From Alphaproteobacteria bacterium (GTDB lineage: Bacteria > Pseudomonadota > Alphaproteobacteria > CAAHEQ01 > UBA3637), in contig SUUT01000002.1 of assembly GCA_015062385.1 (NCBI GenBank), forward strand, positions 83,059 to 147,058: 64,000 nucleotides of DNA. Direction: 5' to 3'. The position numbers were made by a program, and so were the translations under genes. Positions 1-64,000 of this stretch are shown piece after piece (position 1 is the stretch's first letter; every line of letters begins with the position of its first letter). The notes below the pieces were generated by a model. The model worked only from the letters and a program-made list of their open reading frames with translations. It was not told where the DNA came from and did no database searches.

Positions 1-395
1 TGGTTCGAACACGCTTGAAGCATTTCATAAACGGAACGAATGCCAAATAGTGTTCCTTTTCCGGCCCGACAACTGTAAGAATGTTCGTAAAAAACATTTT
101 CAAACAATCGAAGCAGTTTACCGATAACCAAATGATGAACAATCCTGTCCCGAAAGTTTGCCGCAAACACTTCTCTCAGGACAGGATGCCTGACAATAAA
201 GGCATTAGACGGGGCAATATGATATGTATGTGCCGTGATGTCTTGCCATAAGTTAATCAGATTTTGCTCATAGTTTGCTTCAAACTTTAATGCTGCCATG
301 CTGTGACGTTTATGTCTTCTGCAATCAAAATAGGCTTGAAACACTTCTTCCAAAGTAATATCCGATAATAAGTGATAAAAAGTAAGTTGTTCCAT
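1..395 (-). CDS. DGR-type reverse transcriptase, N-terminal part (cut by window edge)
   Basis: The reading frame opens at the ATG at 395 on the minus strand and runs without a stop to base 1, giving about 131 residues. The visible part has features typical of diversity-generating retroelement reverse transcriptases: an AYFDCRRHKRH segment near residue 21, FEANYEQNLINLW, then REVFAANFRDRIVHHLV and a YEHSYSCRAGKGT segment. The last two correspond to the conserved early RT motifs. The catalytic YxDD box would lie beyond the edge and cannot be checked. The enzyme should copy template-repeat RNA with errors at adenines and so diversify a variable repeat in a target gene. It sits after avd and the template repeat in the usual DGR order. 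The family call is strong; completeness is unknown. Confidence 0.88.
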   Translation of the reverse strand, partial: MEQLTFYHLLSDITLEEVFQAYFDCRRHKRHSMAALKFEANYEQNLINLWQDITAHTYHIAPSNAFIVRHPVLREVFAANFRDRIVHHLVIGKLLRLFENVFYEHSYSCRAGKGTLFGIRSVYEMLQACSN

Positions 396-422
396 AGTGA
401 CTTTTTTATTTTAAAGGCGGGG

Positions 423-512
423 TTATAAACATAAGGCGTTGTTGTTGTTGGTTCGTGTGTTTGTGTTCACATTACCATTATTGAGATTAACGTTATAGGC
501 GGCACTGCACCG
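423..512 (-). repeat. DGR template repeat (TR), noncoding
   Basis: This stretch lies between avd and the RT gene, the usual place for a DGR template repeat. Read on the minus strand in one frame it gives 29 codons ending in TAA. Eleven are AAC or AAT (Asn), including four AAC in a row, and the frame begins RCSAAY and ends NNNNALCL. AAY-rich codons are the hallmark of TRs because adenines are the mutable positions. A TAG sits directly upstream in the same frame, so the segment is probably not translated. The bounds given are those of the open stretch; the real TR may extend further. No variable repeat matching at the nucleotide level was found in the window. Confidence 0.8.
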
Positions 513-521
513 CTATAAAGT

Positions 522-540
522 TGGAGGATTACCGCCTCCA
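522..540. other. Small hairpin between avd and the template repeat
   Basis: TGGAGG at 522-527 pairs with CCTCCA at 535-540 across a 7-nt loop. It lies just upstream of the TR in transcription order. It could be part of the structured DGR RNA or a weak processing or stop signal after avd. No T-run follows on the minus strand, so it does not look like a classical terminator. Confidence 0.4.
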
Positions 541-628
541 CGGGTAGTCAACACTGTTTTATATACCAAACAAACGTTCGGTGATTGACCCTTTTAAAAT
601 AAAACACTTGCTCGCTCAAGGTAACGAT

Positions 629-1015
629 TTATTCATTCTCCTTGATTCCGGCACTTGTTTTTAACTGTTGCTTTCTCCTTTCCGCTTTGTACCAAGCACT
701 TGCTTGGGAGGTAATTGATTCCATTGTTTGTGCCAAATAGGCTTGTGCCCGACAACTGATTAAGTTTAAATCTGCACATAGTCTTAGGCAAACCCGTGTC
801 TTTTCCAGTTGAAACATAAAGGTGTTGATGTGTTCCGATTTGTCTTCGCTGTGGTTTGCTCGTGATATTATGGCACATAGTTCTAAGGCACTGTCGTTAA
901 GCGTGTTCCCCAATGTATATTTATGTTCCCGTGAAAATTTTGTCGTGTACTGATGTATATCCCGTATCAGTTGATACGTTGCTATGTATATCGGTAATTT
1001 ATCACTGCGTGTCAT
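629..1015 (-). CDS. avd: DGR accessory variability determinant (Avd-like four-helix bundle)
   Basis: This 128-residue protein matches the Avd / four-helix-bundle family found beside DGR reverse transcriptases. It has KLPIYIATYQLIRDIHQYT, then SREHKYTLGNTLNDSALEL, then a long amphipathic stretch with RVCLRLCADLNLIS. Avd proteins form basic barrel-shaped pentamers that bind the RT and template RNA and are needed for mutagenic homing. The ATG at 1015 is chosen over the ATG at 1042: it begins MTRSDKLPIY as family members do, has GGAG about 11 nt upstream, and avoids a 19-nt overlap with the preceding gene. It starts 8 nt after the stop of the pilin-like gene, so the two are probably co-transcribed. 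Confidence 0.88.
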   Translation of the reverse strand: MTRSDKLPIYIATYQLIRDIHQYTTKFSREHKYTLGNTLNDSALELCAIISRANHSEDKSEHINTFMFQLEKTRVCLRLCADLNLISCRAQAYLAQTMESITSQASAWYKAERRKQQLKTSAGIKENE

Positions 1016-1023
1016 AAAATGGT

Positions 1024-2805
1024 TTACTCCACAACAGGGCATTCGCCCAAATCATTTAAGTTAAAGTACATATCCAAACAAACGCCCCACAACGGATTAC
1101 TGCCTTTGGCATCAACCGTATCGGTACAGCCTTTTGATTTAAAGTTCATATAACAATATTGTTTTCGAGGGCAATCTGTTTGAACGGATAACATTTTTTC
1201 CAAATCAGGCATTTCCATTTCACAAGACGGATTTTTATTATTCATATCGGCACAAGCCCCGTAAATAATACCCGTATAATTAGCACCGGCTGCTCCGGTA
1301 CATGTTTCTGTTGTGAATGACAGATAACAATATTGACCTTTGGGACAATCGGATATGGATTGTACCATTTCTTGTGCATCGGGTAAATTAAGAGAGCAGG
1401 ATGGATTTTTGTTATCCATAAAGGCACATACTCCATGAAGTGTTCCTGTGTGGTTTGCACCGGCGGCAGAGGTACACGTATTGTTTTTAAATGACAAATA
1501 ACAATACTGACCATTCGGACACCCTTTGCTTTCTTTGACCATTTCTCCCGAAGATGGCATATCCGTTGAGCAAGAGGGATTTTTATTGTTCATATCGGAA
1601 CAAACACCATAAATCGTTCCCGTATGGTTTGCTCCGGCAGAACTCGTACAAGAATCGTTTTTAAATGACAGATAGCAATATTGTCCGCTAGGGCATCCGT
1701 TAGATTGTGTCACCATATCCCCCTCAGAAGCCTTTTGAACGGCACAGGAAGCGTTTTTATTGTTCATATCGGTACAAACCCCATAAATGGTCTCTGCCCC
1801 CGTTGCAGACACGCTGGAACTGCAATCTGACGTTTTAAATGATAAATAACAATATTGTCCACTGGGGCAAGCAGTTCCGATAGTCATATTAAGTGTTTCT
1901 CCGTCTGATGCCAATCCGTTTGTATAAGAGCAATTTGTAGTCAATGTCATTGTATCTGATGAAACAGTAAAAGCACAATTTGTATGCATACCCATTGTTT
2001 CATCCGAAACTTCATAAGAACAATTTGTACTTAACGTCATTGTTTCATCGGATATCCGATAGGAACAGCCGGCTTTTCCTTTCATTTCGGCATTTTCAAA
2101 GCTGTATTTGCAAAAACCATCCGATTCGGGACATTCATCAACATTTTGTCCGCAAATTGTATTGCCTCCACAGCACCAACGCCGTTCTCCGGACCAGCAT
2201 TCACTTTCATTTTCGGCATCACAAATCGGATTGCAAAATGTGCGGGATTCGTTGGGTTCTTTTCCGACAGGACATTCATAACAAGTCCCCGTATTGGCAT
2301 TGCAGTATCCGCCTTCCGATTCAACACATTCTTCGTTTGTTTCACAATCTTTACCGGGGGCACGTGTGCCGTTAAAGGCAAAAATAATATCCATTGGTTC
2401 CGGTGTACAACTTGTTACGGCACCGATCGTTGTTTCTTCATGTTCAATTTCTTGATAAAAAGATAATTGTTCATTGTTGCCCAGTTGCATAATCAGTTGG
2501 CACATTTCATTATCTATATTTTCAACAAGAACAAAGGTATCGCCGTCTTCATCTTTTCCGGTAAACATGTTGTATCCGCATTTGGGGGTAAAATCAACCG
2601 GTGTCCAATTGGTTTCTGCCTCGTTAACCCCTTGTGCATTGGCATAGGCGATATGTGCTTCTTGGATTAATAAATTAGCGGTATATTTTTTCATCGCATA
2701 GCGATATCCTAATATCCCGCAGACAGATAAAATACCGATAATGGCTAAAACCCCTAGAATTTCTACCATACTTCGTCCGGCTTGTGCGTTCTTGTATTTT
2801 TTCAT
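1024..2805 (-). CDS. Cys-rich type IV pilin-like surface protein with five tandem repeats, DGR-linked
   Basis: This 593-residue protein begins with a prepilin-type leader. QAG is followed by RSMVE, with Gly at -1 and Glu at +5 of the mature protein, then the hydrophobic stretch ILGVLAIIGILSV. A globular part (about 40-150) with few Cys follows, then a Cys-rich EGF-like spacer (about 154-235). Next are four short CSY..SDETM units (about 247-300) and five ~58-residue repeats (313-593) carrying CPxGQYCYLSF and YGVCxDMNNKNxSC. The start has GGAG 8 nt upstream. It should be processed by a prepilin peptidase and shown on the surface; none is encoded here. It is the first gene of the DGR operon, but its C-terminus does not match the template repeat, so it may be a partner and not the diversified target. 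Ligand unknown. Confidence 0.75.
   Translation of the reverse strand: MKKYKNAQAGRSMVEILGVLAIIGILSVCGILGYRYAMKKYTANLLIQEAHIAYANAQGVNEAETNWTPVDFTPKCGYNMFTGKDEDGDTFVLVENIDNEMCQLIMQLGNNEQLSFYQEIEHEETTIGAVTSCTPEPMDIIFAFNGTRAPGKDCETNEECVESEGGYCNANTGTCYECPVGKEPNESRTFCNPICDAENESECWSGERRWCCGGNTICGQNVDECPESDGFCKYSFENAEMKGKAGCSYRISDETMTLSTNCSYEVSDETMGMHTNCAFTVSSDTMTLTTNCSYTNGLASDGETLNMTIGTACPSGQYCYLSFKTSDCSSSVSATGAETIYGVCTDMNNKNASCAVQKASEGDMVTQSNGCPSGQYCYLSFKNDSCTSSAGANHTGTIYGVCSDMNNKNPSCSTDMPSSGEMVKESKGCPNGQYCYLSFKNNTCTSAAGANHTGTLHGVCAFMDNKNPSCSLNLPDAQEMVQSISDCPKGQYCYLSFTTETCTGAAGANYTGIIYGACADMNNKNPSCEMEMPDLEKMLSVQTDCPRKQYCYMNFKSKGCTDTVDAKGSNPLWGVCLDMYFNLNDLGECPVVE
1027..1869 (-). repeat. Five tandem 58-residue coding repeats
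   Basis: Within the pilin-like gene, units start at Cys313, 371, 429, 487 and 545. Each begins CPxxQYCY(L/M)(S/N)F and continues with a conserved Cys, GANHTGT or similar, YGVC and (in the first four) DMNNKNPSC. The last unit is degenerate and ends at the stop. Even spacing and high similarity point to duplication of a 174-bp unit, which could change copy number by slippage or recombination. Confidence 0.85.
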
Positions 2806-2845
2806 ATTTTCTCCATAAGTCTTGTTGCATATTAATGAGTGTAAT

Positions 2846-2991
2846 AAAAGGTACGTATAATTGCAACATTTTTTTTCACATTTTTGAATTTTTTTTGATT
2901 TTTACTAACTAATTCAATAAAAACAATAATTTTTCATTTTTGAAAAAAGTCGATTTTTGAGATTCGAAGCGGGAAAAAAAGGTACGTTTTT
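2846..2991 (+). repeat. ~150-bp surface-gene upstream element, copy A (flipped relative to its gene)
   Basis: The plus strand starts AAAAGGTACGTATAATTGCA, has a T-rich stretch with TTTTTTTTGATTTTTA, an ACAATAAT core and GATTCGAAGCGGG, and ends AAAAAAAGGTACGTTTTT. The same order is seen on the minus strand at 25603-25750 and 47974-48121 and on the plus strand at 10567-10717. Here the gene downstream is on the minus strand, so the element points away from it, unlike the other three. The flanking leader (ACTCATTAATATGCAAC) is not flipped. Bases 2992-3239 beyond it hold no recognisable gene. Confidence 0.75.
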
Positions 2992-3239
2992 GTGCATATA
3001 TCGTTTTTAACGGATGATATTTTGATGTTAAAATTATTATGTTATGATGAGATTCTGAGTAAATTTGAATATTGATAACCCTTTGATATCTATGTTAATA
3101 TGAACTTGTTTCAGATTCTTGGGAAAAACCGGCACAAACGATGTCCCATTATCGTCATGAGACTCCGATTTTGGGCATGGGATAAAAGAAGAAATACAAT
3201 AAAGGGGAATGTTTTCTCGCTAAACTGTCAATATACAAC

Positions 3240-3267
3240 AATCCCCCGATTGGGCGGTCGGGGGATT
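3240..3267 (-). terminator. Hairpin after the LplT-Aas fusion gene
   Basis: AATCCCCCGA (3240-3249) pairs with TCGGGGGATT (3258-3267) around an 8-nt loop, 5 nt past the stop at 3273. The minus-strand T-run is short, while the plus strand is T-rich just after the stem, so it may stop transcription from both sides. Confidence 0.7.
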
Positions 3268-3272
3268 AAATT

Positions 3273-6200
3273 TTATTCGGTTACCAATTTTTTGGCTGTT
3301 TGATAATCAAACTTGCCTGTTCCTAACACTGGCGGTTGTTTCATATAAATAACTTTTTTCGGTACCCATAATTCAGATAAACCTGTCTTTTTAAAATATG
3401 TTTGAATTTCTTTTGTTGATGCATTCTCTGCTGCCGTTACTAAAATCAATTGTTCGCCTTTTTTTGCATCGGGCAAGGTAATAATACCTTGTGTGATATT
3501 CGGATACATTTTTTCCAAAGCTTGTTCAACGGCTGTTAAAGATACCATTTCGCCGGCAATTTTGGCAAAACGTTTGGCTCGTCCTTGAATGGAAATAAAA
3601 TCATTTTCATCCAAAGAAACAATATCCCCTGTATTGTACCAACCATTTTTTGTCGGTTGCAAAACATTTGGTTTTTCGGCTTTCATATATCCTAACATAA
3701 CATTATCGCCTTTTACCCACAGTTCACCACCGGTTTCAATACCTTCAATTGGTTTAATTTTCATTTCCATCCCCGGTAATAAACGACCAACTGTTCCGTA
3801 TTTTAGATACATAGGCGTATTTAAAGAAATAACGGGTGCAGTTTCTGTTGCCCCATAGCCTTCCAAAATCCGAACCCCGAATTTTTTCATCCATAAATCA
3901 GCAGTTGTTTCTTTTAGTTTTTCACCACCGACAATCGCATATTTTACACCAAAGAAATCAAACGGATTTGCCATGCGACCATAGCCGGAAAGGAATGTAT
4001 CCGTTCCACAAATAATGGTTGCGTTTGAATCGTATGTTAATTCAGGCACAATTCGATAATGCAGTGGGGAAGGGTAATAAAATGTTCTAATACCCGATAG
4101 TGTTGTCATAATAGAACCGACACACAAACCGAAAGAGTGGAACATCGGTAACGCATTGAAAAATGTATCCGATGCGTTGACGCTTAAAACAGATAAAACC
4201 TGATTGCGATTTGCCTGAATGTTTTTGTGTGACAGTAAAACAGCTTTCGGCATTCCTTCTGAACCGGAGGTAAATAAAACAACTGCCGGTTTCTGCGGGT
4301 CGTTTTGCGGACGTGTCTGTATGAAAGCATCCAGTATGCCTTTTAATTTTGATCCCAAAGTGATTTGAGTAGCAAAATCTTCCATATAAACAACGTTAAA
4401 TTCGGTTTTTAAGGCTTCTTCTAAATGTTCCAGATGTCCCAGTTGAATGAATTGACGAGAGGTCAGAATTGTTTTTAATCCGATTGTTTTTCCACTGGAA
4501 ACAAGTTGTGTCGGTCCCAGTGAAAAGTTCATCATAGCAGGAACTTTGTCAATGCTTTGTAAGGCAAAGAATGAAACCAGATTGACCAATGAGTTTGGCA
4601 ATAATAAACCGATTTTGTCTTCATTCGGAAATGCTTTTTGAAAAGCTCTTCCCAAAACATAAGCCTTTGTTATCATTTTTTTGTAAGTCAACGGAACACG
4701 TTTAATATCTTCGGCAATTTTATGTTTTTTACCATATGTGTGCATGGCATCCAGTAATGAATTAAACAAGTGTTCATTTAAATCTGATGTTTGATACATC
4801 ATATCGGTCATAATATCATATAATTGTTTAGAAATAAATGTTCTTCTATCTCGTCCGAAACAATCTTCCGGCACGTTTAAAACGGTGGGTTTAAGCAAGG
4901 TTAACGAAATATGCGGGAACAGACGGGTTTTATATTTTTTACCCATATACGAAAATTTTGAAAATTGAGCACCTTTAATCCGAATTGGTACAATTTTGGC
5001 TTCGGCTTTGGCGGCAACCACACCGGCCCCCTCATAAATTTTCATTAATCCGCCGGAGGTAGTAATACGTCCTTCCGGAAAAATCATCACTTTTTTGTCT
5101 TTTTTCACTTCTTCAATCAATGACCGAATGGCCATCGGATTGGTCGGATCTAACGGATATAAATCAACCAGAACGGAAAATAGGCGAATATACCATTTTT
5201 TTGCCCATTCTGTATTAATGGCAAATGTGATTTTTTCAGGCATATAAGCAGCAACTAAAATCCCGTCTAATAATGAACAATGATTGGCAATTAATAAAAC
5301 CCGTTTACCGGCTTTGTGGAAATTTTGGATGTTATAAATCCGAATGTGAAAAAGCGGGCTTAATATAATCCGTAAAACAGATTTTAATGTTTCATGAGAC
5401 AATAATTGCATAATGTAAACAGAAACAATCAAGCTCATAACGGCAATAAACAGGAAAAGTGAGGGAATGGAAAAGCCCATACTTAACAAACCGGCTGAAA
5501 TGATTGAAATAACAGCCATTCCGAACGAATTAACAATATTGTTGCCGGCAATAACAGATGCCGTACAAGATTTAGGAGCGTACGTTTGAATAAAAGCATT
5601 AAGTGGAACAATATATAATCCACCAAAAAATGCCATAGCAAACATACAAACGGATAACGCAATACCTCCATTAAGCAAGAAAGCAACTAATCCGAAACTT
5701 TCGCTCGGGGCTTGATAATTTTTGGTTAAGAAATAAAAGATTAATCCGCAAACGGCCATAGCCAAAGATGTTAATGGAACATAGACGGCAGAAACAACAC
5801 CTTTCAACAACTTATTGCAACTGACAGACCCGACACCGACTCCGATAGAGAATAATAATAAAAAGAAAGTAATCACATGTTGTTTGACGTTTAATACCTG
5901 ACTGCATAGTGGGAAAATTTGAGTTAGGATTAAAGCTCCAACCGTCCAAAACCAAGTTGCTCCTAAAATGGATTTCCAAACAATGGGATAAGTATGAATA
6001 AGTTTTAAATTGCTGACTGTTTCGGCAAAAATATTTTTACGAATCGTTAAGGTTGGACGTGGAGCTTTTGCCGTTGGAATGTATCGGGCAGAAATGTATC
6101 CGATAACCGAACAGATAATTAACAGGACTATTGCAGTATTGATGTTTAAAATCGTGCCTAAAACAGCTCCTAAAATAATGGAAACATAAGTTGAAGCTTC

Positions 6201-6629
6201 AATATAACCATTTCCTGCAAGTAATTCATTTTTCTTTAATAATTGTGGTAAAAGAGCGTATTTTATTGGGCCAAAAAAGGCAGACTGGGTTCCCATTAAA
6301 AAGAGTAAAACAATTAAAAGTGTTAGGCTTTTGGTATAAAAAACAATGCCGGTTAAAATCATTAAAACCAATTCAGTAATTTTTAAAAAACGAGCAATTT
6401 TATCCCGATTGTATTTATCGGCAATTTGGCCGGCCGTAGCTGAAAATAAAAAGAAGGGCAGAATAAATAATCCGGCAACAACAGCCGATAAAATATCGGA
6501 TTGTTCCGTCATTTTATAGGCAATCATAACCAATAACATATTTTTGAATAAATTATCGTTAAATGCCCCAAAAAACTGCACAATTAACAAAGGTAAAAAA
6601 CGTTTTGTTTTTAAAATCGGATTAATCAT
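3273..6629 (-). CDS. aas: LplT-Aas type fusion: lysophospholipid transporter + acyltransferase + acyl-ACP synthetase
   Basis: This 1118-residue protein joins three parts. Residues 1-410 are an MFS transporter with about 12 membrane segments, starting with FGAFNDNLFKN as in LplT. Residues 430-620 are a PlsC-like acyltransferase with NHCSLLD (H450-x4-D455) and FPEGR. Residues about 640-1118 are an AMP-binding acyl-ACP synthetase with FTSGSEGMPKAV and GWYNTGDI. In E. coli LplT and Aas are separate proteins that import lysophosphatidylethanolamine and re-acylate it in the inner membrane; the fusion should do both. GGAGAT precedes the ATG. It is divergent from nifJ. The family call is firm, the exact lipid is inferred. 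Confidence 0.88.
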   Translation of the reverse strand: MINPILKTKRFLPLLIVQFFGAFNDNLFKNMLLVMIAYKMTEQSDILSAVVAGLFILPFFLFSATAGQIADKYNRDKIARFLKITELVLMILTGIVFYTKSLTLLIVLLFLMGTQSAFFGPIKYALLPQLLKKNELLAGNGYIEASTYVSIILGAVLGTILNINTAIVLLIICSVIGYISARYIPTAKAPRPTLTIRKNIFAETVSNLKLIHTYPIVWKSILGATWFWTVGALILTQIFPLCSQVLNVKQHVITFFLLLFSIGVGVGSVSCNKLLKGVVSAVYVPLTSLAMAVCGLIFYFLTKNYQAPSESFGLVAFLLNGGIALSVCMFAMAFFGGLYIVPLNAFIQTYAPKSCTASVIAGNNIVNSFGMAVISIISAGLLSMGFSIPSLFLFIAVMSLIVSVYIMQLLSHETLKSVLRIILSPLFHIRIYNIQNFHKAGKRVLLIANHCSLLDGILVAAYMPEKITFAINTEWAKKWYIRLFSVLVDLYPLDPTNPMAIRSLIEEVKKDKKVMIFPEGRITTSGGLMKIYEGAGVVAAKAEAKIVPIRIKGAQFSKFSYMGKKYKTRLFPHISLTLLKPTVLNVPEDCFGRDRRTFISKQLYDIMTDMMYQTSDLNEHLFNSLLDAMHTYGKKHKIAEDIKRVPLTYKKMITKAYVLGRAFQKAFPNEDKIGLLLPNSLVNLVSFFALQSIDKVPAMMNFSLGPTQLVSSGKTIGLKTILTSRQFIQLGHLEHLEEALKTEFNVVYMEDFATQITLGSKLKGILDAFIQTRPQNDPQKPAVVLFTSGSEGMPKAVLLSHKNIQANRNQVLSVLSVNASDTFFNALPMFHSFGLCVGSIMTTLSGIRTFYYPSPLHYRIVPELTYDSNATIICGTDTFLSGYGRMANPFDFFGVKYAIVGGEKLKETTADLWMKKFGVRILEGYGATETAPVISLNTPMYLKYGTVGRLLPGMEMKIKPIEGIETGGELWVKGDNVMLGYMKAEKPNVLQPTKNGWYNTGDIVSLDENDFISIQGRAKRFAKIAGEMVSLTAVEQALEKMYPNITQGIITLPDAKKGEQLILVTAAENASTKEIQTYFKKTGLSELWVPKKVIYMKQPPVLGTGKFDYQTAKKLVTE

Positions 6630-6783
6630 ATTGTTTATCTCCTTTTATAACTTAATTTTAAAGTATCATAGTATGATGATTATAAAAAAGCAAGAAAATA
6701 TTATTTTTATTGAAAAATTTAAAACTTGTTTCGTTCGGTAAAAAAACTACCTGAAAAAATATATTCAATAATTTCTTTTTAAG

Positions 6784-6812
6784 TGGACAAGTTCAAATGT
6801 TTTGTGTATAAG
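6784..6812 (+). promoter_or_regulatory. Sigma70-type promoter of nifJ
   Basis: TGGACA (6784-6789) and TATAAG (6807-6812) are separated by 17 nt; each is one base from consensus. Transcription would begin near 6819. That rules out the longer in-frame start at 6802 and supports the ATG at 6850. Confidence 0.7.
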
Positions 6813-6849
6813 AATGTATTATATTTTTTTGATAGAAAAGGAAGAAAAA

Positions 6850-9800
6850 ATGTCAGATACACCCGTAATGAAAATGTTAGATGCTAATGAAGCAGCCGCT
6901 TTTGTTGCCCATAAATTAAATGAAGTTTCCATTATTTATCCGATTACGCCTTCATCGCCGATGGGCGAATGGTCTGATACTTGGTCAACGGCCGGTGTGA
7001 AAAATATATGGGGTAAAGTTCCGCAAGTGTTGGAAATGCAATCCGAAGCCGGTGCTATTGGAGCCGTCCACGGATCATTACAGGCCGGTTCAATTACTAC
7101 AACTTATACGGCTTCGCAGGGGTTGTTATTGATGATTCCGAATATGTTTAAAATTGCCGGAGAATTAACCCCGTTTGTTATGCATGTGGCCGCCCGTACC
7201 ATTGCAGGGCATGCATTATCTATTTTTGGTGACCATTCAGATGTGATGGCTTGTCGGCAAACAGGGTTTGCTATGATTGCCTCAAATTCCGTGCAGGAAG
7301 CACAAGATATTGCAGTTGTTGCACAAATGTCTACATTCTTATCCCGTATTCCGTTTATTCACTTTTTTGACGGGTTTAGAACATCTCATGAAATCAATAA
7401 AATTATTCCGATTTCCGATTCGGAATTAAAAACATTAATGACTGATATTCCGACAGATTTTACCGTTAAAAACGCATTAAAACCCGAAAATCCGAAAATT
7501 CGGGGAACGGCTCAAAATCCGGATGTTTTCTTTCAAATTAAAGAGGCTGCTAATAAATATTATAATGCTTGTCCGTCCTATGTAGAACAGGCTATGCGTC
7601 AATTTGAAGCAATAACAGGCAGAGCTTATCATTTAATTGAATACAAGGGTGTTGCTGATGCCGAACATGTTGTTGTTGCAATCGGTTCAAGTGTTGAAAC
7701 ATTGGAACAAACGGCAGAAGCCTTAAATGCAATGGGTGGTAAATATGGTGTTATTGGGGTTCGATTATATCGTCCGTTCCCGAAAGAAGCCTTTATCAAT
7801 GCTTTGCCGAAAACAGTTAAATATATTTCTGTATTAGATAGAACAAAAGAATCCGGTTCAGTCGGAGAACCGTTATATTTAGATGTTGTTTCCACATTGG
7901 CCGAAGGAGTTGCAAACGGAACAGTTGCAACAATGCCAAAAATTTTAGGTGGTCGGTATGGATTATCTTCAAAAGAATTTACGCCGGCTATGGCAAAAGC
8001 CGTTTTTGAAAATACACAAAAAGCACATTTTACCGTTGGTATTGATGATGATGTGACGAACTTATCCTTATCATATGATTCTGCTTTTGACATTGAAGGA
8101 AAAGATGTTTCTCGTTGTGTCTTTATCGGTTTGGGGTCAGACGGAACAGTCGGAGCTAATAAGAACTCTATTAAAATTATTGCTGACGGGGAAGATTATT
8201 TCGGACAGGCTTATTTTGTGTATGATTCCAAAAAATCAGGTGGAATGACAACATCGCACTTGCGTTTTTCCAAAAAGCCGATTAAAGCACCATATTTGAT
8301 TAATCAGGCTGATTTTGTGGCGTGTCATCATATGCCGTTTTTATTTAAAACGGATGTATTATCTTTTGCCAATAAAAATGCCGTCTTTTTAATTAATTCA
8401 ACGGAACCGGCCGATAAAGTATGGGATAGTTTGCCGATAGAGGTGCAACAAGAAATTGTTGATAAAAATATTAAATTGTATGCGATTGATGCTGTTGATG
8501 TGGCTCAAAAAACAGGTATGGGACGGCGAATTAACACCATTATGCAAACTTGTTTCTTTGCCATTTCAGGGGTTTTGCCTCGGGAAGAAGCTATTGCAAA
8601 AATTAAAAAAGCCATTGAAAAAACATATGCCCGTAAAGGACAGGATGTTGTAGATGCGAACATCAAAGCCGTTGATGCCTCATTAGCTCATTTGCATGAA
8701 ATTAAAGTCGGAGCTGTTAATTCCGTTCATAAACGGCAAGCCGGTGTACCCTCAACGGCACCGGAATTGATTCAAAAAGTAACAGGTAAAATTATTGAAG
8801 GTCGGGGCGAACAATTACCGGTCAGTGCTCTTGAATGGACAGCAGACGGTACATGGCCGACTGATACGGCAAAATATGAAAAACGCCGAATTGCAACAGC
8901 CATTCCGGAATGGGATCCAAGTGTTTGTATTCAATGTGGTAAATGTGTTTCCGTTTGTCCGCATGCAGCTATTCGGGCAAAAGCCTTTAAAGAAGATGCA
9001 TTAAAAAATGCTCCTGAAAACTTTAAATATACAGATTACAAGGGTAAAGAATTTGCCGGCGAGAAATTTGTATTGCAAGTTGCTCCGGAAGATTGTACCG
9101 GTTGTACGTTATGTACACAAGCATGTCCGGTTAAAAATAAACTCAATCCGGATAAAAAAGCCATCAATATGGTGCCGATTGAAAGTCATTTGGCTGATGA
9201 TATTAAAAATTTTGATTTCTTTATGTCATTGCCTGATGTTGACAGAACTAAATTATCGCCGAAACAAATTAAATCTGTTTCGTTAATGCGACCATTGTTT
9301 GAATTTTCGGGAGCTTGTGCCGGTTGTGGTGAAACACCGTATGTTAAAATGATGACACAGTTATTCGGGGATAGATTGTTGGTTGCTAATGCAACGGGCT
9401 GTTCTTCCATTTATAGTGGAAATTTACCGACAACGCCTTATGCTAAAAACAGTGAAGGCTATGGTCCGGCTTGGGCAAACTCTTTGTTTGAAGATAATGC
9501 TGAATTTGGATTGGGTATGCGGACATCTGTTGATTCTAAAACTGATTTTGCGATGCAATTATTAGGTGAAATGAGCATGGAAATTGGCGAAGACATTGTT
9601 GCTGAAATTGTTAATGCCGAACAGGAAACTGAATCAGATATTCAAGAACAACGCAAACGGATTCAAGCATTAAAAGAACAATTAAAAACCATTGACCATC
9701 CCAGAGCCAAAATTTTAATTGAAAATGCTGATTATTTGGTTAAAAAATCGGTTTGGATTTTAGGCGGTGACGGTTGGGCTTATGACATCGGATACGGTGG

Positions 9801-10392
9801 ATTGGATCATGTTTTGTATTCCGGCAAAAATGTTAATATTATGGTAATGGATACGGAAGTTTATTCCAATACGGGTGGACAACGGTCCAAAGCAACGCCG
9901 ATTGGTGCTTCTGCTAAATTTGCTATGGGTGGAAGTGAATTGCCTCGTAAAGATTTAGGTATGATTGCCATGTCTTCGGGCGGTGTTTATGTTGCCAGTA
10001 TTTCATTAGGGGCAAAAGATATGCATGCGTTGCAGGTTATGAATGAAGCTGAAAGTTTTAACGGTCCTTCTTTAATTATTGCATACAGTCATTGTATTTC
10101 ACATGGATACGATATTGGTAAATTTGGTTTAGAACATCAAAAATTAGCCGTTGAAACAGGATTGTGGCCGTTATATCGGTTTGACCCTAGACGGGTAGAG
10201 CAGGGATTAAATCCGTTTCAATTAGACAGTAAGCCGACAAAGCCGGTCGCTGAATTTATGGAAACTGAAAATCGCTTTAAAGCCGTTCGTCAAAGCAATC
10301 CGAAACATTATGAAGAATTGGTACAAAAAGCACAAGCTCAAATTGACCAACGGTTCAAATTATATGAACGCTTGGCAAAGGGAGATGAATAA
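6850..10392 (+). CDS. nifJ: Pyruvate:ferredoxin (flavodoxin) oxidoreductase, single-chain
   Basis: This 1180-residue enzyme oxidises pyruvate and CoA to acetyl-CoA and CO2, passing electrons to ferredoxin or flavodoxin. The N-terminal pyrimidine-binding domain has YPITPSSPMGE. A two-[4Fe-4S] ferredoxin domain has CIQCGKCVSVCP (near 692) and CTGCTLCTQACP (near 748). CAGCGETPY and the C-terminal TPP domain with GDGWAYDIGYGGLDH and DTEVYSNTGGQ follow. The length is typical for homodimeric NifJ. The start at 6850 has a GGAAG box and lies after the promoter. The gene is monocistronic, with a hairpin after it. It indicates anaerobic or microaerobic central metabolism. Confidence 0.97.
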   Translation: MSDTPVMKMLDANEAAAFVAHKLNEVSIIYPITPSSPMGEWSDTWSTAGVKNIWGKVPQVLEMQSEAGAIGAVHGSLQAGSITTTYTASQGLLLMIPNMFKIAGELTPFVMHVAARTIAGHALSIFGDHSDVMACRQTGFAMIASNSVQEAQDIAVVAQMSTFLSRIPFIHFFDGFRTSHEINKIIPISDSELKTLMTDIPTDFTVKNALKPENPKIRGTAQNPDVFFQIKEAANKYYNACPSYVEQAMRQFEAITGRAYHLIEYKGVADAEHVVVAIGSSVETLEQTAEALNAMGGKYGVIGVRLYRPFPKEAFINALPKTVKYISVLDRTKESGSVGEPLYLDVVSTLAEGVANGTVATMPKILGGRYGLSSKEFTPAMAKAVFENTQKAHFTVGIDDDVTNLSLSYDSAFDIEGKDVSRCVFIGLGSDGTVGANKNSIKIIADGEDYFGQAYFVYDSKKSGGMTTSHLRFSKKPIKAPYLINQADFVACHHMPFLFKTDVLSFANKNAVFLINSTEPADKVWDSLPIEVQQEIVDKNIKLYAIDAVDVAQKTGMGRRINTIMQTCFFAISGVLPREEAIAKIKKAIEKTYARKGQDVVDANIKAVDASLAHLHEIKVGAVNSVHKRQAGVPSTAPELIQKVTGKIIEGRGEQLPVSALEWTADGTWPTDTAKYEKRRIATAIPEWDPSVCIQCGKCVSVCPHAAIRAKAFKEDALKNAPENFKYTDYKGKEFAGEKFVLQVAPEDCTGCTLCTQACPVKNKLNPDKKAINMVPIESHLADDIKNFDFFMSLPDVDRTKLSPKQIKSVSLMRPLFEFSGACAGCGETPYVKMMTQLFGDRLLVANATGCSSIYSGNLPTTPYAKNSEGYGPAWANSLFEDNAEFGLGMRTSVDSKTDFAMQLLGEMSMEIGEDIVAEIVNAEQETESDIQEQRKRIQALKEQLKTIDHPRAKILIENADYLVKKSVWILGGDGWAYDIGYGGLDHVLYSGKNVNIMVMDTEVYSNTGGQRSKATPIGASAKFAMGGSELPRKDLGMIAMSSGGVYVASISLGAKDMHALQVMNEAESFNGPSLIIAYSHCISHGYDIGKFGLEHQKLAVETGLWPLYRFDPRRVEQGLNPFQLDSKPTKPVAEFMETENRFKAVRQSNPKHYEELVQKAQAQIDQRFKLYERLAKGDE

Positions 10393-10420
10393 TTTTACAG
10401 TGTTTTTAATTGTTTTGAAG

Positions 10421-10449
10421 ATTACCGCCTCTATTTTAGGGGCGGTAAT
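10421..10449 (+). terminator. Hairpin after nifJ
   Basis: ATTACCGCCTC (10421-10431) pairs with GGGGCGGTAAT (10439-10449) with one G-T pair, 28 nt past the stop. The downstream T-run is poor. Confidence 0.55.
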
Positions 10450-10566
10450 TGTATGAAAATGATAAAATAAAAAAAACATCCGAAACGAATCAATTTTTTG
10501 AATTTTTATATAAATTTTAAATTGATTCGTTTTTGTTTTATATGGTTTTACTATAAGTTTGACTAT

Positions 10567-10717
10567 AAAAAAAGGTACGTTAAAACGCAACATTTTTTTC
10601 ACTTTTTGAGATTTTTTTTTAATTTGAAATAAATTATTATTTTAAAAGGATTTTAGTTTATTTTTATAAATCAACGTGTTTTGCAAAAAGCATCTGCAAA
10701 AAAAGATACCTTTTTTT
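10567..10717 (+). repeat. ~150-bp surface-gene upstream element, copy B
   Basis: It begins AAAAAAAGGTACGTTAAAAC, continues GCAACATTTTTTTCAC and a T-rich block, and ends AAAAAAAGATACCTTTTTTT. The ends form an inverted repeat (AAAAAAAGGTA / TACCTTTTTTT). TATACT (10717-10722) lies at the gene-side edge and could be a -10 box. It points toward the autotransporter gene, as copies C and D point toward theirs. It is the most diverged copy in its centre. The remaining gene-free bases between nifJ and the autotransporter are AT-rich, with no gene seen. Confidence 0.65.
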
Positions 10718-10871
10718 ATACTGTCTTTTGTTAAATGAGTACAGAAGCATAAGATGTTATGTTTGAAAAACCAAAAGGGCGGGAGTAGTATGAAAATAAA
10801 AAAAATAACACATTGAAAATAAATATTTTTTTCAGCATATTAAAATATGTCATAAAAATGCAAAATAATGG

Positions 10872-10900
10872 TTGACATTTTAAATAGGATTTAATAGGCT
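10872..10900 (+). promoter_or_regulatory. Possible promoter of the autotransporter gene
   Basis: TTGACA at 10872-10877 matches the -35 consensus. At 17 nt spacing the -10 position holds TAGGCT, a poor match. A short palindrome AGAAGCTTCT follows at about 10905-10914. Low confidence. Confidence 0.3.
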
Positions 10901-10964
10901 GAAAGAAGCTTCTTCTATGAAGTGAGGAACTTATGATTAATTTTTTAACTAGAGTGAGGTATTT

Positions 10965-13415
10965 ATGAGGTATTCAAATACAGCAATTACAGAACTTTCA
11001 AAAAAATATCGTACAATTTTGAAAAAATGTGCCATTTTAAATGCAGTTGCATTATTGGCTTTATCCACACCGGCTATGGCAGCTCAATATGGTATTGCCG
11101 TGACAGAAAGTAGAGTATACACAGAATCTGCTTTTACAGGTGATGATGTTGGTATTTATTCGGGTAGTGGTGCAACTGGTACATTTACAGCCGAAGATAT
11201 TACTGTTACAGACAGTTTAAGAGGGATTCTTGCAAAAGGAACAGAATCAAAAATTGTTATTGGTAGTGCAAGTGATTATACCAATAGTTTAACCATTTCT
11301 AATAACAATACAGAATCCGGAATTCATGATCGAGGTATTCGTGCCGAAAATGGTGGAACAGTTGAAGTTTATACGGATAATTTAACAATTACCGGTACAG
11401 ATACCTCTTATGCATTACATGCAAGAGGTGGGGACGATTCTTTAACAACAAAAATTGTAGTGAATGCTAAAAATGTAGATATTACAAGCAAAGATTCTCC
11501 AGCAGTTAATGCAAATAATACAGGAATCAGACCGGAAGAAACTTATGCAACAACACAAGTTGATATTGTAGCAGATAATATTAATATTTCTTCTGATACA
11601 ACGGCAGTTTCTGCTATGAGCCAAGGAATTGTTAATATTACGGGTAACACAGTTTTAAATGCTGAAAACGCTATTTTAGGTCGTGGTGATGCACAAATTA
11701 ACATTAACACAACCGACTTGACTAAAACGTTGGTAATGAATGGTAATATTGATTTTGATTATGATAAAAAAACATCAGACTCTGCTATTAATGCTTTCAT
11801 TAATGTTAATTTGAATGGTACTTCTTCTTCATGGACGGGAAATACTGTTAAAAGTTGGGGTGATGATGAACCAGAAGATCCTAATAAGTTAATTGTTTCT
11901 GATGCAACAGTTACACTTAATGACGGGGCAACTTGGAATGCAACAAAAATTACAGCAACTGATACAATGAAACAAACCGCATTAAACTACTTAATTGTTA
12001 AAAAAGGTACAATTAATGTTGCAGACGGGGCCACTGCTTTGGTTGGCGATTTAACGGTAACGGACTTAACGTTAAATGGTATGGTTGAAGCTGATACAGC
12101 TACATTTGAATCCGGTTCAAAATTAACAACTGCTTTGGATGATACTGTTAAAATTAAAGCTAAAAAAGTTACAATTGGTGATGGTTCCACATTGAACTTA
12201 ATCATTGATGGTGCCGTTGAAGAAAAATCATATAACTTTATTGATTCCGCAGATATTACAGGAGCCTTTACAATTGCTGATAACGGTTTATATTCTTTCA
12301 CACAAGATGAAACTGGTACTATTACGGCAAGTCAGAAAAATGCTGATGAAATTGCAGCAGATACAGGGGCTTCTGCTCAGGAAACAAGTGCTTTATTAGC
12401 AATGATTAATGCGGATGGATCAAGTACGGAACAAGGTAATGCATTAGCTTCTGCTTTGTCAACGGCAATGCAATCCGGTGATGCAGCAGTTGCTGTTCAG
12501 GCTGCAAAAGAAGCTGCTCCGACAACAGCACAAGTTGTGACAGGTTTAACCAAAGAAACTGCCAATACAATTGCACAAGTTTCTACGACTCGTTTAGATT
12601 CTATTAAAGGAACAAGCGGTGGTGATACGGTAACAGGGGCCGGTTTGTGGGTTCAAGGATTATATAACCATACAAAACAAAGCACAACATCTTCATCTGA
12701 TGGATTCAAAGCAAATTCACGTGGTTTGGCTGTTGGTGCCGATGCAGAATTATCCGAAACAACAACGTTAGGTTTGGGGTATGGTTATATGGAAACAGAT
12801 GCTGATACTACCGGTCGTGATATTACAGTTGATAGTCATAATGTTTTTGTTTACGGAGAATATCAACCGTCTGAATGGTATGTTAATGCTGTTTTAAATT
12901 ATGGGTTCTCTAAATACAAGGAAGATAAGGCTCCATTGGGTGTTGCATTAAAGAGCAAGTATGATGTTAAATCATATGGAGCAAGCATTATGACCGGTTA
13001 TGATTTTGATAACGGTATTACACCGGAAGCAGGCTTGCGTTATTTGATTGTTGATGCTGAATCATACAATGATGGTGCACAAGACATTAATTCTAAAAAG
13101 AATGATATCTTAACAGCCGTTGCCGGTGTTAAATATACAGCTAATGTCAAAGCTGACAAAGCAATTTTAAAACCGACTGTTCGTTTAGCCGCAACATACG
13201 ACATTGTTTCTGATAGTGATGAAGCAAGTGTTCAAGTTTTGGGTGGTGGTAATTATACCATTAACGGACAGCGTTTACATCGCTTTGGTGTAGAAGCCGG
13301 AGCAGGTGTGACAGCAACTGTTAACAACTGGGATTTCACATTAGAATATAACGGTGCTTTCAGAGAAGATTATCGCTCACAAGGGGGTATCGTCAGAGCA
13401 AGATACAATTTCTAA
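10965..13415 (+). CDS. Autotransporter (type Va) with beta-helix-like passenger
   Basis: This 816-residue protein has a long basic N-terminus and a hydrophobic signal segment ending PAMAA near residue 40. The passenger (about 41-540) is rich in Thr, Asn, Asp and Val with short repeating strands, as in beta-helix passengers. The C-terminal barrel (about 555-816) starts GLWVQGLYNHTKQ, alternates as membrane strands and ends in RARYNF, with the terminal Phe expected for BAM recognition. GAGG precedes the start. A copy of the ~150-bp element shared with the pilin-like genes lies upstream. The passenger shows no recognisable protease or lipase motif, so adhesion is only a guess. Confidence 0.9.
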   Translation: MRYSNTAITELSKKYRTILKKCAILNAVALLALSTPAMAAQYGIAVTESRVYTESAFTGDDVGIYSGSGATGTFTAEDITVTDSLRGILAKGTESKIVIGSASDYTNSLTISNNNTESGIHDRGIRAENGGTVEVYTDNLTITGTDTSYALHARGGDDSLTTKIVVNAKNVDITSKDSPAVNANNTGIRPEETYATTQVDIVADNINISSDTTAVSAMSQGIVNITGNTVLNAENAILGRGDAQININTTDLTKTLVMNGNIDFDYDKKTSDSAINAFINVNLNGTSSSWTGNTVKSWGDDEPEDPNKLIVSDATVTLNDGATWNATKITATDTMKQTALNYLIVKKGTINVADGATALVGDLTVTDLTLNGMVEADTATFESGSKLTTALDDTVKIKAKKVTIGDGSTLNLIIDGAVEEKSYNFIDSADITGAFTIADNGLYSFTQDETGTITASQKNADEIAADTGASAQETSALLAMINADGSSTEQGNALASALSTAMQSGDAAVAVQAAKEAAPTTAQVVTGLTKETANTIAQVSTTRLDSIKGTSGGDTVTGAGLWVQGLYNHTKQSTTSSSDGFKANSRGLAVGADAELSETTTLGLGYGYMETDADTTGRDITVDSHNVFVYGEYQPSEWYVNAVLNYGFSKYKEDKAPLGVALKSKYDVKSYGASIMTGYDFDNGITPEAGLRYLIVDAESYNDGAQDINSKKNDILTAVAGVKYTANVKADKAILKPTVRLAATYDIVSDSDEASVQVLGGGNYTINGQRLHRFGVEAGAGVTATVNNWDFTLEYNGAFREDYRSQGGIVRARYNF

Positions 13416-13436
13416 TTGTGTAATTTAATTGGCTAA

Positions 13437-13476
13437 AAAAACCGAGTTGTCAATTTTTATTGAGAACTCGGTTTTC
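13437..13476 (+). terminator. Rho-independent terminator of the autotransporter gene
   Basis: AAAAACCGAGTT pairs with AACTCGGTTTT around an AT-rich loop, starting about 20 nt past the stop and ending in a short T-run. Confidence 0.8.
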
Positions 13477-13752
13477 ATATTGATTTAGTACAGATAACCC
13501 TCATTTTAATTGAGATTGAGTTATTCTGAGGTTAATGTTAAATAGTAGGGTATGGAATGACATGGGAATACTTATTTTAGAATGCTATTAATCTGATAAA
13601 CGCTGTTTAAAAACATGTCATTTAAAAACAATAAGTTTTAACGTTAAAGAGTAATAATATCCCATATAACAGAGAAAACGGATTTTTTTGACAAAGTTAA
13701 AGTCTTTGCCTAATTTTTTACTATATTTTTTTGTTTTATTGAAAAAAAATAT

Positions 13753-13781
13753 TTGACAATAAGCTGTTTTTATATTATAAT
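13753..13781 (+). promoter_or_regulatory. Perfect-consensus sigma70 promoter
   Basis: TTGACA (13753-13758), a 17-nt spacer and TATAAT (13776-13781) match the housekeeping consensus at all 12 positions. Start of transcription is expected near 13788, giving a leader of about 18 nt before the ATG at 13806, with GGGG as the ribosome site. The remaining bases 13477-13752 are AT-rich with no gene seen. Confidence 0.85.
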
Positions 13782-13805
13782 AAAAAAATATAAAGGGGAT
13801 ATATT

Positions 13806-14750
13806 ATGTATCGATATGATTCAAATAATCAAACAAAAATACCTGATTTAACAGATACTGAAAGTATTGTTAAAGGATTAGAAAAAGCTGTTTCGGATTA
13901 TAAAGAAGCAGTTGAGCATGAGCATAAAAAATTCTTAAAATATGATCAAGAGGGTTTAGGAATTGGTCCGACTAATACACCCCTACCAACATCAAAAACA
14001 CCGACAAAGGAAGATGTTTTTAAAGATGTAGTGGTTCATTTTCATCAAAAAGAGGGCTTGGATGCTATTGATGAACTACTGTCTTCTCGTAAAATCGAAA
14101 CGGTTTCTAACTCAAATGGTTTTTGGACTAAAAGCGGAGTCTATTTAATTGTTGATGAAAAAATAACTTACAACACGAAAGGGATAGATGTTTCTTTAAT
14201 TACCCAAGGACGTGTTCATAATAAAGACGGCATTAATCCTTATACTGTCTTAGGACCGGATGCAAATGGCATTGGTGCCTCTGTTTATAAGACACTTGCC
14301 AGTGGTATAAATAATAATCAATATGACAGCCAAACGACAACGGCTCTCAATGTTTCCTGCGGAAATTACGGGGTAACGATGGGAGAATGGTATCAATTTG
14401 GACCAAGATTAAGTCAAGAAACACAAAAGGGAGTAAAATTTCAATACGGGGATGAAGACGAAGCAAGAGCTTTAACAATAGGAAACGGTCTTATGGCAGA
14501 ATATCGTCAAAAAGCAACCAGTGCTTCAAATTTTATATGGACAGCTTCACATAGTCATAGAGTTTTAACAATGATGATAGGTGTTGATGCACGAGTATCT
14601 GATTATAAATTAGGTGCTGTTGTCGGTATTAATTCTAAAGGGAAAGGTAGTGTTTCGGCCGTTTTGAGAAATAATTCAACGGAAGTATCCGCCAGCCTGG
14701 ATACAGAGGGACATTATGAAGTGAGAGCTGGTTTTTTAATGACTTACTAA
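13806..14750 (+). CDS. Unrecognised 314-residue protein, strongly promoted
   Basis: I do not recognise this protein. It has no signal peptide. Residues 1-60 are charged and helical (KGLEKAVSDYKEAVEHEHKKF), followed by a Pro/Thr-rich linker (NTPLPTSKTPTKED). The rest has many short strands with Gly turns and no Cys cluster. The last 70 residues alternate polar and hydrophobic (VLTMMIGVDARVSDYKLGAVVGI) and end in an aromatic Tyr, which recalls outer-membrane beta strands, but without an export signal this is weak. It stands alone behind a perfect sigma70 promoter, with no partner genes. Coding is supported by its length, the GGGG ribosome site and the promoter. Confidence 0.75.
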   Translation: MYRYDSNNQTKIPDLTDTESIVKGLEKAVSDYKEAVEHEHKKFLKYDQEGLGIGPTNTPLPTSKTPTKEDVFKDVVVHFHQKEGLDAIDELLSSRKIETVSNSNGFWTKSGVYLIVDEKITYNTKGIDVSLITQGRVHNKDGINPYTVLGPDANGIGASVYKTLASGINNNQYDSQTTTALNVSCGNYGVTMGEWYQFGPRLSQETQKGVKFQYGDEDEARALTIGNGLMAEYRQKATSASNFIWTASHSHRVLTMMIGVDARVSDYKLGAVVGINSKGKGSVSAVLRNNSTEVSASLDTEGHYEVRAGFLMTY

Positions 14751-15303
14751 AATTTTTTTATACTGTTTTTCTTAAAGATTCAATATATTTTAATCCGGAA
14801 AATTTTTTCTATACTTGGCAATTTTTATACTTTTTGTTCTGTTATTGATAATACAGTTTTAAATGCTGAAAAGGGAAACCGTTAACATTGACTTTATCAG
14901 ATTGATAAATTACTCAACTTTCTTTTAAAGTGGCATATGCATTTTTTAACTCATCAATATTCAAATCTTTTCTGTTTATTTAAAGCCTTTCTTTTTTTAC
15001 GATAATATAAGAAAAATAGAAACTTAACTTAAATTTTTATTGAATTTTCTTCCAAAAATTACTTGCTACTATTTTTATTTCTTGATCCAATTCATATCTA
15101 TTAGAGGAACTATTCATTATTATAAATTCTAAACGGATCAGAAACCAATTAATTACGGATAAGTAAAAGGTAACAATGTCCAACAAATCCATTCGGATAA
15201 AATGGTATAAAAGTCTTATAGATAGAGTAGGGGTTAAATGTCTTCTACGGGCAAAGTGACGTGCAACTGTGATAGGAAGCAGAAAATCGGGAAAAACAAG
15301 CAA
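14751..15303. other. Gene-poor AT-rich stretch
   Basis: No convincing gene is seen between the orphan gene and tRNA-Ser. A 95-codon minus-strand frame (15037-15324) starts inside the tRNA terminator and is not accepted. Long A and T runs dominate. Confidence 0.5.
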
Positions 15304-15338
15304 TAAAAAATCCCCTATAACCAAAAGGTTAAGGGGAT
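15304..15338 (-). terminator. Rho-independent terminator of tRNA-Ser
   Basis: On the minus strand a stem of ATCCCCTTAACC with GGTTATAGGGGAT around a TTTT loop is followed by TTTTTT, directly after the tRNA 3' end. Confidence 0.88.
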
Positions 15339-15340
15339 AA

Positions 15341-15430
15341 TGGCGGATGGGGTGAGATTCGAACTCACGGTGGAGTTACCCCCACGCCGGTTTTCAAGAC
15401 CGGAGCCTTAAACCACTCGACCACCCATCC
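15341..15430 (-). tRNA. tRNA-Ser (anticodon TGA)
   Basis: The 90-nt cloverleaf has the acceptor pair GGATGGG / CCCATCC, discriminator G and an encoded CCA. The anticodon arm is CCGGT-CTTGAAA-ACCGG, with TGA in the loop. A long variable arm, as expected for a class II tRNA, and a GTTCGAATC T-loop are present. Confidence 0.96.
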
Positions 15431-15539
15431 ACTGGTTTTTTTAGGCTGAAATCTTTATGACATAAAAAAAATAAAAAATCAAGTGCTTTTTTTAAAAAAA
15501 TGTATTATAGTTATTAAAAATGTTTATGAAAGGGAGATT

Positions 15540-16778
15540 ATGAAACGCTTATTTAAATTTGAGTTTTGTTTTATATTCATTGTTTTCAGTATGTTGTTTT
15601 TCTCTATTAATGTAATTGCTGAAAATTTAAAAGATAAAAAAATATCTGCTGAAAATGTGGCTTTTGAAAAATGGAAAATAGATTTTAAACGTATTGCATT
15701 GAAAAACGGATTAAAATCAACATTTCTTGATTCTGTGTTGCCTCAACTAGATTATTTACCAAAAGTTATTCAATCCGATAAAAAACAAAGCGAATTTTTA
15801 CTAACTTTTTGGGATTATACCGACAGAACAATTACGACAAAACGTATCCAAACAGGGAAAAATTTATCAAAACTCCATGCCGACTTGTTAACAAAAACTG
15901 CTGAAAAATATGGTGTTCATCCGCAAGTTTTGATGGCTTTTTGGGGAATGGAAACAAATTACGGAACATATAAAGGAAATATTGATACATTGGATGCTTT
16001 GGCAACCTTGGCTTTTGATAAAAGGCGTCGCTCTTTTTTTACCAATGAATTAATTACATTGCTAAAATTAATTCAATCAGGTGAAAAAACAACTTTTAAA
16101 GGATCTTGGGCTGGTGCTTTCGGTAATTTTCAATTTATGCCGACAACTTATTACTATTATGCCGTTGATGGAGATGGAGATGGTCAGAAAGATATTATAA
16201 ATTCTTTGCCGGATGCTTTTGAATCAGCGGCCAATTATTTATCAAAAATGGGCTGGAATGTTAATCAGCCTTGGGGAACAGAAGTTATTCTTACAAAAAA
16301 ATTAAACTGGAAAAAAATACCGGAAAATATGAGATTATCCCTTGAAAATTGGGAACAAATGGGTGTTTTGCCGGCTTGTGATAAAAAATGGGCTTCCGAT
16401 ATTAATAAATCTTTAATGGCTCGTCTTGTTTTGCCAAATGGTATAGGTGGTCCTGCATTTTTAACTTTTAAAAACTATGATTTGATAATGAGGTGGAATA
16501 ATTCGGCAATGTATGCCTTATCGGTTGGTATTTTATCAGATAAAATAAAGTATGATATGGCCCCATTGTGTACAAAACGCAATAAACAACAGATATCACG
16601 TTCAGATATTAAATACATACAAGAAAAGTTAAAACAAAAAGGATTGTATACTTTGGAAATTGATGGTATTCTTGGCAAGCAAACCCGTAAAGCAATAAAA
16701 AAATATCAAAAATCGGTTGGTATGGATGAAGATGGGTATCCCTCATTTAAATTACTTAATAAGATGAAAGAAAAATAA
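15540..16778 (+). CDS. mltB: Lytic murein transglycosylase, MltB family, with peptidoglycan-binding domain
   Basis: This 412-residue periplasmic enzyme cleaves the MurNAc-GlcNAc bond to leave 1,6-anhydroMurNAc ends. A signal peptide (MKRLFKFEFCFIFIVFSMLF) precedes the catalytic domain. The catalytic Glu lies in FWGMETNYGTYKG, and GAFGNFQFMPTTYYYYAVD follows. A PG_binding_1 domain ends the protein (IDGILGKQTRKAIKKYQ). The ATG at 15540 has GGGAG just before it; the longer frame from 15483 would spoil the signal peptide. It begins a plus-strand run of murein genes with rlpA 3 nt downstream. The membership (SltB-type, COG2951) is clear; the exact paralogue name is a guess. Confidence 0.9.
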   Translation: MKRLFKFEFCFIFIVFSMLFFSINVIAENLKDKKISAENVAFEKWKIDFKRIALKNGLKSTFLDSVLPQLDYLPKVIQSDKKQSEFLLTFWDYTDRTITTKRIQTGKNLSKLHADLLTKTAEKYGVHPQVLMAFWGMETNYGTYKGNIDTLDALATLAFDKRRRSFFTNELITLLKLIQSGEKTTFKGSWAGAFGNFQFMPTTYYYYAVDGDGDGQKDIINSLPDAFESAANYLSKMGWNVNQPWGTEVILTKKLNWKKIPENMRLSLENWEQMGVLPACDKKWASDINKSLMARLVLPNGIGGPAFLTFKNYDLIMRWNNSAMYALSVGILSDKIKYDMAPLCTKRNKQQISRSDIKYIQEKLKQKGLYTLEIDGILGKQTRKAIKKYQKSVGMDEDGYPSFKLLNKMKEK

Positions 16779-16781
16779 AAT

Positions 16782-17771
16782 ATGTATTTGAAAAAAATAT
16801 TATGTTTATCCTGTGCTTTTTGTCTTTTCGGATGTTCCGATAATGGTTTTTTATTTCGGTCTGTCGGCAGTTATAATCAATCAAAATCTGTCGGAACTTA
16901 TCTTGTAGGGGCTCCATATGAGATAAATGGTGTTGTTTACACGCCCAAAGAAGATTATGATTATTTTGATAGTGGAGATGCATTTTGGTATAGTGAAGAT
17001 AAAAATCATCCGTTAACGGCAAACGGTGAAATATATGATAAAAATAAAATGACGGCAATGCATAAAACATTGCCTTTACCGTCCATTGTGAAAATTACAA
17101 ACTTAAATAATCAGATGTCTGCCTTTGTTCGGGTAAATGATCGAGGTCCTTTTGATAATAATCGCATTATGGATGTTTCGGAAGCAACAGCCCGTTATTT
17201 GAATTTTTCAAAAACAAAGGTAACACCGATTCAGATTGAAATAATGGTTTTGGAAAGTCAAAAATTAAAAGAACAATTAAATAAAACACATTTTAATCGA
17301 ATCCTTTCGCTTACTGATACTTCTCAAAAAGAAACTTCAACAAAAATAACACAAGGCGAAACCATTTTGGATTCTGATAAAATTTTATATCCGGGTTTAA
17401 AACAGGAAAAGATTGAAAATTTAAAATTAAAACAGATGGATAAAGATGCTTCTTCATTTAAAACATTATTGAATAAACAAACGTTATCTGATACGCTTAT
17501 TCAACCCGAGAAGAATGCGGTATTATATGCCGGTTCCGGTAAAGAAGGGTATTATGTTCAAATCGGTGCGTTTTCAAAAGAGAAATCTGTTCATAAAATC
17601 CGCCAAAAATTAAAAGCATACGATAATTTAAAAGTAAAAGATAAGTATAAGAACGGGCAATTATTGCACTATGTGCGAATCGGACCGCTTGAAACACAAA
17701 ATAAGGCATTAAAGATACTTGACAAAATCCATAATGAAGGGTATGCTGATGCAACGATTATTTTTGAATAG
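16782..17771 (+). CDS. rlpA: RlpA-like septal lytic transglycosylase lipoprotein with SPOR domain
   Basis: This 329-residue protein starts with a lipoprotein signal (LSCAFCLFGC, lipid-modified Cys near 19). The double-psi beta-barrel (about 65-150) has AFWYSEDKNHPLTANGE and VRVNDRGPFDNNRIMDVSEATA, holding the catalytic Asp region of RlpA. A charged, low-complexity linker leads to a C-terminal SPOR domain (YYVQIGAFSKEKS) that binds denuded septal glycan. RlpA trims such strands during daughter-cell separation. The start is 3 nt after mltB with a weak ribosome site, so coupling to mltB is likely. Confidence 0.93.
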   Translation: MYLKKILCLSCAFCLFGCSDNGFLFRSVGSYNQSKSVGTYLVGAPYEINGVVYTPKEDYDYFDSGDAFWYSEDKNHPLTANGEIYDKNKMTAMHKTLPLPSIVKITNLNNQMSAFVRVNDRGPFDNNRIMDVSEATARYLNFSKTKVTPIQIEIMVLESQKLKEQLNKTHFNRILSLTDTSQKETSTKITQGETILDSDKILYPGLKQEKIENLKLKQMDKDASSFKTLLNKQTLSDTLIQPEKNAVLYAGSGKEGYYVQIGAFSKEKSVHKIRQKLKAYDNLKVKDKYKNGQLLHYVRIGPLETQNKALKILDKIHNEGYADATIIFE

Positions 17772-17785
17772 AAAAGGACGAAAAA

Positions 17786-18919
17786 ATGAAAAAACTCCCA
17801 TTATTAACAGGTATTGCTCTTTGTGCATTTTCTGTTTCTGCTCAGGCTTTTGAAACATTGGCAAAGAATGCATTATTGATGGATGCAGATACCGGATACG
17901 TTTTGTTTGAAAAAAATGCAGATATCCCGATGCCTCCGGCTTCAATGAGCAAATTAATGACGGCATATATGATTTTTGATGCATTGAAAAACGGTAAAAT
18001 TACTTTGGATACGGAGTTTATTACATCTGAAAACGCATGGCGAAAAGGTGGTGCCAAAAGTGGTAGTTCAACAATGTTTTTAAATATTGATGAACGTGTA
18101 AAAGTACGTGATTTATTACGAGGAATTATTGTTCAATCCGGTAATGATGCCTGTATTGTGGCGGCTGAAAATATGGCAGGAACTGAAGAAGCTTTTGCTG
18201 AATTAATGACTGAAAAAGCAAAGGAATTAGGTTTGAAAACAGCAACCTTTAAAAATGCGACAGGGTTGCCGGATGAAAAGCATTTAATGAGTGCAAAAGA
18301 TTTGGCAAAATTAGCAAAAATTTTGATTAATGAATTTCCTGAATACTATCCGATATATTCTGAAAAGGAATTTACCCATAATGGTATTAAACAAGGGAAT
18401 CGGAACCCATTGTTATATACTATGCCGGGGGCAGATGGATTAAAAACCGGTCATACAAGTCAATCCGGTTATGGTTTAACAGCTTCAGCAAAATCACCGG
18501 ATGGTCGTCGACTGATTATGGTTATTAACGGATTAGACAGTATGAAAGACCGTTCAGAAGAATCTAAAAAGCTGATGAATTGGGGAATGCTTGGATTTGA
18601 AAACAAAACACTTGTTCAACAAAATCATTTCGTTGAAGAAATACCCGTTTGGTTAGGGGAGGCAAAAACCGTAAAGGCCGTTACAAAAGATGGATATATC
18701 GCAACATTTTCAAAAGGACGTTCTGAGATGCCTAAAATGACAGTTGCTTATGATACGCCCATTCAGGCCCCCATTCAAAAAGGAGAAAAAATCGGTGTAT
18801 TAAAGATTGATACAAATAGTGGGGTTACGCATGATATTGATTTAATTGCCGCCGATACAGTTGAAAAAGTAGGATATTTTGGAAAAATAAAGCACATCGT
18901 TTTATCTTTGTTTCAATAG
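17786..18919 (+). CDS. dacC: D-alanyl-D-alanine carboxypeptidase (PBP5/6 type, peptidase S11)
   Basis: This 377-residue enzyme removes the terminal D-Ala from murein pentapeptides. A signal peptide ends at AQA (residue 21). The three penicillin-binding motifs are present: SMSK at 53-56, SGN near 118 and KTG near 220. A C-terminal PBP5-type beta domain and a final amphipathic helix (IKHIVLSLF) for membrane contact follow. GGAC precedes the ATG. It lies between rlpA and tmk, as often in alphaproteobacteria. Whether it equals DacA, DacC or DacF cannot be told from sequence alone. Confidence 0.93.
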   Translation: MKKLPLLTGIALCAFSVSAQAFETLAKNALLMDADTGYVLFEKNADIPMPPASMSKLMTAYMIFDALKNGKITLDTEFITSENAWRKGGAKSGSSTMFLNIDERVKVRDLLRGIIVQSGNDACIVAAENMAGTEEAFAELMTEKAKELGLKTATFKNATGLPDEKHLMSAKDLAKLAKILINEFPEYYPIYSEKEFTHNGIKQGNRNPLLYTMPGADGLKTGHTSQSGYGLTASAKSPDGRRLIMVINGLDSMKDRSEESKKLMNWGMLGFENKTLVQQNHFVEEIPVWLGEAKTVKAVTKDGYIATFSKGRSEMPKMTVAYDTPIQAPIQKGEKIGVLKIDTNSGVTHDIDLIAADTVEKVGYFGKIKHIVLSLFQ

Positions 18920-18928
18920 GGTATTCTA

Positions 18929-19573
18929 ATGACAAAAGGTTTTTTTATCACATTTGAAGGGGGCGAGGGAGCCGGTAAAACAACGCAAATTTCTTTATTA
19001 ACAAAATATTTGCGTGAACATCATTCAAAAGAAGTTGTTTGTACGCGTGAGCCGGGTGGAACAACCGGGGCAGAAGAAATTCGTGATTTACTGGTTAAAG
19101 GCGGACAGGATAGATGGGATAAATTAACGGAATTGTTGTTATTTTCGGCTGCTCGCCGAGATCATTTGGTAAAAAAAATTCTACCAACCGTTCAATCGGG
19201 AAATATTATTTTATCCGATCGTTATGCCGATAGTACAATTGCATATCAATGTTTTGGATACGGTTTTAATGAAGCAGTTTATCACCAGGCAGAATTATTA
19301 TATCAATTAATTGCTGATGATTTTTATCCGGATTTAACAATTATTTTAGATATTGATGTGAAAAAAGGTTTAGAACGCAGTAAAAAGCGGGCAGGGAATA
19401 ATGAACAGCGTTTTGAGGCCATGGATTTATCCTTTCATCAAAACTTAAAAGATGGATTTTTATTTTTAAGTCGTAAATATCCACATCGTTATGCTGTTAT
19501 TGATGCCAATCGTAGCATTGAAGAAATTCATCAGGATATTATTACTGTTGTACGGGAGCGACTAGGTTTATGA
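18929..19573 (+). CDS. tmk: Thymidylate kinase
   Basis: This 214-residue kinase converts dTMP to dTDP with ATP. The P-loop GGEGAGKTT is at about 10-18, TREPGGTTGAEEIR binds dTMP, and DRYADSTIAYQ holds the DR(Y/H) motif. The length is typical. Its stop overlaps the holB start by 4 nt, so the two are translationally coupled. Confidence 0.97.
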   Translation: MTKGFFITFEGGEGAGKTTQISLLTKYLREHHSKEVVCTREPGGTTGAEEIRDLLVKGGQDRWDKLTELLLFSAARRDHLVKKILPTVQSGNIILSDRYADSTIAYQCFGYGFNEAVYHQAELLYQLIADDFYPDLTIILDIDVKKGLERSKKRAGNNEQRFEAMDLSFHQNLKDGFLFLSRKYPHRYAVIDANRSIEEIHQDIITVVRERLGL

Positions 19574-20520
19574 CACCTAAAGAACAAATTTTATCAGTCA
19601 TAAAGAAAGGCAAAATCAGTGGATCTTGGCTAATATCCGGTCCAATGGGAACAGGAAAAAAAGAATTTGCATCATCTTTGGCTAATTTCTTAACAACGGG
19701 GGAGTGGATTGATGATCGTTCATATAATCCCAGTATTAAATGGATTGAATGCGGTTTAACCGAAGAAGCTAAAAAAGAAATCCAAAAAATGATTTTAGCC
19801 GGAAAAGAAGTAGAGGAAAATGTAAAAACACAAGCTCGAAAAAAAATTATTTCCATTGAAGATATTCGAGAAGGAATACAATTTTTATCGCTAAAACCCA
19901 CCGAAAACGAATATCGAATTTTAATTGTGTCTTTGGCAGAAGATATGAATTCCAATGCAGCAAATGCACTTTTGAAAATTTTGGAAGAACCCTATCCTCG
20001 TAGCGTGTTAATATTGATTTCTCAAAATACGGGCAAGTTATTACCAACTATCGGATCCCGTTGTCGAAAAATTGTTTTTCCTCAAAAATCATTTGAAGAA
20101 ATATTTGCTTATTTGCAGGAAAAGCATCCAACTAATCAAAATAATGATTTAATTGCCGAATTGGCTGACGGTTCAATTGGCTTAGCGGATATGATTTGTG
20201 AAATAAACGGGTTAGAAATTTATCAAAAGTTAAATTCTTTTTTGCTTCCGTTGAATCAGGTAAATATAGAACAGCTTAATCAATTTATCGAGAACATAAT
20301 TAAAGATGCACAGAGCTATGAATTATTTCAAACATTTTTAATATATTATTTGCGAAAAAAAATTAAGGATTTAGCTATTCAAAAGCATCCGAAAGGAGAA
20401 GTTTTATTAGATATAATGAGTGATGTGCAAAATTTATTTAATAAAATTGACAAACTAAATTTAGATAAAAAACAATCACTTATGAATATTGTTTTGCGTA
20501 TTGCCGGAGAAATTGAATGA
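19570..20520 (+). CDS. holB: DNA polymerase III delta' subunit
   Basis: This 316-residue clamp-loader subunit has a P-loop-like GPMGTGKKEF at about 24-33, AEDMNSNAANALLKILEEP in the sensor region, and SRCRKIVF. The four-Cys zinc module seen in many delta' proteins is absent, as only one Cys occurs in the corresponding stretch. ATGA overlaps join it to tmk upstream and tatD downstream. In many alphaproteobacteria metG lies between holB and tatD; it is missing here. Confidence 0.93.
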   Translation: MTPKEQILSVIKKGKISGSWLISGPMGTGKKEFASSLANFLTTGEWIDDRSYNPSIKWIECGLTEEAKKEIQKMILAGKEVEENVKTQARKKIISIEDIREGIQFLSLKPTENEYRILIVSLAEDMNSNAANALLKILEEPYPRSVLILISQNTGKLLPTIGSRCRKIVFPQKSFEEIFAYLQEKHPTNQNNDLIAELADGSIGLADMICEINGLEIYQKLNSFLLPLNQVNIEQLNQFIENIIKDAQSYELFQTFLIYYLRKKIKDLAIQKHPKGEVLLDIMSDVQNLFNKIDKLNLDKKQSLMNIVLRIAGEIE

Positions 20521-21290
20521 TTGACAGTCATTGCCATATCGGAATAGGAGAAGAAGCAGAGAAGGGGATACCGCTATCTGAAACTTTAAACCGGGCAAAA
20601 AATGCCGGTATTTCTCATATTTTAACCGTTGCTTGTTCATTTGATGACATCGATGACTTAAAAGCGATGTTGACATTTCAAAATGTATATGGAGCATTTG
20701 GAATTCATCCGGAAAACTGTTTGAATTTCAGTAGAGAAGGTATATTTGAAGTTTTCGAAGAATTACCAGAATTAATTGCTTTGGGAGAAATCGGTTTAGA
20801 TTATTTTTATGAACCGGAAACACGCCCAAAACAAATACATGCATTTGAAAATCAAATTGAAATTGCAGACCGATTAAATTTACCGATTATCATTCATACC
20901 CGTGATGCAGAAGATGATACAATCAGTATTTTAAAAAGTGCAAAAAATGGAGGCTTGTTAAAAAAATCAGGTGTGTTGCATTGTTTTACAGGCACACAAC
21001 GATTGGCTGACTTTGCATTGGATATGGATTTATATATTTCTGCTTCCGGTATTATCACATTTAAAAATGCACAATCATTGCGAGATATATTTCAACGCAT
21101 ACCATCAAATAGACTGTTGATTGAAACGGATTCACCTTATTTAGCTCCGGTACCGTATAGAGGAAAAGTAAATGAACCGGCATATGTGATTGAAACGGCA
21201 AAATGTTTGGCAGATATAAAGTCATTGAATTATGCAGACCTAGAAAAAATAACAACCGAAAATTTTAATCGTTTATTTATAGAGAGATAA
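20517..21290 (+). CDS. tatD: TatD-family metal-dependent hydrolase
   Basis: This 257-residue amidohydrolase-fold protein has metal ligands in DSHCHI at the N-terminus, GEIGLDYFYE, IIHTRDAEDD, HCFTGT and ETDSPYLAP. Family members are 3'-5' exonucleases or deoxyribonucleases. The start overlaps the holB stop by 4 nt. The order tmk-holB-tatD-MBL supports an old alphaproteobacterial operon. Confidence 0.94.
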   Translation: MIDSHCHIGIGEEAEKGIPLSETLNRAKNAGISHILTVACSFDDIDDLKAMLTFQNVYGAFGIHPENCLNFSREGIFEVFEELPELIALGEIGLDYFYEPETRPKQIHAFENQIEIADRLNLPIIIHTRDAEDDTISILKSAKNGGLLKKSGVLHCFTGTQRLADFALDMDLYISASGIITFKNAQSLRDIFQRIPSNRLLIETDSPYLAPVPYRGKVNEPAYVIETAKCLADIKSLNYADLEKITTENFNRLFIER

Positions 21291-21295
21291 GAAAA

Positions 21296-22057
21296 ATGAA
21301 AATACGAATTTTAGGTTGCGGTCCGTCACAAGGAATTCCCTCAATTTCCAGAGGGTTTGGGTTGTGTGATGAGAATAATCCTAAGAATATTCGTACTCGA
21401 ACATCTGCATTGATTTATACGAATGATAATCAGAATATATTGATAGATACCTCTCCTGAAATTCGTATTCAGTTATTACGGGCAGGGATGCCTAAAATTG
21501 ATGCAATCTTATATACACATGCCCATTATGATCATATGGGAGGGGCTAATGATTTATATGCTTGGGCTATGGATAAAAAAATAACGCTTCCGATTTATTT
21601 GACATTACAAGATGCTGAAAGATTTAAGCAACAAATGGAGTATGTTTTCAAAACACCGGAAACGCAAACTGCATTTCAATTAAATATTATTGAACCATTT
21701 AAACCATTTTATGTTGGAAATACTAAAATTTTACCGATACGACAATATCACGGTGATGTCATAACAATTGGGTATCGGATTAAGGATTTTGCGTATTCCA
21801 CTGATTTAAAGTCAATGGATAAAGAAGGATTTGAAGCTTTAAAAGGAATAAAAACTTGGATAATGGGCGTTATAACACCGCGTGAGAGTTATAAACACAT
21901 TCATATTATAGAAGCGTTAAACTGGATAAAAAAAATTAAACCGGAAAGAGTTTATTTTACACATATGGGACAAAGAATGGATTATGACTCGTTATGCCAT
22001 GAATTGCCTGAATCTATTCGTCCTGCTTATGATAATCTGTTAATTTCTTTAGATTAA
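21296..22057 (+). CDS. MBL-fold metallohydrolase (PhnP-like, COG1235)
   Basis: This 253-residue protein has the metallo-beta-lactamase motif THAHYDHMGG near residue 78 and distal metal ligands in RQYHGDVI, STD and FTHMG. It begins with GCGPSQGIPS, as in PhnP-like phosphodiesterases. It follows tatD by 5 nt with GAGA before the start and ends the operon. The substrate is unknown; a cyclic phosphodiester is possible from family knowledge. Confidence 0.9.
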   Translation: MKIRILGCGPSQGIPSISRGFGLCDENNPKNIRTRTSALIYTNDNQNILIDTSPEIRIQLLRAGMPKIDAILYTHAHYDHMGGANDLYAWAMDKKITLPIYLTLQDAERFKQQMEYVFKTPETQTAFQLNIIEPFKPFYVGNTKILPIRQYHGDVITIGYRIKDFAYSTDLKSMDKEGFEALKGIKTWIMGVITPRESYKHIHIIEALNWIKKIKPERVYFTHMGQRMDYDSLCHELPESIRPAYDNLLISLD

Positions 22058-23299
22058 AAAAGAGCCTGTTTTTAGAATTTTTCTTTTGTTATAAATTAGT
22101 TATTTGTATATTTACCAAAGACTGATAACGATTTAGAGCGAAATTTTCAATCAGAATTAACCTTTGGCATACTTGCTGTTTTTAAAATTCACAAAATGAA
22201 TGAAGGTAAATTTCTAAAGCAGAGAAAACAGATAAAAAATATTCATTCAGATTTACGAAATGTTAAGCATTAGAAAAAAATCTCAACACTGGGAAATTAA
22301 GAGAAAACCAGAGAAAAATCCTGTTTGAAAGTTATAAATATAATTTAATATTTGTTTCTCTATGTGTCTACACTTATTTTTTTTAGTAAAGATATTTTAC
22401 ACAAATAATGTTTTTAAATATCTTATAAAAAATAATTTTATTTTTAATTTCAAAATTTAATAAAATAAAGTTTTTGAAAGACGTTATAATTATGAGATTT
22501 ATTTTGATTTAATTTTTACCCATTACTATACATAATATAAATTATGCGACAAATTACTACATAAAAAAACAGATAAAAACATTAAAAATCATAATATTGC
22601 AAAAAATGTGGATAACTCTGTTTATAAATTAATTTTTAAAATCATCAGGTTTGTTTTCTAAATATTTTTGAAATATTTTTTATTCAAAACAATTTGAATG
22701 AATGAAAATTTTATTAAATCAATCCTTAAATCAGGTTTCTTTTATTAGAAATTTACATGGTATTTTTTTCTCTGACTTATTTTAAAGACTTATTATTTGT
22801 ATTCTTTTACACACATTTTAGTAATTTTTAGATATTATAAAGTTGAACTAAAATTTAATATATCTTCAATCATCAATTTACCGCTTCTTGTTTTTGTTTT
22901 CTGTATTTTAATTTGATAATACTACCTCATAAATTGATGGTATTGTAAATTCATATAAGAATGGTGAGATTCTCGGCAATGTTTTGTTTGAAAATCCGAA
23001 TGACTAATGACTTATGTCTATTCCCTTCTCTAAATAAATATTATTATAAATGAACTGAAAGGATTAAGAGGGTAGCTTTATAGTATTTATTGATAAAAAT
23101 ATTCGGTATTTCCAGAAATTGCCCTGCAATTAGCTTCAAGAAGCATTTCAAAATTCTTACAAAATATCATATTTTCTTTTTGTTTTCATATATTAAATTG
23201 ATTTTTTAGAAATTTTCAGATAAAATCTAAAAGAAATTTTCAGTATAAAACTAATATCAGGACGTTTGTGTTCCCCAAAATCTTTATTTTATAATATAC
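22058..23299. other. 1.2-kb gene-free AT-rich region between converging genes, probable replication terminus
   Basis: No frame of useful length is seen. It is among the most AT-rich parts of the window. Genes on the left run plus (10.9-22 kb) and on the right minus (23.3-29.3 kb), so they converge here. It contains the dif-like site at 22525-22552 and one DnaA-box match (TGTGGATAA, 22607-22615). Confidence 0.6.
22525..22552. other. Candidate chromosome dimer resolution site (dif)
   Basis: The plus strand holds ACATAATATAAATTATGCG at 22530-22548, which matches the core of E. coli dif (reverse complement) at 18 of 19 positions; over 28 bp I count 20 matches. The XerC-side arm ends CGCATAA, the 6-bp centre is TTTATA and the XerD arm begins TTATGT. 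It lies in a gene-free region where genes converge, as expected at the terminus. Confidence 0.75.
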
Positions 23300-23325
23300 G
23301 AGGAGGAGAGTTTGTGCCCCTCCTC
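23300..23325 (-). terminator. Hairpin after the 737-residue pilin-like gene
   Basis: GAGGAGGAG (23300-23308) pairs with CCCCTCCTC (23317-23325), 20 nt past the stop at 23346. The T-run on the minus strand is weak. Confidence 0.65.
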
Positions 23326-23345
23326 TTTGTCATTTATAAAATTAT

Positions 23346-25559
23346 TTAATCTATAACACAAAGTGCAGGATAGGAATTTGTCGTATAAGTACCATCTATA
23401 TTGCCGAATTCCAGTCCTACCTGATATACTTCGCAAGATGTATATACTTTATCAAGCCAGTAAAAATCATCTCCAACTTTACCAAAGGCTTCCCATAATC
23501 CGGTTACAATTTTTGATATATTATCCTTAACATATGCGTTTGATCCAATTGCTTTATAATGACAATATCCCCATCGACCTAACCCGTCCATGCAATGCAT
23601 ATCATTTGAACCGGCAACTCGTCCGCCAATAGCTTCACAAAAACGATTAGCACTCCACCAAGTCATTTCTAAATTTGGAGTTCCATAAAAAGTTTTTGTT
23701 CCCGTCACTTCTCTGCCATAACCGTCATAGTGGGTCCAGTTGATAGTTGCTTGAATTGCATCATCTTTTGCTACACGACAAATTCCCGTATCAATAAAAG
23801 GTCCTTCAAATTCTATACCACAAGCATATCCCTTCTTTTGATAGCAATAATATCCGTATTTTCCGTCTTTGTTACAATCGGCATTTGTTGTGCAATATTC
23901 AACACATTCTTTTCCATTCCAACGTGTTCCGTCCAAGCAAGGTACACACACATTCATTTTTAAATCACAGGTTGGTTTTGTTTCATCTATACAATGAGTA
24001 TTATTTAAGCATTCGGAACACAAACCCGTATCGGCACAATATAAACCCATATCACAATCATCATTTGTTTCACAAGATGAACAAGTTCCGTTTTTACAAA
24101 TATTTTTACCAATTATTTCAGTGCAATCATCATGAGATAAACACAATACTTGTTCTTCAGGTTCAATCCCTTCAATAATCGCATCATCAACACATAAAGC
24201 ATAATATCCCTCTTCCAGAATTTCTCCATCTATATTTCCGTATTCCAAACCGATACCATATCCGGAACACTCATCAATAATATTAGAAAACCAATACCAA
24301 CCACCATTTAATGCGGTTTTTAATTTTGTTACAACTGTTGAAATATTACCATCTTGCCAAGCATTTGATCCGATATATTTTTTATGACAATAGCCCCAAC
24401 TTCCCACATTATCTGCACATTGAAAATCTGTTGTGGTCACTTGTCTTTTTCCAATGCTTTTACAAAAACGATTGGCACTATGCCAAGTCATTTCTAACTC
24501 CGGAACGGCATAAAAATTTGTTGTTCCATATGTTATTAAGCCTTTTGAGTCTGTTTTGTTCCATTTAACAGTTACTTTTTTCATATCATCTTCTGCAAAA
24601 TGGCATTCTCCTTTATCTTCACGAGGTCCATAAAATTCATATCCGGAACAAGCATATCCTAGTGCATTATAACAGTAATAACCTGTTCTGCCGTTTTTGT
24701 TACACTCCTCATTTGTTTTGCAAGGTAAAACACACCGTTTTCCATTCCATTTTTCTCCATTCGGACAAGGTTCACACGTACTTGTTTTTGTATCGCAATA
24801 AGGTTTAGAGGCATCTTTACAATCTGCATAACTTTGACACTCTACACATCCTTCCGCTGTTTCAATAGGTGTTTGACGTGGACATTGACATATGTTATCA
24901 ATCCATTCTTTGGGCGGATAACACCACTCACAATTGTCCCCAAATTCATATTCATGCCGACAAACACATCCGTATGTCCCATCATCTTTTTGTCGCCATG
25001 CCATTTTGTCCGGACAAGATTGTGGTTCACTGCTTGGATTGTCATCCGGCATATCCGAACCACCGCTTCCGCCATTTCCACCACTACTTCCCCCATCAAA
25101 GTGAGAACCGGATTCAACAGTCGGAGTTGCATTAAAGGAAAACACCATATTTGTTTTGCTGTTTGGGTTTCCGCACATTCTTGTTAAAATAGAAATACCC
25201 ATCTCATTTAAAATGCTTTCTCTTTGCAGGAGTTTTTCACAAACTTTATAAACCACTTTAAATGCTGTTACTTGATAATTACCATCAACGAGCTTGACCA
25301 TAGATTTTTTATCATCCGGTGTATATTCAGGTAGGGCAGATTTTAAAAACCGATTAACCTCCAATGCATGAGAAGCCCGAGAATCCGTTTGAGCCAATGT
25401 TTTAGCCTTGCCAAGAACATCTTGAATTTTACCGGATTGATAGGCTGTTAAGGCATATTGATACATACCGACACCGGCAACGGACAAAACGCCGATAATT
25501 GCCAATACACCTAGCATTTCTACCATACTCCGACCGGTTTCATTGATTTTGATTTGCAT
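23346..25559 (-). CDS. Type IV pilin-like surface protein with two tandem DGR-target-like C-terminal domains
   Basis: This 737-residue protein starts with a prepilin leader (ETG, then RSMVE with Glu at +5, then MLGVLAIIGVLSV). Residues 40-150 form a pilin-like globular part, 151-170 a Gly/Ser linker, and 180-280 a Cys-rich EGF-like region. Two related domains (about 283-458 and 560-735) each hold MTW(H/W)SANRFC, WGYCH, IGSNA and a final GLE(Y/F)GNIDG...ALCV. The last 24 residues of each match, without gaps, the peptide encoded by the DGR template repeat at 423-512 at its fixed positions (Tyr, Leu, Gly, Asn, Ala-Leu-Cys). This suggests a C-type-lectin-like fold, which is inference. Its first ~210 residues are close to those of the pilin at 46547-47932. 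A copy of the ~150-bp element is upstream. Confidence 0.8.
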   Translation of the reverse strand: MQIKINETGRSMVEMLGVLAIIGVLSVAGVGMYQYALTAYQSGKIQDVLGKAKTLAQTDSRASHALEVNRFLKSALPEYTPDDKKSMVKLVDGNYQVTAFKVVYKVCEKLLQRESILNEMGISILTRMCGNPNSKTNMVFSFNATPTVESGSHFDGGSSGGNGGSGGSDMPDDNPSSEPQSCPDKMAWRQKDDGTYGCVCRHEYEFGDNCEWCYPPKEWIDNICQCPRQTPIETAEGCVECQSYADCKDASKPYCDTKTSTCEPCPNGEKWNGKRCVLPCKTNEECNKNGRTGYYCYNALGYACSGYEFYGPREDKGECHFAEDDMKKVTVKWNKTDSKGLITYGTTNFYAVPELEMTWHSANRFCKSIGKRQVTTTDFQCADNVGSWGYCHKKYIGSNAWQDGNISTVVTKLKTALNGGWYWFSNIIDECSGYGIGLEYGNIDGEILEEGYYALCVDDAIIEGIEPEEQVLCLSHDDCTEIIGKNICKNGTCSSCETNDDCDMGLYCADTGLCSECLNNTHCIDETKPTCDLKMNVCVPCLDGTRWNGKECVEYCTTNADCNKDGKYGYYCYQKKGYACGIEFEGPFIDTGICRVAKDDAIQATINWTHYDGYGREVTGTKTFYGTPNLEMTWWSANRFCEAIGGRVAGSNDMHCMDGLGRWGYCHYKAIGSNAYVKDNISKIVTGLWEAFGKVGDDFYWLDKVYTSCEVYQVGLEFGNIDGTYTTNSYPALCVID

Positions 25560-25602
25560 GTTTTCTCCTCACTTCATAAAGTTGCATTTATAAAGTGAGT
25601 AT

Positions 25603-25750
25603 AAAAAAAGGGACCTTTTTTTCCCGCTTCGAATCGGCAAAATCGGATTTTGTAAAAAATAAAAGATTATTGTTTGAGTTGAATAAGTTATCTAAAATCA
25701 AAAAAAATGCCAAAATGTGAAAAAAAGTGTTGCATTTATACGTCCCTTTT
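25603..25750 (-). repeat. ~150-bp surface-gene upstream element, copy C
   Basis: In gene orientation it begins AAAAGGGACGTATAAATGCA, carries CACATTTTGGCATTTTTTTT, ACAATAATC and GATTCGAAGCGGG, and ends AAAAAAAGGTCCCTTTTTTT. The ends form a perfect inverted repeat (AAAAGGGAC / GTCCCTTTT). TATACT lies at the gene-side edge and may be the -10 box of the pilin gene. The leader then reads TTTATAAATGCAACTTTATG up to GAGGAGAAAAC and the ATG. Confidence 0.78.
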
Positions 25751-25840
25751 ATTGCAGATAGATATTCTTACATTAAGATATTACTTCTTTATAGATATTC
25801 CCCACCAAACCGGGGGTTGTCTGTAAGGCATTAATACAAC

Positions 25841-25866
25841 ACCAGCGACTATAAAAAGTCGCTGGT
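25841..25866 (-). terminator. Hairpin after trxA
   Basis: ACCAGCGACT (25841-25850) pairs perfectly with AGTCGCTGGT (25857-25866) around a 6-nt loop, 32 nt past the trxA stop. The T-run is weak. Confidence 0.65.
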
Positions 25867-25898
25867 GGGTATAAGAAAATTTTATCAGGAAAAACAAA

Positions 25899-26207
25899 TT
25901 ATGCGGTAAACCAATTTGCCAATTCGGTTTTTGTTTGAGCTCCTGTTTTTTTATCTACTAATTCCCCGTTTTTAAACATTAAAAATGCCGGAATGCTTTG
26001 AATATTATAAAGTTCCGGTGTGTGGGGGGCTTCATCTACATCCATTTTTACAATTTTAACTTTATCGGCATATTCTTGTGATAATTCGTCCATAATCGGC
26101 AACATTTGTCTGCATGGACCACACCATGTTGCAAAGAAATCCACAACGACAGGTTTGTCGGATTCTAACACTTCTGATTTAAAGTTATCATCATTAATTT
26201 GTTGCAT
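25899..26207 (-). CDS. trxA: Thioredoxin
   Basis: This 102-residue protein has the active site WCGPCRQ, preceded by VVVDFFATWC, the cis-Pro segment SIPAFLMF and the KTGAQTK C-terminal motif of thioredoxins. It reduces cytoplasmic disulfides, including ribonucleotide reductase. GGAG precedes the start. It follows tsaD on the same strand with a 71-nt gap. Confidence 0.96.
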   Translation of the reverse strand: MQQINDDNFKSEVLESDKPVVVDFFATWCGPCRQMLPIMDELSQEYADKVKIVKMDVDEAPHTPELYNIQSIPAFLMFKNGELVDKKTGAQTKTELANWFTA

Positions 26208-26278
26208 AAGTTTCTCCTTTTTGTTTGTGTTGTTTTTTTTATTTATATATATTTTTTAATTTGTTTGTCAAGCATGAT

Positions 26279-27310
26279 TTACAAACTTTCCAATGGCCAA
26301 CGGGGACGAGCTTTAAAATCAAAACCATCTGATATCCCCAACAAATGCCTTTCCATGCCGGCCCAAGCAATCATAACACCATTATCCGTACATAAATTGA
26401 CGGGTGGAGCCGAAAAAATCAATCCGTTTTTTTGTGCTTTTTCTTCCAACATTTTACGAACACTTAAATTAGCAGCGACACCTCCGGCGACAACCAAATC
26501 TTTGGCGGTTGGGTATAAGGATTTGAACATGTCAATACCATGATCTAATCTGTCAGACATTTGTTTAATAACTGCTTGCTGAAAAGCCGCACAAATATCT
26601 TGTTTGATTGCCTCTGTTAAATTCGATTGTTTTTCAATACATACCCGAACAGCTGTTTTTAATCCGGAAAATGAAAAATCACACCCTACCCGTCCTTTCA
26701 TTGGTACCGGAAACTGAAATGCTTTCGGATTTCCTTTTTTTGCCCATAATTCTACATTGGGACCTCCGGGGTAACCAACTTCAAGCATTTTGGCCACCTT
26801 GTCAAATGCTTCACCGGCAGAATCATCAATCGTACCACCTAATTTTTTATATTTTCCAACCCCCTCTACAATGAGTAATTGGCAATGTCCACCGGATGTT
26901 AACAACAATAAATACGGAAATTTTACCGGATTTGAGAGCCTTGCCGTTAAAGCATGCCCCTCTAAATGATTAACGGCAATAAACGGTAATTGACGTGCCC
27001 AAGCAATTGCTTTTGCGGTCATAACGCCAACCAAAACGCCACCGATAAGACCTGGTCCACCTGCAACGGCAACAGCAGATAAATCATCATACGTTTTGCC
27101 GGCTTTTTTCATAGCTTCTTTAATTAAAACAATACATTTTTCCAAATGTGCTCTTGCGGCAATTTCCGGAACAACCCCCCCGAATTGTCGATGTTCGTCA
27201 TATTGTGACCAAACAACGGATGATAAAATTTCTTTCTTATCATTAACCAAGGCACAGGCTGTTTCATCACAACTGCTTTCAATACCTAGAACAATTTTTT
27301 CTTTTGTCAT
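26279..27310 (-). CDS. tsaD: tRNA N6-adenosine threonylcarbamoyltransferase
   Basis: This 343-residue protein transfers the threonylcarbamoyl group to A37 of ANN-decoding tRNAs, working with TsaB and TsaE. GIESSCDETA starts the ASKHA fold, and the metal-binding HLEGH lies near residue 110. GGPGLIGGVLVG and VVAGGVAANLSVR are typical. The ATG at 27310 has AGGA upstream and overlaps the Smr stop by 4 nt; the longer frame to 27409 adds an unrelated N-terminus. tsaE lies about 2.7 kb away on the other strand. Confidence 0.96.
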   Translation of the reverse strand: MTKEKIVLGIESSCDETACALVNDKKEILSSVVWSQYDEHRQFGGVVPEIAARAHLEKCIVLIKEAMKKAGKTYDDLSAVAVAGGPGLIGGVLVGVMTAKAIAWARQLPFIAVNHLEGHALTARLSNPVKFPYLLLLTSGGHCQLLIVEGVGKYKKLGGTIDDSAGEAFDKVAKMLEVGYPGGPNVELWAKKGNPKAFQFPVPMKGRVGCDFSFSGLKTAVRVCIEKQSNLTEAIKQDICAAFQQAVIKQMSDRLDHGIDMFKSLYPTAKDLVVAGGVAANLSVRKMLEEKAQKNGLIFSAPPVNLCTDNGVMIAWAGMERHLLGISDGFDFKARPRWPLESL

Positions 27311-27702
27311 TTTTGTTTGTTCCTTTTTAATGTTATTTGTAAAACACCACCGCTGTTTATCCACTTCGTTTCCCTGATTTTGTGTGAAAAAACAGGTGTT
27401 TCCAACCATAATTCAATTTCACTCTTAATTTTGCCGAGTTGATTAATACCTTTTCCTGTTATGATTTTTATTTGTTTGGATTCTTTTTTATAGTGTAAAT
27501 CAATAAAACTTTTAACGGCATTATACGCTTCTTCCAAGGTATAACCATGCAAATCCAACTCAAACAATAATTCTCTTTTAGGTACACGGTATACGTGTAT
27601 TTGAGGTGGAAATTCTCGCGGATGCTTGTCTGTTTTTCCCGAAAGCGGTTTTACGGTTTGGGTAAACTGATTCCAAACATCTGTGTCTGTTGTTTGTTTC
27701 AT
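27307..27702 (-). CDS. Smr/MutS2-domain protein
   Basis: This 131-residue protein has a C-terminal Smr domain (about 46-131) with LDLHGYTLEEAY and the IITGKGINQ loop, followed by IELWLE. Smr domains are nicking nucleases or RNA endonucleases. Stand-alone small Smr proteins next to mltA are usual in alphaproteobacteria. It starts 9 nt after the mltA stop and overlaps tsaD by 4 nt. Confidence 0.92.
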   Translation of the reverse strand: MKQTTDTDVWNQFTQTVKPLSGKTDKHPREFPPQIHVYRVPKRELLFELDLHGYTLEEAYNAVKSFIDLHYKKESKQIKIITGKGINQLGKIKSEIELWLETPVFSHKIRETKWINSGGVLQITLKRNKQK

Positions 27703-27711
27703 TTGTATGCC

Positions 27712-28743
27712 TCAACTTTTAGGCAATAACAAATAATAAGAACCTTTACTTTTCATCCGGCCGGCTTTATTAAAGGCTTTTTCTCCATGTCCCCAAAAAT
27801 AATCTGCACGAATCCCCCCTTGAATAGCTTTTCCGATATCTTGAGCGACAACTAATTTTTGGATATAAATTCCGTCAGGGTCTTTTGTGTTTAAATAAAC
27901 AGGTGTATGCATGGGAATATAGGTTCTGTCAACAGCAATGGATCGTTCAGGTGTTAAAACAACACCTGCGGATCCGTAAGGGGATTCTCCCTGTATTTCT
28001 TTAAAGAAAATATAACGAGGATTTTCAGCCATGATTTTTCGACCTTTTGAGGGGTTTTCTTTCAACCATTGACGCATGTTTTGCATAGAGTGTAAATTGC
28101 GAACGCCGTATGAAGCAAAAATACTGCCTAATCCTTTAAATTTTCGGTTGTTATTTCCTGCATATCCCAGTTTAATTTCACCATCAGGTGTAATCATCCG
28201 ACCAGACCCTTGAATTTGTAAAATAAATAAATCGACGGGAGAATCCGCCCATGCAATAATAGGCGCATTGATACCGTCTTCTTCGATATCTGCTCGGGTT
28301 GGATAAGTTTTGCCGTTTTGATAGCCATACGGAACACCGTAAACAGGAACCTGCGATTGTGAAACCCGATGACGGGTTCCTGTTAATTCCGCTTCATAAT
28401 AACCGGTCATAATTCCTGTTGTTTCACCATAAGACATAACTAAATATGGGGTTAGCTGATTTTCAATATAGCGTTTAATTTGATACGAATCACTTGTGCG
28501 ATATCGCTGTAATCCGACACAAAAATTAACCCATTGTTGATTGGGATTTTGACAAGATCGTAATAATGCAGGCAACGCTTCTTCAAAGTTTTCATAGCTC
28601 CATCCCGGCAATGCCGTAAACGGAACTTCTTTAAGTTTAAAAGCCCTGCCCTGTGATAAATTATGTGTTGATGGACAACCACATAAAAACAAAGAAACGG
28701 TACAGGTTAATCCAATAGAAAACAGTGAATTTATTTTACTCAT
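27712..28743 (-). CDS. mltA: Membrane-bound lytic murein transglycosylase A
   Basis: This 343-residue enzyme has a lipoprotein signal (LTCTVSLFLCGC). The MltA barrel has TGYYEAELTG, then PVYGVPYG, then SPVDLFILQIQGSGR. The C-terminal 3D-type domain has VAQDIGKAIQGGIRADYFWG with the catalytic Asp. It cleaves murein glycan to 1,6-anhydro products. The ATG at 28743 has TGAGG upstream and overlaps the Tim44-like gene end by 8 nt. With AmgK and MurU in this window it fits a murein turnover and recycling pathway. Confidence 0.95.
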   Translation of the reverse strand: MSKINSLFSIGLTCTVSLFLCGCPSTHNLSQGRAFKLKEVPFTALPGWSYENFEEALPALLRSCQNPNQQWVNFCVGLQRYRTSDSYQIKRYIENQLTPYLVMSYGETTGIMTGYYEAELTGTRHRVSQSQVPVYGVPYGYQNGKTYPTRADIEEDGINAPIIAWADSPVDLFILQIQGSGRMITPDGEIKLGYAGNNNRKFKGLGSIFASYGVRNLHSMQNMRQWLKENPSKGRKIMAENPRYIFFKEIQGESPYGSAGVVLTPERSIAVDRTYIPMHTPVYLNTKDPDGIYIQKLVVAQDIGKAIQGGIRADYFWGHGEKAFNKAGRMKSKGSYYLLLPKS

Positions 28744-29326
28744 AAAAAGCCTCACTTTGGGTTGCATTTAAAACCCATTTATTTTTAATTTTTTTAAATG
28801 TCCAAAAATCAGTTGTTTTGGCTATGCTCATAGCATCACCTTCAATAACATTTCCTTCTGAATCTTTTAAAATATTAATTTGTTCCGTTTCAAAACAAAC
28901 GGTAATTTTATCCTTTTGTTCCGATGTATGTATCACTTCGGCTTTGTTGAAACAAACGAGTGTAAATTCCATTTTTTCCCCCCGTTCTTGCCGTTCTTTG
29001 ATTAATTTTTCAAAGGCTTCAAAAACAGCTGTATCTGTTTGTGAACGTAAAACAGCCAAATCACCACCTGCAAATGATTCGCAAACAGATTGAAATATCA
29101 TTTTTGCTTTTAATAAAAAAGTCTGTTGATTCATTTTTTCCATTTCAACCAAATTAAGCGGTTCTTTTAACAGTTTCATTTCAACAACCTGCCCTGTTTT
29201 TTCAGAAATAAATCTTAATTTCTCAGGAAGTTGAGGTTGTTTGAGAGACTGTTTTCCCAAACTTTTATATAAAACAAAAACCAAAAACGCAATAATTCCG
29301 CCTAAAATGATATTTTCAATAAACAT
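28736..29326 (-). CDS. Tim44-like domain protein (TimA)
   Basis: This 196-residue protein has an N-terminal membrane segment (IILGGIIAFLVFVLYKSL) and a Tim44-like C-terminal domain (about 65-196) with MNQQTFLLKAKMIFQSVCESFAGGD and a final WTFKKIKNKWVLNAT. Alphaproteobacterial relatives of mitochondrial Tim44 are inner-membrane proteins; their role is not settled. It is divergent from secB and leads mltA-smr-tsaD, an arrangement common in this class. Confidence 0.88.
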   Translation of the reverse strand: MFIENIILGGIIAFLVFVLYKSLGKQSLKQPQLPEKLRFISEKTGQVVEMKLLKEPLNLVEMEKMNQQTFLLKAKMIFQSVCESFAGGDLAVLRSQTDTAVFEAFEKLIKERQERGEKMEFTLVCFNKAEVIHTSEQKDKITVCFETEQINILKDSEGNVIEGDAMSIAKTTDFWTFKKIKNKWVLNATQSEAFYE

Positions 29327-29432
29327 TCTGTTCTTTTTTCCTTTTTTTCTCTTTACAATTAAGTTAAACGACTGTATACATATTCTGTATTTAAGCCGAA
29401 AATTAAATTTTTTTCAAGAGGATTTTTACAAA

Positions 29433-29891
29433 ATGACAGAAAATACACAACAAATGGTACCCAATATTCAGGTAAATGCTCAATATATCAAAGATCTTTC
29501 TTTTGAAGCTCCGGCTTTACCGCAAATTTTAACAGAAATTACATCTGCACCGGCAATCAGTGTTAATGTTGATATTCAGGTCAATAAAACAGATAACGAA
29601 AATATGTTTACGGTTGATTTAAACGTAAAAGCTGCCGCACAAACACAAGACACAAAAAAACCGATATTTATCTGTGAATTAACATACGGAGCTTTGGTAA
29701 CACTTGAAGTTCCGAAAGAACACACGGAAGGTGTTTTGTTGGTAGAAATTCCGCAATTATTGTTCCCTTATGCTCGTGCAATTGTTGCCAATACAACACG
29801 TGAAGCCGGTTTGCCTCCATTGCAAATCAACCCAATTGATTTTGCATCTTTATATCGGAATAAAGTGGCACAAACAGAAACAAAACAATAA
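29433..29891 (+). CDS. secB: Protein-export chaperone SecB
   Basis: This 152-residue protein has NAQYIKDLSFEAP at the N-terminus, ICELTYGALV, LLVEIPQLLFPYARAIVAN and GLPPLQINPIDFASLY, all typical of SecB. It keeps precursors unfolded and hands them to SecA. The ATG at 29433 is chosen by AGAGGA upstream; the frame is open to 29241 but would overlap the divergent Tim44-like gene. A hairpin follows. Confidence 0.97.
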   Translation: MTENTQQMVPNIQVNAQYIKDLSFEAPALPQILTEITSAPAISVNVDIQVNKTDNENMFTVDLNVKAAAQTQDTKKPIFICELTYGALVTLEVPKEHTEGVLLVEIPQLLFPYARAIVANTTREAGLPPLQINPIDFASLYRNKVAQTETKQ

Positions 29892-29911
29892 AGAAATAAA
29901 ATTTATACGTT

Positions 29912-29947
29912 AAAAGACAAAAAAGGTTTGCTTTTTTGTCTTTTTTT
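29912..29947 (+). terminator. Rho-independent terminator of secB
   Basis: AAAAGACAAAAAAG (29912-29925) pairs with CTTTTTTGTCTTTT (29931-29944), followed by more T residues. Confidence 0.85.
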
Positions 29948-29989
29948 ATAGTAAGCTACCTTATCATTATATAAATATGAGGTGTTATT

Positions 29990-30400
29990 TTGAAGTATAT
30001 AGCGGAAACAGAAAAGGATACCGTTGAAATTGCAACACAATTTGCTAAAACATTAAAAGCAGGTGATGTTGTTGCGTTATACGGAACACTTGGAGCCGGC
30101 AAAACGGCTTTTTGTCGGGGATTTATTCAATCCTTAACAGGAATGGATATTGAAGTTCCCAGTCCGACATTTACATTGTTACAAACGTACGATACAGATA
30201 TATATCCGGTTTATCATTTTGATATGTATCGATTAAAGCAACCGGAAGAAGCCTATGAGTTAGGGATTGAAGATGCATTTATCGAAGGTGTATCCTTAAT
30301 AGAATGGCCTGAAAAATTAGGCTATTTACTACCTAAAAAACACATTCGTGTGACTATAACGATTTTACCGAATGAAAAACGGGAAATTATTATTGATTGA
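29990..30400 (+). CDS. tsaE: tRNA threonylcarbamoyladenosine biosynthesis ATPase TsaE
   Basis: This 136-residue protein has the P-loop YGTLGAGKT near residue 35, followed by SPTFTLLQTY and the HFDMYRL motif. It is the ATPase of the TsaBDE complex. The start appears to be TTG at 29990, with GAGGTG 7 nt upstream; no ATG is available in a sensible place. It heads a plus-strand run with amgK 9 nt downstream. Confidence 0.95.
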   Translation: MKYIAETEKDTVEIATQFAKTLKAGDVVALYGTLGAGKTAFCRGFIQSLTGMDIEVPSPTFTLLQTYDTDIYPVYHFDMYRLKQPEEAYELGIEDAFIEGVSLIEWPEKLGYLLPKKHIRVTITILPNEKREIIID

Positions 30401-30409
30401 GAGGGTGTT

Positions 30410-31420
30410 ATGCAAAGAGATGATTTATTGACACAATTTTTAACACAAGCCGGATGGGAAATGGCACATCGTTCTTTATTGGCACACGATGCTTCGTTCC
30501 GGTGGTATGACAGGTTAACAAAGGATAATGGAGAAAGTATGGTTTTAATGAATGCTCCTATCCCTCAGGAAAATCCGGCACAATTTGCCTTCGTAGATGA
30601 AATTTTGGAAGAAACCGGTGTTAAAGTGCCTCATATTTTTGCCAAAGATTTAACAAACGGTTTTTTATTATTGGAAGATTTTGGTGACAATACATTTACC
30701 CGCTTAATCAATGCAGGAACCGATGAAGAACTCTTATATAGACAAGCGGTTGATTCACTTATTCAAATTCAAAAAAACGTTCATACTAACAAAGGATTAA
30801 AAGAATATGATTTTGACTTAATGTTTTTTGAAGCCTCTTTGTTGCCGTTGTGGTATGCAAAATATGTTTTAAATAAAGAAATCGATTCGGATGGAATGAC
30901 TGAGTTTGAGGCAATCTGGAAAGAATTGTATATGTTGATCCGTCAAGTGCCAAACACATTGGTGCTGTTAGATTATCATGTAGATAATTTAATGATTACA
31001 AAAGATAACAAGTGCGGATTATTGGATTTTCAGGATGCTCGTTTTGGTCCTGTTACGTATGATTTAGCTTCTTTATTGGAAGATGCCCGTCGGTTGGTAT
31101 CAGATGATATTCAACAAAAAATGTTGGCACATTATTTTGAACAAATGCCCGAACACAATACAAAAGCGTTTAAAGAATCTTATCCGATTATGGCGGTACA
31201 GCGTCATACAAAAGTTATTGGTATTTTTGTTCGATTATGCGTCAGAGACGGTAAAAAACGTTATTTAAAACATATCCCGTTTGTTTGGTCTTTATTGGAA
31301 AAACATTTGGATAATCCACTGTTAGCTCGTTATAAAAAATGGCTGGATACATATATTCCAAAAGAAAAACGGTCGATTGTTCCGTTTGCAGATGGAGAAA
31401 TTCCGTCATGTCAAAAATAA
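30410..31420 (+). CDS. amgK: Anomeric MurNAc/GlcNAc kinase, AmgK type
   Basis: This 336-residue aminoglycoside-phosphotransferase-fold kinase has LLLEDFGDNTF, the catalytic loop LLDYHVDNLM, and metal-binding GLLDFQDARFGPVTYDLASLLEDAR. In Pseudomonas AmgK phosphorylates the anomeric carbon of recovered MurNAc, and MurU then makes UDP-MurNAc. The adjacent murU start overlaps this gene by 13 nt, which strongly supports the assignment. RBS GAGGG precedes the ATG. Confidence 0.9.
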   Translation: MQRDDLLTQFLTQAGWEMAHRSLLAHDASFRWYDRLTKDNGESMVLMNAPIPQENPAQFAFVDEILEETGVKVPHIFAKDLTNGFLLLEDFGDNTFTRLINAGTDEELLYRQAVDSLIQIQKNVHTNKGLKEYDFDLMFFEASLLPLWYAKYVLNKEIDSDGMTEFEAIWKELYMLIRQVPNTLVLLDYHVDNLMITKDNKCGLLDFQDARFGPVTYDLASLLEDARRLVSDDIQQKMLAHYFEQMPEHNTKAFKESYPIMAVQRHTKVIGIFVRLCVRDGKKRYLKHIPFVWSLLEKHLDNPLLARYKKWLDTYIPKEKRSIVPFADGEIPSCQK

Positions 31421-32130
31421 AAACAGCAATGATTTTAGCAGCTGGAAGGGGTGTTCGTATGCGGGAATTAACCGATACAAAACCCAAACCGTTGATTGAA
31501 GTTTGTCAGAAGCCGATTATTCATTACATTGTTGAAAAAATGCAGGTTCACCCCATTAACAAAATCGTTGTCAATACTTGCTACAAAGGAGATATGATTA
31601 AAACGGCACTTGCCGATTATGACAATATTGTATTTTCGGATGAAGAAACGGCATTGGAAACCGGAGGCGGTGTTAAAAAAGCCCTTCCCTTATTACAAGA
31701 TGAAGTTTTTTTTGTCAGCAATGCCGATCCTGTTTGGTTAGATAACTCTACAAGTGTTTTTCAACAGTTAGAAGATAGTTGGAATCCGGATGAAACAGAT
31801 ATTCTATTGGCATTAATACCGACACAAAATGCCAAAGGTGATGTAAAAGACGGCAATTACTTTATTGAAAATAATAAACCCCGTCGTCAAAGAGTTGGCG
31901 AGAAAAATATTCCGTATTTGTTTATGGGGATACAAATTATACATTCACGTATATTTAAAAATGTGACAAATACGGTATTTAGTTTACGGGATTTATATGA
32001 TGAAGCTGAACGTAATAACAGATTGGGATACATTATTTTTGACGGAAAATGGTACCATGTCGGCACGCCCGAAGCTCTTCAAGAAACAGAAACAGATTTA
32101 ATACGGGATTTTGAATGCTTGCCACATTAA
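31408..32130 (+). CDS. murU: MurNAc-1-phosphate uridylyltransferase
   Basis: This 240-residue nucleotidyltransferase has ILAAGRGVRMRELTDTKPKPL at the N-terminus, the signature of sugar-1-phosphate NTP transferases, and FVSNADPVWLDN with the metal-binding Asp. It would convert MurNAc-1-phosphate and UTP to UDP-MurNAc, bypassing de novo synthesis and fosfomycin-sensitive MurA. The ATG at 31408 lies in the end of amgK; the longer frame from 31339 lies wholly within amgK and is not used. Confidence 0.9.
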   Translation: MSKIKTAMILAAGRGVRMRELTDTKPKPLIEVCQKPIIHYIVEKMQVHPINKIVVNTCYKGDMIKTALADYDNIVFSDEETALETGGGVKKALPLLQDEVFFVSNADPVWLDNSTSVFQQLEDSWNPDETDILLALIPTQNAKGDVKDGNYFIENNKPRRQRVGEKNIPYLFMGIQIIHSRIFKNVTNTVFSLRDLYDEAERNNRLGYIIFDGKWYHVGTPEALQETETDLIRDFECLPH

Positions 32131-34919
32131 ACTTATCTGCTCATTTTGCCGATAAAATCGCTGAAATTGTACTAAACAATCGTCAAAATCCCTTAGATAT
32201 GGCTCAAACGTTAATTATATTGCCGACAAAACGAGCATGTCGCAGTGTGAAAGAGGCTTTTGTTCGCCGATGTGAAAACAAACCGATTTTAATGCCTCAA
32301 ATCAAAGCACTGTTTGACGCAGATGATTTAATTGTCGATATTCCACCTGCAATATCAGAATTGGAACGATTGTTTTTATTGACTCGTTTATGTCAGGCGA
32401 AACCGAACGTAGATTCTTTGGATAAAGCCTTAAAAATTGCGATGAGTTTGTGTAAACTGTTGGATGAGTTTTACACATATGAAGTCTCTTTTGATAACTT
32501 AATCGATTTGGTTGAAGAGCAAAATTTAGCTATTCATTGGCAAGAAAGTATTTTATTTTTAGATATTTTAAAATCAGTATGGCCATCTGTTTTAGCCGAA
32601 AAAGGCAAAATTGATGCCGTTGACAGAAATATTCGTTTAATCAACCATTTGACCTCAAAAATCAATACGCCGATTTTTAAACAATATGTTATTTTGGCAG
32701 GTTTTGACGGCGAAACACCAGCCATTAAAAGATTGATAAAAACATTAAGTTTGAAAAATAATGCATTGATTTTATTTGATGGATTAAATAAAAAAATTGA
32801 AAAAGATGAAGAAAAAAATTTAACAACGCAACACTATCAACAAACACTTTATCATTTATTGCATTATTTAAAGAAAACTCCAAATGAAATACCGGATTTA
32901 TCTGTTTTTCAAACACCTCAGGAAACATTAATACACGAAGCGTTAAAACCGGCAGAACAAACAGATGAATGGCGTTATTCCCAAATAACGGCAGATGTAT
33001 TGCAAAACGTTTATCGAATTGATTGTGAAAATCTGAATGAAGAGGCATTAATAATTGCCTCTATTATGCGAACCGTATTGGAAATACCTGAAAAAACAGC
33101 CGCTCTTGTGACAAATGACCGAAATTTGTCTCGTCGGGTTATTGCAGAAATGAAACGCTGGGGAATTGAATTGGATGATTCGGCAGGAACCCCGTTAAAT
33201 CATACACCAATCGGCGTGTATATGTCTCTTATTGCTGATTATGGTACACAAAACGGAAGTGGTTGTTCAGCTCTAGCCTTACTAAAACATCCGCTATGTG
33301 CCGATTTTTTGTATCCAACAGATTTACGATTAGAAGTAAAAAAAATCGAAAAAGAAGCCCGACAAAAAAATGAAAAATTTATCTATCCGTTTCAAACGGA
33401 TATGAAACCGTTTTTATCCTTTTTCGAACAGAAACAACCTGTTCCGTTTGTTGATATACTAAATGAACACTTAAAAATTGCCGAATTATTGGCGACCAGT
33501 TCCGATAGAACAGGCATTGAACGTCTTTGGGAAACAGATACAGGTGAAACGGCTTATCAGTTTTTTATGCAATTGAAAGAGGAAGCTAAAAATATTGGTA
33601 ATATTTTACCCAAATTATATGCTGAAACATTAACACTATTAATGACAAATATTTCCGTGCGTCCGAAATATGGTATGCATCCCCGTTTGGATGTATTAGG
33701 ACCGATTGAAGCCCGTTTGTCACATCCGGATGTATGTATTATTGGCGGATTAAACGAAGGATCTTTTCCGCAACTGCCGGAATCGGGACCATGGCTTAGT
33801 AGGCAGATGCGAAAAAAAATCGGTTTGCCCTCCCCTGAAAAATTAATTGCTGTTCAAAGTATGGATTTTGCTCATTGTTTTTGTGCAAAAGAAGTATATT
33901 TAACACGTTCATTAAAAGCAGATGGTTCACAAACGATTCCATCTCGCTTTTTATCTCGTTTGGAAGCTGTTTTACAAGGTGCAGGTATTGATTGGCCTCT
34001 TTATAACCCAAGTTGGGTGGCACAATTAACCATACCGGAAGCATTTGAAAAAATTGAACGACCTGCTCCCGTTCCACCCAAAGAATTACGCCCTACTCAA
34101 TTATCTGTAACCGGAATTGAAACATTGATGCGTAATCCATATGGATTATATGCCCGTCATATTTTAAAATTATATCCATTGGAAGATTTAGAGAATTTCA
34201 GTGAAACCAAAACATATGGTACAGCTATTCATACCGCTGTCGAAAAAAGTGTTTCCGAACAAAATTTTAATCAGACATATCTTGTAAACACAATGCAAAC
34301 AACTTTGTGTAACTTAAATGCTTCGGCATCAATGGTTGCGTTGTTACGTCCCAAAATGGAAAATGTTGCCCGTTTTATTATTGAACGCCAAAAAGAAAAA
34401 GCCCCATTGTTAGATACAACTTTTGTTGAAACAAGTGGATCATTTGATTTTAAATTGGATGACGGAACGCTCTTTACTTTAACAGCAAAAGCTGATAGGA
34501 TTGATGTTATAAATGACGGAAGTGTTGAAATTATTGATTATAAAACCGGAACCCTTCCTTCACAAACAGATATCAAAAAAGGATATAGTCCGCAGTTGCC
34601 TTTGGAAGGATTAATTGTCCAACAAGGAGGATTTAAAGAAATTGGTCAAAAAAAGGATATTAAATTAACGTTCTGGAAGTTAGATGGCAAAAAAAATGGA
34701 GGAACAATTCAACAAATCGGCAACGGACGAGATAAAATACCGGTATCAGAAATTATCCAAAACTCTTTTGAGGGAATAAAAAATCTGTTAAATGCGTATA
34801 ATAATGATACAATGCCATATGAAGCATATCCTAAACCCAAATTGGTAAAATATGATGATTATGCCCATTTGGCTCGGGTCAAGGAATGGTTAAGTGAAGA
34901 TGACGAAAGTGAAGAATAA
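32115..34919 (+). CDS. addB: Double-strand break repair nuclease subunit AddB
   Basis: This 934-residue protein matches the alphaproteobacterial AddB type. The N-terminus has LIILPTKRACRSVKEAF in the place of a degenerate Walker region. VLGPIEARLSHPDVCIIGGLNEGSFPQ lies mid-protein. The C-terminal nuclease domain has AVEKS and ADRIDVINDGSVEIIDYKTG, with the D-x(n)-EIIDYK catalytic pattern. With AddA it resects broken DNA ends for RecA loading. It overlaps murU by 16 nt and is followed 33 nt later by addA. Confidence 0.94.
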   Translation: MLATLNLSAHFADKIAEIVLNNRQNPLDMAQTLIILPTKRACRSVKEAFVRRCENKPILMPQIKALFDADDLIVDIPPAISELERLFLLTRLCQAKPNVDSLDKALKIAMSLCKLLDEFYTYEVSFDNLIDLVEEQNLAIHWQESILFLDILKSVWPSVLAEKGKIDAVDRNIRLINHLTSKINTPIFKQYVILAGFDGETPAIKRLIKTLSLKNNALILFDGLNKKIEKDEEKNLTTQHYQQTLYHLLHYLKKTPNEIPDLSVFQTPQETLIHEALKPAEQTDEWRYSQITADVLQNVYRIDCENLNEEALIIASIMRTVLEIPEKTAALVTNDRNLSRRVIAEMKRWGIELDDSAGTPLNHTPIGVYMSLIADYGTQNGSGCSALALLKHPLCADFLYPTDLRLEVKKIEKEARQKNEKFIYPFQTDMKPFLSFFEQKQPVPFVDILNEHLKIAELLATSSDRTGIERLWETDTGETAYQFFMQLKEEAKNIGNILPKLYAETLTLLMTNISVRPKYGMHPRLDVLGPIEARLSHPDVCIIGGLNEGSFPQLPESGPWLSRQMRKKIGLPSPEKLIAVQSMDFAHCFCAKEVYLTRSLKADGSQTIPSRFLSRLEAVLQGAGIDWPLYNPSWVAQLTIPEAFEKIERPAPVPPKELRPTQLSVTGIETLMRNPYGLYARHILKLYPLEDLENFSETKTYGTAIHTAVEKSVSEQNFNQTYLVNTMQTTLCNLNASASMVALLRPKMENVARFIIERQKEKAPLLDTTFVETSGSFDFKLDDGTLFTLTAKADRIDVINDGSVEIIDYKTGTLPSQTDIKKGYSPQLPLEGLIVQQGGFKEIGQKKDIKLTFWKLDGKKNGGTIQQIGNGRDKIPVSEIIQNSFEGIKNLLNAYNNDTMPYEAYPKPKLVKYDDYAHLARVKEWLSEDDESEE

Positions 34920-34952
34920 TGATAATATCCAATCAAAGTAAAAGAGGTTAAA

Positions 34953-37900
34953 ATGGAAATTGACTCTCGGATTATCGAGGCACAACGTCAGGCAGCTCAT
35001 CCGCTTAATTCGGTATGGGTATCTGCTTCGGCCGGCTCCGGAAAAACAAAAGTTTTAACGGACAGGGTTTTAAATTTATTATTATCTGATACCCGACCGG
35101 AAAAAATACTTTGCTTGACCTTTACAAAAGCGGCAGCAGCCGAAATGTCAAACCGAATTACGGATAAATTAAAAAAATGGACGATTGCTCCGTTTGATGA
35201 TTTATGCAAAGAATTAACGGAATTACTGGGAGTCCCCCCTTCAAACGAAACCATTTTAAAAGCACGCAAACTGTTTGTAGAAGTATTAGAAGCTCCGGGT
35301 GGTATGAAAATTATGACTATCCATTCTTTTTGTCAATCGGTTTTAGGTCGTTTTCCCATTGAAGCAAAAATCCCACCACAATTTGATGTTATTGATGAAG
35401 CAAAATCTTCTCTTTTAATGAAACAAGTGGTTGATGAAACATTTTTGAATCCTGCTTTTGAATGTGAAATAGATGCATTAAACGGTTATTTTCAAGAACG
35501 AGACATTCAGATAATTTTTAATAATATTTTAAAGAACGAAGCTCGTTTTGCTGATTTATTTCAACAAATTGGTTCATATGAAACAATAAAAAAACAATTA
35601 AAGAAAAAGTATAATTTATCAAAATATCAATCTGAAAATGATATACTTATTGACTTTTTGAATCCGTTAAAATTTTTAAATTATACCCAAGAAGATGTTC
35701 GGGAAGCACAACAAATTTTTGAAGAACGAAAAGCAAATCATTTAACCAAAAATCTGAGTAAAGTTAAAACAAAAAAATTAATCGGAACTGTTGAAGAAGC
35801 CGAAGAAACATTTTTAATTTTGGAACAACTCAATATGTTTCGGATTATTGAATTAACCGGCAGTATTTTGCATCTAATTGAGCAAATTGTTCACCGCTAC
35901 CGTTTATTAAAACAAGAAGAATCCTTAATGGATTACGGAGACTTAATTTACCATACAAAAAAATTACTTACCCAAAGTGGTATGTCGCAATGGGTTATGT
36001 TTAAAATGGATGAAGGTATTGACCATATTTTAGTTGATGAAGCACAAGATACCAATCCGGAACAATGGGAAATCATTCGCTTGATTTCAGAAGAATTTTT
36101 TGCCGGTTTTGGACGAGAAACATCTGTTGTCAGAACAATTTTTGCCGTTGGAGATAAAAAGCAATCCATATATAGTTTTCAGGGGGCTGATCCTTCGGAA
36201 TTTGAACGGATGCATTTCTATTTTAAAAAGAAAGTTTTGGATTCAAAACACCAATTTCAAACCGTCCCGCTCAATGCTTCTTTTCGTTCAACGCAAACGG
36301 TTTTGGATTTGGTTAATGATGTATTACATTTTCCGGTTGCGGCAAAAGGAGTTTTAAATGTTGGAGAAAATGCCGACCATACAGCTGTACGTAAAAAAGA
36401 AGCTGGATTAATTGAAATTTGGCCACTGGTAGAAGTTGAAAAAGAGGAAAATGACTTAATTTGGCCATTACCCAAACGACAAAAAAATGAAAATCCAATA
36501 TCTGTTTTATCTGTCAAAATCGCCAAAAAAATTAAAGATTTTTTAGATAACAAAGAAATTTTAAAGTCTGAAAACAGACCAATTGAACCAAAAGACATTT
36601 TAATCTTAGTGAGCAAACGTAGCGGAATCGTAACTGAATTAGTACGAGCATTGAAAGAAAAAAACGTTCCCGTTGCCGGTATAGACCGATTGGATTTAGG
36701 AAGTCATATTGCTGTTCAGGATTTACTTTCAGCGGCCCGTTTTGCGTTATTGCCGGAAGATGATTTAAATTTAGCAACACTTTTGAAAAGTCCTTTATGC
36801 GGTATTTCCGAAACAGAATTAATGAATTGTTGCATCCATCGGGAAAAACAGTCCTTATGGAGCATCGTTCAAAAGAAGCTGCCTGATATTGCTGAAAAAC
36901 TCCAAAAAATTCAAAATTTAGCCGATAAAATGCCGGTATATGAATTTTTCTCTTATATTTTAAGTCCTATGCATGGACGTAAAGCATTTATTCGCCGATT
37001 AGGATTAGAAGCCAATGAGGCTATTGATGAATTTTTGTCTTTAACGTTACAATATGAGCAATCAGAAACACCATCTTTGCAAAATTTTATTATTTGGTTT
37101 CAAAATCGAAATAACATTATTAAACGTGATATGGACCAAAGCCAACTAAACGCTGTTAAAATCATGACAATACATGGTTCAAAAGGATTACAAGGAAATA
37201 TTGTATTTATGCCGGATGCCCAACGGATTCCGTCTTTATCGGAAAATTTCTTTTGGACAGAGGAAAATCTACCGTTATGGATTGCTCGAAGTGAATTCAA
37301 AAACAGCTTTTTAAATCCGTTATATGAACAGTATAGAAATCTAACGGAAGAAGAATATCATCGATTGTTGTATGTCGCTTTAACCCGTGCACGTGACCGC
37401 CTTTATATTTGTGGTTGGGCAAAACCGAAAAAGAAATCTGATGAGAAAAAAAGTGAAACTCAAACAAAGCCAAACAATGAAACTGCATTGTTGAATTGGT
37501 ATGATTTAATTCAACAGGCGTTACCCGAAAAAGTAAAAACAGATGCATCTGGATATATACATATTGAATCGGAACAAGAAAAAATTCCGGATAAAAAACA
37601 AAAAGACGGTCCGATTTATTTACAATTACCGTTTCCGACATGCTTAAATCATTCAGCCCCAATGGAAACACCGCTTTCCAAACCGTTAATGCCCTCTCGT
37701 TTGGTGGAAAATGAACCACAAACAGAATCACTGGGAACGGGTAATCAAGATTCAGCCTTAAAAAGAGGTATTTTTATTCATAAATTATTGCAATATTTAC
37801 CCGAAATTGAACCGAGTAAAAGAAAAGAAATTGCTTTTCGGTTAAAACCGGATGAAATTGATATTTCAGAGAAATTATTTGATGTTTTTGAAGATCCAAC

Positions 37901-38237
37901 ATTCAACGTGTTATTTGGACAAAATTCGGTTGCAGAAGCCCCCATTACCGGTATTGTTAGCGGTAAAGTATTTTCCGGACAGATAGATAGATTGATTGTT
38001 TTGGATAATGAAGTTTGGATTGTGGATTATAAATCTAACAGATATGTACCTAAATCCCCCAATGAAGTGCATAAAACGTATAAAGCACAATTATATGCAT
38101 ATAATAACTTGATTAAAGATATTTTTCCTGATAAGATAATCAGAACATTTTTATTATGGTGCGAAAATTTAACTTTAATGGAAATGACAGAGACATTGAC
38201 AACGTTTACACCAGAATTTGTAAAGGATAAAAAATGA
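34953..38237 (+). CDS. addA: ATP-dependent helicase/nuclease subunit AddA
   Basis: This 1094-residue UvrD-type helicase-nuclease has the Walker A ASAGSGKTKVLTDR near residue 25, TFTKAAAAEMSNRI, HILVDEAQDTNPEQWE (motif II), LNASFRSTQTV, MTIHGSKGLQGNIVFMPD (motif V) and YVALTRARDRLYI (motif VI). The C-terminal nuclease domain has GQIDRLIVLDNEVWIVDYKSNR. GAGG precedes the start. It acts with AddB. Its stop overlaps the next gene by 4 nt. Confidence 0.96.
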   Translation: MEIDSRIIEAQRQAAHPLNSVWVSASAGSGKTKVLTDRVLNLLLSDTRPEKILCLTFTKAAAAEMSNRITDKLKKWTIAPFDDLCKELTELLGVPPSNETILKARKLFVEVLEAPGGMKIMTIHSFCQSVLGRFPIEAKIPPQFDVIDEAKSSLLMKQVVDETFLNPAFECEIDALNGYFQERDIQIIFNNILKNEARFADLFQQIGSYETIKKQLKKKYNLSKYQSENDILIDFLNPLKFLNYTQEDVREAQQIFEERKANHLTKNLSKVKTKKLIGTVEEAEETFLILEQLNMFRIIELTGSILHLIEQIVHRYRLLKQEESLMDYGDLIYHTKKLLTQSGMSQWVMFKMDEGIDHILVDEAQDTNPEQWEIIRLISEEFFAGFGRETSVVRTIFAVGDKKQSIYSFQGADPSEFERMHFYFKKKVLDSKHQFQTVPLNASFRSTQTVLDLVNDVLHFPVAAKGVLNVGENADHTAVRKKEAGLIEIWPLVEVEKEENDLIWPLPKRQKNENPISVLSVKIAKKIKDFLDNKEILKSENRPIEPKDILILVSKRSGIVTELVRALKEKNVPVAGIDRLDLGSHIAVQDLLSAARFALLPEDDLNLATLLKSPLCGISETELMNCCIHREKQSLWSIVQKKLPDIAEKLQKIQNLADKMPVYEFFSYILSPMHGRKAFIRRLGLEANEAIDEFLSLTLQYEQSETPSLQNFIIWFQNRNNIIKRDMDQSQLNAVKIMTIHGSKGLQGNIVFMPDAQRIPSLSENFFWTEENLPLWIARSEFKNSFLNPLYEQYRNLTEEEYHRLLYVALTRARDRLYICGWAKPKKKSDEKKSETQTKPNNETALLNWYDLIQQALPEKVKTDASGYIHIESEQEKIPDKKQKDGPIYLQLPFPTCLNHSAPMETPLSKPLMPSRLVENEPQTESLGTGNQDSALKRGIFIHKLLQYLPEIEPSKRKEIAFRLKPDEIDISEKLFDVFEDPTFNVLFGQNSVAEAPITGIVSGKVFSGQIDRLIVLDNEVWIVDYKSNRYVPKSPNEVHKTYKAQLYAYNNLIKDIFPDKIIRTFLLWCENLTLMEMTETLTTFTPEFVKDKK

Positions 38238-38968
38238 AAAAATTAACTTTATTACTCACATTGTTATTAATAGCAGGTTGTTCAAGTATGCCTTCTACGC
38301 CTGATGGATTTGAAATGCGAGAGGCACAAACAGAACATTTTACTATTCCTGTTTGGGAAAAGGCCCCTTTACAATCAAACAAAACAATTCGCTTTTACAT
38401 CAGTGGAAATGGCAATCCAACTCCAAAAGAACCGGTTGCTTTAAATTTGGCAGAAAAAGATAGTTTTAGAAATATTGTTGTTTTATCTCGTCCATGTCAA
38501 TATGCTGATAGTAAATTATGCTCTAATTCTGCCATTTATGGGGTTGGACAATACAGTCCCGAAATTATAAAAGAATTAGAAGAAATTGTTGTGTATTATA
38601 TTCAAAAATATAAATCGCCCAACATTGAATTTGTGGCTTATGACGGAGGAGCTCCGATTGCATTCAGTTTGGCAAGTCAAATCGGACGGGTACAAAAAAT
38701 TGTAACAATTGCCGGTATATTGGATTTAGATGCTTATGTGAATAAAAACAACTTGCCTGCATTTCAAAATGCACAAAATCCGATAAAAATGACAAACAGA
38801 GTTACGCAAATTCCGCAAATTCATTTTGTCGGAGGTAAAGATGAAATCACAACCCGTGGAATGGCCGAACGATTTGTTTCCAAATTAAAAGACCCGCTTT
38901 CAGCCGTTGTTAAAGTAGCTCCTAATATGGGACATGACGGGTGGGAAAAAATTAATTTAAAATATTAA
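38234..38968 (+). CDS. Lipoprotein with alpha/beta-hydrolase-like fold
   Basis: This 244-residue protein has a clear lipobox (LLIAGC, Cys near 16). The rest resembles an alpha/beta hydrolase. VAYDGGAPIAFSLASQIG occupies the nucleophile-elbow position but reads G-G-A and not G-x-S-x-G. TIAGILDLDAYV and a final MGHDGWEKI, which could supply the His, follow. Loss of the Ser would make it a non-catalytic or atypical member. It overlaps addA by 4 nt. The function is unknown. Confidence 0.75.
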   Translation: MKKLTLLLTLLLIAGCSSMPSTPDGFEMREAQTEHFTIPVWEKAPLQSNKTIRFYISGNGNPTPKEPVALNLAEKDSFRNIVVLSRPCQYADSKLCSNSAIYGVGQYSPEIIKELEEIVVYYIQKYKSPNIEFVAYDGGAPIAFSLASQIGRVQKIVTIAGILDLDAYVNKNNLPAFQNAQNPIKMTNRVTQIPQIHFVGGKDEITTRGMAERFVSKLKDPLSAVVKVAPNMGHDGWEKINLKY

Positions 38969-38998
38969 CATCAACATACTGTTTTTAATTATTGGAAA

Positions 38999-39027
38999 AC
39001 TTCTTTTAACAAAACAGAAGTCTGTTT
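38999..39027 (+). terminator. Possible terminator after the addA-lipoprotein unit
   Basis: ACTTCT (38999-39004) pairs with AGAAGT (39016-39021), followed by CTGTTTT. The stem is only 6 bp. Confidence 0.4.
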
Positions 39028-39046
39028 TAAATATGAAAGGATATTA

Positions 39047-39661
39047 ATGTCAACACTTATTATTTGGGATTGGGATAATACTTTAATGAATACACGTCCT
39101 GCTGTAACAGAAGGATTGCAAGATGTTTGCCGTTTTTATCAGTTGCCGGATATTACCCCTGCTGATGTTTTGAATGTTATGACAAATCATCGAGGAGATT
39201 TTTGGCAACGTAATTTTGGAGAAAATGTTCCACAGGCTGTTGCTCGTTATGTAGAATATTATCGTTCACATATGGATATGGTCAAACCATTTGATCAAAC
39301 AGAATCTGTTTTAAATTTTATTCGTTCTTTAAATTTACCTCAAATAATTTTAAGTAATAAGAACCATGAGTCATTGGTTGAAGAAGTAAAACGTCATCAG
39401 TTGGATGAATATTTTGAAGTTATTCAGGGAACAAATGGTCCATTGGGTAAACCGGATGTTGCTTTTGTTGCTCCCCATTTAAATTTATTTAAACCTGAAC
39501 GAATTATTCTTATCGGTGATGGTGTTTCAGATATGTTAATGGCGCAAAATTTAAATGCCGAAGCTATATTAGTTCATCAACCGGATAACACATTACCGCA
39601 TCATCATTATTGTGAAAACTTATCAGATGTTTTATCTGTTTTAAAAACACTTTTGAGCTAA
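39047..39661 (+). CDS. HAD-superfamily phosphatase, phosphoglycolate-phosphatase-like
   Basis: This 204-residue protein has motif I DWDNT (Asp8, Asp10) near the N-terminus, ILSNKNHE (motif II), a Lys in GKPDVAF (motif III) and ILIGDGVSDMLMA (motif IV). The helical cap (about 20-80) is of the Gph type. The usual DxDGT reads DWDNT, which is seen in some bacterial members. The substrate is unknown. AAAGGA precedes the ATG. It converges with the Nudix gene. Confidence 0.88.
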   Translation: MSTLIIWDWDNTLMNTRPAVTEGLQDVCRFYQLPDITPADVLNVMTNHRGDFWQRNFGENVPQAVARYVEYYRSHMDMVKPFDQTESVLNFIRSLNLPQIILSNKNHESLVEEVKRHQLDEYFEVIQGTNGPLGKPDVAFVAPHLNLFKPERIILIGDGVSDMLMAQNLNAEAILVHQPDNTLPHHHYCENLSDVLSVLKTLLS

Positions 39662-39686
39662 ACAACAGACTCATTGGCATCACCGG

Positions 39687-40253
39687 TTAAAAATTCATTT
39701 TTTCACAAAACAAATGAAATGCTTTTAAAAACGTCGGATTAAATTCTTCGGCGTTTTTTTGTATCATCTCTTTTAAGGTTGAAACATCAAATGAACAAAG
39801 CCCTTGTGTTTCTTTTGTATCAATTTGATATGGACCGTTATGATAAACTAAAAATACATGATAAAAAGCCCCCTTTTGACCGTTATCTTTATCCGCCCGT
39901 ACAACGCCGATTTCCGAATGAATCATGCCGTTAATTCCGAGTTCTTCTTTTAACTCACGCAAAGCTCCAACTTCGTATGTTTCACCTGCAGAAATGTGTC
40001 CGCCGGAAGAAAACGTCCATTTGTCCGGATGTTTGAATTTTCTCTTTGAAGAACGCTGTAATACCAATTGATTTTCGTTATTTAAAACAAATGTAGCCCC
40101 AATTTGCGTATAACAACCTTTTGGTTTAGGATACGCCCGCCAATGGGAACATACAACTTCATCCTGATCATTAACTAAACTGATAATTTCATTAAAATGC
40201 GGACTGTTTTCAGCACAACGAGCCAAATTAGGAAAATACGGTTTATATGTCAT
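39687..40253 (-). CDS. Nudix hydrolase
   Basis: This 188-residue protein has the Nudix box GGHISAGETYEVGALRELKEELG (G-x5-E-x7-REL-x-EE-x-G), near residue 89. The N-terminal part, DQDEVVCSHWRAYPKPKGCYTQIG, resembles isopentenyl-diphosphate isomerase-like Nudix proteins of the YfcD type, which use unknown substrates. Its start overlaps the end of the histidine phosphatase gene by 11 nt, so they are coupled. Confidence 0.9.
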   Translation of the reverse strand: MTYKPYFPNLARCAENSPHFNEIISLVNDQDEVVCSHWRAYPKPKGCYTQIGATFVLNNENQLVLQRSSKRKFKHPDKWTFSSGGHISAGETYEVGALRELKEELGINGMIHSEIGVVRADKDNGQKGAFYHVFLVYHNGPYQIDTKETQGLCSFDVSTLKEMIQKNAEEFNPTFLKAFHLFCEKMNF

Positions 40254-40899
40254 TATAAATTTCTCCTTTCGAAGTCATTGAGATGGGTGGTTCTTTATAA
40301 AAACCTTTTAATATTAATTCCGGAGTGCTAAATGTTTTTTTGTTTGTATCATACAAACAAGAAACACAACCACAATTACCGATTTGAATGGATGTTTGCA
40401 ATTGTGTCAAAAACAAATTGGTAATAATTCGCCCGTGAGAAACAATTAAAATATGTTCTTCTGTGCAATTTTCCAATGTTTGATTTAAGTATGTTAAAAC
40501 CCGTTTTTCTGCCTGATTCCACGTTTCTCCATTTGGCATAGAAAGATTAAATCGGTTTGGATTGTTTTTATCATACATATCGTGTAAAAGCCGAGCATAT
40601 TGCAAAGAGATAAATTGTTTGTTTTTACCTTCACAAATTCCGTATGAAAGCTCTTTTAATGCAGGATTAATCATTATCGGTACATTCAGAAAAGAATTGA
40701 TAATATCAGCCGTTTGTATTGCTCGTTTAAGTGAACTGCTTAAAATACGATTAATTGGGTACTTCTCTAATTTTTCGGCGGTTAAAAAAGCCTGTTCCCG
40801 ACCGGTTGAATTTAAAGGAATATCAGTCCAGCCTTGTAATTTTCCGGCAATATTCCAATCGGTTTCCCCATGACGTAAAAAATAAAGTTTTTTATACAT
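40243..40899 (-). CDS. Histidine phosphatase (phosphoglycerate-mutase-like)
   Basis: This 218-residue protein has the catalytic FLRHGETDWN motif at the N-terminus, GWTDIPLNSTGREQA, SSLKRAIQTADII and the second His in ILIVSHGRIITN. It belongs to the broad phosphatase/mutase branch that includes CobC and GpmB; the substrate cannot be told. GGAA lies before the ATG. The gene is followed by the coupled Nudix gene. Confidence 0.9.
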   Translation of the reverse strand: MYKKLYFLRHGETDWNIAGKLQGWTDIPLNSTGREQAFLTAEKLEKYPINRILSSSLKRAIQTADIINSFLNVPIMINPALKELSYGICEGKNKQFISLQYARLLHDMYDKNNPNRFNLSMPNGETWNQAEKRVLTYLNQTLENCTEEHILIVSHGRIITNLFLTQLQTSIQIGNCGCVSCLYDTNKKTFSTPELILKGFYKEPPISMTSKGEIYNDI

Positions 40900-40995
40900 C
40901 TGATATTCCTTTTAGTATATATTTTATTCAATTATAAAAAAATATCCTTAATTTTTCGTTAAGAATATTTTTTTTAATTTATATAGCATTATGTA

Positions 40996-41442
40996 CTATT
41001 CCCCATATCGAATTTCCCAGCCATCACCATATGGATTAAAAGGACTGTCATCAAGATAAGGATTCCCTGCCCCATATGGATTATTGATACTATCTATGGA
41101 ATATTCACTACCATATCGACCATAGGGATTAGCAATAGAATCCGGATCATACGGATTACTGTTTAAGTTTCCCCGAAAATTCCCGGCAGAATCATAAAGT
41201 TTTGGTGAATTTGAACTATCCCCGTATGGATCCAAAATGGATGTATCATCAAATTGATTGCCAAATTCACCATAAGGATTTTTAATGCTATTCGGAGAAT
41301 ATATACTGCCATATTGTCCGTACGGATTGCTGATCGAGTTAATGTGATATGGATTAACGGTAAATTGTCCTAAATAACGGGCTGTTGCCGTACCGGAAAA
41401 AAGACATATAATTACAATAAAAATAACGAGGTGTTTTTTCAT
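40996..41442 (-). CDS. Small secreted protein with NPYG repeats
   Basis: This 148-residue protein has a signal peptide (MKKHLVIFIVIICLFSGTATA) and a mature part made almost entirely of a short repeat, SI.NPYG.YGS.YS, seen in about six full or partial copies. It has no Cys and is rich in Asn, Pro, Tyr, Gly and Ser. Similar NPYG-repeat proteins occur scattered in proteobacteria, without known function to my knowledge. GGAGG precedes the start. It stands alone on the minus strand. Confidence 0.8.
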   Translation of the reverse strand: MKKHLVIFIVIICLFSGTATARYLGQFTVNPYHINSISNPYGQYGSIYSPNSIKNPYGEFGNQFDDTSILDPYGDSSNSPKLYDSAGNFRGNLNSNPYDPDSIANPYGRYGSEYSIDSINNPYGAGNPYLDDSPFNPYGDGWEIRYGE

Positions 41443-41579
41443 GGAATATCCTCCTGATGGTTTGTAAATGTATTCTTCTCTTATTTAATTATCCCTCCTT
41501 ATTTAGAAACAAACAAGTACAAAGATTCATTTTTTGTTCTTTTTTTTGTGTTTTTTTTAGAGACCACACGCATAGGTTG

Positions 41580-42371
41580 TTATTTTTGTTTTTGAGGTTT
41601 AGAAAAATGATTTTTAGACCGATTTAATCGCCTTTTTGTTTTTTGGGGACGAATCCCTCGCACAATTAAACCAATCATAATTCCCAACATCACATAACAT
41701 GTTAAACATTCGGCAACTAAAATCATTTTTGAAAAATACGAAATCGGAATAAAATCACCAAAACCGACTGTTGTCATTGTAATAACCGTAAAATAAAGGG
41801 CGTTATAAATATCATGAGAATCATAAAAAGAAATACGTTTATTTAACATATCCTCGCTGGCAGAAATAACGGGGTTATCTGGTATTCGGAATAAAAAATT
41901 GATTAAAGTAAACAAAACAATTAATTGAACAAAGAAACGAAAGAAAATAAAAACTTCTTTATGAGTTACATACTGTCGGGGAGATAAAAAAGATTTCATT
42001 TGTTTGATAAATATGGTAATTTGATAAACAGTAAACGGTAATAAAAAAATACCTGTTATGAAACGAACGGATTCTAAATGTGTAAACGGAGCATATATAC
42101 CGGCAATACAGGCAACAGCATATAAATTGACCGGTTCAGAAATAATCGTGAATGACTTACTTATCCGTTTGGGCAGAATTCGCAATAACAGAACATATCC
42201 ACCGGACAATAATAAACCACTGATTAACGGAAAGATAATATATTGTAAAATCAAGGTATCCGTTAATGTATAAATTGCTTTCGGATAAATCAAAATAATT
42301 GTTTCTAAAAAAAGCAATCCGATAAAGAAAAATAACAAAAACGACATGGTGTATTTGATTAAAATTTGCAT
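41580..42371 (-). CDS. Potassium-channel-like membrane protein
   Basis: This 263-residue protein has at least five hydrophobic segments, then a pore loop with the selectivity filter TTVGFGD near residue 213, followed by a last membrane helix. This is the two-helix pore module of K+ channels (Ion_trans_2). The Phe in the filter (GFG) is common in bacterial channels. The C-terminus is short and basic, with no RCK/TrkA domain, so gating is not evident. GGGGGAA precedes the start. Confidence 0.88.
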   Translation of the reverse strand: MQILIKYTMSFLLFFFIGLLFLETIILIYPKAIYTLTDTLILQYIIFPLISGLLLSGGYVLLLRILPKRISKSFTIISEPVNLYAVACIAGIYAPFTHLESVRFITGIFLLPFTVYQITIFIKQMKSFLSPRQYVTHKEVFIFFRFFVQLIVLFTLINFLFRIPDNPVISASEDMLNKRISFYDSHDIYNALYFTVITMTTVGFGDFIPISYFSKMILVAECLTCYVMLGIMIGLIVRGIRPQKTKRRLNRSKNHFSKPQKQK

Positions 42372-42519
42372 TCTTTCCCCCTATATTCTATTTATGTAGA
42401 AAATATTTATTTAAAATCAACAAGAAAAAAGAATATTTTTTATTATCAAATAATTATTTATCACTTTTAATGTAGAAATTAAAAAAGCCTCTCCAAGTTG
42501 GCTACGGCTTTCTACACAT

Positions 42520-42548
42520 AAAAAAAACCTCTTTAAAACAAAAGAGGA
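42520..42548 (-). terminator. Rho-independent terminator of tRNA-Val
   Basis: On the minus strand CCTCTT pairs with AAGAGG around an 8-nt loop, followed by eight T residues, just after the tRNA 3' end. A second weak stem (AAGCC / GGCTT) lies further on at 42485-42510. Confidence 0.82.
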
Positions 42549-42555
42549 TTTTGTA

Positions 42556-42630
42556 TGGTGGGTGTGACAGGGATTGAACCTGTGACCCCTACCGTGTGAA
42601 GGTAATGCTCTCCCGCTGAGCTACACACCC
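42556..42630 (-). tRNA. tRNA-Val (anticodon CAC)
   Basis: The 75-nt cloverleaf has the acceptor pair GGGTGTG / CACACCC, discriminator A and encoded CCA. The D arm is GCTCAGCGGGAGAGC. The anticodon loop is TTCACAC, giving CAC, and the T arm contains GGTTCAATCC. It lies about 1.2 kb from valS. Confidence 0.95.
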
Positions 42631-42752
42631 ATCAAAACAATAGAACTTATATCAAAAACAATCTCAGTTGTCAATAAAAAATTAAAAATACGTTGATTTT
42701 TGTTTGACATCAGTTATTTCCTTGCGTAAAGTATCAAAACAAGGAAATAAAA

Positions 42753-43775
42753 ATGAAGTTACCGGATAAATCAAAAAAAATTTTAGCAACCCTCGGTTGT
42801 TTGTTGGTTTTAACAATCGGCTATATATGGTTTTATTTTAACAAAGTAAATGAAGTAGATTATCCTGTTGATATGGTTTATTTATGGGTTAATGGACACG
42901 ATGAAGAATGGCAAAAAAAGAAAGAGTTTTGGCAAGCTCAGTATGGAAAATTATCGGATAATGCTATTAATAAAGCTCGCTTTCGTCAGTTTGATGAGTT
43001 AAAATACAGCCTACGTTCAATCGAAAAAAATTTACCCTGGTTACGTTATATTTTTATTGTGACAGATAATCAAACACCGGAATGGCTGAATACAAATCAT
43101 CCCAAAATAAAAATGGTTAATCATATGGATATTTTTCCTGAAAGTGCTTTGCCAACCTTTAATTCTGTCGCCATTGAAACCCGCTTACCCTATATTGATG
43201 AGTTAGCAGAACATTTTTTATTTGCTAACGATGATAATTATGTGCGTGTACCATTAAATAAAAGTTTTTTCTTTGATAAAAACGGAAATCCAAATGTTTT
43301 TGTAAAATTTAAAAAGAAAACGTCAGATAAAAACATGTGGTTATCTCAAATTAAAAAAGCACATGAATTGGTTGCATCAAAATATCCGCTTGATTATGCA
43401 GTTACGCCATCACACAATATTGATGCTTATAGAAAATCTTATTTTTTGGATACAATTAATGAATTTAAAGAAGAATTTTATAAAACAACACATTCTAAAT
43501 TTCGGCAACCGACAGATGTTCAACGAATTATTGTTTCTTTAACTGATAACATGAAAAACAGAACAAATATTTTTGATAAATCAGATTATCGTCATTTTCC
43601 ACCAACTTGCAATAAGGCTTTTTCATTGATTTCTCGAGATTTTTTAACATTAGACGAAGAAATGCCATGCTTATTTTGTTTGAATGATTTTGAGGGAAAA
43701 ACAGACAGGGAAATATTAATAACATTAAAAATTTTAGAATGTTTATTTCCTGAAAAATCAACATTTGAAAAATAA
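42753..43775 (+). CDS. Stealth-family capsular polysaccharide phosphotransferase
   Basis: This 340-residue protein has an N-terminal membrane segment (ILATLGCLLVLTIGYIWFYF). Stealth conserved region 1 follows (PVDMVYLWVNGHDEEW), then region 2 with FRQFDELKYSLRSIEKNLPW, LPTFNSVAIETRLPYI and FANDDNYV. Later, conserved HxP-like segments include VTPSHNIDAYRK and RHFPPTCNKAFSLI. Members transfer sugar-phosphate units to make phosphodiester-linked surface glycans. No other glycan genes are nearby, so it may act on a lipid- or protein-linked glycan made elsewhere. The start follows AAGGAAA. Confidence 0.88.
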   Translation: MKLPDKSKKILATLGCLLVLTIGYIWFYFNKVNEVDYPVDMVYLWVNGHDEEWQKKKEFWQAQYGKLSDNAINKARFRQFDELKYSLRSIEKNLPWLRYIFIVTDNQTPEWLNTNHPKIKMVNHMDIFPESALPTFNSVAIETRLPYIDELAEHFLFANDDNYVRVPLNKSFFFDKNGNPNVFVKFKKKTSDKNMWLSQIKKAHELVASKYPLDYAVTPSHNIDAYRKSYFLDTINEFKEEFYKTTHSKFRQPTDVQRIIVSLTDNMKNRTNIFDKSDYRHFPPTCNKAFSLISRDFLTLDEEMPCLFCLNDFEGKTDREILITLKILECLFPEKSTFEK

Positions 43776-43868
43776 ATTAAAAATCTGTTTTATAATGCTT
43801 GATTTTTAATGATGTATCAGTTATGATAATGCCAGTTTTATGTTTTGTTATTTAATATGAGGAAAAAA

Positions 43869-46475
43869 ATGTCAAAATACAAGGAAACCAGAAAACTAGA
43901 CGATAAATTCAATTCGGAAGCTATGGAGGAACGCAGTATTCGTTTTTGGGAAGAAAACAACGTTTATCAATATGATAAAACAGCTTCTCGTGAAAATACA
44001 TTTGTTGTGGATACCCCTCCTCCAACTGTGTCGGGGTCTTTGCATATCGGGCATATTTTTTCATACACACAAACAGATGTAATGGTTCGGTATAATCGTA
44101 TGCTTGGCAAATCCATTTTTTACCCAATTGGATGGGATGATAACGGCTTGCCGACAGAACGTCGTGTTCAAAATTATTTTAATATTGCATGTAATCCTAA
44201 TGTGCCGTATGATCCTGATTTTAAACCAATTCATGACCCTAAATCAAAAGAACCACGCAAAGATGTTTCTCGTCAAAATTTTATTGAAGCATGTGATGAA
44301 TTAGTTGTAAATGATGAAAAAATTTTCGAAGATATTTTCCGACACATCGGTCATTCCTATGATTGGAGTTTAAAATACGCAACTATTGATAAAAAGTCAC
44401 GTCGGGAAGCTCAAAAATCATTTTTAGATTTAGTTCATCGGGGATTAGCCAAATCCGTTGAAGCTCCGACTATGTGGGATGTAACGTTCCAATCAGCTGT
44501 TGCACAAGCTGAAATTGAAGACAGAGAAACAGCCGGTTTCTTCCACGATATTCATTTCGGTGTAGAAGGTTCCGATACAAAATTTACCATTGCAACAACT
44601 CGTCCGGAATTTTTGCCGGCTTGTATTGCGGTTGTTGCTCATCCGGATGATGAACGCTATAAACCTTTCTTTGGTAAAAAAGCCATTGTGCCGTTGTTTG
44701 ACATTCCTGTTCCGATTGTGCCGTCTGAACATGCTGAAATGGACAAAGGAACCGGTATTATGATGGTTTGTACATTCGGGGATGCTGCTGACGTCGCTTG
44801 GTGGAAAAAATCCGGTTTGCCGATTAAACAAATTATCGGTTTGGACGGTCGTTTAATGGATATTGAATACGGCAAAGGTAATTTTGTGTCTTTAAATGCC
44901 GAAAAAGCTGTCTCTTATTATGAACAAATCAAAGGATTAAAAGTTAAAGATGCTCGGGCTAAAATTGTTGAATTCTTGCGGGAAAGTGGTGATTTGGTCG
45001 GCGAACCGAAACCGTTAATGCATCCGGTTAAATTCTATGAAAAAGGATCTGTTCCTTTGGAATTTGTTTCTTCTCGTCAATGGTTTGTTTCTATTTTAAA
45101 TTTAAAAAATGAATTATTGGATATGGGTCGCAAAATTAAATGGACTCCAGCACACATGCAATCTCGTTATGAAGCTTGGGTTGAAGGGTTAAATCAAGAT
45201 TGGTGTATTTCCCGTCAACGCTTTTTCGGAGTTCCCTTCCCTGTTTGGTATAAAATTAATGAAAAAGGTGTTATTGATTATGATTCTCCGATATATCCGT
45301 CTGTTGATGAATTACCGATTGATCCGATGATTGCCGTTCCTGCCGGATATACGGAAGAACAACGCAATCAGCCAAACGGTTTTGTCGGAGATAAAGATAT
45401 TATGGATACTTGGGCAACCAGTTCATTAACCCCTCAAATTGCCATGGCTCATGCACCGGCAGGACATCATTTGTCTATGCCGTTTGATATTCGTCCACAA
45501 GCACATGATATTATTCGCACATGGGCATTTTATACGATTATGAAATCTTATGCACATGAGGGCAAAGAACCATGGAATGAAGCATTAATCAGTGGATTTA
45601 TTTTGGATCCGGACAGAAAGAAAATGAGTAAATCCAAAGGAAACGTTATTACCCCTATGGATTTGTTGGTTAAGCATTCAGCAGACGCTGTTCGTTATTG
45701 GGCAAGTCGGGCTAAATTGGGAATGGATACAGCTTTTGAAGAACAAATTATGGAGCAAGGTCGTAAATTAAGCATGAAAATCTTCAATGCTGCAAAATTT
45801 GTATTTATGATGGTTGAAAAATCGGGTATTGATTTGTCTGTTGATTATCATAAAAATATTACAGAAGCAGAAGATAAGGCCTGGATTGCTCATTTGTCAG
45901 ATGTGATTGCTACTGCAAATAAATCTTTTGAAATCAATGACTATGCTTTTGCTCTTGAAGTAACTGAAAAATGTTTCTGGGATTTCTGTGACAACTATTT
46001 GGAATTGGTCAAAGGACGTGCTTACAGTGAAAATCCGATTTCTGCCGTTTCTTCACTTATGTTGACGATTGATGTTTTAATGCGCTTATTTGCACCATTT
46101 TTGAGCTTTACAACAGAAGAAGTTTGGCAATCTCGTCCGTGGGGAACAAGTGATGTTTCCGTTCACAAAGAATCTTTTCCGACTGTTGCCGAATTAAAGG
46201 ATGTATCAGGAGATGAAGCCGTTTATGCAAAATCCGTTTTATTGATTAATTTAATTCGGAAACAAAAAGCAGAAGAAAAACGGTCAGTTAAAACACCGAT
46301 TTTAGAACTGGTTGTTTCAGCTTCTGAAAAAGATATTCCGTTATTAAAACAATCTCAATCAGATATTATCAATGCCGGAAATATTAAAGACAACAACATT
46401 TCTTATGCTGTTGGCAATGAATTAGCACTAACAACCTGCATTTTCGGAGAAGATGAAAAAAAAGTAAAAGCCTAA
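43869..46475 (+). CDS. valS: Valine--tRNA ligase
   Basis: This 868-residue class I synthetase has HIGHIF (HIGH motif) near residue 52, TTRPEFLPACIAVVAHPDD in the editing domain, WCISRQRFFGVPFPVW and KMSKSKGNVI (KMSKS motif) near 590. It is shorter than E. coli ValRS (951) and lacks the long coiled-coil C-terminus. With AVRYWASRAKLGMDTAFEEQ after KMSKS it resembles the archaeal-like ValRS known in Rickettsia; that is inferred from memory. The ATG at 43869 has GAGG upstream. Confidence 0.95.
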   Translation: MSKYKETRKLDDKFNSEAMEERSIRFWEENNVYQYDKTASRENTFVVDTPPPTVSGSLHIGHIFSYTQTDVMVRYNRMLGKSIFYPIGWDDNGLPTERRVQNYFNIACNPNVPYDPDFKPIHDPKSKEPRKDVSRQNFIEACDELVVNDEKIFEDIFRHIGHSYDWSLKYATIDKKSRREAQKSFLDLVHRGLAKSVEAPTMWDVTFQSAVAQAEIEDRETAGFFHDIHFGVEGSDTKFTIATTRPEFLPACIAVVAHPDDERYKPFFGKKAIVPLFDIPVPIVPSEHAEMDKGTGIMMVCTFGDAADVAWWKKSGLPIKQIIGLDGRLMDIEYGKGNFVSLNAEKAVSYYEQIKGLKVKDARAKIVEFLRESGDLVGEPKPLMHPVKFYEKGSVPLEFVSSRQWFVSILNLKNELLDMGRKIKWTPAHMQSRYEAWVEGLNQDWCISRQRFFGVPFPVWYKINEKGVIDYDSPIYPSVDELPIDPMIAVPAGYTEEQRNQPNGFVGDKDIMDTWATSSLTPQIAMAHAPAGHHLSMPFDIRPQAHDIIRTWAFYTIMKSYAHEGKEPWNEALISGFILDPDRKKMSKSKGNVITPMDLLVKHSADAVRYWASRAKLGMDTAFEEQIMEQGRKLSMKIFNAAKFVFMMVEKSGIDLSVDYHKNITEAEDKAWIAHLSDVIATANKSFEINDYAFALEVTEKCFWDFCDNYLELVKGRAYSENPISAVSSLMLTIDVLMRLFAPFLSFTTEEVWQSRPWGTSDVSVHKESFPTVAELKDVSGDEAVYAKSVLLINLIRKQKAEEKRSVKTPILELVVSASEKDIPLLKQSQSDIINAGNIKDNNISYAVGNELALTTCIFGEDEKKVKA

Positions 46476-46493
46476 TCAGATTTTAATTATAAT

Positions 46494-46530
46494 AAAACGG
46501 TGAGAGACAAAGAGTCAATCACCGTTTTTT
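46494..46530. terminator. Bidirectional terminator between valS and the third pilin-like gene
   Basis: AAAACGGTGA pairs with TCACCGTTTT around a 15-nt loop, with T-runs on both sides. It can serve valS (plus) and the pilin-like gene (minus, stop at 46547). Confidence 0.85.
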
Positions 46531-46546
46531 ATTGAAAACAAATACC

Positions 46547-47932
46547 CTACTCTGTTAAGCAATAATCCACAACCTTATGAAGTTTAAAATTCATACTGCC
46601 GCAGTTATTATCACATTCATTATCCCAAAATTGAATGGTTATATCTGCCAAGCCATTAAATGTAAAATATTTAATCGGTTGATTTCTTAATGCATTTGTT
46701 ACTTGTTTAGTTGTTCCAACATTATATCCCTCACCATTTCCCACAAAATCAGAATCTTTATTAATAATATATCCTAAATTTTTTGTACCCTCAAATACAT
46801 ATGTTGCAAAACCGACCCGCTTCGTCTTACAATTATAATAATGGTATCCATCAACCCATTCAAAATAATATGTCCCTTTTAGTTTACCTAAGTTATTTGT
46901 TGTAATACGGCACTCCCAAACAGAACTATTAATTCCGGTTGAAGCAATATCCATTTCAACCACATCTTCTGTTTTACAAACACATTCGCCATTTTGATTG
47001 GGTTCTAATTCATATTTTGATGTATCACAATAACACACACATGTTTCCCCATCCTGAATCTGTCCCGTTGGACAAGATGTTGCACACGGCGTACACATTT
47101 TTGTTATTGCATCCCAATGTATTTTATCTGTCGGACAAGATTCACACATATTGTTTGTTCCGCATACCGGAGTCGGATTAGCACAATCATCATTCGTTAA
47201 GCATTCCACACACTTTTCATCTTTCCAAATCGGAGAGAAATCCGGACAGCGACACATTACTTCATCTTCAAACCATTCTTTGGGAGGATAACATCGTTCA
47301 CAATTATCCCCGAACTCATATTCATGCCGACAAATACATCCGTATGTACCGTCTTCTTTTTGTCGCCATACCATTTTATCGGGGCAGGTTTCCGGTTCAA
47401 TATTTGGATTATCTATATCCGGCAGATTCGAACTCCCGCTTCCGCTATTTCCGCCCCCATTTCCTCCGCCAAAGTGAGAACCGGATTCAAATGTCGGTGT
47501 TGCATCAAAGGAAAATACCATGCTTGTTTTATTGTTTGGGTTTCCACACGTTTTTGTTAAAATTGAAATACCCATATCATTCAATATACCTTCCTTTTGA
47601 AAGAGCTTTTCACAAATTTTATGTGTCATCTTAAATGCCGTTACCTGATAATTGCCGTCAACCAATTTAACCATAGACTTTTTATCATCCGGCGTATATT
47701 CGGAAAGTGCTGACTTAATAAATCGATTGACTTCTAAGGCATGTGAAGCCCGAGAATCTGTTTGTGCCAATGTTTTGGCTTTTCCGAGAACATCCTGCAC
47801 TTTGCCGGCTTGATAAGCCGTTAACGCATATTGATAGGTTGCAACACCCCCAACGGATAATACCCCGATAATTGCCAGAACCCCCAGCATTTCCACCATT
47901 GAACGACCAAGTTCATTTATTTTAGTTTGCAT
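46547..47932 (-). CDS. Type IV pilin-like surface protein, same stalk, different C-terminal domain
   Basis: This 461-residue protein has a prepilin leader (ELG, then RSMVE with Glu at +5, then MLGVLAIIGVLSV). Its first ~210 residues are close to those of the 737-residue protein, including KIQDVLGKAKTLAQTDSRA-like and DGTYGC.CRHEYEFGDNC segments. A Gly/Ser linker (about 150-170) and Cys-rich region follow. The last 150 residues differ entirely: a domain with TYYFEWVDGYHYYNCKTKRVG and FWDNECDNNCGSMNF, with no match to the DGR template. It looks like one stalk carrying exchangeable heads. A copy of the ~150-bp element precedes it. Confidence 0.8.
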   Translation of the reverse strand: MQTKINELGRSMVEMLGVLAIIGVLSVGGVATYQYALTAYQAGKVQDVLGKAKTLAQTDSRASHALEVNRFIKSALSEYTPDDKKSMVKLVDGNYQVTAFKMTHKICEKLFQKEGILNDMGISILTKTCGNPNNKTSMVFSFDATPTFESGSHFGGGNGGGNSGSGSSNLPDIDNPNIEPETCPDKMVWRQKEDGTYGCICRHEYEFGDNCERCYPPKEWFEDEVMCRCPDFSPIWKDEKCVECLTNDDCANPTPVCGTNNMCESCPTDKIHWDAITKMCTPCATSCPTGQIQDGETCVCYCDTSKYELEPNQNGECVCKTEDVVEMDIASTGINSSVWECRITTNNLGKLKGTYYFEWVDGYHYYNCKTKRVGFATYVFEGTKNLGYIINKDSDFVGNGEGYNVGTTKQVTNALRNQPIKYFTFNGLADITIQFWDNECDNNCGSMNFKLHKVVDYCLTE

Positions 47933-47968
47933 ATTTTCCTCACATCATAAAGTTGCATTTATGAAATG

Positions 47969-47974
47969 ATTATA
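47969..47974 (-). promoter_or_regulatory. Probable -10 box of the third pilin-like gene
   Basis: TATAAT on the minus strand, about 37 nt before the ATG, at the edge of element copy D. No -35 consensus lies 17 nt upstream; that place is taken by the element end, so an activator may be needed. Copies B and C have TATACT in the same place. Confidence 0.5.
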
Positions 47975-48121
47975 AAAAAAGGGACCTTTTTTTCCCTATT
48001 CAAAATAGAAAAATCTGATTTTTACAGAAATGAAAGATTATTGTTTTAATTTAATAAGTTAATTAAAATCAAAAAAAATGCTAAAAAGTGAAAAAAATTG
48101 TTGCATTTATACGTCCCTTTT
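47974..48121 (-). repeat. ~150-bp surface-gene upstream element, copy D
   Basis: In gene orientation it begins AAAAGGGACGTATAAATGCA, has CACTTTTTAGCATTTTTTTT and ACAATAATC, and ends AAAAAAAGGTCCCTTTTTTT. It is very close to copy C. The ends form the same inverted repeat (AAAAGGGAC / GTCCCTTTT). A perfect TATAAT -10 box (47969-47974, minus strand) sits at its gene-side edge. The conserved leader ATAAATGCAACTTTATG follows. Confidence 0.78.
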
Positions 48122-48200
48122 ATTGCAACCATTCAAATATTACGAAAAGTGAAGAAACAGAAAATTCTTCAAACTTTATTCTTTTAATCTAAATAGAAAA

Positions 48201-49100
48201 TTAAACAGTATAATAATTTCGAATTTGGTTAATCAACTCATCAAAACAACCGGCTGTTTTTTGAATTTGTTCCTGTATTTGAGGGGTTATATTTGCTACA
48301 TCATTTTTTATTTCGGATAAAACATATTCTTTTATTTTTTCTGGCACATTCTCTTTTAATGCCCATTGAATGGTCGCATTATATGTGAATTTCCAAAACC
48401 AAGCCATGTAAGAAACAGCTGTATCAGCAAATGTTTGAATATCGGAAAATAAAACATATTCCCGCTGGATAGCTCTGTTAAATACTTTATCCGATATAAC
48501 CGGTATTTTTGGTTTATTCCGATATGGAATAATAAACGTATAATCCAATATGTTTGATAATGTATCGGCATCCTTAACTAAATAACACACATTTTTAACA
48601 AATTGCTTATCCTTATTGCTTAAAGAATGATATTGTTGATTAACAGTTAACACACTATTTTGAAGAGTATCCGATAATTTTTGAAAACGGGGATGTAAAC
48701 ACAAATCCTTTTCGGACAAATCCAAAAAATCCATATCCGTTTGATCATGAACCAATACAGCACTTAATATGGCAATATCATTCAGTTGATAGGTATCAAT
48801 TAACCATTGCATACCTGCTGCACCATGCTGAAATCCTTCAATTTTGCTACCATCTTCCCTCAACTCAAAGGCCCGTCCGATATCATGCATCAACAAAGCC
48901 AATGAAACTCGTTGTTTATCCTTATCTGATAATTGATGAAATATCGGTTCAGACTGCATTAGTTCTTCACCAACTTTTACAACTTGAAGCGTATGAAAAT
49001 ATTTCAACATTAACCAATCTTTATTTAATGCCGTATAACGTTTATAGTAAATATCAGCAGCTCGAAATACATCTAATACATCCGTATAATAATTAGGCAT
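48201..49100 (-). CDS. HD-domain phosphohydrolase (second of a pair)
   Basis: This 299-residue protein has H..., then LMHDIGRAFEL with the HD pair near residue 73, then ILSAVLVHDQTD, and VKDADTLSNILDY giving the last metal Asp. It is a metal-dependent phosphohydrolase of unknown substrate. The ATG at 49100 is chosen over a TTG at 49103. It overlaps the end of the upstream HD gene by 8 nt, so the two are coupled. Confidence 0.85.
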   Translation of the reverse strand: MPNYYTDVLDVFRAADIYYKRYTALNKDWLMLKYFHTLQVVKVGEELMQSEPIFHQLSDKDKQRVSLALLMHDIGRAFELREDGSKIEGFQHGAAGMQWLIDTYQLNDIAILSAVLVHDQTDMDFLDLSEKDLCLHPRFQKLSDTLQNSVLTVNQQYHSLSNKDKQFVKNVCYLVKDADTLSNILDYTFIIPYRNKPKIPVISDKVFNRAIQREYVLFSDIQTFADTAVSYMAWFWKFTYNATIQWALKENVPEKIKEYVLSEIKNDVANITPQIQEQIQKTAGCFDELINQIRNYYTV

Positions 49101-49785
49101 CAACCGTTTCCTTTTGTAAGTATTTTTCCAAATATTCCAACCAATCTGCTAAATTCTGTTCGGCAAAAAAACACCGCAGAAAATCAATCATAATTTTTTC
49201 TCGTTTTTCAGCCTCTGCTCTACCAGATTTTGTTCGCATAGCTTTTTTTAATTTTAATAATTTGTCAAAAAAATGATTGATGGATGAATTACCTTCCCGA
49301 AATAAATTTTTATATTCTGCTTGCGTTAAATCATCTTTGGGAAAAGAATTTTCATCAAATAACGTAATGCCAAAAGCCCCGCCAAATAAAATTGTTCGAG
49401 AAATACCGATTGCCCCCATCGCATCCAATTTATCCGCATCCGATAAAATAGCCTGTTCAATTGTTTTAAATGACGGATTAGCCCCACTGTTTGCAAAAGA
49501 TGATTCTTGTATCGTTTCCAATATTCGACAAACTGTTTTCGCTGATAACGGCAATGTTTTTAAAAATGTTTCCGCCCGTTTTCCGTCCCCACCGAATTTA
49601 TGATCATCCACATCATGCAATAATGCACTCATTTTAACGACAAATACATCCGCAGACGGTTCTGTTTTTAAAATAAAATCTACATTTTTATAAACCCGTT
49701 CCAAATGAGAAAAATCATGTCCGGATGTGTCTTTTTGATGATAATTTTTTACAAATGCTCTTGTTTGTTGCAAAATTTGTTGCAT
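49093..49785 (-). CDS. HD-domain phosphohydrolase (first of a pair, YedJ-like)
   Basis: This 230-residue protein has GHDFSHLERVYKN (His motif), MSALLHDVDDHKFGG (HD motif near residue 54) and ILSDADKLDAMGAIGISR (final Asp), the pattern of the YedJ/COG1418 group. The substrate is unknown; nucleotides are possible from family knowledge. It starts 1 nt after the stop of the MFS gene and overlaps the next HD gene. Confidence 0.9.
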   Translation of the reverse strand: MQQILQQTRAFVKNYHQKDTSGHDFSHLERVYKNVDFILKTEPSADVFVVKMSALLHDVDDHKFGGDGKRAETFLKTLPLSAKTVCRILETIQESSFANSGANPSFKTIEQAILSDADKLDAMGAIGISRTILFGGAFGITLFDENSFPKDDLTQAEYKNLFREGNSSINHFFDKLLKLKKAMRTKSGRAEAEKREKIMIDFLRCFFAEQNLADWLEYLEKYLQKETVDA

Positions 49786-49786
49786 A

Positions 49787-50956
49787 TTAAATTGCCTTTT
49801 TCTTTAAAATAATCAATGAACAAATAAAAACACCTATTTTAACCAGAATTGCCGTTAAAATTGCTGTTCGAGCTCCATATTTATCTGCAATCAATCCCAT
49901 TAAAACAAGAGCAAATACCATAAAAATACCGGATAAGCACGAAATAATGGATTTCATAGTAGCTCGTTGTTCGGATGAAAATTCCTGTTGCATAATATCA
50001 GCACAACTTGTTTTTTCAGAACCATAAAACAAACTAACAGTCGCCATAATAAACGGTGAAAAGACATTATTTAAAGTAACCCCGACCAATCGAACAAATG
50101 CATTTCCAAACATGGCTCCAAAAAACAATTTAACCACACTAATTTTGCGAAAATAAGGAACAATAAAAAAGCCGATTATTCCCAAAATGTGTTTGATACC
50201 CCGAACAATATTGACCCCCCATTCTTTCACAAATGCCTGATAATATGCCCCTTCAAAACGAAACGTAGCCATTCCGAAAGCCGTATCAATCATTTCAATT
50301 CCGGCATAAAAACGTAATTTTTTATTTTGCCATAATTTTTTAAAAGCAAGCTGAAAATGTGTCCATGAATTTGATGTTTTCCGTTTTTGTGTGCATTTAG
50401 GTTCAACAAAAAACCATACAACAACAAATTGAGCAATAAAGGGGATAACAGATACCCACGCTAATACCTGTAATGAACAAAAATATGTAATCACCGCGGC
50501 CATAACGGCACTGACAGACAATCCGATTTGTCCCCATCCACGGCTTTTAGCATATTGAATTTTAAAATTTTCCCGTTCACCCAATTCATCCATTGTTTCG
50601 TAAATTAAGGCTTCATCCGTGCCGGATTTAACAGCTTCTGCCGTTCCCCATAAAAAAGCCCCGAGAAAAAGTAAAAACGAATACTGAAAAGACCCTGCCA
50701 ACGCCCACAATAAAAAAGCCAAACAAACAAGAATGGGGGAGCATAACAGCGTTTTTCTGCGACCGATTTTATCTGAAAACAAACCGGCCGGAATTTCCAT
50801 AACTGTTGTAGAAAGTGATGAAATGGCAAAAACAGCCATTGCTAAAGCATACGATTGCGTAATTGTTTCAAAATAAACAACAGCCAAAGAAGATAAAAAC
50901 CATAATCCGCCTAAAAACTGTGTTAATTTAAATAAAATGATATTTCTGTGAATCAT
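49787..50956 (-). CDS. MFS transporter
   Basis: This 389-residue membrane protein has about 12 hydrophobic segments and the loop 2-3 MFS motif GLFSDKIGRRKTLL near residue 58. The N-terminus FLGGLWFLSSLAVVYFETITQSYALAM is like uncharacterised drug- or sugar-type MFS carriers. The substrate is unknown. AAGGAG precedes the ATG. It leads an apparent three-gene unit with two HD phosphohydrolases. Confidence 0.88.
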   Translation of the reverse strand: MIHRNIILFKLTQFLGGLWFLSSLAVVYFETITQSYALAMAVFAISSLSTTVMEIPAGLFSDKIGRRKTLLCSPILVCLAFLLWALAGSFQYSFLLFLGAFLWGTAEAVKSGTDEALIYETMDELGERENFKIQYAKSRGWGQIGLSVSAVMAAVITYFCSLQVLAWVSVIPFIAQFVVVWFFVEPKCTQKRKTSNSWTHFQLAFKKLWQNKKLRFYAGIEMIDTAFGMATFRFEGAYYQAFVKEWGVNIVRGIKHILGIIGFFIVPYFRKISVVKLFFGAMFGNAFVRLVGVTLNNVFSPFIMATVSLFYGSEKTSCADIMQQEFSSEQRATMKSIISCLSGIFMVFALVLMGLIADKYGARTAILTAILVKIGVFICSLIILKKKAI

Positions 50957-51078
50957 ATAATCTCCTTAAATATTATGGGAAAGTATACAAAAATATTCAA
51001 ATAAATGCAATAAATATATCGACAAATAAACACTCTTTAAAATATTATTTGTTAAAGAGAAAAATCAAAATTCCATTA

Positions 51079-52518
51079 TCAGCGTATTATGCCTTTATCA
51101 ATTATATTAATGGCTTGTTTAGCTGATTTTTTCGCTTTTTTCTGCTGTTTTTCCCGTAAAATATTATTTTTTTCAATTCTACGAAGTGCCGATTCTACAT
51201 AATGAATACTACACGCTTTTCTTGTTACACTTTCTTTGGGATTATAAACTGTTTGTTCAGGGGGCATGATTTTATTTTTAACTGTTTCATTTAAAACATG
51301 TTTTATTGCCGGTGTATTATCTGTTAAAGCAACAGTTAAAGCATTTTGACCATTACAAACGATATCCGGTTTATGCCCAATACACTCTATATTTCCTCCT
51401 TCTTTGTCCCAATATGTTAATTTTGTCACGCCAACTCGCATTAAAAACCCACATGGCAAATGAATTTGCCCTTGTTGAAATTGTTGTTGGCCATATGTAT
51501 TTTCTCCGATATAACGCACTTTGGGATGATGATAAAAAAGCGTATAGGCTGATTCCGCAGCTGATCCGTTATGGCGATCCATTAAAACATCAATCTCGCC
51601 CTGAAACCCGTCCCTTTCATTAAATGCATAATAAGATTGTGTTTCATCAAACAATATGATATTCTTCCCCGAAAAATGATAACGAGGACAGTGTTTTACG
51701 CCATCATTAAAACGAGAAAAAATACCATGTGTATGATATATGTAATCTGACAAAGGCGAATCTTTAATTTCACACCATTTATACGGATTTAAATAATTAC
51801 CATATGTTCGACGGGCAATATGATAAATGGCTCTGTCTTCTCCGCCAACATTACCCCGTACATCTAAAATGATTTTATCCCAATTTTGACCGCCTTCGTA
51901 AATTGAATCAAAGGTTGTAATAAATTCTTTCCATCTTTCATAAGAATAATCACACCCTAATGATGCAATAGAAATTAACAAAATATTTTTATTATTCCAG
52001 TTGAGTGTACCAATCTCCCACTTTGGTAGATTGTTTTCATCAAATTCTTGTTTAACAACCTGATATCCATCCAGTCGTTTAGGCGATTTCATTAAATTTT
52101 GACCGCAATCTGCTTGTGCTCTTTCTGCCCTTTTAGAACCGATCCAATTAGCCCCTGTTCCCACTATACAATGTCTGTCTAAAATATATTGATGTGCCGT
52201 TTGCATTATTTGGTATATAAAATCTAAGGCCGACATTGGCACCTGAATTTGTTGATACAGTTCAACAATCTGTTGTTTAAATTTTGTATTGTTTTCCAAT
52301 CCAAATCCTTCAAATCCAACATGCTCATGCATTAATTTTGCATAAGTCGCTAAATTTTTTCGTTGCTCATCAACACTTAATATTTTACTTTCCAATTCCG
52401 GTCGGGGAATACGCTCAACAAATTCTTTAAATGTGACGCCGTTTTTAACCGGCATCATTAATTCTTCATCTGATACGGATGAAATAATATCGTAAAAATC
52501 ACATGTTTGTTTATTCAT
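51079..52518 (-). CDS. S41-type peptidase-like protein, cytoplasmic
   Basis: This 479-residue protein has the S41 (C-terminal processing protease) core: IILDVRGNVGGEDRAI, then DRHNGSAAESAYTLFYHHP with the likely catalytic Ser, then IGENTYGQQQF and GHKPDI. No PDZ domain and no signal peptide are seen, unlike CtpA/Prc. The last 70 residues are basic and Lys-rich (KNNILREKQQKKAKKSAKQA). The N-terminal ~160 residues are helical. The substrate is unknown. AAGGA precedes the start; it is monocistronic. Confidence 0.82.
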   Translation of the reverse strand: MNKQTCDFYDIISSVSDEELMMPVKNGVTFKEFVERIPRPELESKILSVDEQRKNLATYAKLMHEHVGFEGFGLENNTKFKQQIVELYQQIQVPMSALDFIYQIMQTAHQYILDRHCIVGTGANWIGSKRAERAQADCGQNLMKSPKRLDGYQVVKQEFDENNLPKWEIGTLNWNNKNILLISIASLGCDYSYERWKEFITTFDSIYEGGQNWDKIILDVRGNVGGEDRAIYHIARRTYGNYLNPYKWCEIKDSPLSDYIYHTHGIFSRFNDGVKHCPRYHFSGKNIILFDETQSYYAFNERDGFQGEIDVLMDRHNGSAAESAYTLFYHHPKVRYIGENTYGQQQFQQGQIHLPCGFLMRVGVTKLTYWDKEGGNIECIGHKPDIVCNGQNALTVALTDNTPAIKHVLNETVKNKIMPPEQTVYNPKESVTRKACSIHYVESALRRIEKNNILREKQQKKAKKSAKQAINIIDKGIIR

Positions 52519-52611
52519 ATAATATCCTTACTATCTGTTTATTATATCACAAATCAATATCTTGTCAAACGAAAACAATCATCTAACTATCAATTTTCCA
52601 AATGATTTTTT

Positions 52612-52640
52612 TATACAAAAAGGAGCCGTAAAAGCTCCTT
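52612..52640 (-). terminator. Rho-independent terminator of the tol operon
   Basis: On the minus strand AAGGAGC pairs with GCTCCTT around a 7-nt loop, followed by TTTGTATAAAAAAA. It lies right after the tolB stop, so no pal gene is joined to the operon. Confidence 0.75.
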
Positions 52641-52645
52641 AAATT

Positions 52646-53965
52646 TTAATGTAATAACGGGGACCAAGCCGGATCGGATGCATCATGTGGGGTTAGTATC
52701 TCCCGTTCATTATATCCGGTAATATCTATGGAATATAATTTAGGCATGCCACCCCGTCCGTATTTATCCGATCGCCCTTGACGATAAAACATTAAAACAC
52801 GTCCGTTCGGAGCCCATGTGGGTGATTCAACCAAAAATCCGTTTGTAATAAGTCGTTCTCCCGAACCATCCGGTTTAATAACACCGATATGGAACTGTCC
52901 GTGTCTGATTTTGGTAAACGCAATATAATCACCCCGTGGAGACCAAACCGGTGTTGCATATGTCCCTTCTCCAAAACTAATCCGATGAACATTACTTCCG
53001 TCTGCATTCATAATATATAATTGCTGATTACCCCCTCTATCAGAGTTAAACACAATTTGTTTTCCATCCGGTGAATAACTGGGTGAGGTATTGATGGACG
53101 GATGATTTGTTAATCGTTTCTTTTCTCTGGTTCGTAAGTTATACGTATAAATATCGGCATTTCCCCGATTAGCTAAACTCATAATCAAATTATCACCGTC
53201 CGGAGCAAAACGGGGAGCAAACGTCATCCCCGGAAAATTACCGACTAATGAAGATTTGCGGGTTGCCAAATTCATAATATAAACTTTTGGTTTTCCATCT
53301 TGATATGAAAAATAAGTCACTTCACGCATATTGGGTGAAAAACGAGGCGTTAAAACCAAATCTTTACCATTTGTTAAATAAACAACGTTTTCGCCATCCT
53401 GATCCATAACCGCTAACTTTTTAACACGATTTAATTGATTACCCGTTTCGGAAATAAACGCAATCCGTGTATCAAAATATCCTTTTTCCCCTGTCATTCG
53501 TTCATAAATATAATCAGCAATCATATGTGCTACTTTTCGCCACGACTCTGCCGGAGCCGTAAATGATTTCGCTTCCATTTGTGTTTGAGCAAACACATCC
53601 CAAATTCTAAATGAAACATTTAATTTTGTCCCCTGCTCTTTAATGGTTCCATAAATAAGAGCCTGTGCCTGAATGGCTTGCCAATCAGCAAAATTGGGGC
53701 GGGTATTTGTATTGGTAAATTTTTGAATATACGCATCCGGACTGATATATCTAAACAAACCGGAACGTTCCAAATCTGCCACAACAACAGCCGTAATTTC
53801 TTTACCTAAATCAGATGTTGCCCAATCATCACTGATTAAATCCTGCATGGCAAATGGTAACGGTTCCGATTGAGCTCCGCTGACATCAATTCTCAATTCT
53901 GCCTGAACATTTTGCCCAAAACATAACAAACAGAACACTAAAAACATTTTAAATAATTTACTCAT
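52646..53965 (-). CDS. tolB: Tol-Pal system beta-propeller protein TolB
   Basis: This 439-residue periplasmic protein has a signal peptide ending VQA (residue 22), an N-terminal TolB domain, and a six-bladed propeller with repeated [28 protein letters not shown] and [12 protein letters not shown] segments. TolB links the TolQRA motor to Pal and supports outer-membrane constriction at division. It abuts tolA without a gap. The length is typical. Confidence 0.97.
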
Positions 53966-54949
53966 CTAAAAAACTCCTCCGTCAATTGGATTCATCCGAA
54001 AATAAATCTCTTTCCATGAACTATAATTTTCCGGATGCTTGGTTGACAAAATTTTAAAAGGTGATTCTGCCCCCAATCCGTCACATATATAAATGGCCCG
54101 CTTGGCACTATCGGCCATTGACCGAAACACCGGATCATTTTTCATATTCAATATACGCACACTGCTGATTCTTCCGTCTTTATTCACGTATGCTTTTAAT
54201 TCAACAATCATTTTATCAGCATTTTCAACACCTGCATTCACATTCCAACAACCTCGTATCTTATTTGCAATTAAGTCTTTTTCCGAAATTGTCAATGCTT
54301 CCAATCGACTACCGCCTGTTCCGCCTTTAATTCCGTTATTTACCTCTAAACCGCTCTCAGGCGTTGTATCCATATCGGTTTCGGGGGCCGGATTAGCCGG
54401 TTTTTTCACTTTTTCAACTGAGGCTAATAAACTTTTCAGTCCGTCTGATTGTGCTGTTTTTTGGGGTTGTGGTTTAGCCACCGGTTTCGGCGTTTGTTTT
54501 GGGGTCGGTTTTGGTTTTTGAACAGTTTTTTTCTTTGTTTCGGTCTTTTTTACTTTTTTGGATTCATTGACTTTAACAGCATCTTTTTGGGTCGGTTTTG
54601 CTTGCGGTTTAACCGGTTCCGGCTTTTTAACAACCGGTTCTTTCTTTACCGTTGGTGTTTTTGTAGCCGGTTTCTTTTCTTTAGGTTTAGACTGTGGTTT
54701 CGGTGCCGTTGCTTTTTTCGGTTCTTTCTTTTTAACCTTAACTTCCGGTGGTAAATTTGTTTTATCAGATAATTGAACCTTTGTCAAATCAACCATTAAA
54801 ATAGCCGGAGGTGTTTTTTCAAATTCATTTGTCTGCCATGAAAAATTAAACAGCATTAAGAATAGAATAATGACATGTAAACCAACAGACAACCCCAAGG
54901 AATAAGATTGTCTTTGTGCTGCTTCAATATCATTATATAAATCACTCAT
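53966..54949 (-). CDS. tolA: Cell envelope protein TolA
   Basis: This 327-residue protein has one N-terminal membrane helix (GLSVGLHVIILFLMLFNFSW), a long Lys/Pro-rich middle (about 70-190, with TPKQTPKPVAKPQP) spanning the periplasm, and a small C-terminal domain starting IRGCWNVNAG and ending in a globular TolA-type fold. It transmits force from TolQR to TolB/Pal. The middle is Pro/Lys-rich, not the Ala-rich helix of E. coli. Its position in the operon makes the call firm. Confidence 0.93.
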   Translation of the reverse strand: MSDLYNDIEAAQRQSYSLGLSVGLHVIILFLMLFNFSWQTNEFEKTPPAILMVDLTKVQLSDKTNLPPEVKVKKKEPKKATAPKPQSKPKEKKPATKTPTVKKEPVVKKPEPVKPQAKPTQKDAVKVNESKKVKKTETKKKTVQKPKPTPKQTPKPVAKPQPQKTAQSDGLKSLLASVEKVKKPANPAPETDMDTTPESGLEVNNGIKGGTGGSRLEALTISEKDLIANKIRGCWNVNAGVENADKMIVELKAYVNKDGRISSVRILNMKNDPVFRSMADSAKRAIYICDGLGAESPFKILSTKHPENYSSWKEIYFRMNPIDGGVF

Positions 54950-54967
54950 TCTATTTACCTTTTTTGT

Positions 54968-55381
54968 TTACGGCATAACAACTTTTGCATCTGTTTTCAA
55001 TCCAACCTGTGTAAATCCGGCAGACCGAAGCAACGCCATTACTTCAATAACCGTTCCGTATGCCGAATCTTTATCACCGCTGATAACCATACCGATTGCC
55101 GGATTTTCAGCGACAATAGCTTGTATCTTTTTAATTAATCCGACTTTTTCAACTTTATCCGTTCCAATATAAATTTGACCTTTGGCATCTATGCTGATAT
55201 CTAACGTTTTATCCTGTCCTTCAATCTGTTTTCCATCTCCTTTCGGCAAATTAAGAGGAATCCCTGATGTCAACAAGGGGGCGGTTATCATAAAAATTGC
55301 CAATAAGGAGGTCATAACGTCAATCAATGGTGTTAAATTAACTTCTGCCCGAATTTTTGTTTTACGAATAGAACGTGGCAT
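54968..55381 (-). CDS. tolR: Tol-Pal system protein TolR
   Basis: This 137-residue ExbD/TolR-family protein has VNLTPLIDVMTSLLAIFMITAP, with the membrane Asp used for proton flow, and a periplasmic domain with LDISIDAKGQIYIG. It works with TolQ as the proton-driven motor. It starts 2 nt after tolQ, whose end supplies GGAGG. Confidence 0.96.
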   Translation of the reverse strand: MPRSIRKTKIRAEVNLTPLIDVMTSLLAIFMITAPLLTSGIPLNLPKGDGKQIEGQDKTLDISIDAKGQIYIGTDKVEKVGLIKKIQAIVAENPAIGMVISGDKDSAYGTVIEVMALLRSAGFTQVGLKTDAKVVMP

Positions 55382-55383
55382 TC

Positions 55384-56082
55384 CTATGCCTCCACATGTT
55401 CAATCTGACGAGATAAAATAGCACTTAATTCATCGGAAAATGTTTCCATTCGGTGTGCAATTCGATCAATATCATTTGATAATTTATTATAAGCAATCAC
55501 TGCCGGAATAGCAGCAATCAAACCGACCGCCGTTGTAAATAACGCTTCGGCAACACCGGGGGCAACGGCTGCAATATTGGTACTTTGCGTTAAACCGATG
55601 GCATTAAAACTGTCCATAATTCCCCAAACGGTACCAAACAAACCCAATAACGGAGCAACAGAACCGGTAGAAGCCAAAAAAATCATCTTTGTTTCCATTT
55701 TATCCACTTGTTTATCAATGGCAATTTGCATTACTTTGTCAATTCGTTCCTGAATTTTAATATTGGAACCGGCTTTTTTCTTTTCGGTTAAAGAGCGGCG
55801 AAACTCCTGAATAGCCGTTACAAAAATCAATGCCAATGGATTTGATGGATTTTGAGCATGACTATTATAAATAGCCTCTAATGAACCACCAGACCAAAAC
55901 TGTTCTTCAAAAGCTTTCATTCCAAAACGTATCCGTTTGAATAAAAAGGCTTTATCAAAAATAATTGCCCAACAGCAAACCGAAGCAAAAAGCAATCCTA
56001 AAATTAATAATTTCATAAACACATCGGAATCCATAAACATTCCGTACATGGATAATGATGATCTGACGGCTTCTTCCTGCAT
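55384..56082 (-). CDS. tolQ: Tol-Pal system protein TolQ
   Basis: This 232-residue MotA/TolQ/ExbB protein has membrane segments near 25-45, 130-155 (LASTGSVAPLLGLFGTVWGIMDSF) and 170-195 (APGVAEALFTTAVGLIAAIPAVIAYN), the latter with the conserved ExbB/TolQ pattern. GGAG lies before the ATG. It is 2 nt after ybgC. Confidence 0.97.
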   Translation of the reverse strand: MQEEAVRSSLSMYGMFMDSDVFMKLLILGLLFASVCCWAIIFDKAFLFKRIRFGMKAFEEQFWSGGSLEAIYNSHAQNPSNPLALIFVTAIQEFRRSLTEKKKAGSNIKIQERIDKVMQIAIDKQVDKMETKMIFLASTGSVAPLLGLFGTVWGIMDSFNAIGLTQSTNIAAVAPGVAEALFTTAVGLIAAIPAVIAYNKLSNDIDRIAHRMETFSDELSAILSRQIEHVEA

Positions 56083-56084
56083 AC

Positions 56085-56492
56085 TTAATTCTCCTTGTTA
56101 TAGTGTGTAAATTGTTCTTTTAAATCATTCGGTATCCGAACGGGACGTAAATTTTCAGGATTAACAAAGGCTAACTGCAACCGAATGACAACCAACGTTT
56201 CATCTCCTCGTATGAATGTTTGTTCCATTTCCATACTGGCATTTTTAATATCTGTCACAACGGTTTGAATAGTAATTAATTCATCTAATCGAGCCGGTTT
56301 ACGATAATCAATATGAACCTGTCTTAAAACAAAGGCAACACCCTGCTCAATTAATTTTGTATTTGACAATCCCATATCAAAAAGCAATTCGGAACGAGCC
56401 CGTTCGGCAAAATCCAAATACTTGGAATGATATACGATACCGCCGGCATCTGTATCCTGATAATAAATATGTAAATTCATTTGATGAATCAT
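56085..56492 (-). CDS. ybgC: Tol-Pal-associated acyl-CoA thioesterase YbgC
   Basis: This 135-residue hot-dog-fold thioesterase has YYQDTDAGGIVYHSKYLDFAERARSE, with the catalytic Asp of the YbgC/4HBT family. It starts the classic ybgC-tolQRAB order. The ATG at 56492 has AAGGAA 7 nt upstream and is preferred to the internal Met at residue 5. It follows ruvB by 11 nt. Confidence 0.95.
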   Translation of the reverse strand: MIHQMNLHIYYQDTDAGGIVYHSKYLDFAERARSELLFDMGLSNTKLIEQGVAFVLRQVHIDYRKPARLDELITIQTVVTDIKNASMEMEQTFIRGDETLVVIRLQLAFVNPENLRPVRIPNDLKEQFTHYNKEN

Positions 56493-56503
56493 TTTGTATT
56501 CCT

Positions 56504-57529
56504 TTATAAATTTTCCAACAAATTACCTTGCAAAGAATTATTCGGCACTGTCATACCCAGATGTTTCCATCCGGCCTGTGAAATAATTCGTCCTCTTGGT
56601 GTTCGCATAACCAATCCCAACTGCATTAAATACGGCTCAATAATTTCTTCCAACGTATCCCGTTCTTCTGATAAAGCGGCACAAAGCGTATCAGCCCCAA
56701 CCGGTCCACCGGCATATTTTTCGGCAATACAGCGTAAATATCGCCTATCCATTAAATCTAATCCGAATTTATCAACATCCAAACGGGTTAAAGCCATATC
56801 AGCCAAAGATTTATCAACTATCTTATCTCCGGCGAAATCTCGCACTCGTCGCAACAATCGTCCGGCTATACGAGGCGTTCCCCGAGAACGACAAGCAATT
56901 TCATGTGCCCCGTCATCACTCATTTTTAAATTGAGTAAACGAGCCCCTCGTGTGACAATTTTCATTAAATCTTCGGTCGTATAAAATTCCAAACGTAACG
57001 GAATACCGAATCGGTCTCTTAACGGATTAGATAATAAACCGGAACGTGTTGTTGCCCCAACCAATGTAAACGGTGGTAAATCAATTCTGACTGAACGAGC
57101 TGCCGGTCCTTCGCCGATAATAATATCCAACTGAAAATCTTCCATTGCCGAATATAAAACTTCTTCCACCGTTGGATTCAAGCGATGAATTTCATCAATA
57201 AACAAAACATCCCGTGGTTCTAGATTGGTTAAAATGGAAGCCAAATCACCGGCTTTGGAAATCATCGGTCCGGATGTGGGACGAAACCCAACCCCTAACT
57301 CTTTGGATATAATTTGTGCAAGTGTTGTTTTTCCAAGCCCCGGCGGACCAAACAACAATGTATGATCTAATGCATCGGAACGTTTACGTGCTGCCTCAAT
57401 AAAAACCTGTAAATTTTCACAGATATTTTTTTGTCCTACAAAGTCAGATAAACTTTGCGGACGCAATCCGGTGTATAATTCTTCATCACCGGCAACTTTT
57501 TGAGGTGTAATTAAACGATGTTCTGCCAT
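56504..57529 (-). CDS. ruvB: Holliday junction branch migration helicase RuvB
   Basis: This 341-residue AAA+ motor has [12 protein letters not shown], the Walker [13 protein letters not shown] near residue 62, Walker [29 protein letters not shown] (sensor/Arg finger region) and a winged-helix end ([17 protein letters not shown]). With RuvA it drives branch migration. ruvA and ruvC are not seen here. It precedes ybgC, as in many alphaproteobacteria. Confidence 0.98.
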
Positions 57530-57757
57530 TTTATTCCTGTTCCGTTCTATCTTACCCCACTATATATTATTTAAAAAAAAAGTCAATAGACAGAAACAAT
57601 TTTCTCTTTAAATATTTTCACGCTTAAACCGATTTGAGCAACAAAAAGAAACAGATTTTCAACAAAAAAACACCCTTCGTCTATTTTTTTTCAAAAAAAG
57701 CACATAAAAAGTCTTTCTTTTTTTAAAAAGATATGTTATATGATTAACGCTTAACGA

Positions 57758-57841
57758 GCGGACGTGGTGGAATGGTAGACACGACGGTCTTAGAAGCCGT
57801 TGCCGAAAGGCGTGGGAGTTCGAGTCTCTTCGTCCGCACCA
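57758..57841 (+). tRNA. tRNA-Leu (anticodon TAG)
   Basis: The 84-nt cloverleaf has the acceptor pair GCGGACG / CGTCCGC, discriminator A and encoded CCA. The anticodon loop CTTAGAA gives TAG. A long variable arm fits a class II tRNA, and the T arm has GTTCGAGTC. The upstream 57530-57757 is AT-rich with no gene. Confidence 0.96.
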
Positions 57842-57872
57842 AAAATGTTTGATATAAAAGGATTTATTAGAT

Positions 57873-59216
57873 ATGACAAAGACAAAGTTAGCTCATTCTT
57901 TTACAGTTGTTATTCCTGCAAAAGAATTTACAGACAAACAAAATGAAAAATTAGAACAAATTCGCAAAGAAGCAAAAATTCAAGGTTTCCGTCCGGGTCA
58001 AGCCCCGATGAATATCATTAAAGCAAAATATGAAAATGCCGTTAAAGGGGAAGCTTTGGATGATTTAATTCAATCTTACACAGAAAAAACATTTGCCGAT
58101 AATAACATTAAACCGGCATTGCGACCACAAGTTGAAATTACAAAATTTGAAGACGGACAAGATATTGAATACAAAATTGACGTTGAAGCGTTACCGGAAA
58201 TCAAACCGGCTGATTTAAAATCATTAACCGTTGAAAAAATTACGGCTGTTGCCGGCGAAAAAGAAGTTAATGAAGCTTTGGCAAAATTAGCAACTGCTCG
58301 TAAAACAACGGAAGTTGTTGATGAAAAACGAGCAACCAAAACCGGTGACGTTATTGTTATTGACTTTGTCGGTACAATTGACGGCGAAGAATTCAAAGGC
58401 GGAAACGGTAAAGATTATTACTTAGATTTAGGTTCAAACACCTTTATTCCGGGATTTGAAGATCAATTAACAGGAAAAAACATTGGCGAAACCGTTGATG
58501 TAAACGTTTCATTCCCTGAAAATTATCATGCAAAACATTTGGCAGGCAAAAAGGCTTTGTTCAAAGTTGACATCAAAGAATTGCGTAAATACAAAGAAGC
58601 TGAAATCAATGATGATTTTGCAAAATCTTTCGGAGCAGAATCTTTGGAAACCTTCAAAAAAACAATTGAAGAAGAATTAAACAAAGAATACGCAAACGTT
58701 GCTCGTATGCATACAAAACGTGCTTTATTGGATGTTTTGGCTGAAACGCACACATTTGATGTTCCACAAGGGATGGTTGATTTAGAATTTGACGCTATCT
58801 GGAAACAATTTGAAGAAGCCAAAAAGAATAATCGCTTGGATGAAGAAGAAAAATCAAAATCCGAAGATGAATTAAAAGCTGATTATAAAGACATTGCAGA
58901 ACGCCGTGTTCGTTTAGGTTTGTTATTGGCAGAAATTGCAAATGAAAACAAAATTACATTAACTAACGAAGATTTGACACAGGCTGTTATGGCAGAAGCC
59001 CGCAGATATCCGGGTCAAGAAAAATTCATCTTTGAATACTATCAAAAAAATCCAAAAGCATTGGATGCTTTAAAAGCCCCGTTGTTTGAAGAAAAAGTTG
59101 TTGATTTTGTTTTGGAACAAGTTCAAACTTCCGAAAAGAAATTAACTGCCGAAGAATTGTATGCTTACAATCCGGAAGCTCCGAAAACAACAAAAAAAGC
59201 TAAAAAAACAAAATAA
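57873..59216 (+). CDS. tig: Trigger factor chaperone
   Basis: This 447-residue ribosome-associated chaperone has the ribosome-binding segment (KIQGFRPGQAPMNIIKAKY, with the GFRxGxxP signature near 38), an FKBP-type domain (about 150-235: GDVIVIDFVGTIDGEEFKGG) and a long helical C-terminal cradle. It ends in a Lys-rich tail. AAAGGA precedes the ATG. It begins the tig-clpP-clpX-lon protein-quality cluster. Confidence 0.97.
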   Translation: MTKTKLAHSFTVVIPAKEFTDKQNEKLEQIRKEAKIQGFRPGQAPMNIIKAKYENAVKGEALDDLIQSYTEKTFADNNIKPALRPQVEITKFEDGQDIEYKIDVEALPEIKPADLKSLTVEKITAVAGEKEVNEALAKLATARKTTEVVDEKRATKTGDVIVIDFVGTIDGEEFKGGNGKDYYLDLGSNTFIPGFEDQLTGKNIGETVDVNVSFPENYHAKHLAGKKALFKVDIKELRKYKEAEINDDFAKSFGAESLETFKKTIEEELNKEYANVARMHTKRALLDVLAETHTFDVPQGMVDLEFDAIWKQFEEAKKNNRLDEEEKSKSEDELKADYKDIAERRVRLGLLLAEIANENKITLTNEDLTQAVMAEARRYPGQEKFIFEYYQKNPKALDALKAPLFEEKVVDFVLEQVQTSEKKLTAEELYAYNPEAPKTTKKAKKTK

Positions 59217-59227
59217 AGGATTAAAAA

Positions 59228-59854
59228 ATGCGTACAGATTGGATAAGCCCGTTAACAAATACTTTGGTACCAACGGTTATTGAACAAACCGGACGGGGCG
59301 AAAGAGCTTTTGACATATATTCCCGTTTATTAAAAGAACGGATTATCTTTTTAACGGGTCAAGTCAATGACGATGTGGCAAGTTTAATCTGTGCACAACT
59401 TTTGTTTTTAGAAGCAGAAGATTCAAAGAAAGAAATTTCTTTTTATATCAACTCTCCGGGCGGTGTTGTCACATCCGGATTGGCTATTTTGGACACAATG
59501 AATTACATTAAGTGTCCGGTATCCACCGTTGTAATGGGACAAGCCGCTTCAATGGGGAGTTTATTATTGTGTTGCGGGGCAAAAGGTCGCCGTTTTGCCT
59601 TGCCGAATGCACGGGTTATGATACATCAACCGTCCGGAGGTTTCCAAGGTCAGGCAACAGATATTGAAATTCATGCTAAAGAAATTTTATCCATCAAAGC
59701 ACGGTTAAATCAAATTTATGTCGAACAAACAGGGCAAGACTTAGACACGATTGAACGGGCAATGGAACGGGATAATTTTATGACGGCGGAAGAAGCCCAA
59801 AAATTCGGTTTAATTGACGAAGTAATTAAAACCCGCATTTCAGATGCACAATAA
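59228..59854 (+). CDS. clpP: ATP-dependent Clp protease proteolytic subunit
   Basis: This 208-residue serine protease has the catalytic Ser in [12 protein letters not shown] (near 100), the His in MIHQPSGG (near 125) and the Asp in the following domain. [15 protein letters not shown] forms the oxyanion region. It forms two heptamer rings fed by ClpX or ClpA. The length is typical. AAAGGA precedes the start, 11 nt after tig. Confidence 0.98.
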
Positions 59855-59893
59855 GCCATCATATAAAAGATAAATAATATTAAGGGATGCCAG

Positions 59894-61234
59894 ATGATTA
59901 AAGATAACAACAATATACTTAATCCAAATATAAAATGTTCATTTTGTAATAAAAGTCAGGATGAAGTTATCAGTTTAATTGCCGGCAAACCCATTAAAAC
60001 GGCAGACAACAAAGAACAAATGGTTTTCATTTGTGACGAATGTGTCGATTTATGTTTGGGAATTATCGAAGAACAAGCCCAGGAAAATGGTAAAACACAT
60101 CGTAAAAAAGCAAAAGCATCTAATTTATCATTGGCACATATCAATGCACAAGATGATAAAGAATCTTTGACGAACATCCAATTAAAATCACCACAGGAAT
60201 TACATAAAATTTTAGACGAATACGTTATCGGACAAGAACGGGCAAAAAAAATATTATCCGTATCGGTTTATAACCACTATAAACGATTATTATCCAACAC
60301 GCAAAACAATGATGTGGAAATTGAAAAATCAAACGTTTTGTTATTAGGTCCAACTGGTTGTGGAAAAACTTTACTTGCCAAAACATTGGCCAAAACATTG
60401 GATGTTCCCTTTGCCATTGCCGATGCAACAACGTTAACCGAAGCGGGCTATGTTGGGGAAGATGTTGAAAATGTTGTTTTAAAATTATTACAAAATGCCA
60501 ATTATGACGTCGCAAAAGCCGAACGGGGTATTATATACATTGATGAAATTGATAAAATCTCTCGTAAATCAGATGGTCCGTCTATCACAAGAGATGTTTC
60601 CGGTGAAGGAGTGCAACAAGCCTTATTAAAAATGATTGAAGGAACGGTAGCTTCTTTGCCACCTCAAGGGGGACGAAAACACCCAAATCAGGAGTACATA
60701 AAGGTTAATACACAAAACATTTTATTTATCTGCGGCGGAGCATTTGCCGGTTTAGAAAAAGTAATTGAAAGACGAGAATCAAAATACACAATCGGATTCG
60801 GTACAGATGCAAAATCCGGTGAAAAGAAAAATATCGGCGAATTACTGGAAAAACTAGAACCGACCGATTTATTAAAGTACGGTTTAATTCCGGAATTTAT
60901 TGGACGGCTTCCCGTTATTGTCAGTTTAGAAGAGTTAAACGAAGATGCGTTGATTCGCATATTAAAAGAACCAAAGAATGCACTTGTAAAACAATATCAA
61001 GCTTTATGCAAAATGGAAAATGTCAAATTAACATTTACAGATGAGGCTTTAAAAGCTGTTGCACACAATGCCATAGAAAGAAAAACAGGTGCACGGGGAC
61101 TTCGTTCCATTATGGAAAACACATTGATGGACATTATGTATGATTTACCGACAATGACCGGTTTAAAAGAAGTTGTTATCAGTAAAGAAACAATTGAAAA
61201 GAAAGAAAAACCTACTTTTATTTTTGAAAAATAA
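59894..61234 (+). CDS. clpX: Clp protease ATP-binding subunit ClpX
   Basis: This 446-residue unfoldase has an N-terminal zinc domain (CSFCNKSQ and CDECVDLC), Walker [16 protein letters not shown] near 150, [10 protein letters not shown], Walker [11 protein letters not shown], the [23 protein letters not shown] pattern and GFGTDAKS. It feeds ClpP. It follows clpP by 39 nt on the same strand. Confidence 0.98.
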
Positions 61235-61317
61235 AAAAAAGTTGTTTTTTCCTCTTTACATTTGCCGTAAAAATACATACATATATATCATTCTAATTTT
61301 TATCAAGGGGATGACAA

Positions 61318-63684
61318 ATGAGCACAGAAACAATTACAGACGGACTTTATCCTGTATTGCCGTTGCGGGATATTATTGTTTTTCCGCACGTTGTCGCACC
61401 GTTATTTGTCGGTCGTGACAAATCCATTGCCGCTGTTGAAAATGCTATGAGCGGTAATAAAAAAGTATTTTTAACGGCACAAACGGATGCATTGGTTGAT
61501 ACACCCTACTCCGGCGATTTATACAAAGTTGGTACATTGGCTAATATTTTACAACTGTTAAAATTGCCGGATGGAACAATCAAAATCTTGGTTGAAGGTG
61601 TTAAACGGGCACAGGTGGAAGAATGGTCTCAAAATAATTCATTTTTTGAAGCACATATTTCTCTTTTACATGATGAAAAAGGAGATGATTCCGAAACAGA
61701 AGCATTAATGCGTTCCGTTCGGGATCAATTTGAAAATTACGTTCGATTAAATAAACGAATCGGACCGGAAGTTTTGGTTGCCATTCATCAAATCCATGAT
61801 CCGGCAAAATTTGCAGATATTGTTGCAACACATGTTTTATTAAAAGTTGAAACAAAACAAAAGATTTTGGAATGCTCCTCCGTTCATGAACGTTTAGAAA
61901 AAATTTATGCTGAAATCGAAAAAGAAATCGGTGTTTTACAAGTTGAACGTAAAATTCGCAAACGTGTAAAACGACAGATGGAAAAGAGTCAACGAGAATA
62001 TTATTTGAATGAACAAATGAAAGCCATTCAAAAAGAATTAGGAGATTCCGAAGACGGCGGAGAAATTAAAAACATTGAAAAGAAAATCAAAAAAGCCGGT
62101 ATGCCCAAGGATGCCCGAGAAAAAGCACTTTCAGAATTACGTAAATTGCAAATGATGGGTCCGATGTCTGCTGAATCCGGGGTAGTACGGAATTATTTAG
62201 ATTGGTTAACGGCAATTCCTTGGCGTAAAAAATCCGTTTTACAACAAGATTTAACCGAAGCAAAACGTATTTTAGATGAAGACCACTATGGTTTGGAAAA
62301 AGTCAAAGAACGCATTTTGGAATTTTTAGCTGTTCAAAAAAGAACAAATTGTTTAAAAGGGTCAATTTTATGTTTAGTCGGCCCTCCAGGGGTTGGTAAA
62401 ACATCTTTGGGGCAATCCATTGCCCGTGCAACAGGACGTAATTTTGTACGTGCTTCGCTTGGCGGTATGCATGACGAATCGGAAATCAGAGGTCATAGAC
62501 GAACCTATATCGGTTCTATGCCGGGAAAAATTATTCAAAGTATGAAAAAAGCAAAAACAATTAATCCGTTGTTTTTGTTAGATGAAATTGATAAACTTGG
62601 TAATGACTATCGGGGTGACCCTTCCTCTGCTTTGTTGGAAGTGTTAGATCCGGAACAAAATACATCCTTTAATGACAATTATTTAGAAGTAGATTATGAT
62701 TTATCTCACGTTATGTTCATTACAACGGCAAATACGTTAAAAATGCCTCGTCCGTTGTTGGACAGAATGGAAATTATTCAACTTTCCGGTTATACGGAAG
62801 ATGAAAAAGTACAAATCGCAAAACAACACTTAATTGATAAGCAATTTAAATTAACGGGTTTAAAATCAGATGAATTGACAATTACGGATGAAACAATCGT
62901 CAAATTAATTCGCAATTATACACGGGAAGCCGGCGTTCGTAATTTAGAAAGAGAAATTGCTAACATTGCCCGAAAAGTTTTAAAAGAAATTCAGGTAGAA
63001 GGCATCCAATCAGTTACTGTTACACCGGAAAATTTAAAGAAATATGCCGGCATTGAAAAATATTCATTTGGTTTAGCCGAAAAAGAAGATCAAATCGGTA
63101 CAACAACCGGTTTAGCTTGGACAGAAGTTGGTGGTGAAATTTTATCCATTGAAGCTGTCACAATGTCGGGCAAAGGAACAGTTCAATTAACCGGACAGTT
63201 AGGTGATGTAATGAAAGAATCTGTTGGGGCGGCCTATTCATTTATCAGGGCACATGCAAATGAATTTGGTATTTCAAATGAAATGTTTGAAAAAAATGAT
63301 GTTCATGTCCATGTTCCCGAGGGGGCAACACCAAAAGATGGACCATCTGCCGGCATTGCTATGTTGACATCCCTTGTTTCAACATTTACGGGAATTCCCG
63401 TTCGGAAAGATATTGCTATGACGGGAGAAATTACCTTGAGGGGTCATGTTTTGCCAATTGGAGGATTAAAAGAAAAATTATTAGCCGCCCTAAGAGCAGG
63501 AATTAAAACTGTTTTAATTCCGCAGGAAAATCTTAAAGATTTAGAAGAAATTCCCAACAACGTTAAAGACGGCATGGAAATTATACCGGTCACACGAGCA
63601 GAAGAAGTTTTAAAATATGCACTTACAACACCGTTAAAACCAATTCGGGAAGAAAAAACAACAAAAAAAGAAAAGCAAAAATAA
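61318..63684 (+). CDS. lon: ATP-dependent protease Lon
   Basis: This 788-residue protease has a substrate-binding N-domain (LYPVLPLRDIIVFPHVV), Walker A GPPGVGKTSLGQ near 353, Walker B PLFLLDEIDKLG, and the Ser-Lys protease domain with PKDGPSAGIAML (Ser near 677) and IGGLKEKLLAALRAG (Lys near 719). GGGG precedes the ATG. It lies 83 nt after clpX and is followed by a strong terminator. Confidence 0.98.
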   Translation: MSTETITDGLYPVLPLRDIIVFPHVVAPLFVGRDKSIAAVENAMSGNKKVFLTAQTDALVDTPYSGDLYKVGTLANILQLLKLPDGTIKILVEGVKRAQVEEWSQNNSFFEAHISLLHDEKGDDSETEALMRSVRDQFENYVRLNKRIGPEVLVAIHQIHDPAKFADIVATHVLLKVETKQKILECSSVHERLEKIYAEIEKEIGVLQVERKIRKRVKRQMEKSQREYYLNEQMKAIQKELGDSEDGGEIKNIEKKIKKAGMPKDAREKALSELRKLQMMGPMSAESGVVRNYLDWLTAIPWRKKSVLQQDLTEAKRILDEDHYGLEKVKERILEFLAVQKRTNCLKGSILCLVGPPGVGKTSLGQSIARATGRNFVRASLGGMHDESEIRGHRRTYIGSMPGKIIQSMKKAKTINPLFLLDEIDKLGNDYRGDPSSALLEVLDPEQNTSFNDNYLEVDYDLSHVMFITTANTLKMPRPLLDRMEIIQLSGYTEDEKVQIAKQHLIDKQFKLTGLKSDELTITDETIVKLIRNYTREAGVRNLEREIANIARKVLKEIQVEGIQSVTVTPENLKKYAGIEKYSFGLAEKEDQIGTTTGLAWTEVGGEILSIEAVTMSGKGTVQLTGQLGDVMKESVGAAYSFIRAHANEFGISNEMFEKNDVHVHVPEGATPKDGPSAGIAMLTSLVSTFTGIPVRKDIAMTGEITLRGHVLPIGGLKEKLLAALRAGIKTVLIPQENLKDLEEIPNNVKDGMEIIPVTRAEEVLKYALTTPLKPIREEKTTKKEKQK

Positions 63685-63706
63685 ATTATTTCTTCAAGTT
63701 CAATTA

Positions 63707-63739
63707 AAAACCATCGGTTAAAAATCCGATGGTTTTTTT
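63707..63739 (+). terminator. Rho-independent terminator of lon
   Basis: AAACCATCGG (63708-63717) pairs with CCGATGGTTT (63726-63735), followed by a run of T. Confidence 0.9.
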
Positions 63740-63797
63740 GTAAAGAGAAAACCACCGGCTAGGCCGGTGGTTCCGTAGAGCTTATAGCTTTACATCC

Positions 63798-63863
63798 AAA
63801 AAATCCTTTCGTATAAGAAGAAATGACGGTCTGCAAACAGTCATAAAAAAGAAAGGATTTTTT
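63798..63863 (+). promoter_or_regulatory. RNA stem hiding the tnpA ribosome site
   Basis: AAAAAATCCTTTC (63798-63810) is a perfect complement to GAAAGGATTTTTT (63851-63863). The latter holds the AGGA ribosome site just before the ATG at 63867. A smaller stem (ATGAC / GTCAT) lies within. Such leader structures limit IS200 transposase translation. Confidence 0.7.
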
Positions 63864-63866
63864 AAA

Positions 63867-64000
63867 ATGGACAATTATAAATTATCACATACAAGTTGGA
63901 ATTGCAAGTACCACGTTGTATTCGCTCCGAAGTATCGTAGAAAAGCATTTTATGGAAGTAGAAGGCTGGAAATAGGGAGGATATTAAGGGAATTGTGTAA
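63867..64000 (+). CDS. tnpA: IS200/IS605 transposase TnpA, N-terminal part (cut by window edge)
   Basis: The frame gives 44 residues starting MDNYKLSHTSWNCKYHVVFA and continuing PKYRRKAFYG. This is the conserved opening of Y1 (HUH) IS200 transposases. The HUH pair and catalytic Tyr lie beyond the edge. AGGA is 9 nt upstream but paired in a stem. No accessory TnpB is visible. Confidence 0.92.
   Translation, partial: MDNYKLSHTSWNCKYHVVFAPKYRRKAFYGSRRLEIGRILRELC

Follow-up and report, generated by a model that had tools for sequence, protein, structure and literature searches.

The window analysed here is a 64,000-nt stretch of contig C9 of G000, an alphaproteobacterial assembly of 1.8 Mb in 45 contigs that is 99% complete; among related uncultured Alphaproteobacteria, one record comes from water-buffalo rectum. 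On the minus strand of the window, positions 23346-25559 form an open reading frame, P0001, for a 737-aa protein that is predicted to be a modular type IV pilin-like protein with two C-terminal domains of the C-type-lectin type. Its neighbours on both sides are housekeeping genes, and it lies about 23 kb from the template repeat (TR) of a DGR cassette, which occupies the left edge of the window on the same strand. Read from the left, this cassette has the N-terminal part of a 437-aa DGR reverse transcriptase (RT; positions 1-395, RVT_1 E 5e-17), which runs on to the left of the window and is the sole RVT_1 match in G000. It is followed by the TR (about 410-507), with adenine-specific mismatches to VRs elsewhere in the genome, by the 137-aa DGR accessory protein Avd (629-1042) and by a 593-aa pilin-like protein (1024-2805), the first gene of the DGR operon, with a prepilin-type N-terminus (C9:85729-85848). 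Avd matches bAvd (PF22296) above its cutoff and the NCBIfam model DivGenRetAVD at E 1.5e-14, under that model's cutoff. With an RT, Avd, a TR and VRs that differ from the TR at adenines, the cassette is a DGR. The same order of pilin, Avd, TR and RT recurs in G008 and in G028, a genome of another genus.

VR-type matches to the TR were found in G000 at C9:80872, C6:5349, C10:3, C40:54319 and C24:22332 and, less strongly, at C1 and C11. For example, the VR at C9:80872 differs from the TR at 14 of 36 adenines and at 1 of 55 other positions (Fisher p 4e-6). The VR proteins are about 120-150 aa long and have secretion-type N-termini, and several of their genes (C11, C24, C40, C6) lie directly behind pilin-like genes. 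The proximity of pilin and separate VR genes in these cases, together with the fused form seen in P0001, suggests that pilins are also partners of the separate variable proteins. Compared with the TR, the VR closest to the RT (L005, C9:80872-80972) has a 3-base insertion, which keeps the reading frame. One VR contains a run of 10 Ns and two others meet contig ends (C6 L004, C10:1-58, C24:22332-22368), which would fit variation within the population, with assembly failing at variable sites. The interval from the VR gene to the RT contains several copies of short repeats (...HAGFSPASREEVAGMMSHYRDETPCRGTE; L002:15500-16000, L005:1900-2600).

The TR encodes the peptide YNVNLNNGNVNTNTRTNNNNALCL, which the preliminary description had aligned over 24 residues, with no gaps, to two sites in P0001. 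Both alignments were recovered, with exact coordinates: residue 434 begins at 24260 and residue 735 ends at 23355. The site at residues 712-735 (23355-23426, minus strand) scores 49 as a BLOSUM62 sum with 10/24 residues identical, and that at residues 434-457 (24189-24260, minus strand) scores 36 with 7/24; the next-best placement of the peptide on P0001 scores 11. The TR positions Y, V/I, L, G, N and A-L-C are kept as had been stated, the kept Asn being itself a TR Asn position. In 5000 shuffles of the TR peptide the best score averaged 16.6 and never exceeded 38, with 36 or more reached in 9 and 49 or more in none; when P0001 was shuffled instead, 36 was reached in 11 and 49 in none.

The two loops belong to larger units, namely lectin-type domain 1 at residues 288-460 (24180-24698, minus strand; placed by profile, alignment and tree) and domain 2 at residues 564-737 (23349-23870, minus strand), which are 47-50% identical to each other. 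The preliminary description had deferred a comparison with the true VR proteins until these were found. A profile derived from the true VR proteins, and not from the TR, matches both domains (i-E 4.2e-8 for domain 1 and 2.5e-11 for domain 2), at residues 348-402 and 611-678 and chiefly via the MTWWSANRFCEAIG region. In the opposite direction, tblastn with P0001 found VR-type genes via residues 607-659 (E 1.6e-4 to 3e-3). Because the VR-protein profile matches both domains, the loops form the ends of two domains that are homologous to DGR targets, and sequence comparison shows the P0001 domains and the DGR targets to be one domain family. The low complexity of the TR might favour chance or convergence in an Asn-rich, motif-like peptide as the source of the match, but P0001 has two such matches, each ending one of two homologous domains. 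With the shuffling results and a profile homology that extends beyond the 24-residue stretch, a chance match is extremely improbable.

It had also been proposed that the domains share the fold of DGR targets, and this agrees with the PDB profile matches, all of which are to C-type lectin folds. A profile of 60 sequences of the domain family, searched against the PDB at E up to 1, matched 56 chains, all 56 of the C-type lectin fold (CTLD), with a best E of 2.2e-6; a profile of 7 sequences gave 27 matches, again all CTLD-fold. A C-type lectin fold is thus supported for the P0001 domains at the level of profile similarity. AlphaFold2 models from four-sequence alignments had pLDDT of 36.6 (domain 2 of P0001) and 52.0 (a stand-alone VR protein), values too low for the models to be informative. 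Foldseek with the latter model (pLDDT 52.0) gave no match at E <= 0.001; the DGR variable protein TaqVP appeared at ranks 4-6 with E 3.5-4.2 and was given no weight.

Both loops were originally described as distinct from current VRs, and the counts agree: outside adenines, 22/39 positions mismatch the TR in domain 1 and 21/39 in domain 2. Nor does P0001 class as a current DGR target, with NNY codons at 8/14 (domain 1) and 9/14 (domain 2) and no A bias (p = 1 and 0.47). The same values bear on the idea that a second, unseen DGR still acts on P0001. More than one RT is carried by G019, a genome of the same family, but a single RVT_1 match in a 99% complete genome, together with these codon and base counts, makes a second DGR acting on P0001 very improbable.

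The two loops also resemble each other more than diversified loops do. Domains 1 and 2 agree at 4/7 first TR-Asn positions with a framework identity of 46%; in pairs of diversified VRs whose frameworks are 40-60% identical, agreement averages 5% and reaches 1/7 at most. The loops of P0001 thus change in the same manner as the remainder of the domain. As no P0001 orthologue was identified, the case for purifying selection on the loops comes from the comparison of its two domains. With neither TR-like bases nor adenine-only change, and with a mutual similarity equal to that of the remaining domain, the loops most probably recognise a fixed ligand.

At its other end, P0001 has the leader MQIKINETG followed by RSMVEMLGVLAIIGVLSVAG, which by eye reads as a class III signal pattern with G-1 and E5. 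Pfam N_methyl scores 10.8 bits against a cutoff of 21.2 and, far under that cutoff, was the only domain match of P0001 in Pfam and NCBIfam. About 120 matches to P0001 are spread across G000, most of them to the prepilin-type N-terminus (MVEMLGVLAIIGVL) alone, and the places concerned in the window are 1024-2805, 23346-25559 and 46547-47932. Some 24 other loci in G000 match residues 1 to ~150-280 at 37-77% identity. The genome also encodes a prepilin peptidase (PF01478) and one T2SSF (PilC-type) assembly protein (PF00482), both over cutoff. About 10 paralogues have a common stem of 240-330 aa that is 64-77% identical and is followed by C-terminal modules that are wholly unlike, including the lectin type, a vWA-like module (by eye) and repeats, a pattern that, from the sequences, looks like module swapping.

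Among the 58 genomes searched, the domain was present in 28, all from the window's own family; it was absent from all 24 genomes of other families that were searched, and a scan of viral contigs found no relative. Of 43 genomes of the family, 9 have RT homologues, which in 2 are of a prophage type. The layout of the diversified domain differs between genomes. It is encoded as a separate secreted protein in G000, G003, G010 and G028, and fused to a pilin in G026 and, with diversification judged by signature, in G004, G012 and partly G033. TRs adjoin the RT genes of five relatives, with the sequence SCNAYNVNLNNGNVNNNNRNNNNYAVCR in G026 and close variants of it. In G026, a 411-aa protein (L203) with a pilin signal and a C-terminal lectin domain carries a true VR, which differs from the TR at 14/32 adenines and at 6/70 other positions (p 8e-5), and the match to the TR continues past the stop codon. 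This gene classes as a current DGR target; the RT frame of G026 has an internal stop.

The largest set of fusions was seen in G004, a genome of the window's genus, where at least 16 pilin-fused genes have the AAY signature. At their TR-Asn codons, positions 1 and 2 are hypervariable and position 3 is C or T (NNY 131/140), with invariant codons between. Among 20 pilin-fused genes of this genome, 16 are VR-type, 15 of them with 0-5/29 non-A mismatches and L171 by inspection; L179, L182, L186 and L187 are not. Downstream of most of the VR-type genes stands a CCCCGCCTTTAA motif, which is also seen after the G000 TR. The pilin-fused genes of G012 have the same codon pattern (NNY 118/120) and G033 has a related one. 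For the G004 species the TR would be expected to end in about AYNVNLNNGNVNNNNRNNNNYALCE. A search of G004 with the TR predicted from its VRs gave 24 similar stretches (E at most 0.0014), the best at 85% identity, with no RT, and did not find the TR. As a matching RT and TR were looked for in G004 and G012 and not found, diversification in these two genomes is inferred from the signature.

The RT present in G012 and G019 was considered as the DGR of their own pilins and rejected, as it is part of a separate, near-identical element with its own target. This second DGR (L120 at G012:C4 and L122 at G019:C15), found in two genera, has another TR/VR type (CASWSASS...) and is probably a shared prophage. 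RT frames are broken by a stop near the end in G008 (L127) and mid-frame in G026 (L123); in G033 the RT (L121) is cut short, to a fragment that follows a pilin-lectin gene. G026 and G033 have kept VR-type genes despite the broken RT, a picture of repeated RT decay. Independent tandem pilin-lectin-lectin proteins occur in other genera (G013, G023 and G025), and their loops show conservation from species to species and across genera.

A tree of 60 domains was built from the 103 columns left after removal of the variable ones. The two P0001 domains are sisters on it, and fall within well-supported clades of 14 and 15 rows together with fused genes of G004 (95/84 and 97/87). Forcing P0001 together with the stand-alone DGR targets was rejected (p-AU 0.0045), and the distribution of VR and fixed states needs at least 5 changes. 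Two origins had been envisaged for the P0001 domains, as fixed descendants of a diversified ancestor or as the parent family of the targets. The first gains from their nesting in a mostly VR-type fused clade. We favour, with moderate confidence and not as a final answer, a sequence-based reading in which the forerunner of P0001 was a diversified pilin fusion rather than one of the present targets of G000. Taken as a whole, the domain family may predate the DGR.

The second origin, in which P0001-like pilins with fixed loops are ancestral and DGR templates were captured from them later, draws on the wider spread of the domain than of RT homologues among the relatives, and on the tandem loops kept across genera, which indicate that fixed forms are stable. 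Against it, most of the sampled G004 members of the P0001 clade are VR-type, the VR-type L171 branches first, at least 5 state changes are needed, and the tandem fixed forms of other genera stand elsewhere in the tree, so that P0001 is not their direct continuation. We regard an ancestral fixed family as rather unlikely, though it is the most serious of the alternatives. The stem paralogues, with their conserved N-terminal parts and unlike C-terminal modules, could also point to recombination among pilin paralogues as the sole source of the P0001 domains, with no DGR history. Module swapping would explain how a lectin module came to a pilin stem, but not the TR-type loop motif common with the targets, and it leaves the nesting among VR-type domains unexplained; a purely recombinational origin is accordingly a poor candidate.

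The best explanation, to which we assign a probability of about 0.72, is that P0001 is a modular type IV pilin-like protein whose lectin loops are frozen and come from a once-diversified, pilin-fused ancestor. Its pilin stem would carry two tandem C-type-lectin-type binding domains, from a family that the DGRs of this bacterial family appear to diversify in fused or separate layout. The ancestor would once have been diversified and would then have lost the TR match and the downstream recognition sequence. By analogy with other modular pilins, P0001 may use a type IV filament or the cell surface to display its two lectin domains; we infer assembly into or at such a filament, and ligand binding. 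As a broader and tentative idea, which may well prove wrong, DGRs could generate pilus-lectin specificities that are repeatedly frozen, with useful variants losing the TR match and recognition sequence, duplicating in tandem and outliving the RT, P0001 being one such case.

The case connects a DGR with display proteins that resemble type IV pilins, and the related genomes offer a natural series of one binding domain in diversified, decaying and fixed copies. A general question becomes testable in this way: can a hypermutated receptor become fixed with a specificity that is useful? G004, with its 24 stretches resembling the predicted TR, and genomes like it would contain unusually large families of variable pilins. 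The searchable literature yielded no account of a DGR target family that is present in many copies, consists of type IV pilin-lectin fusions and includes fixed members.

Modular pilins are known in which a binding module is grafted on a pilin stem and displayed by the filament (PMC8179133). As is predicted for P0001, S. sanguinis PilB, with a vWA module, and PilC, with a concanavalin-A-like lectin module, combine a class III signal, a stem and a C-terminal binding module (PMC8179133). The module of P0001, however, is of the C-type-lectin type, is present twice and belongs to a DGR-diversified family, and the assembly of P0001 into a filament is predicted. C-type lectin is not among the functions named for the 15 commonest modular-pilin architectures (PMC8179133). 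A link between pili, C-type lectin domains and DGRs has already been reported: the C-type lectin domain of a Bacteroides ovatus pilin tip shares homology with some of the proteins that DGRs target (PMC6199706), and DUF1566/Lcl_C DGR targets have been linked to putative pilins (PMC6642488). Unlike the DUF1566/Lcl_C targets, the domain family of P0001 touches Lcl_C weakly, with matches in 6 of 60 members and a best E of 0.0034. The B. ovatus pilin, unlike P0001, we take to be of the Bacteroidia fimbrial type and not a type IV pilin. The C-type lectin fold itself is well known in DGR targets (PMC8144416). As in the known targets of this fold, the variable residues of the present family lie at the C-terminal end of the domain and the TR has AAY codons. 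Those targets include Mtd of BPP-1, TvpA of Treponema, LdtA of Legionella and TaqVP of Thermus. P0001 differs from them in that it is not variable, and in that those of its relatives which are diversified carry type IV pilin stems as fusion partners.
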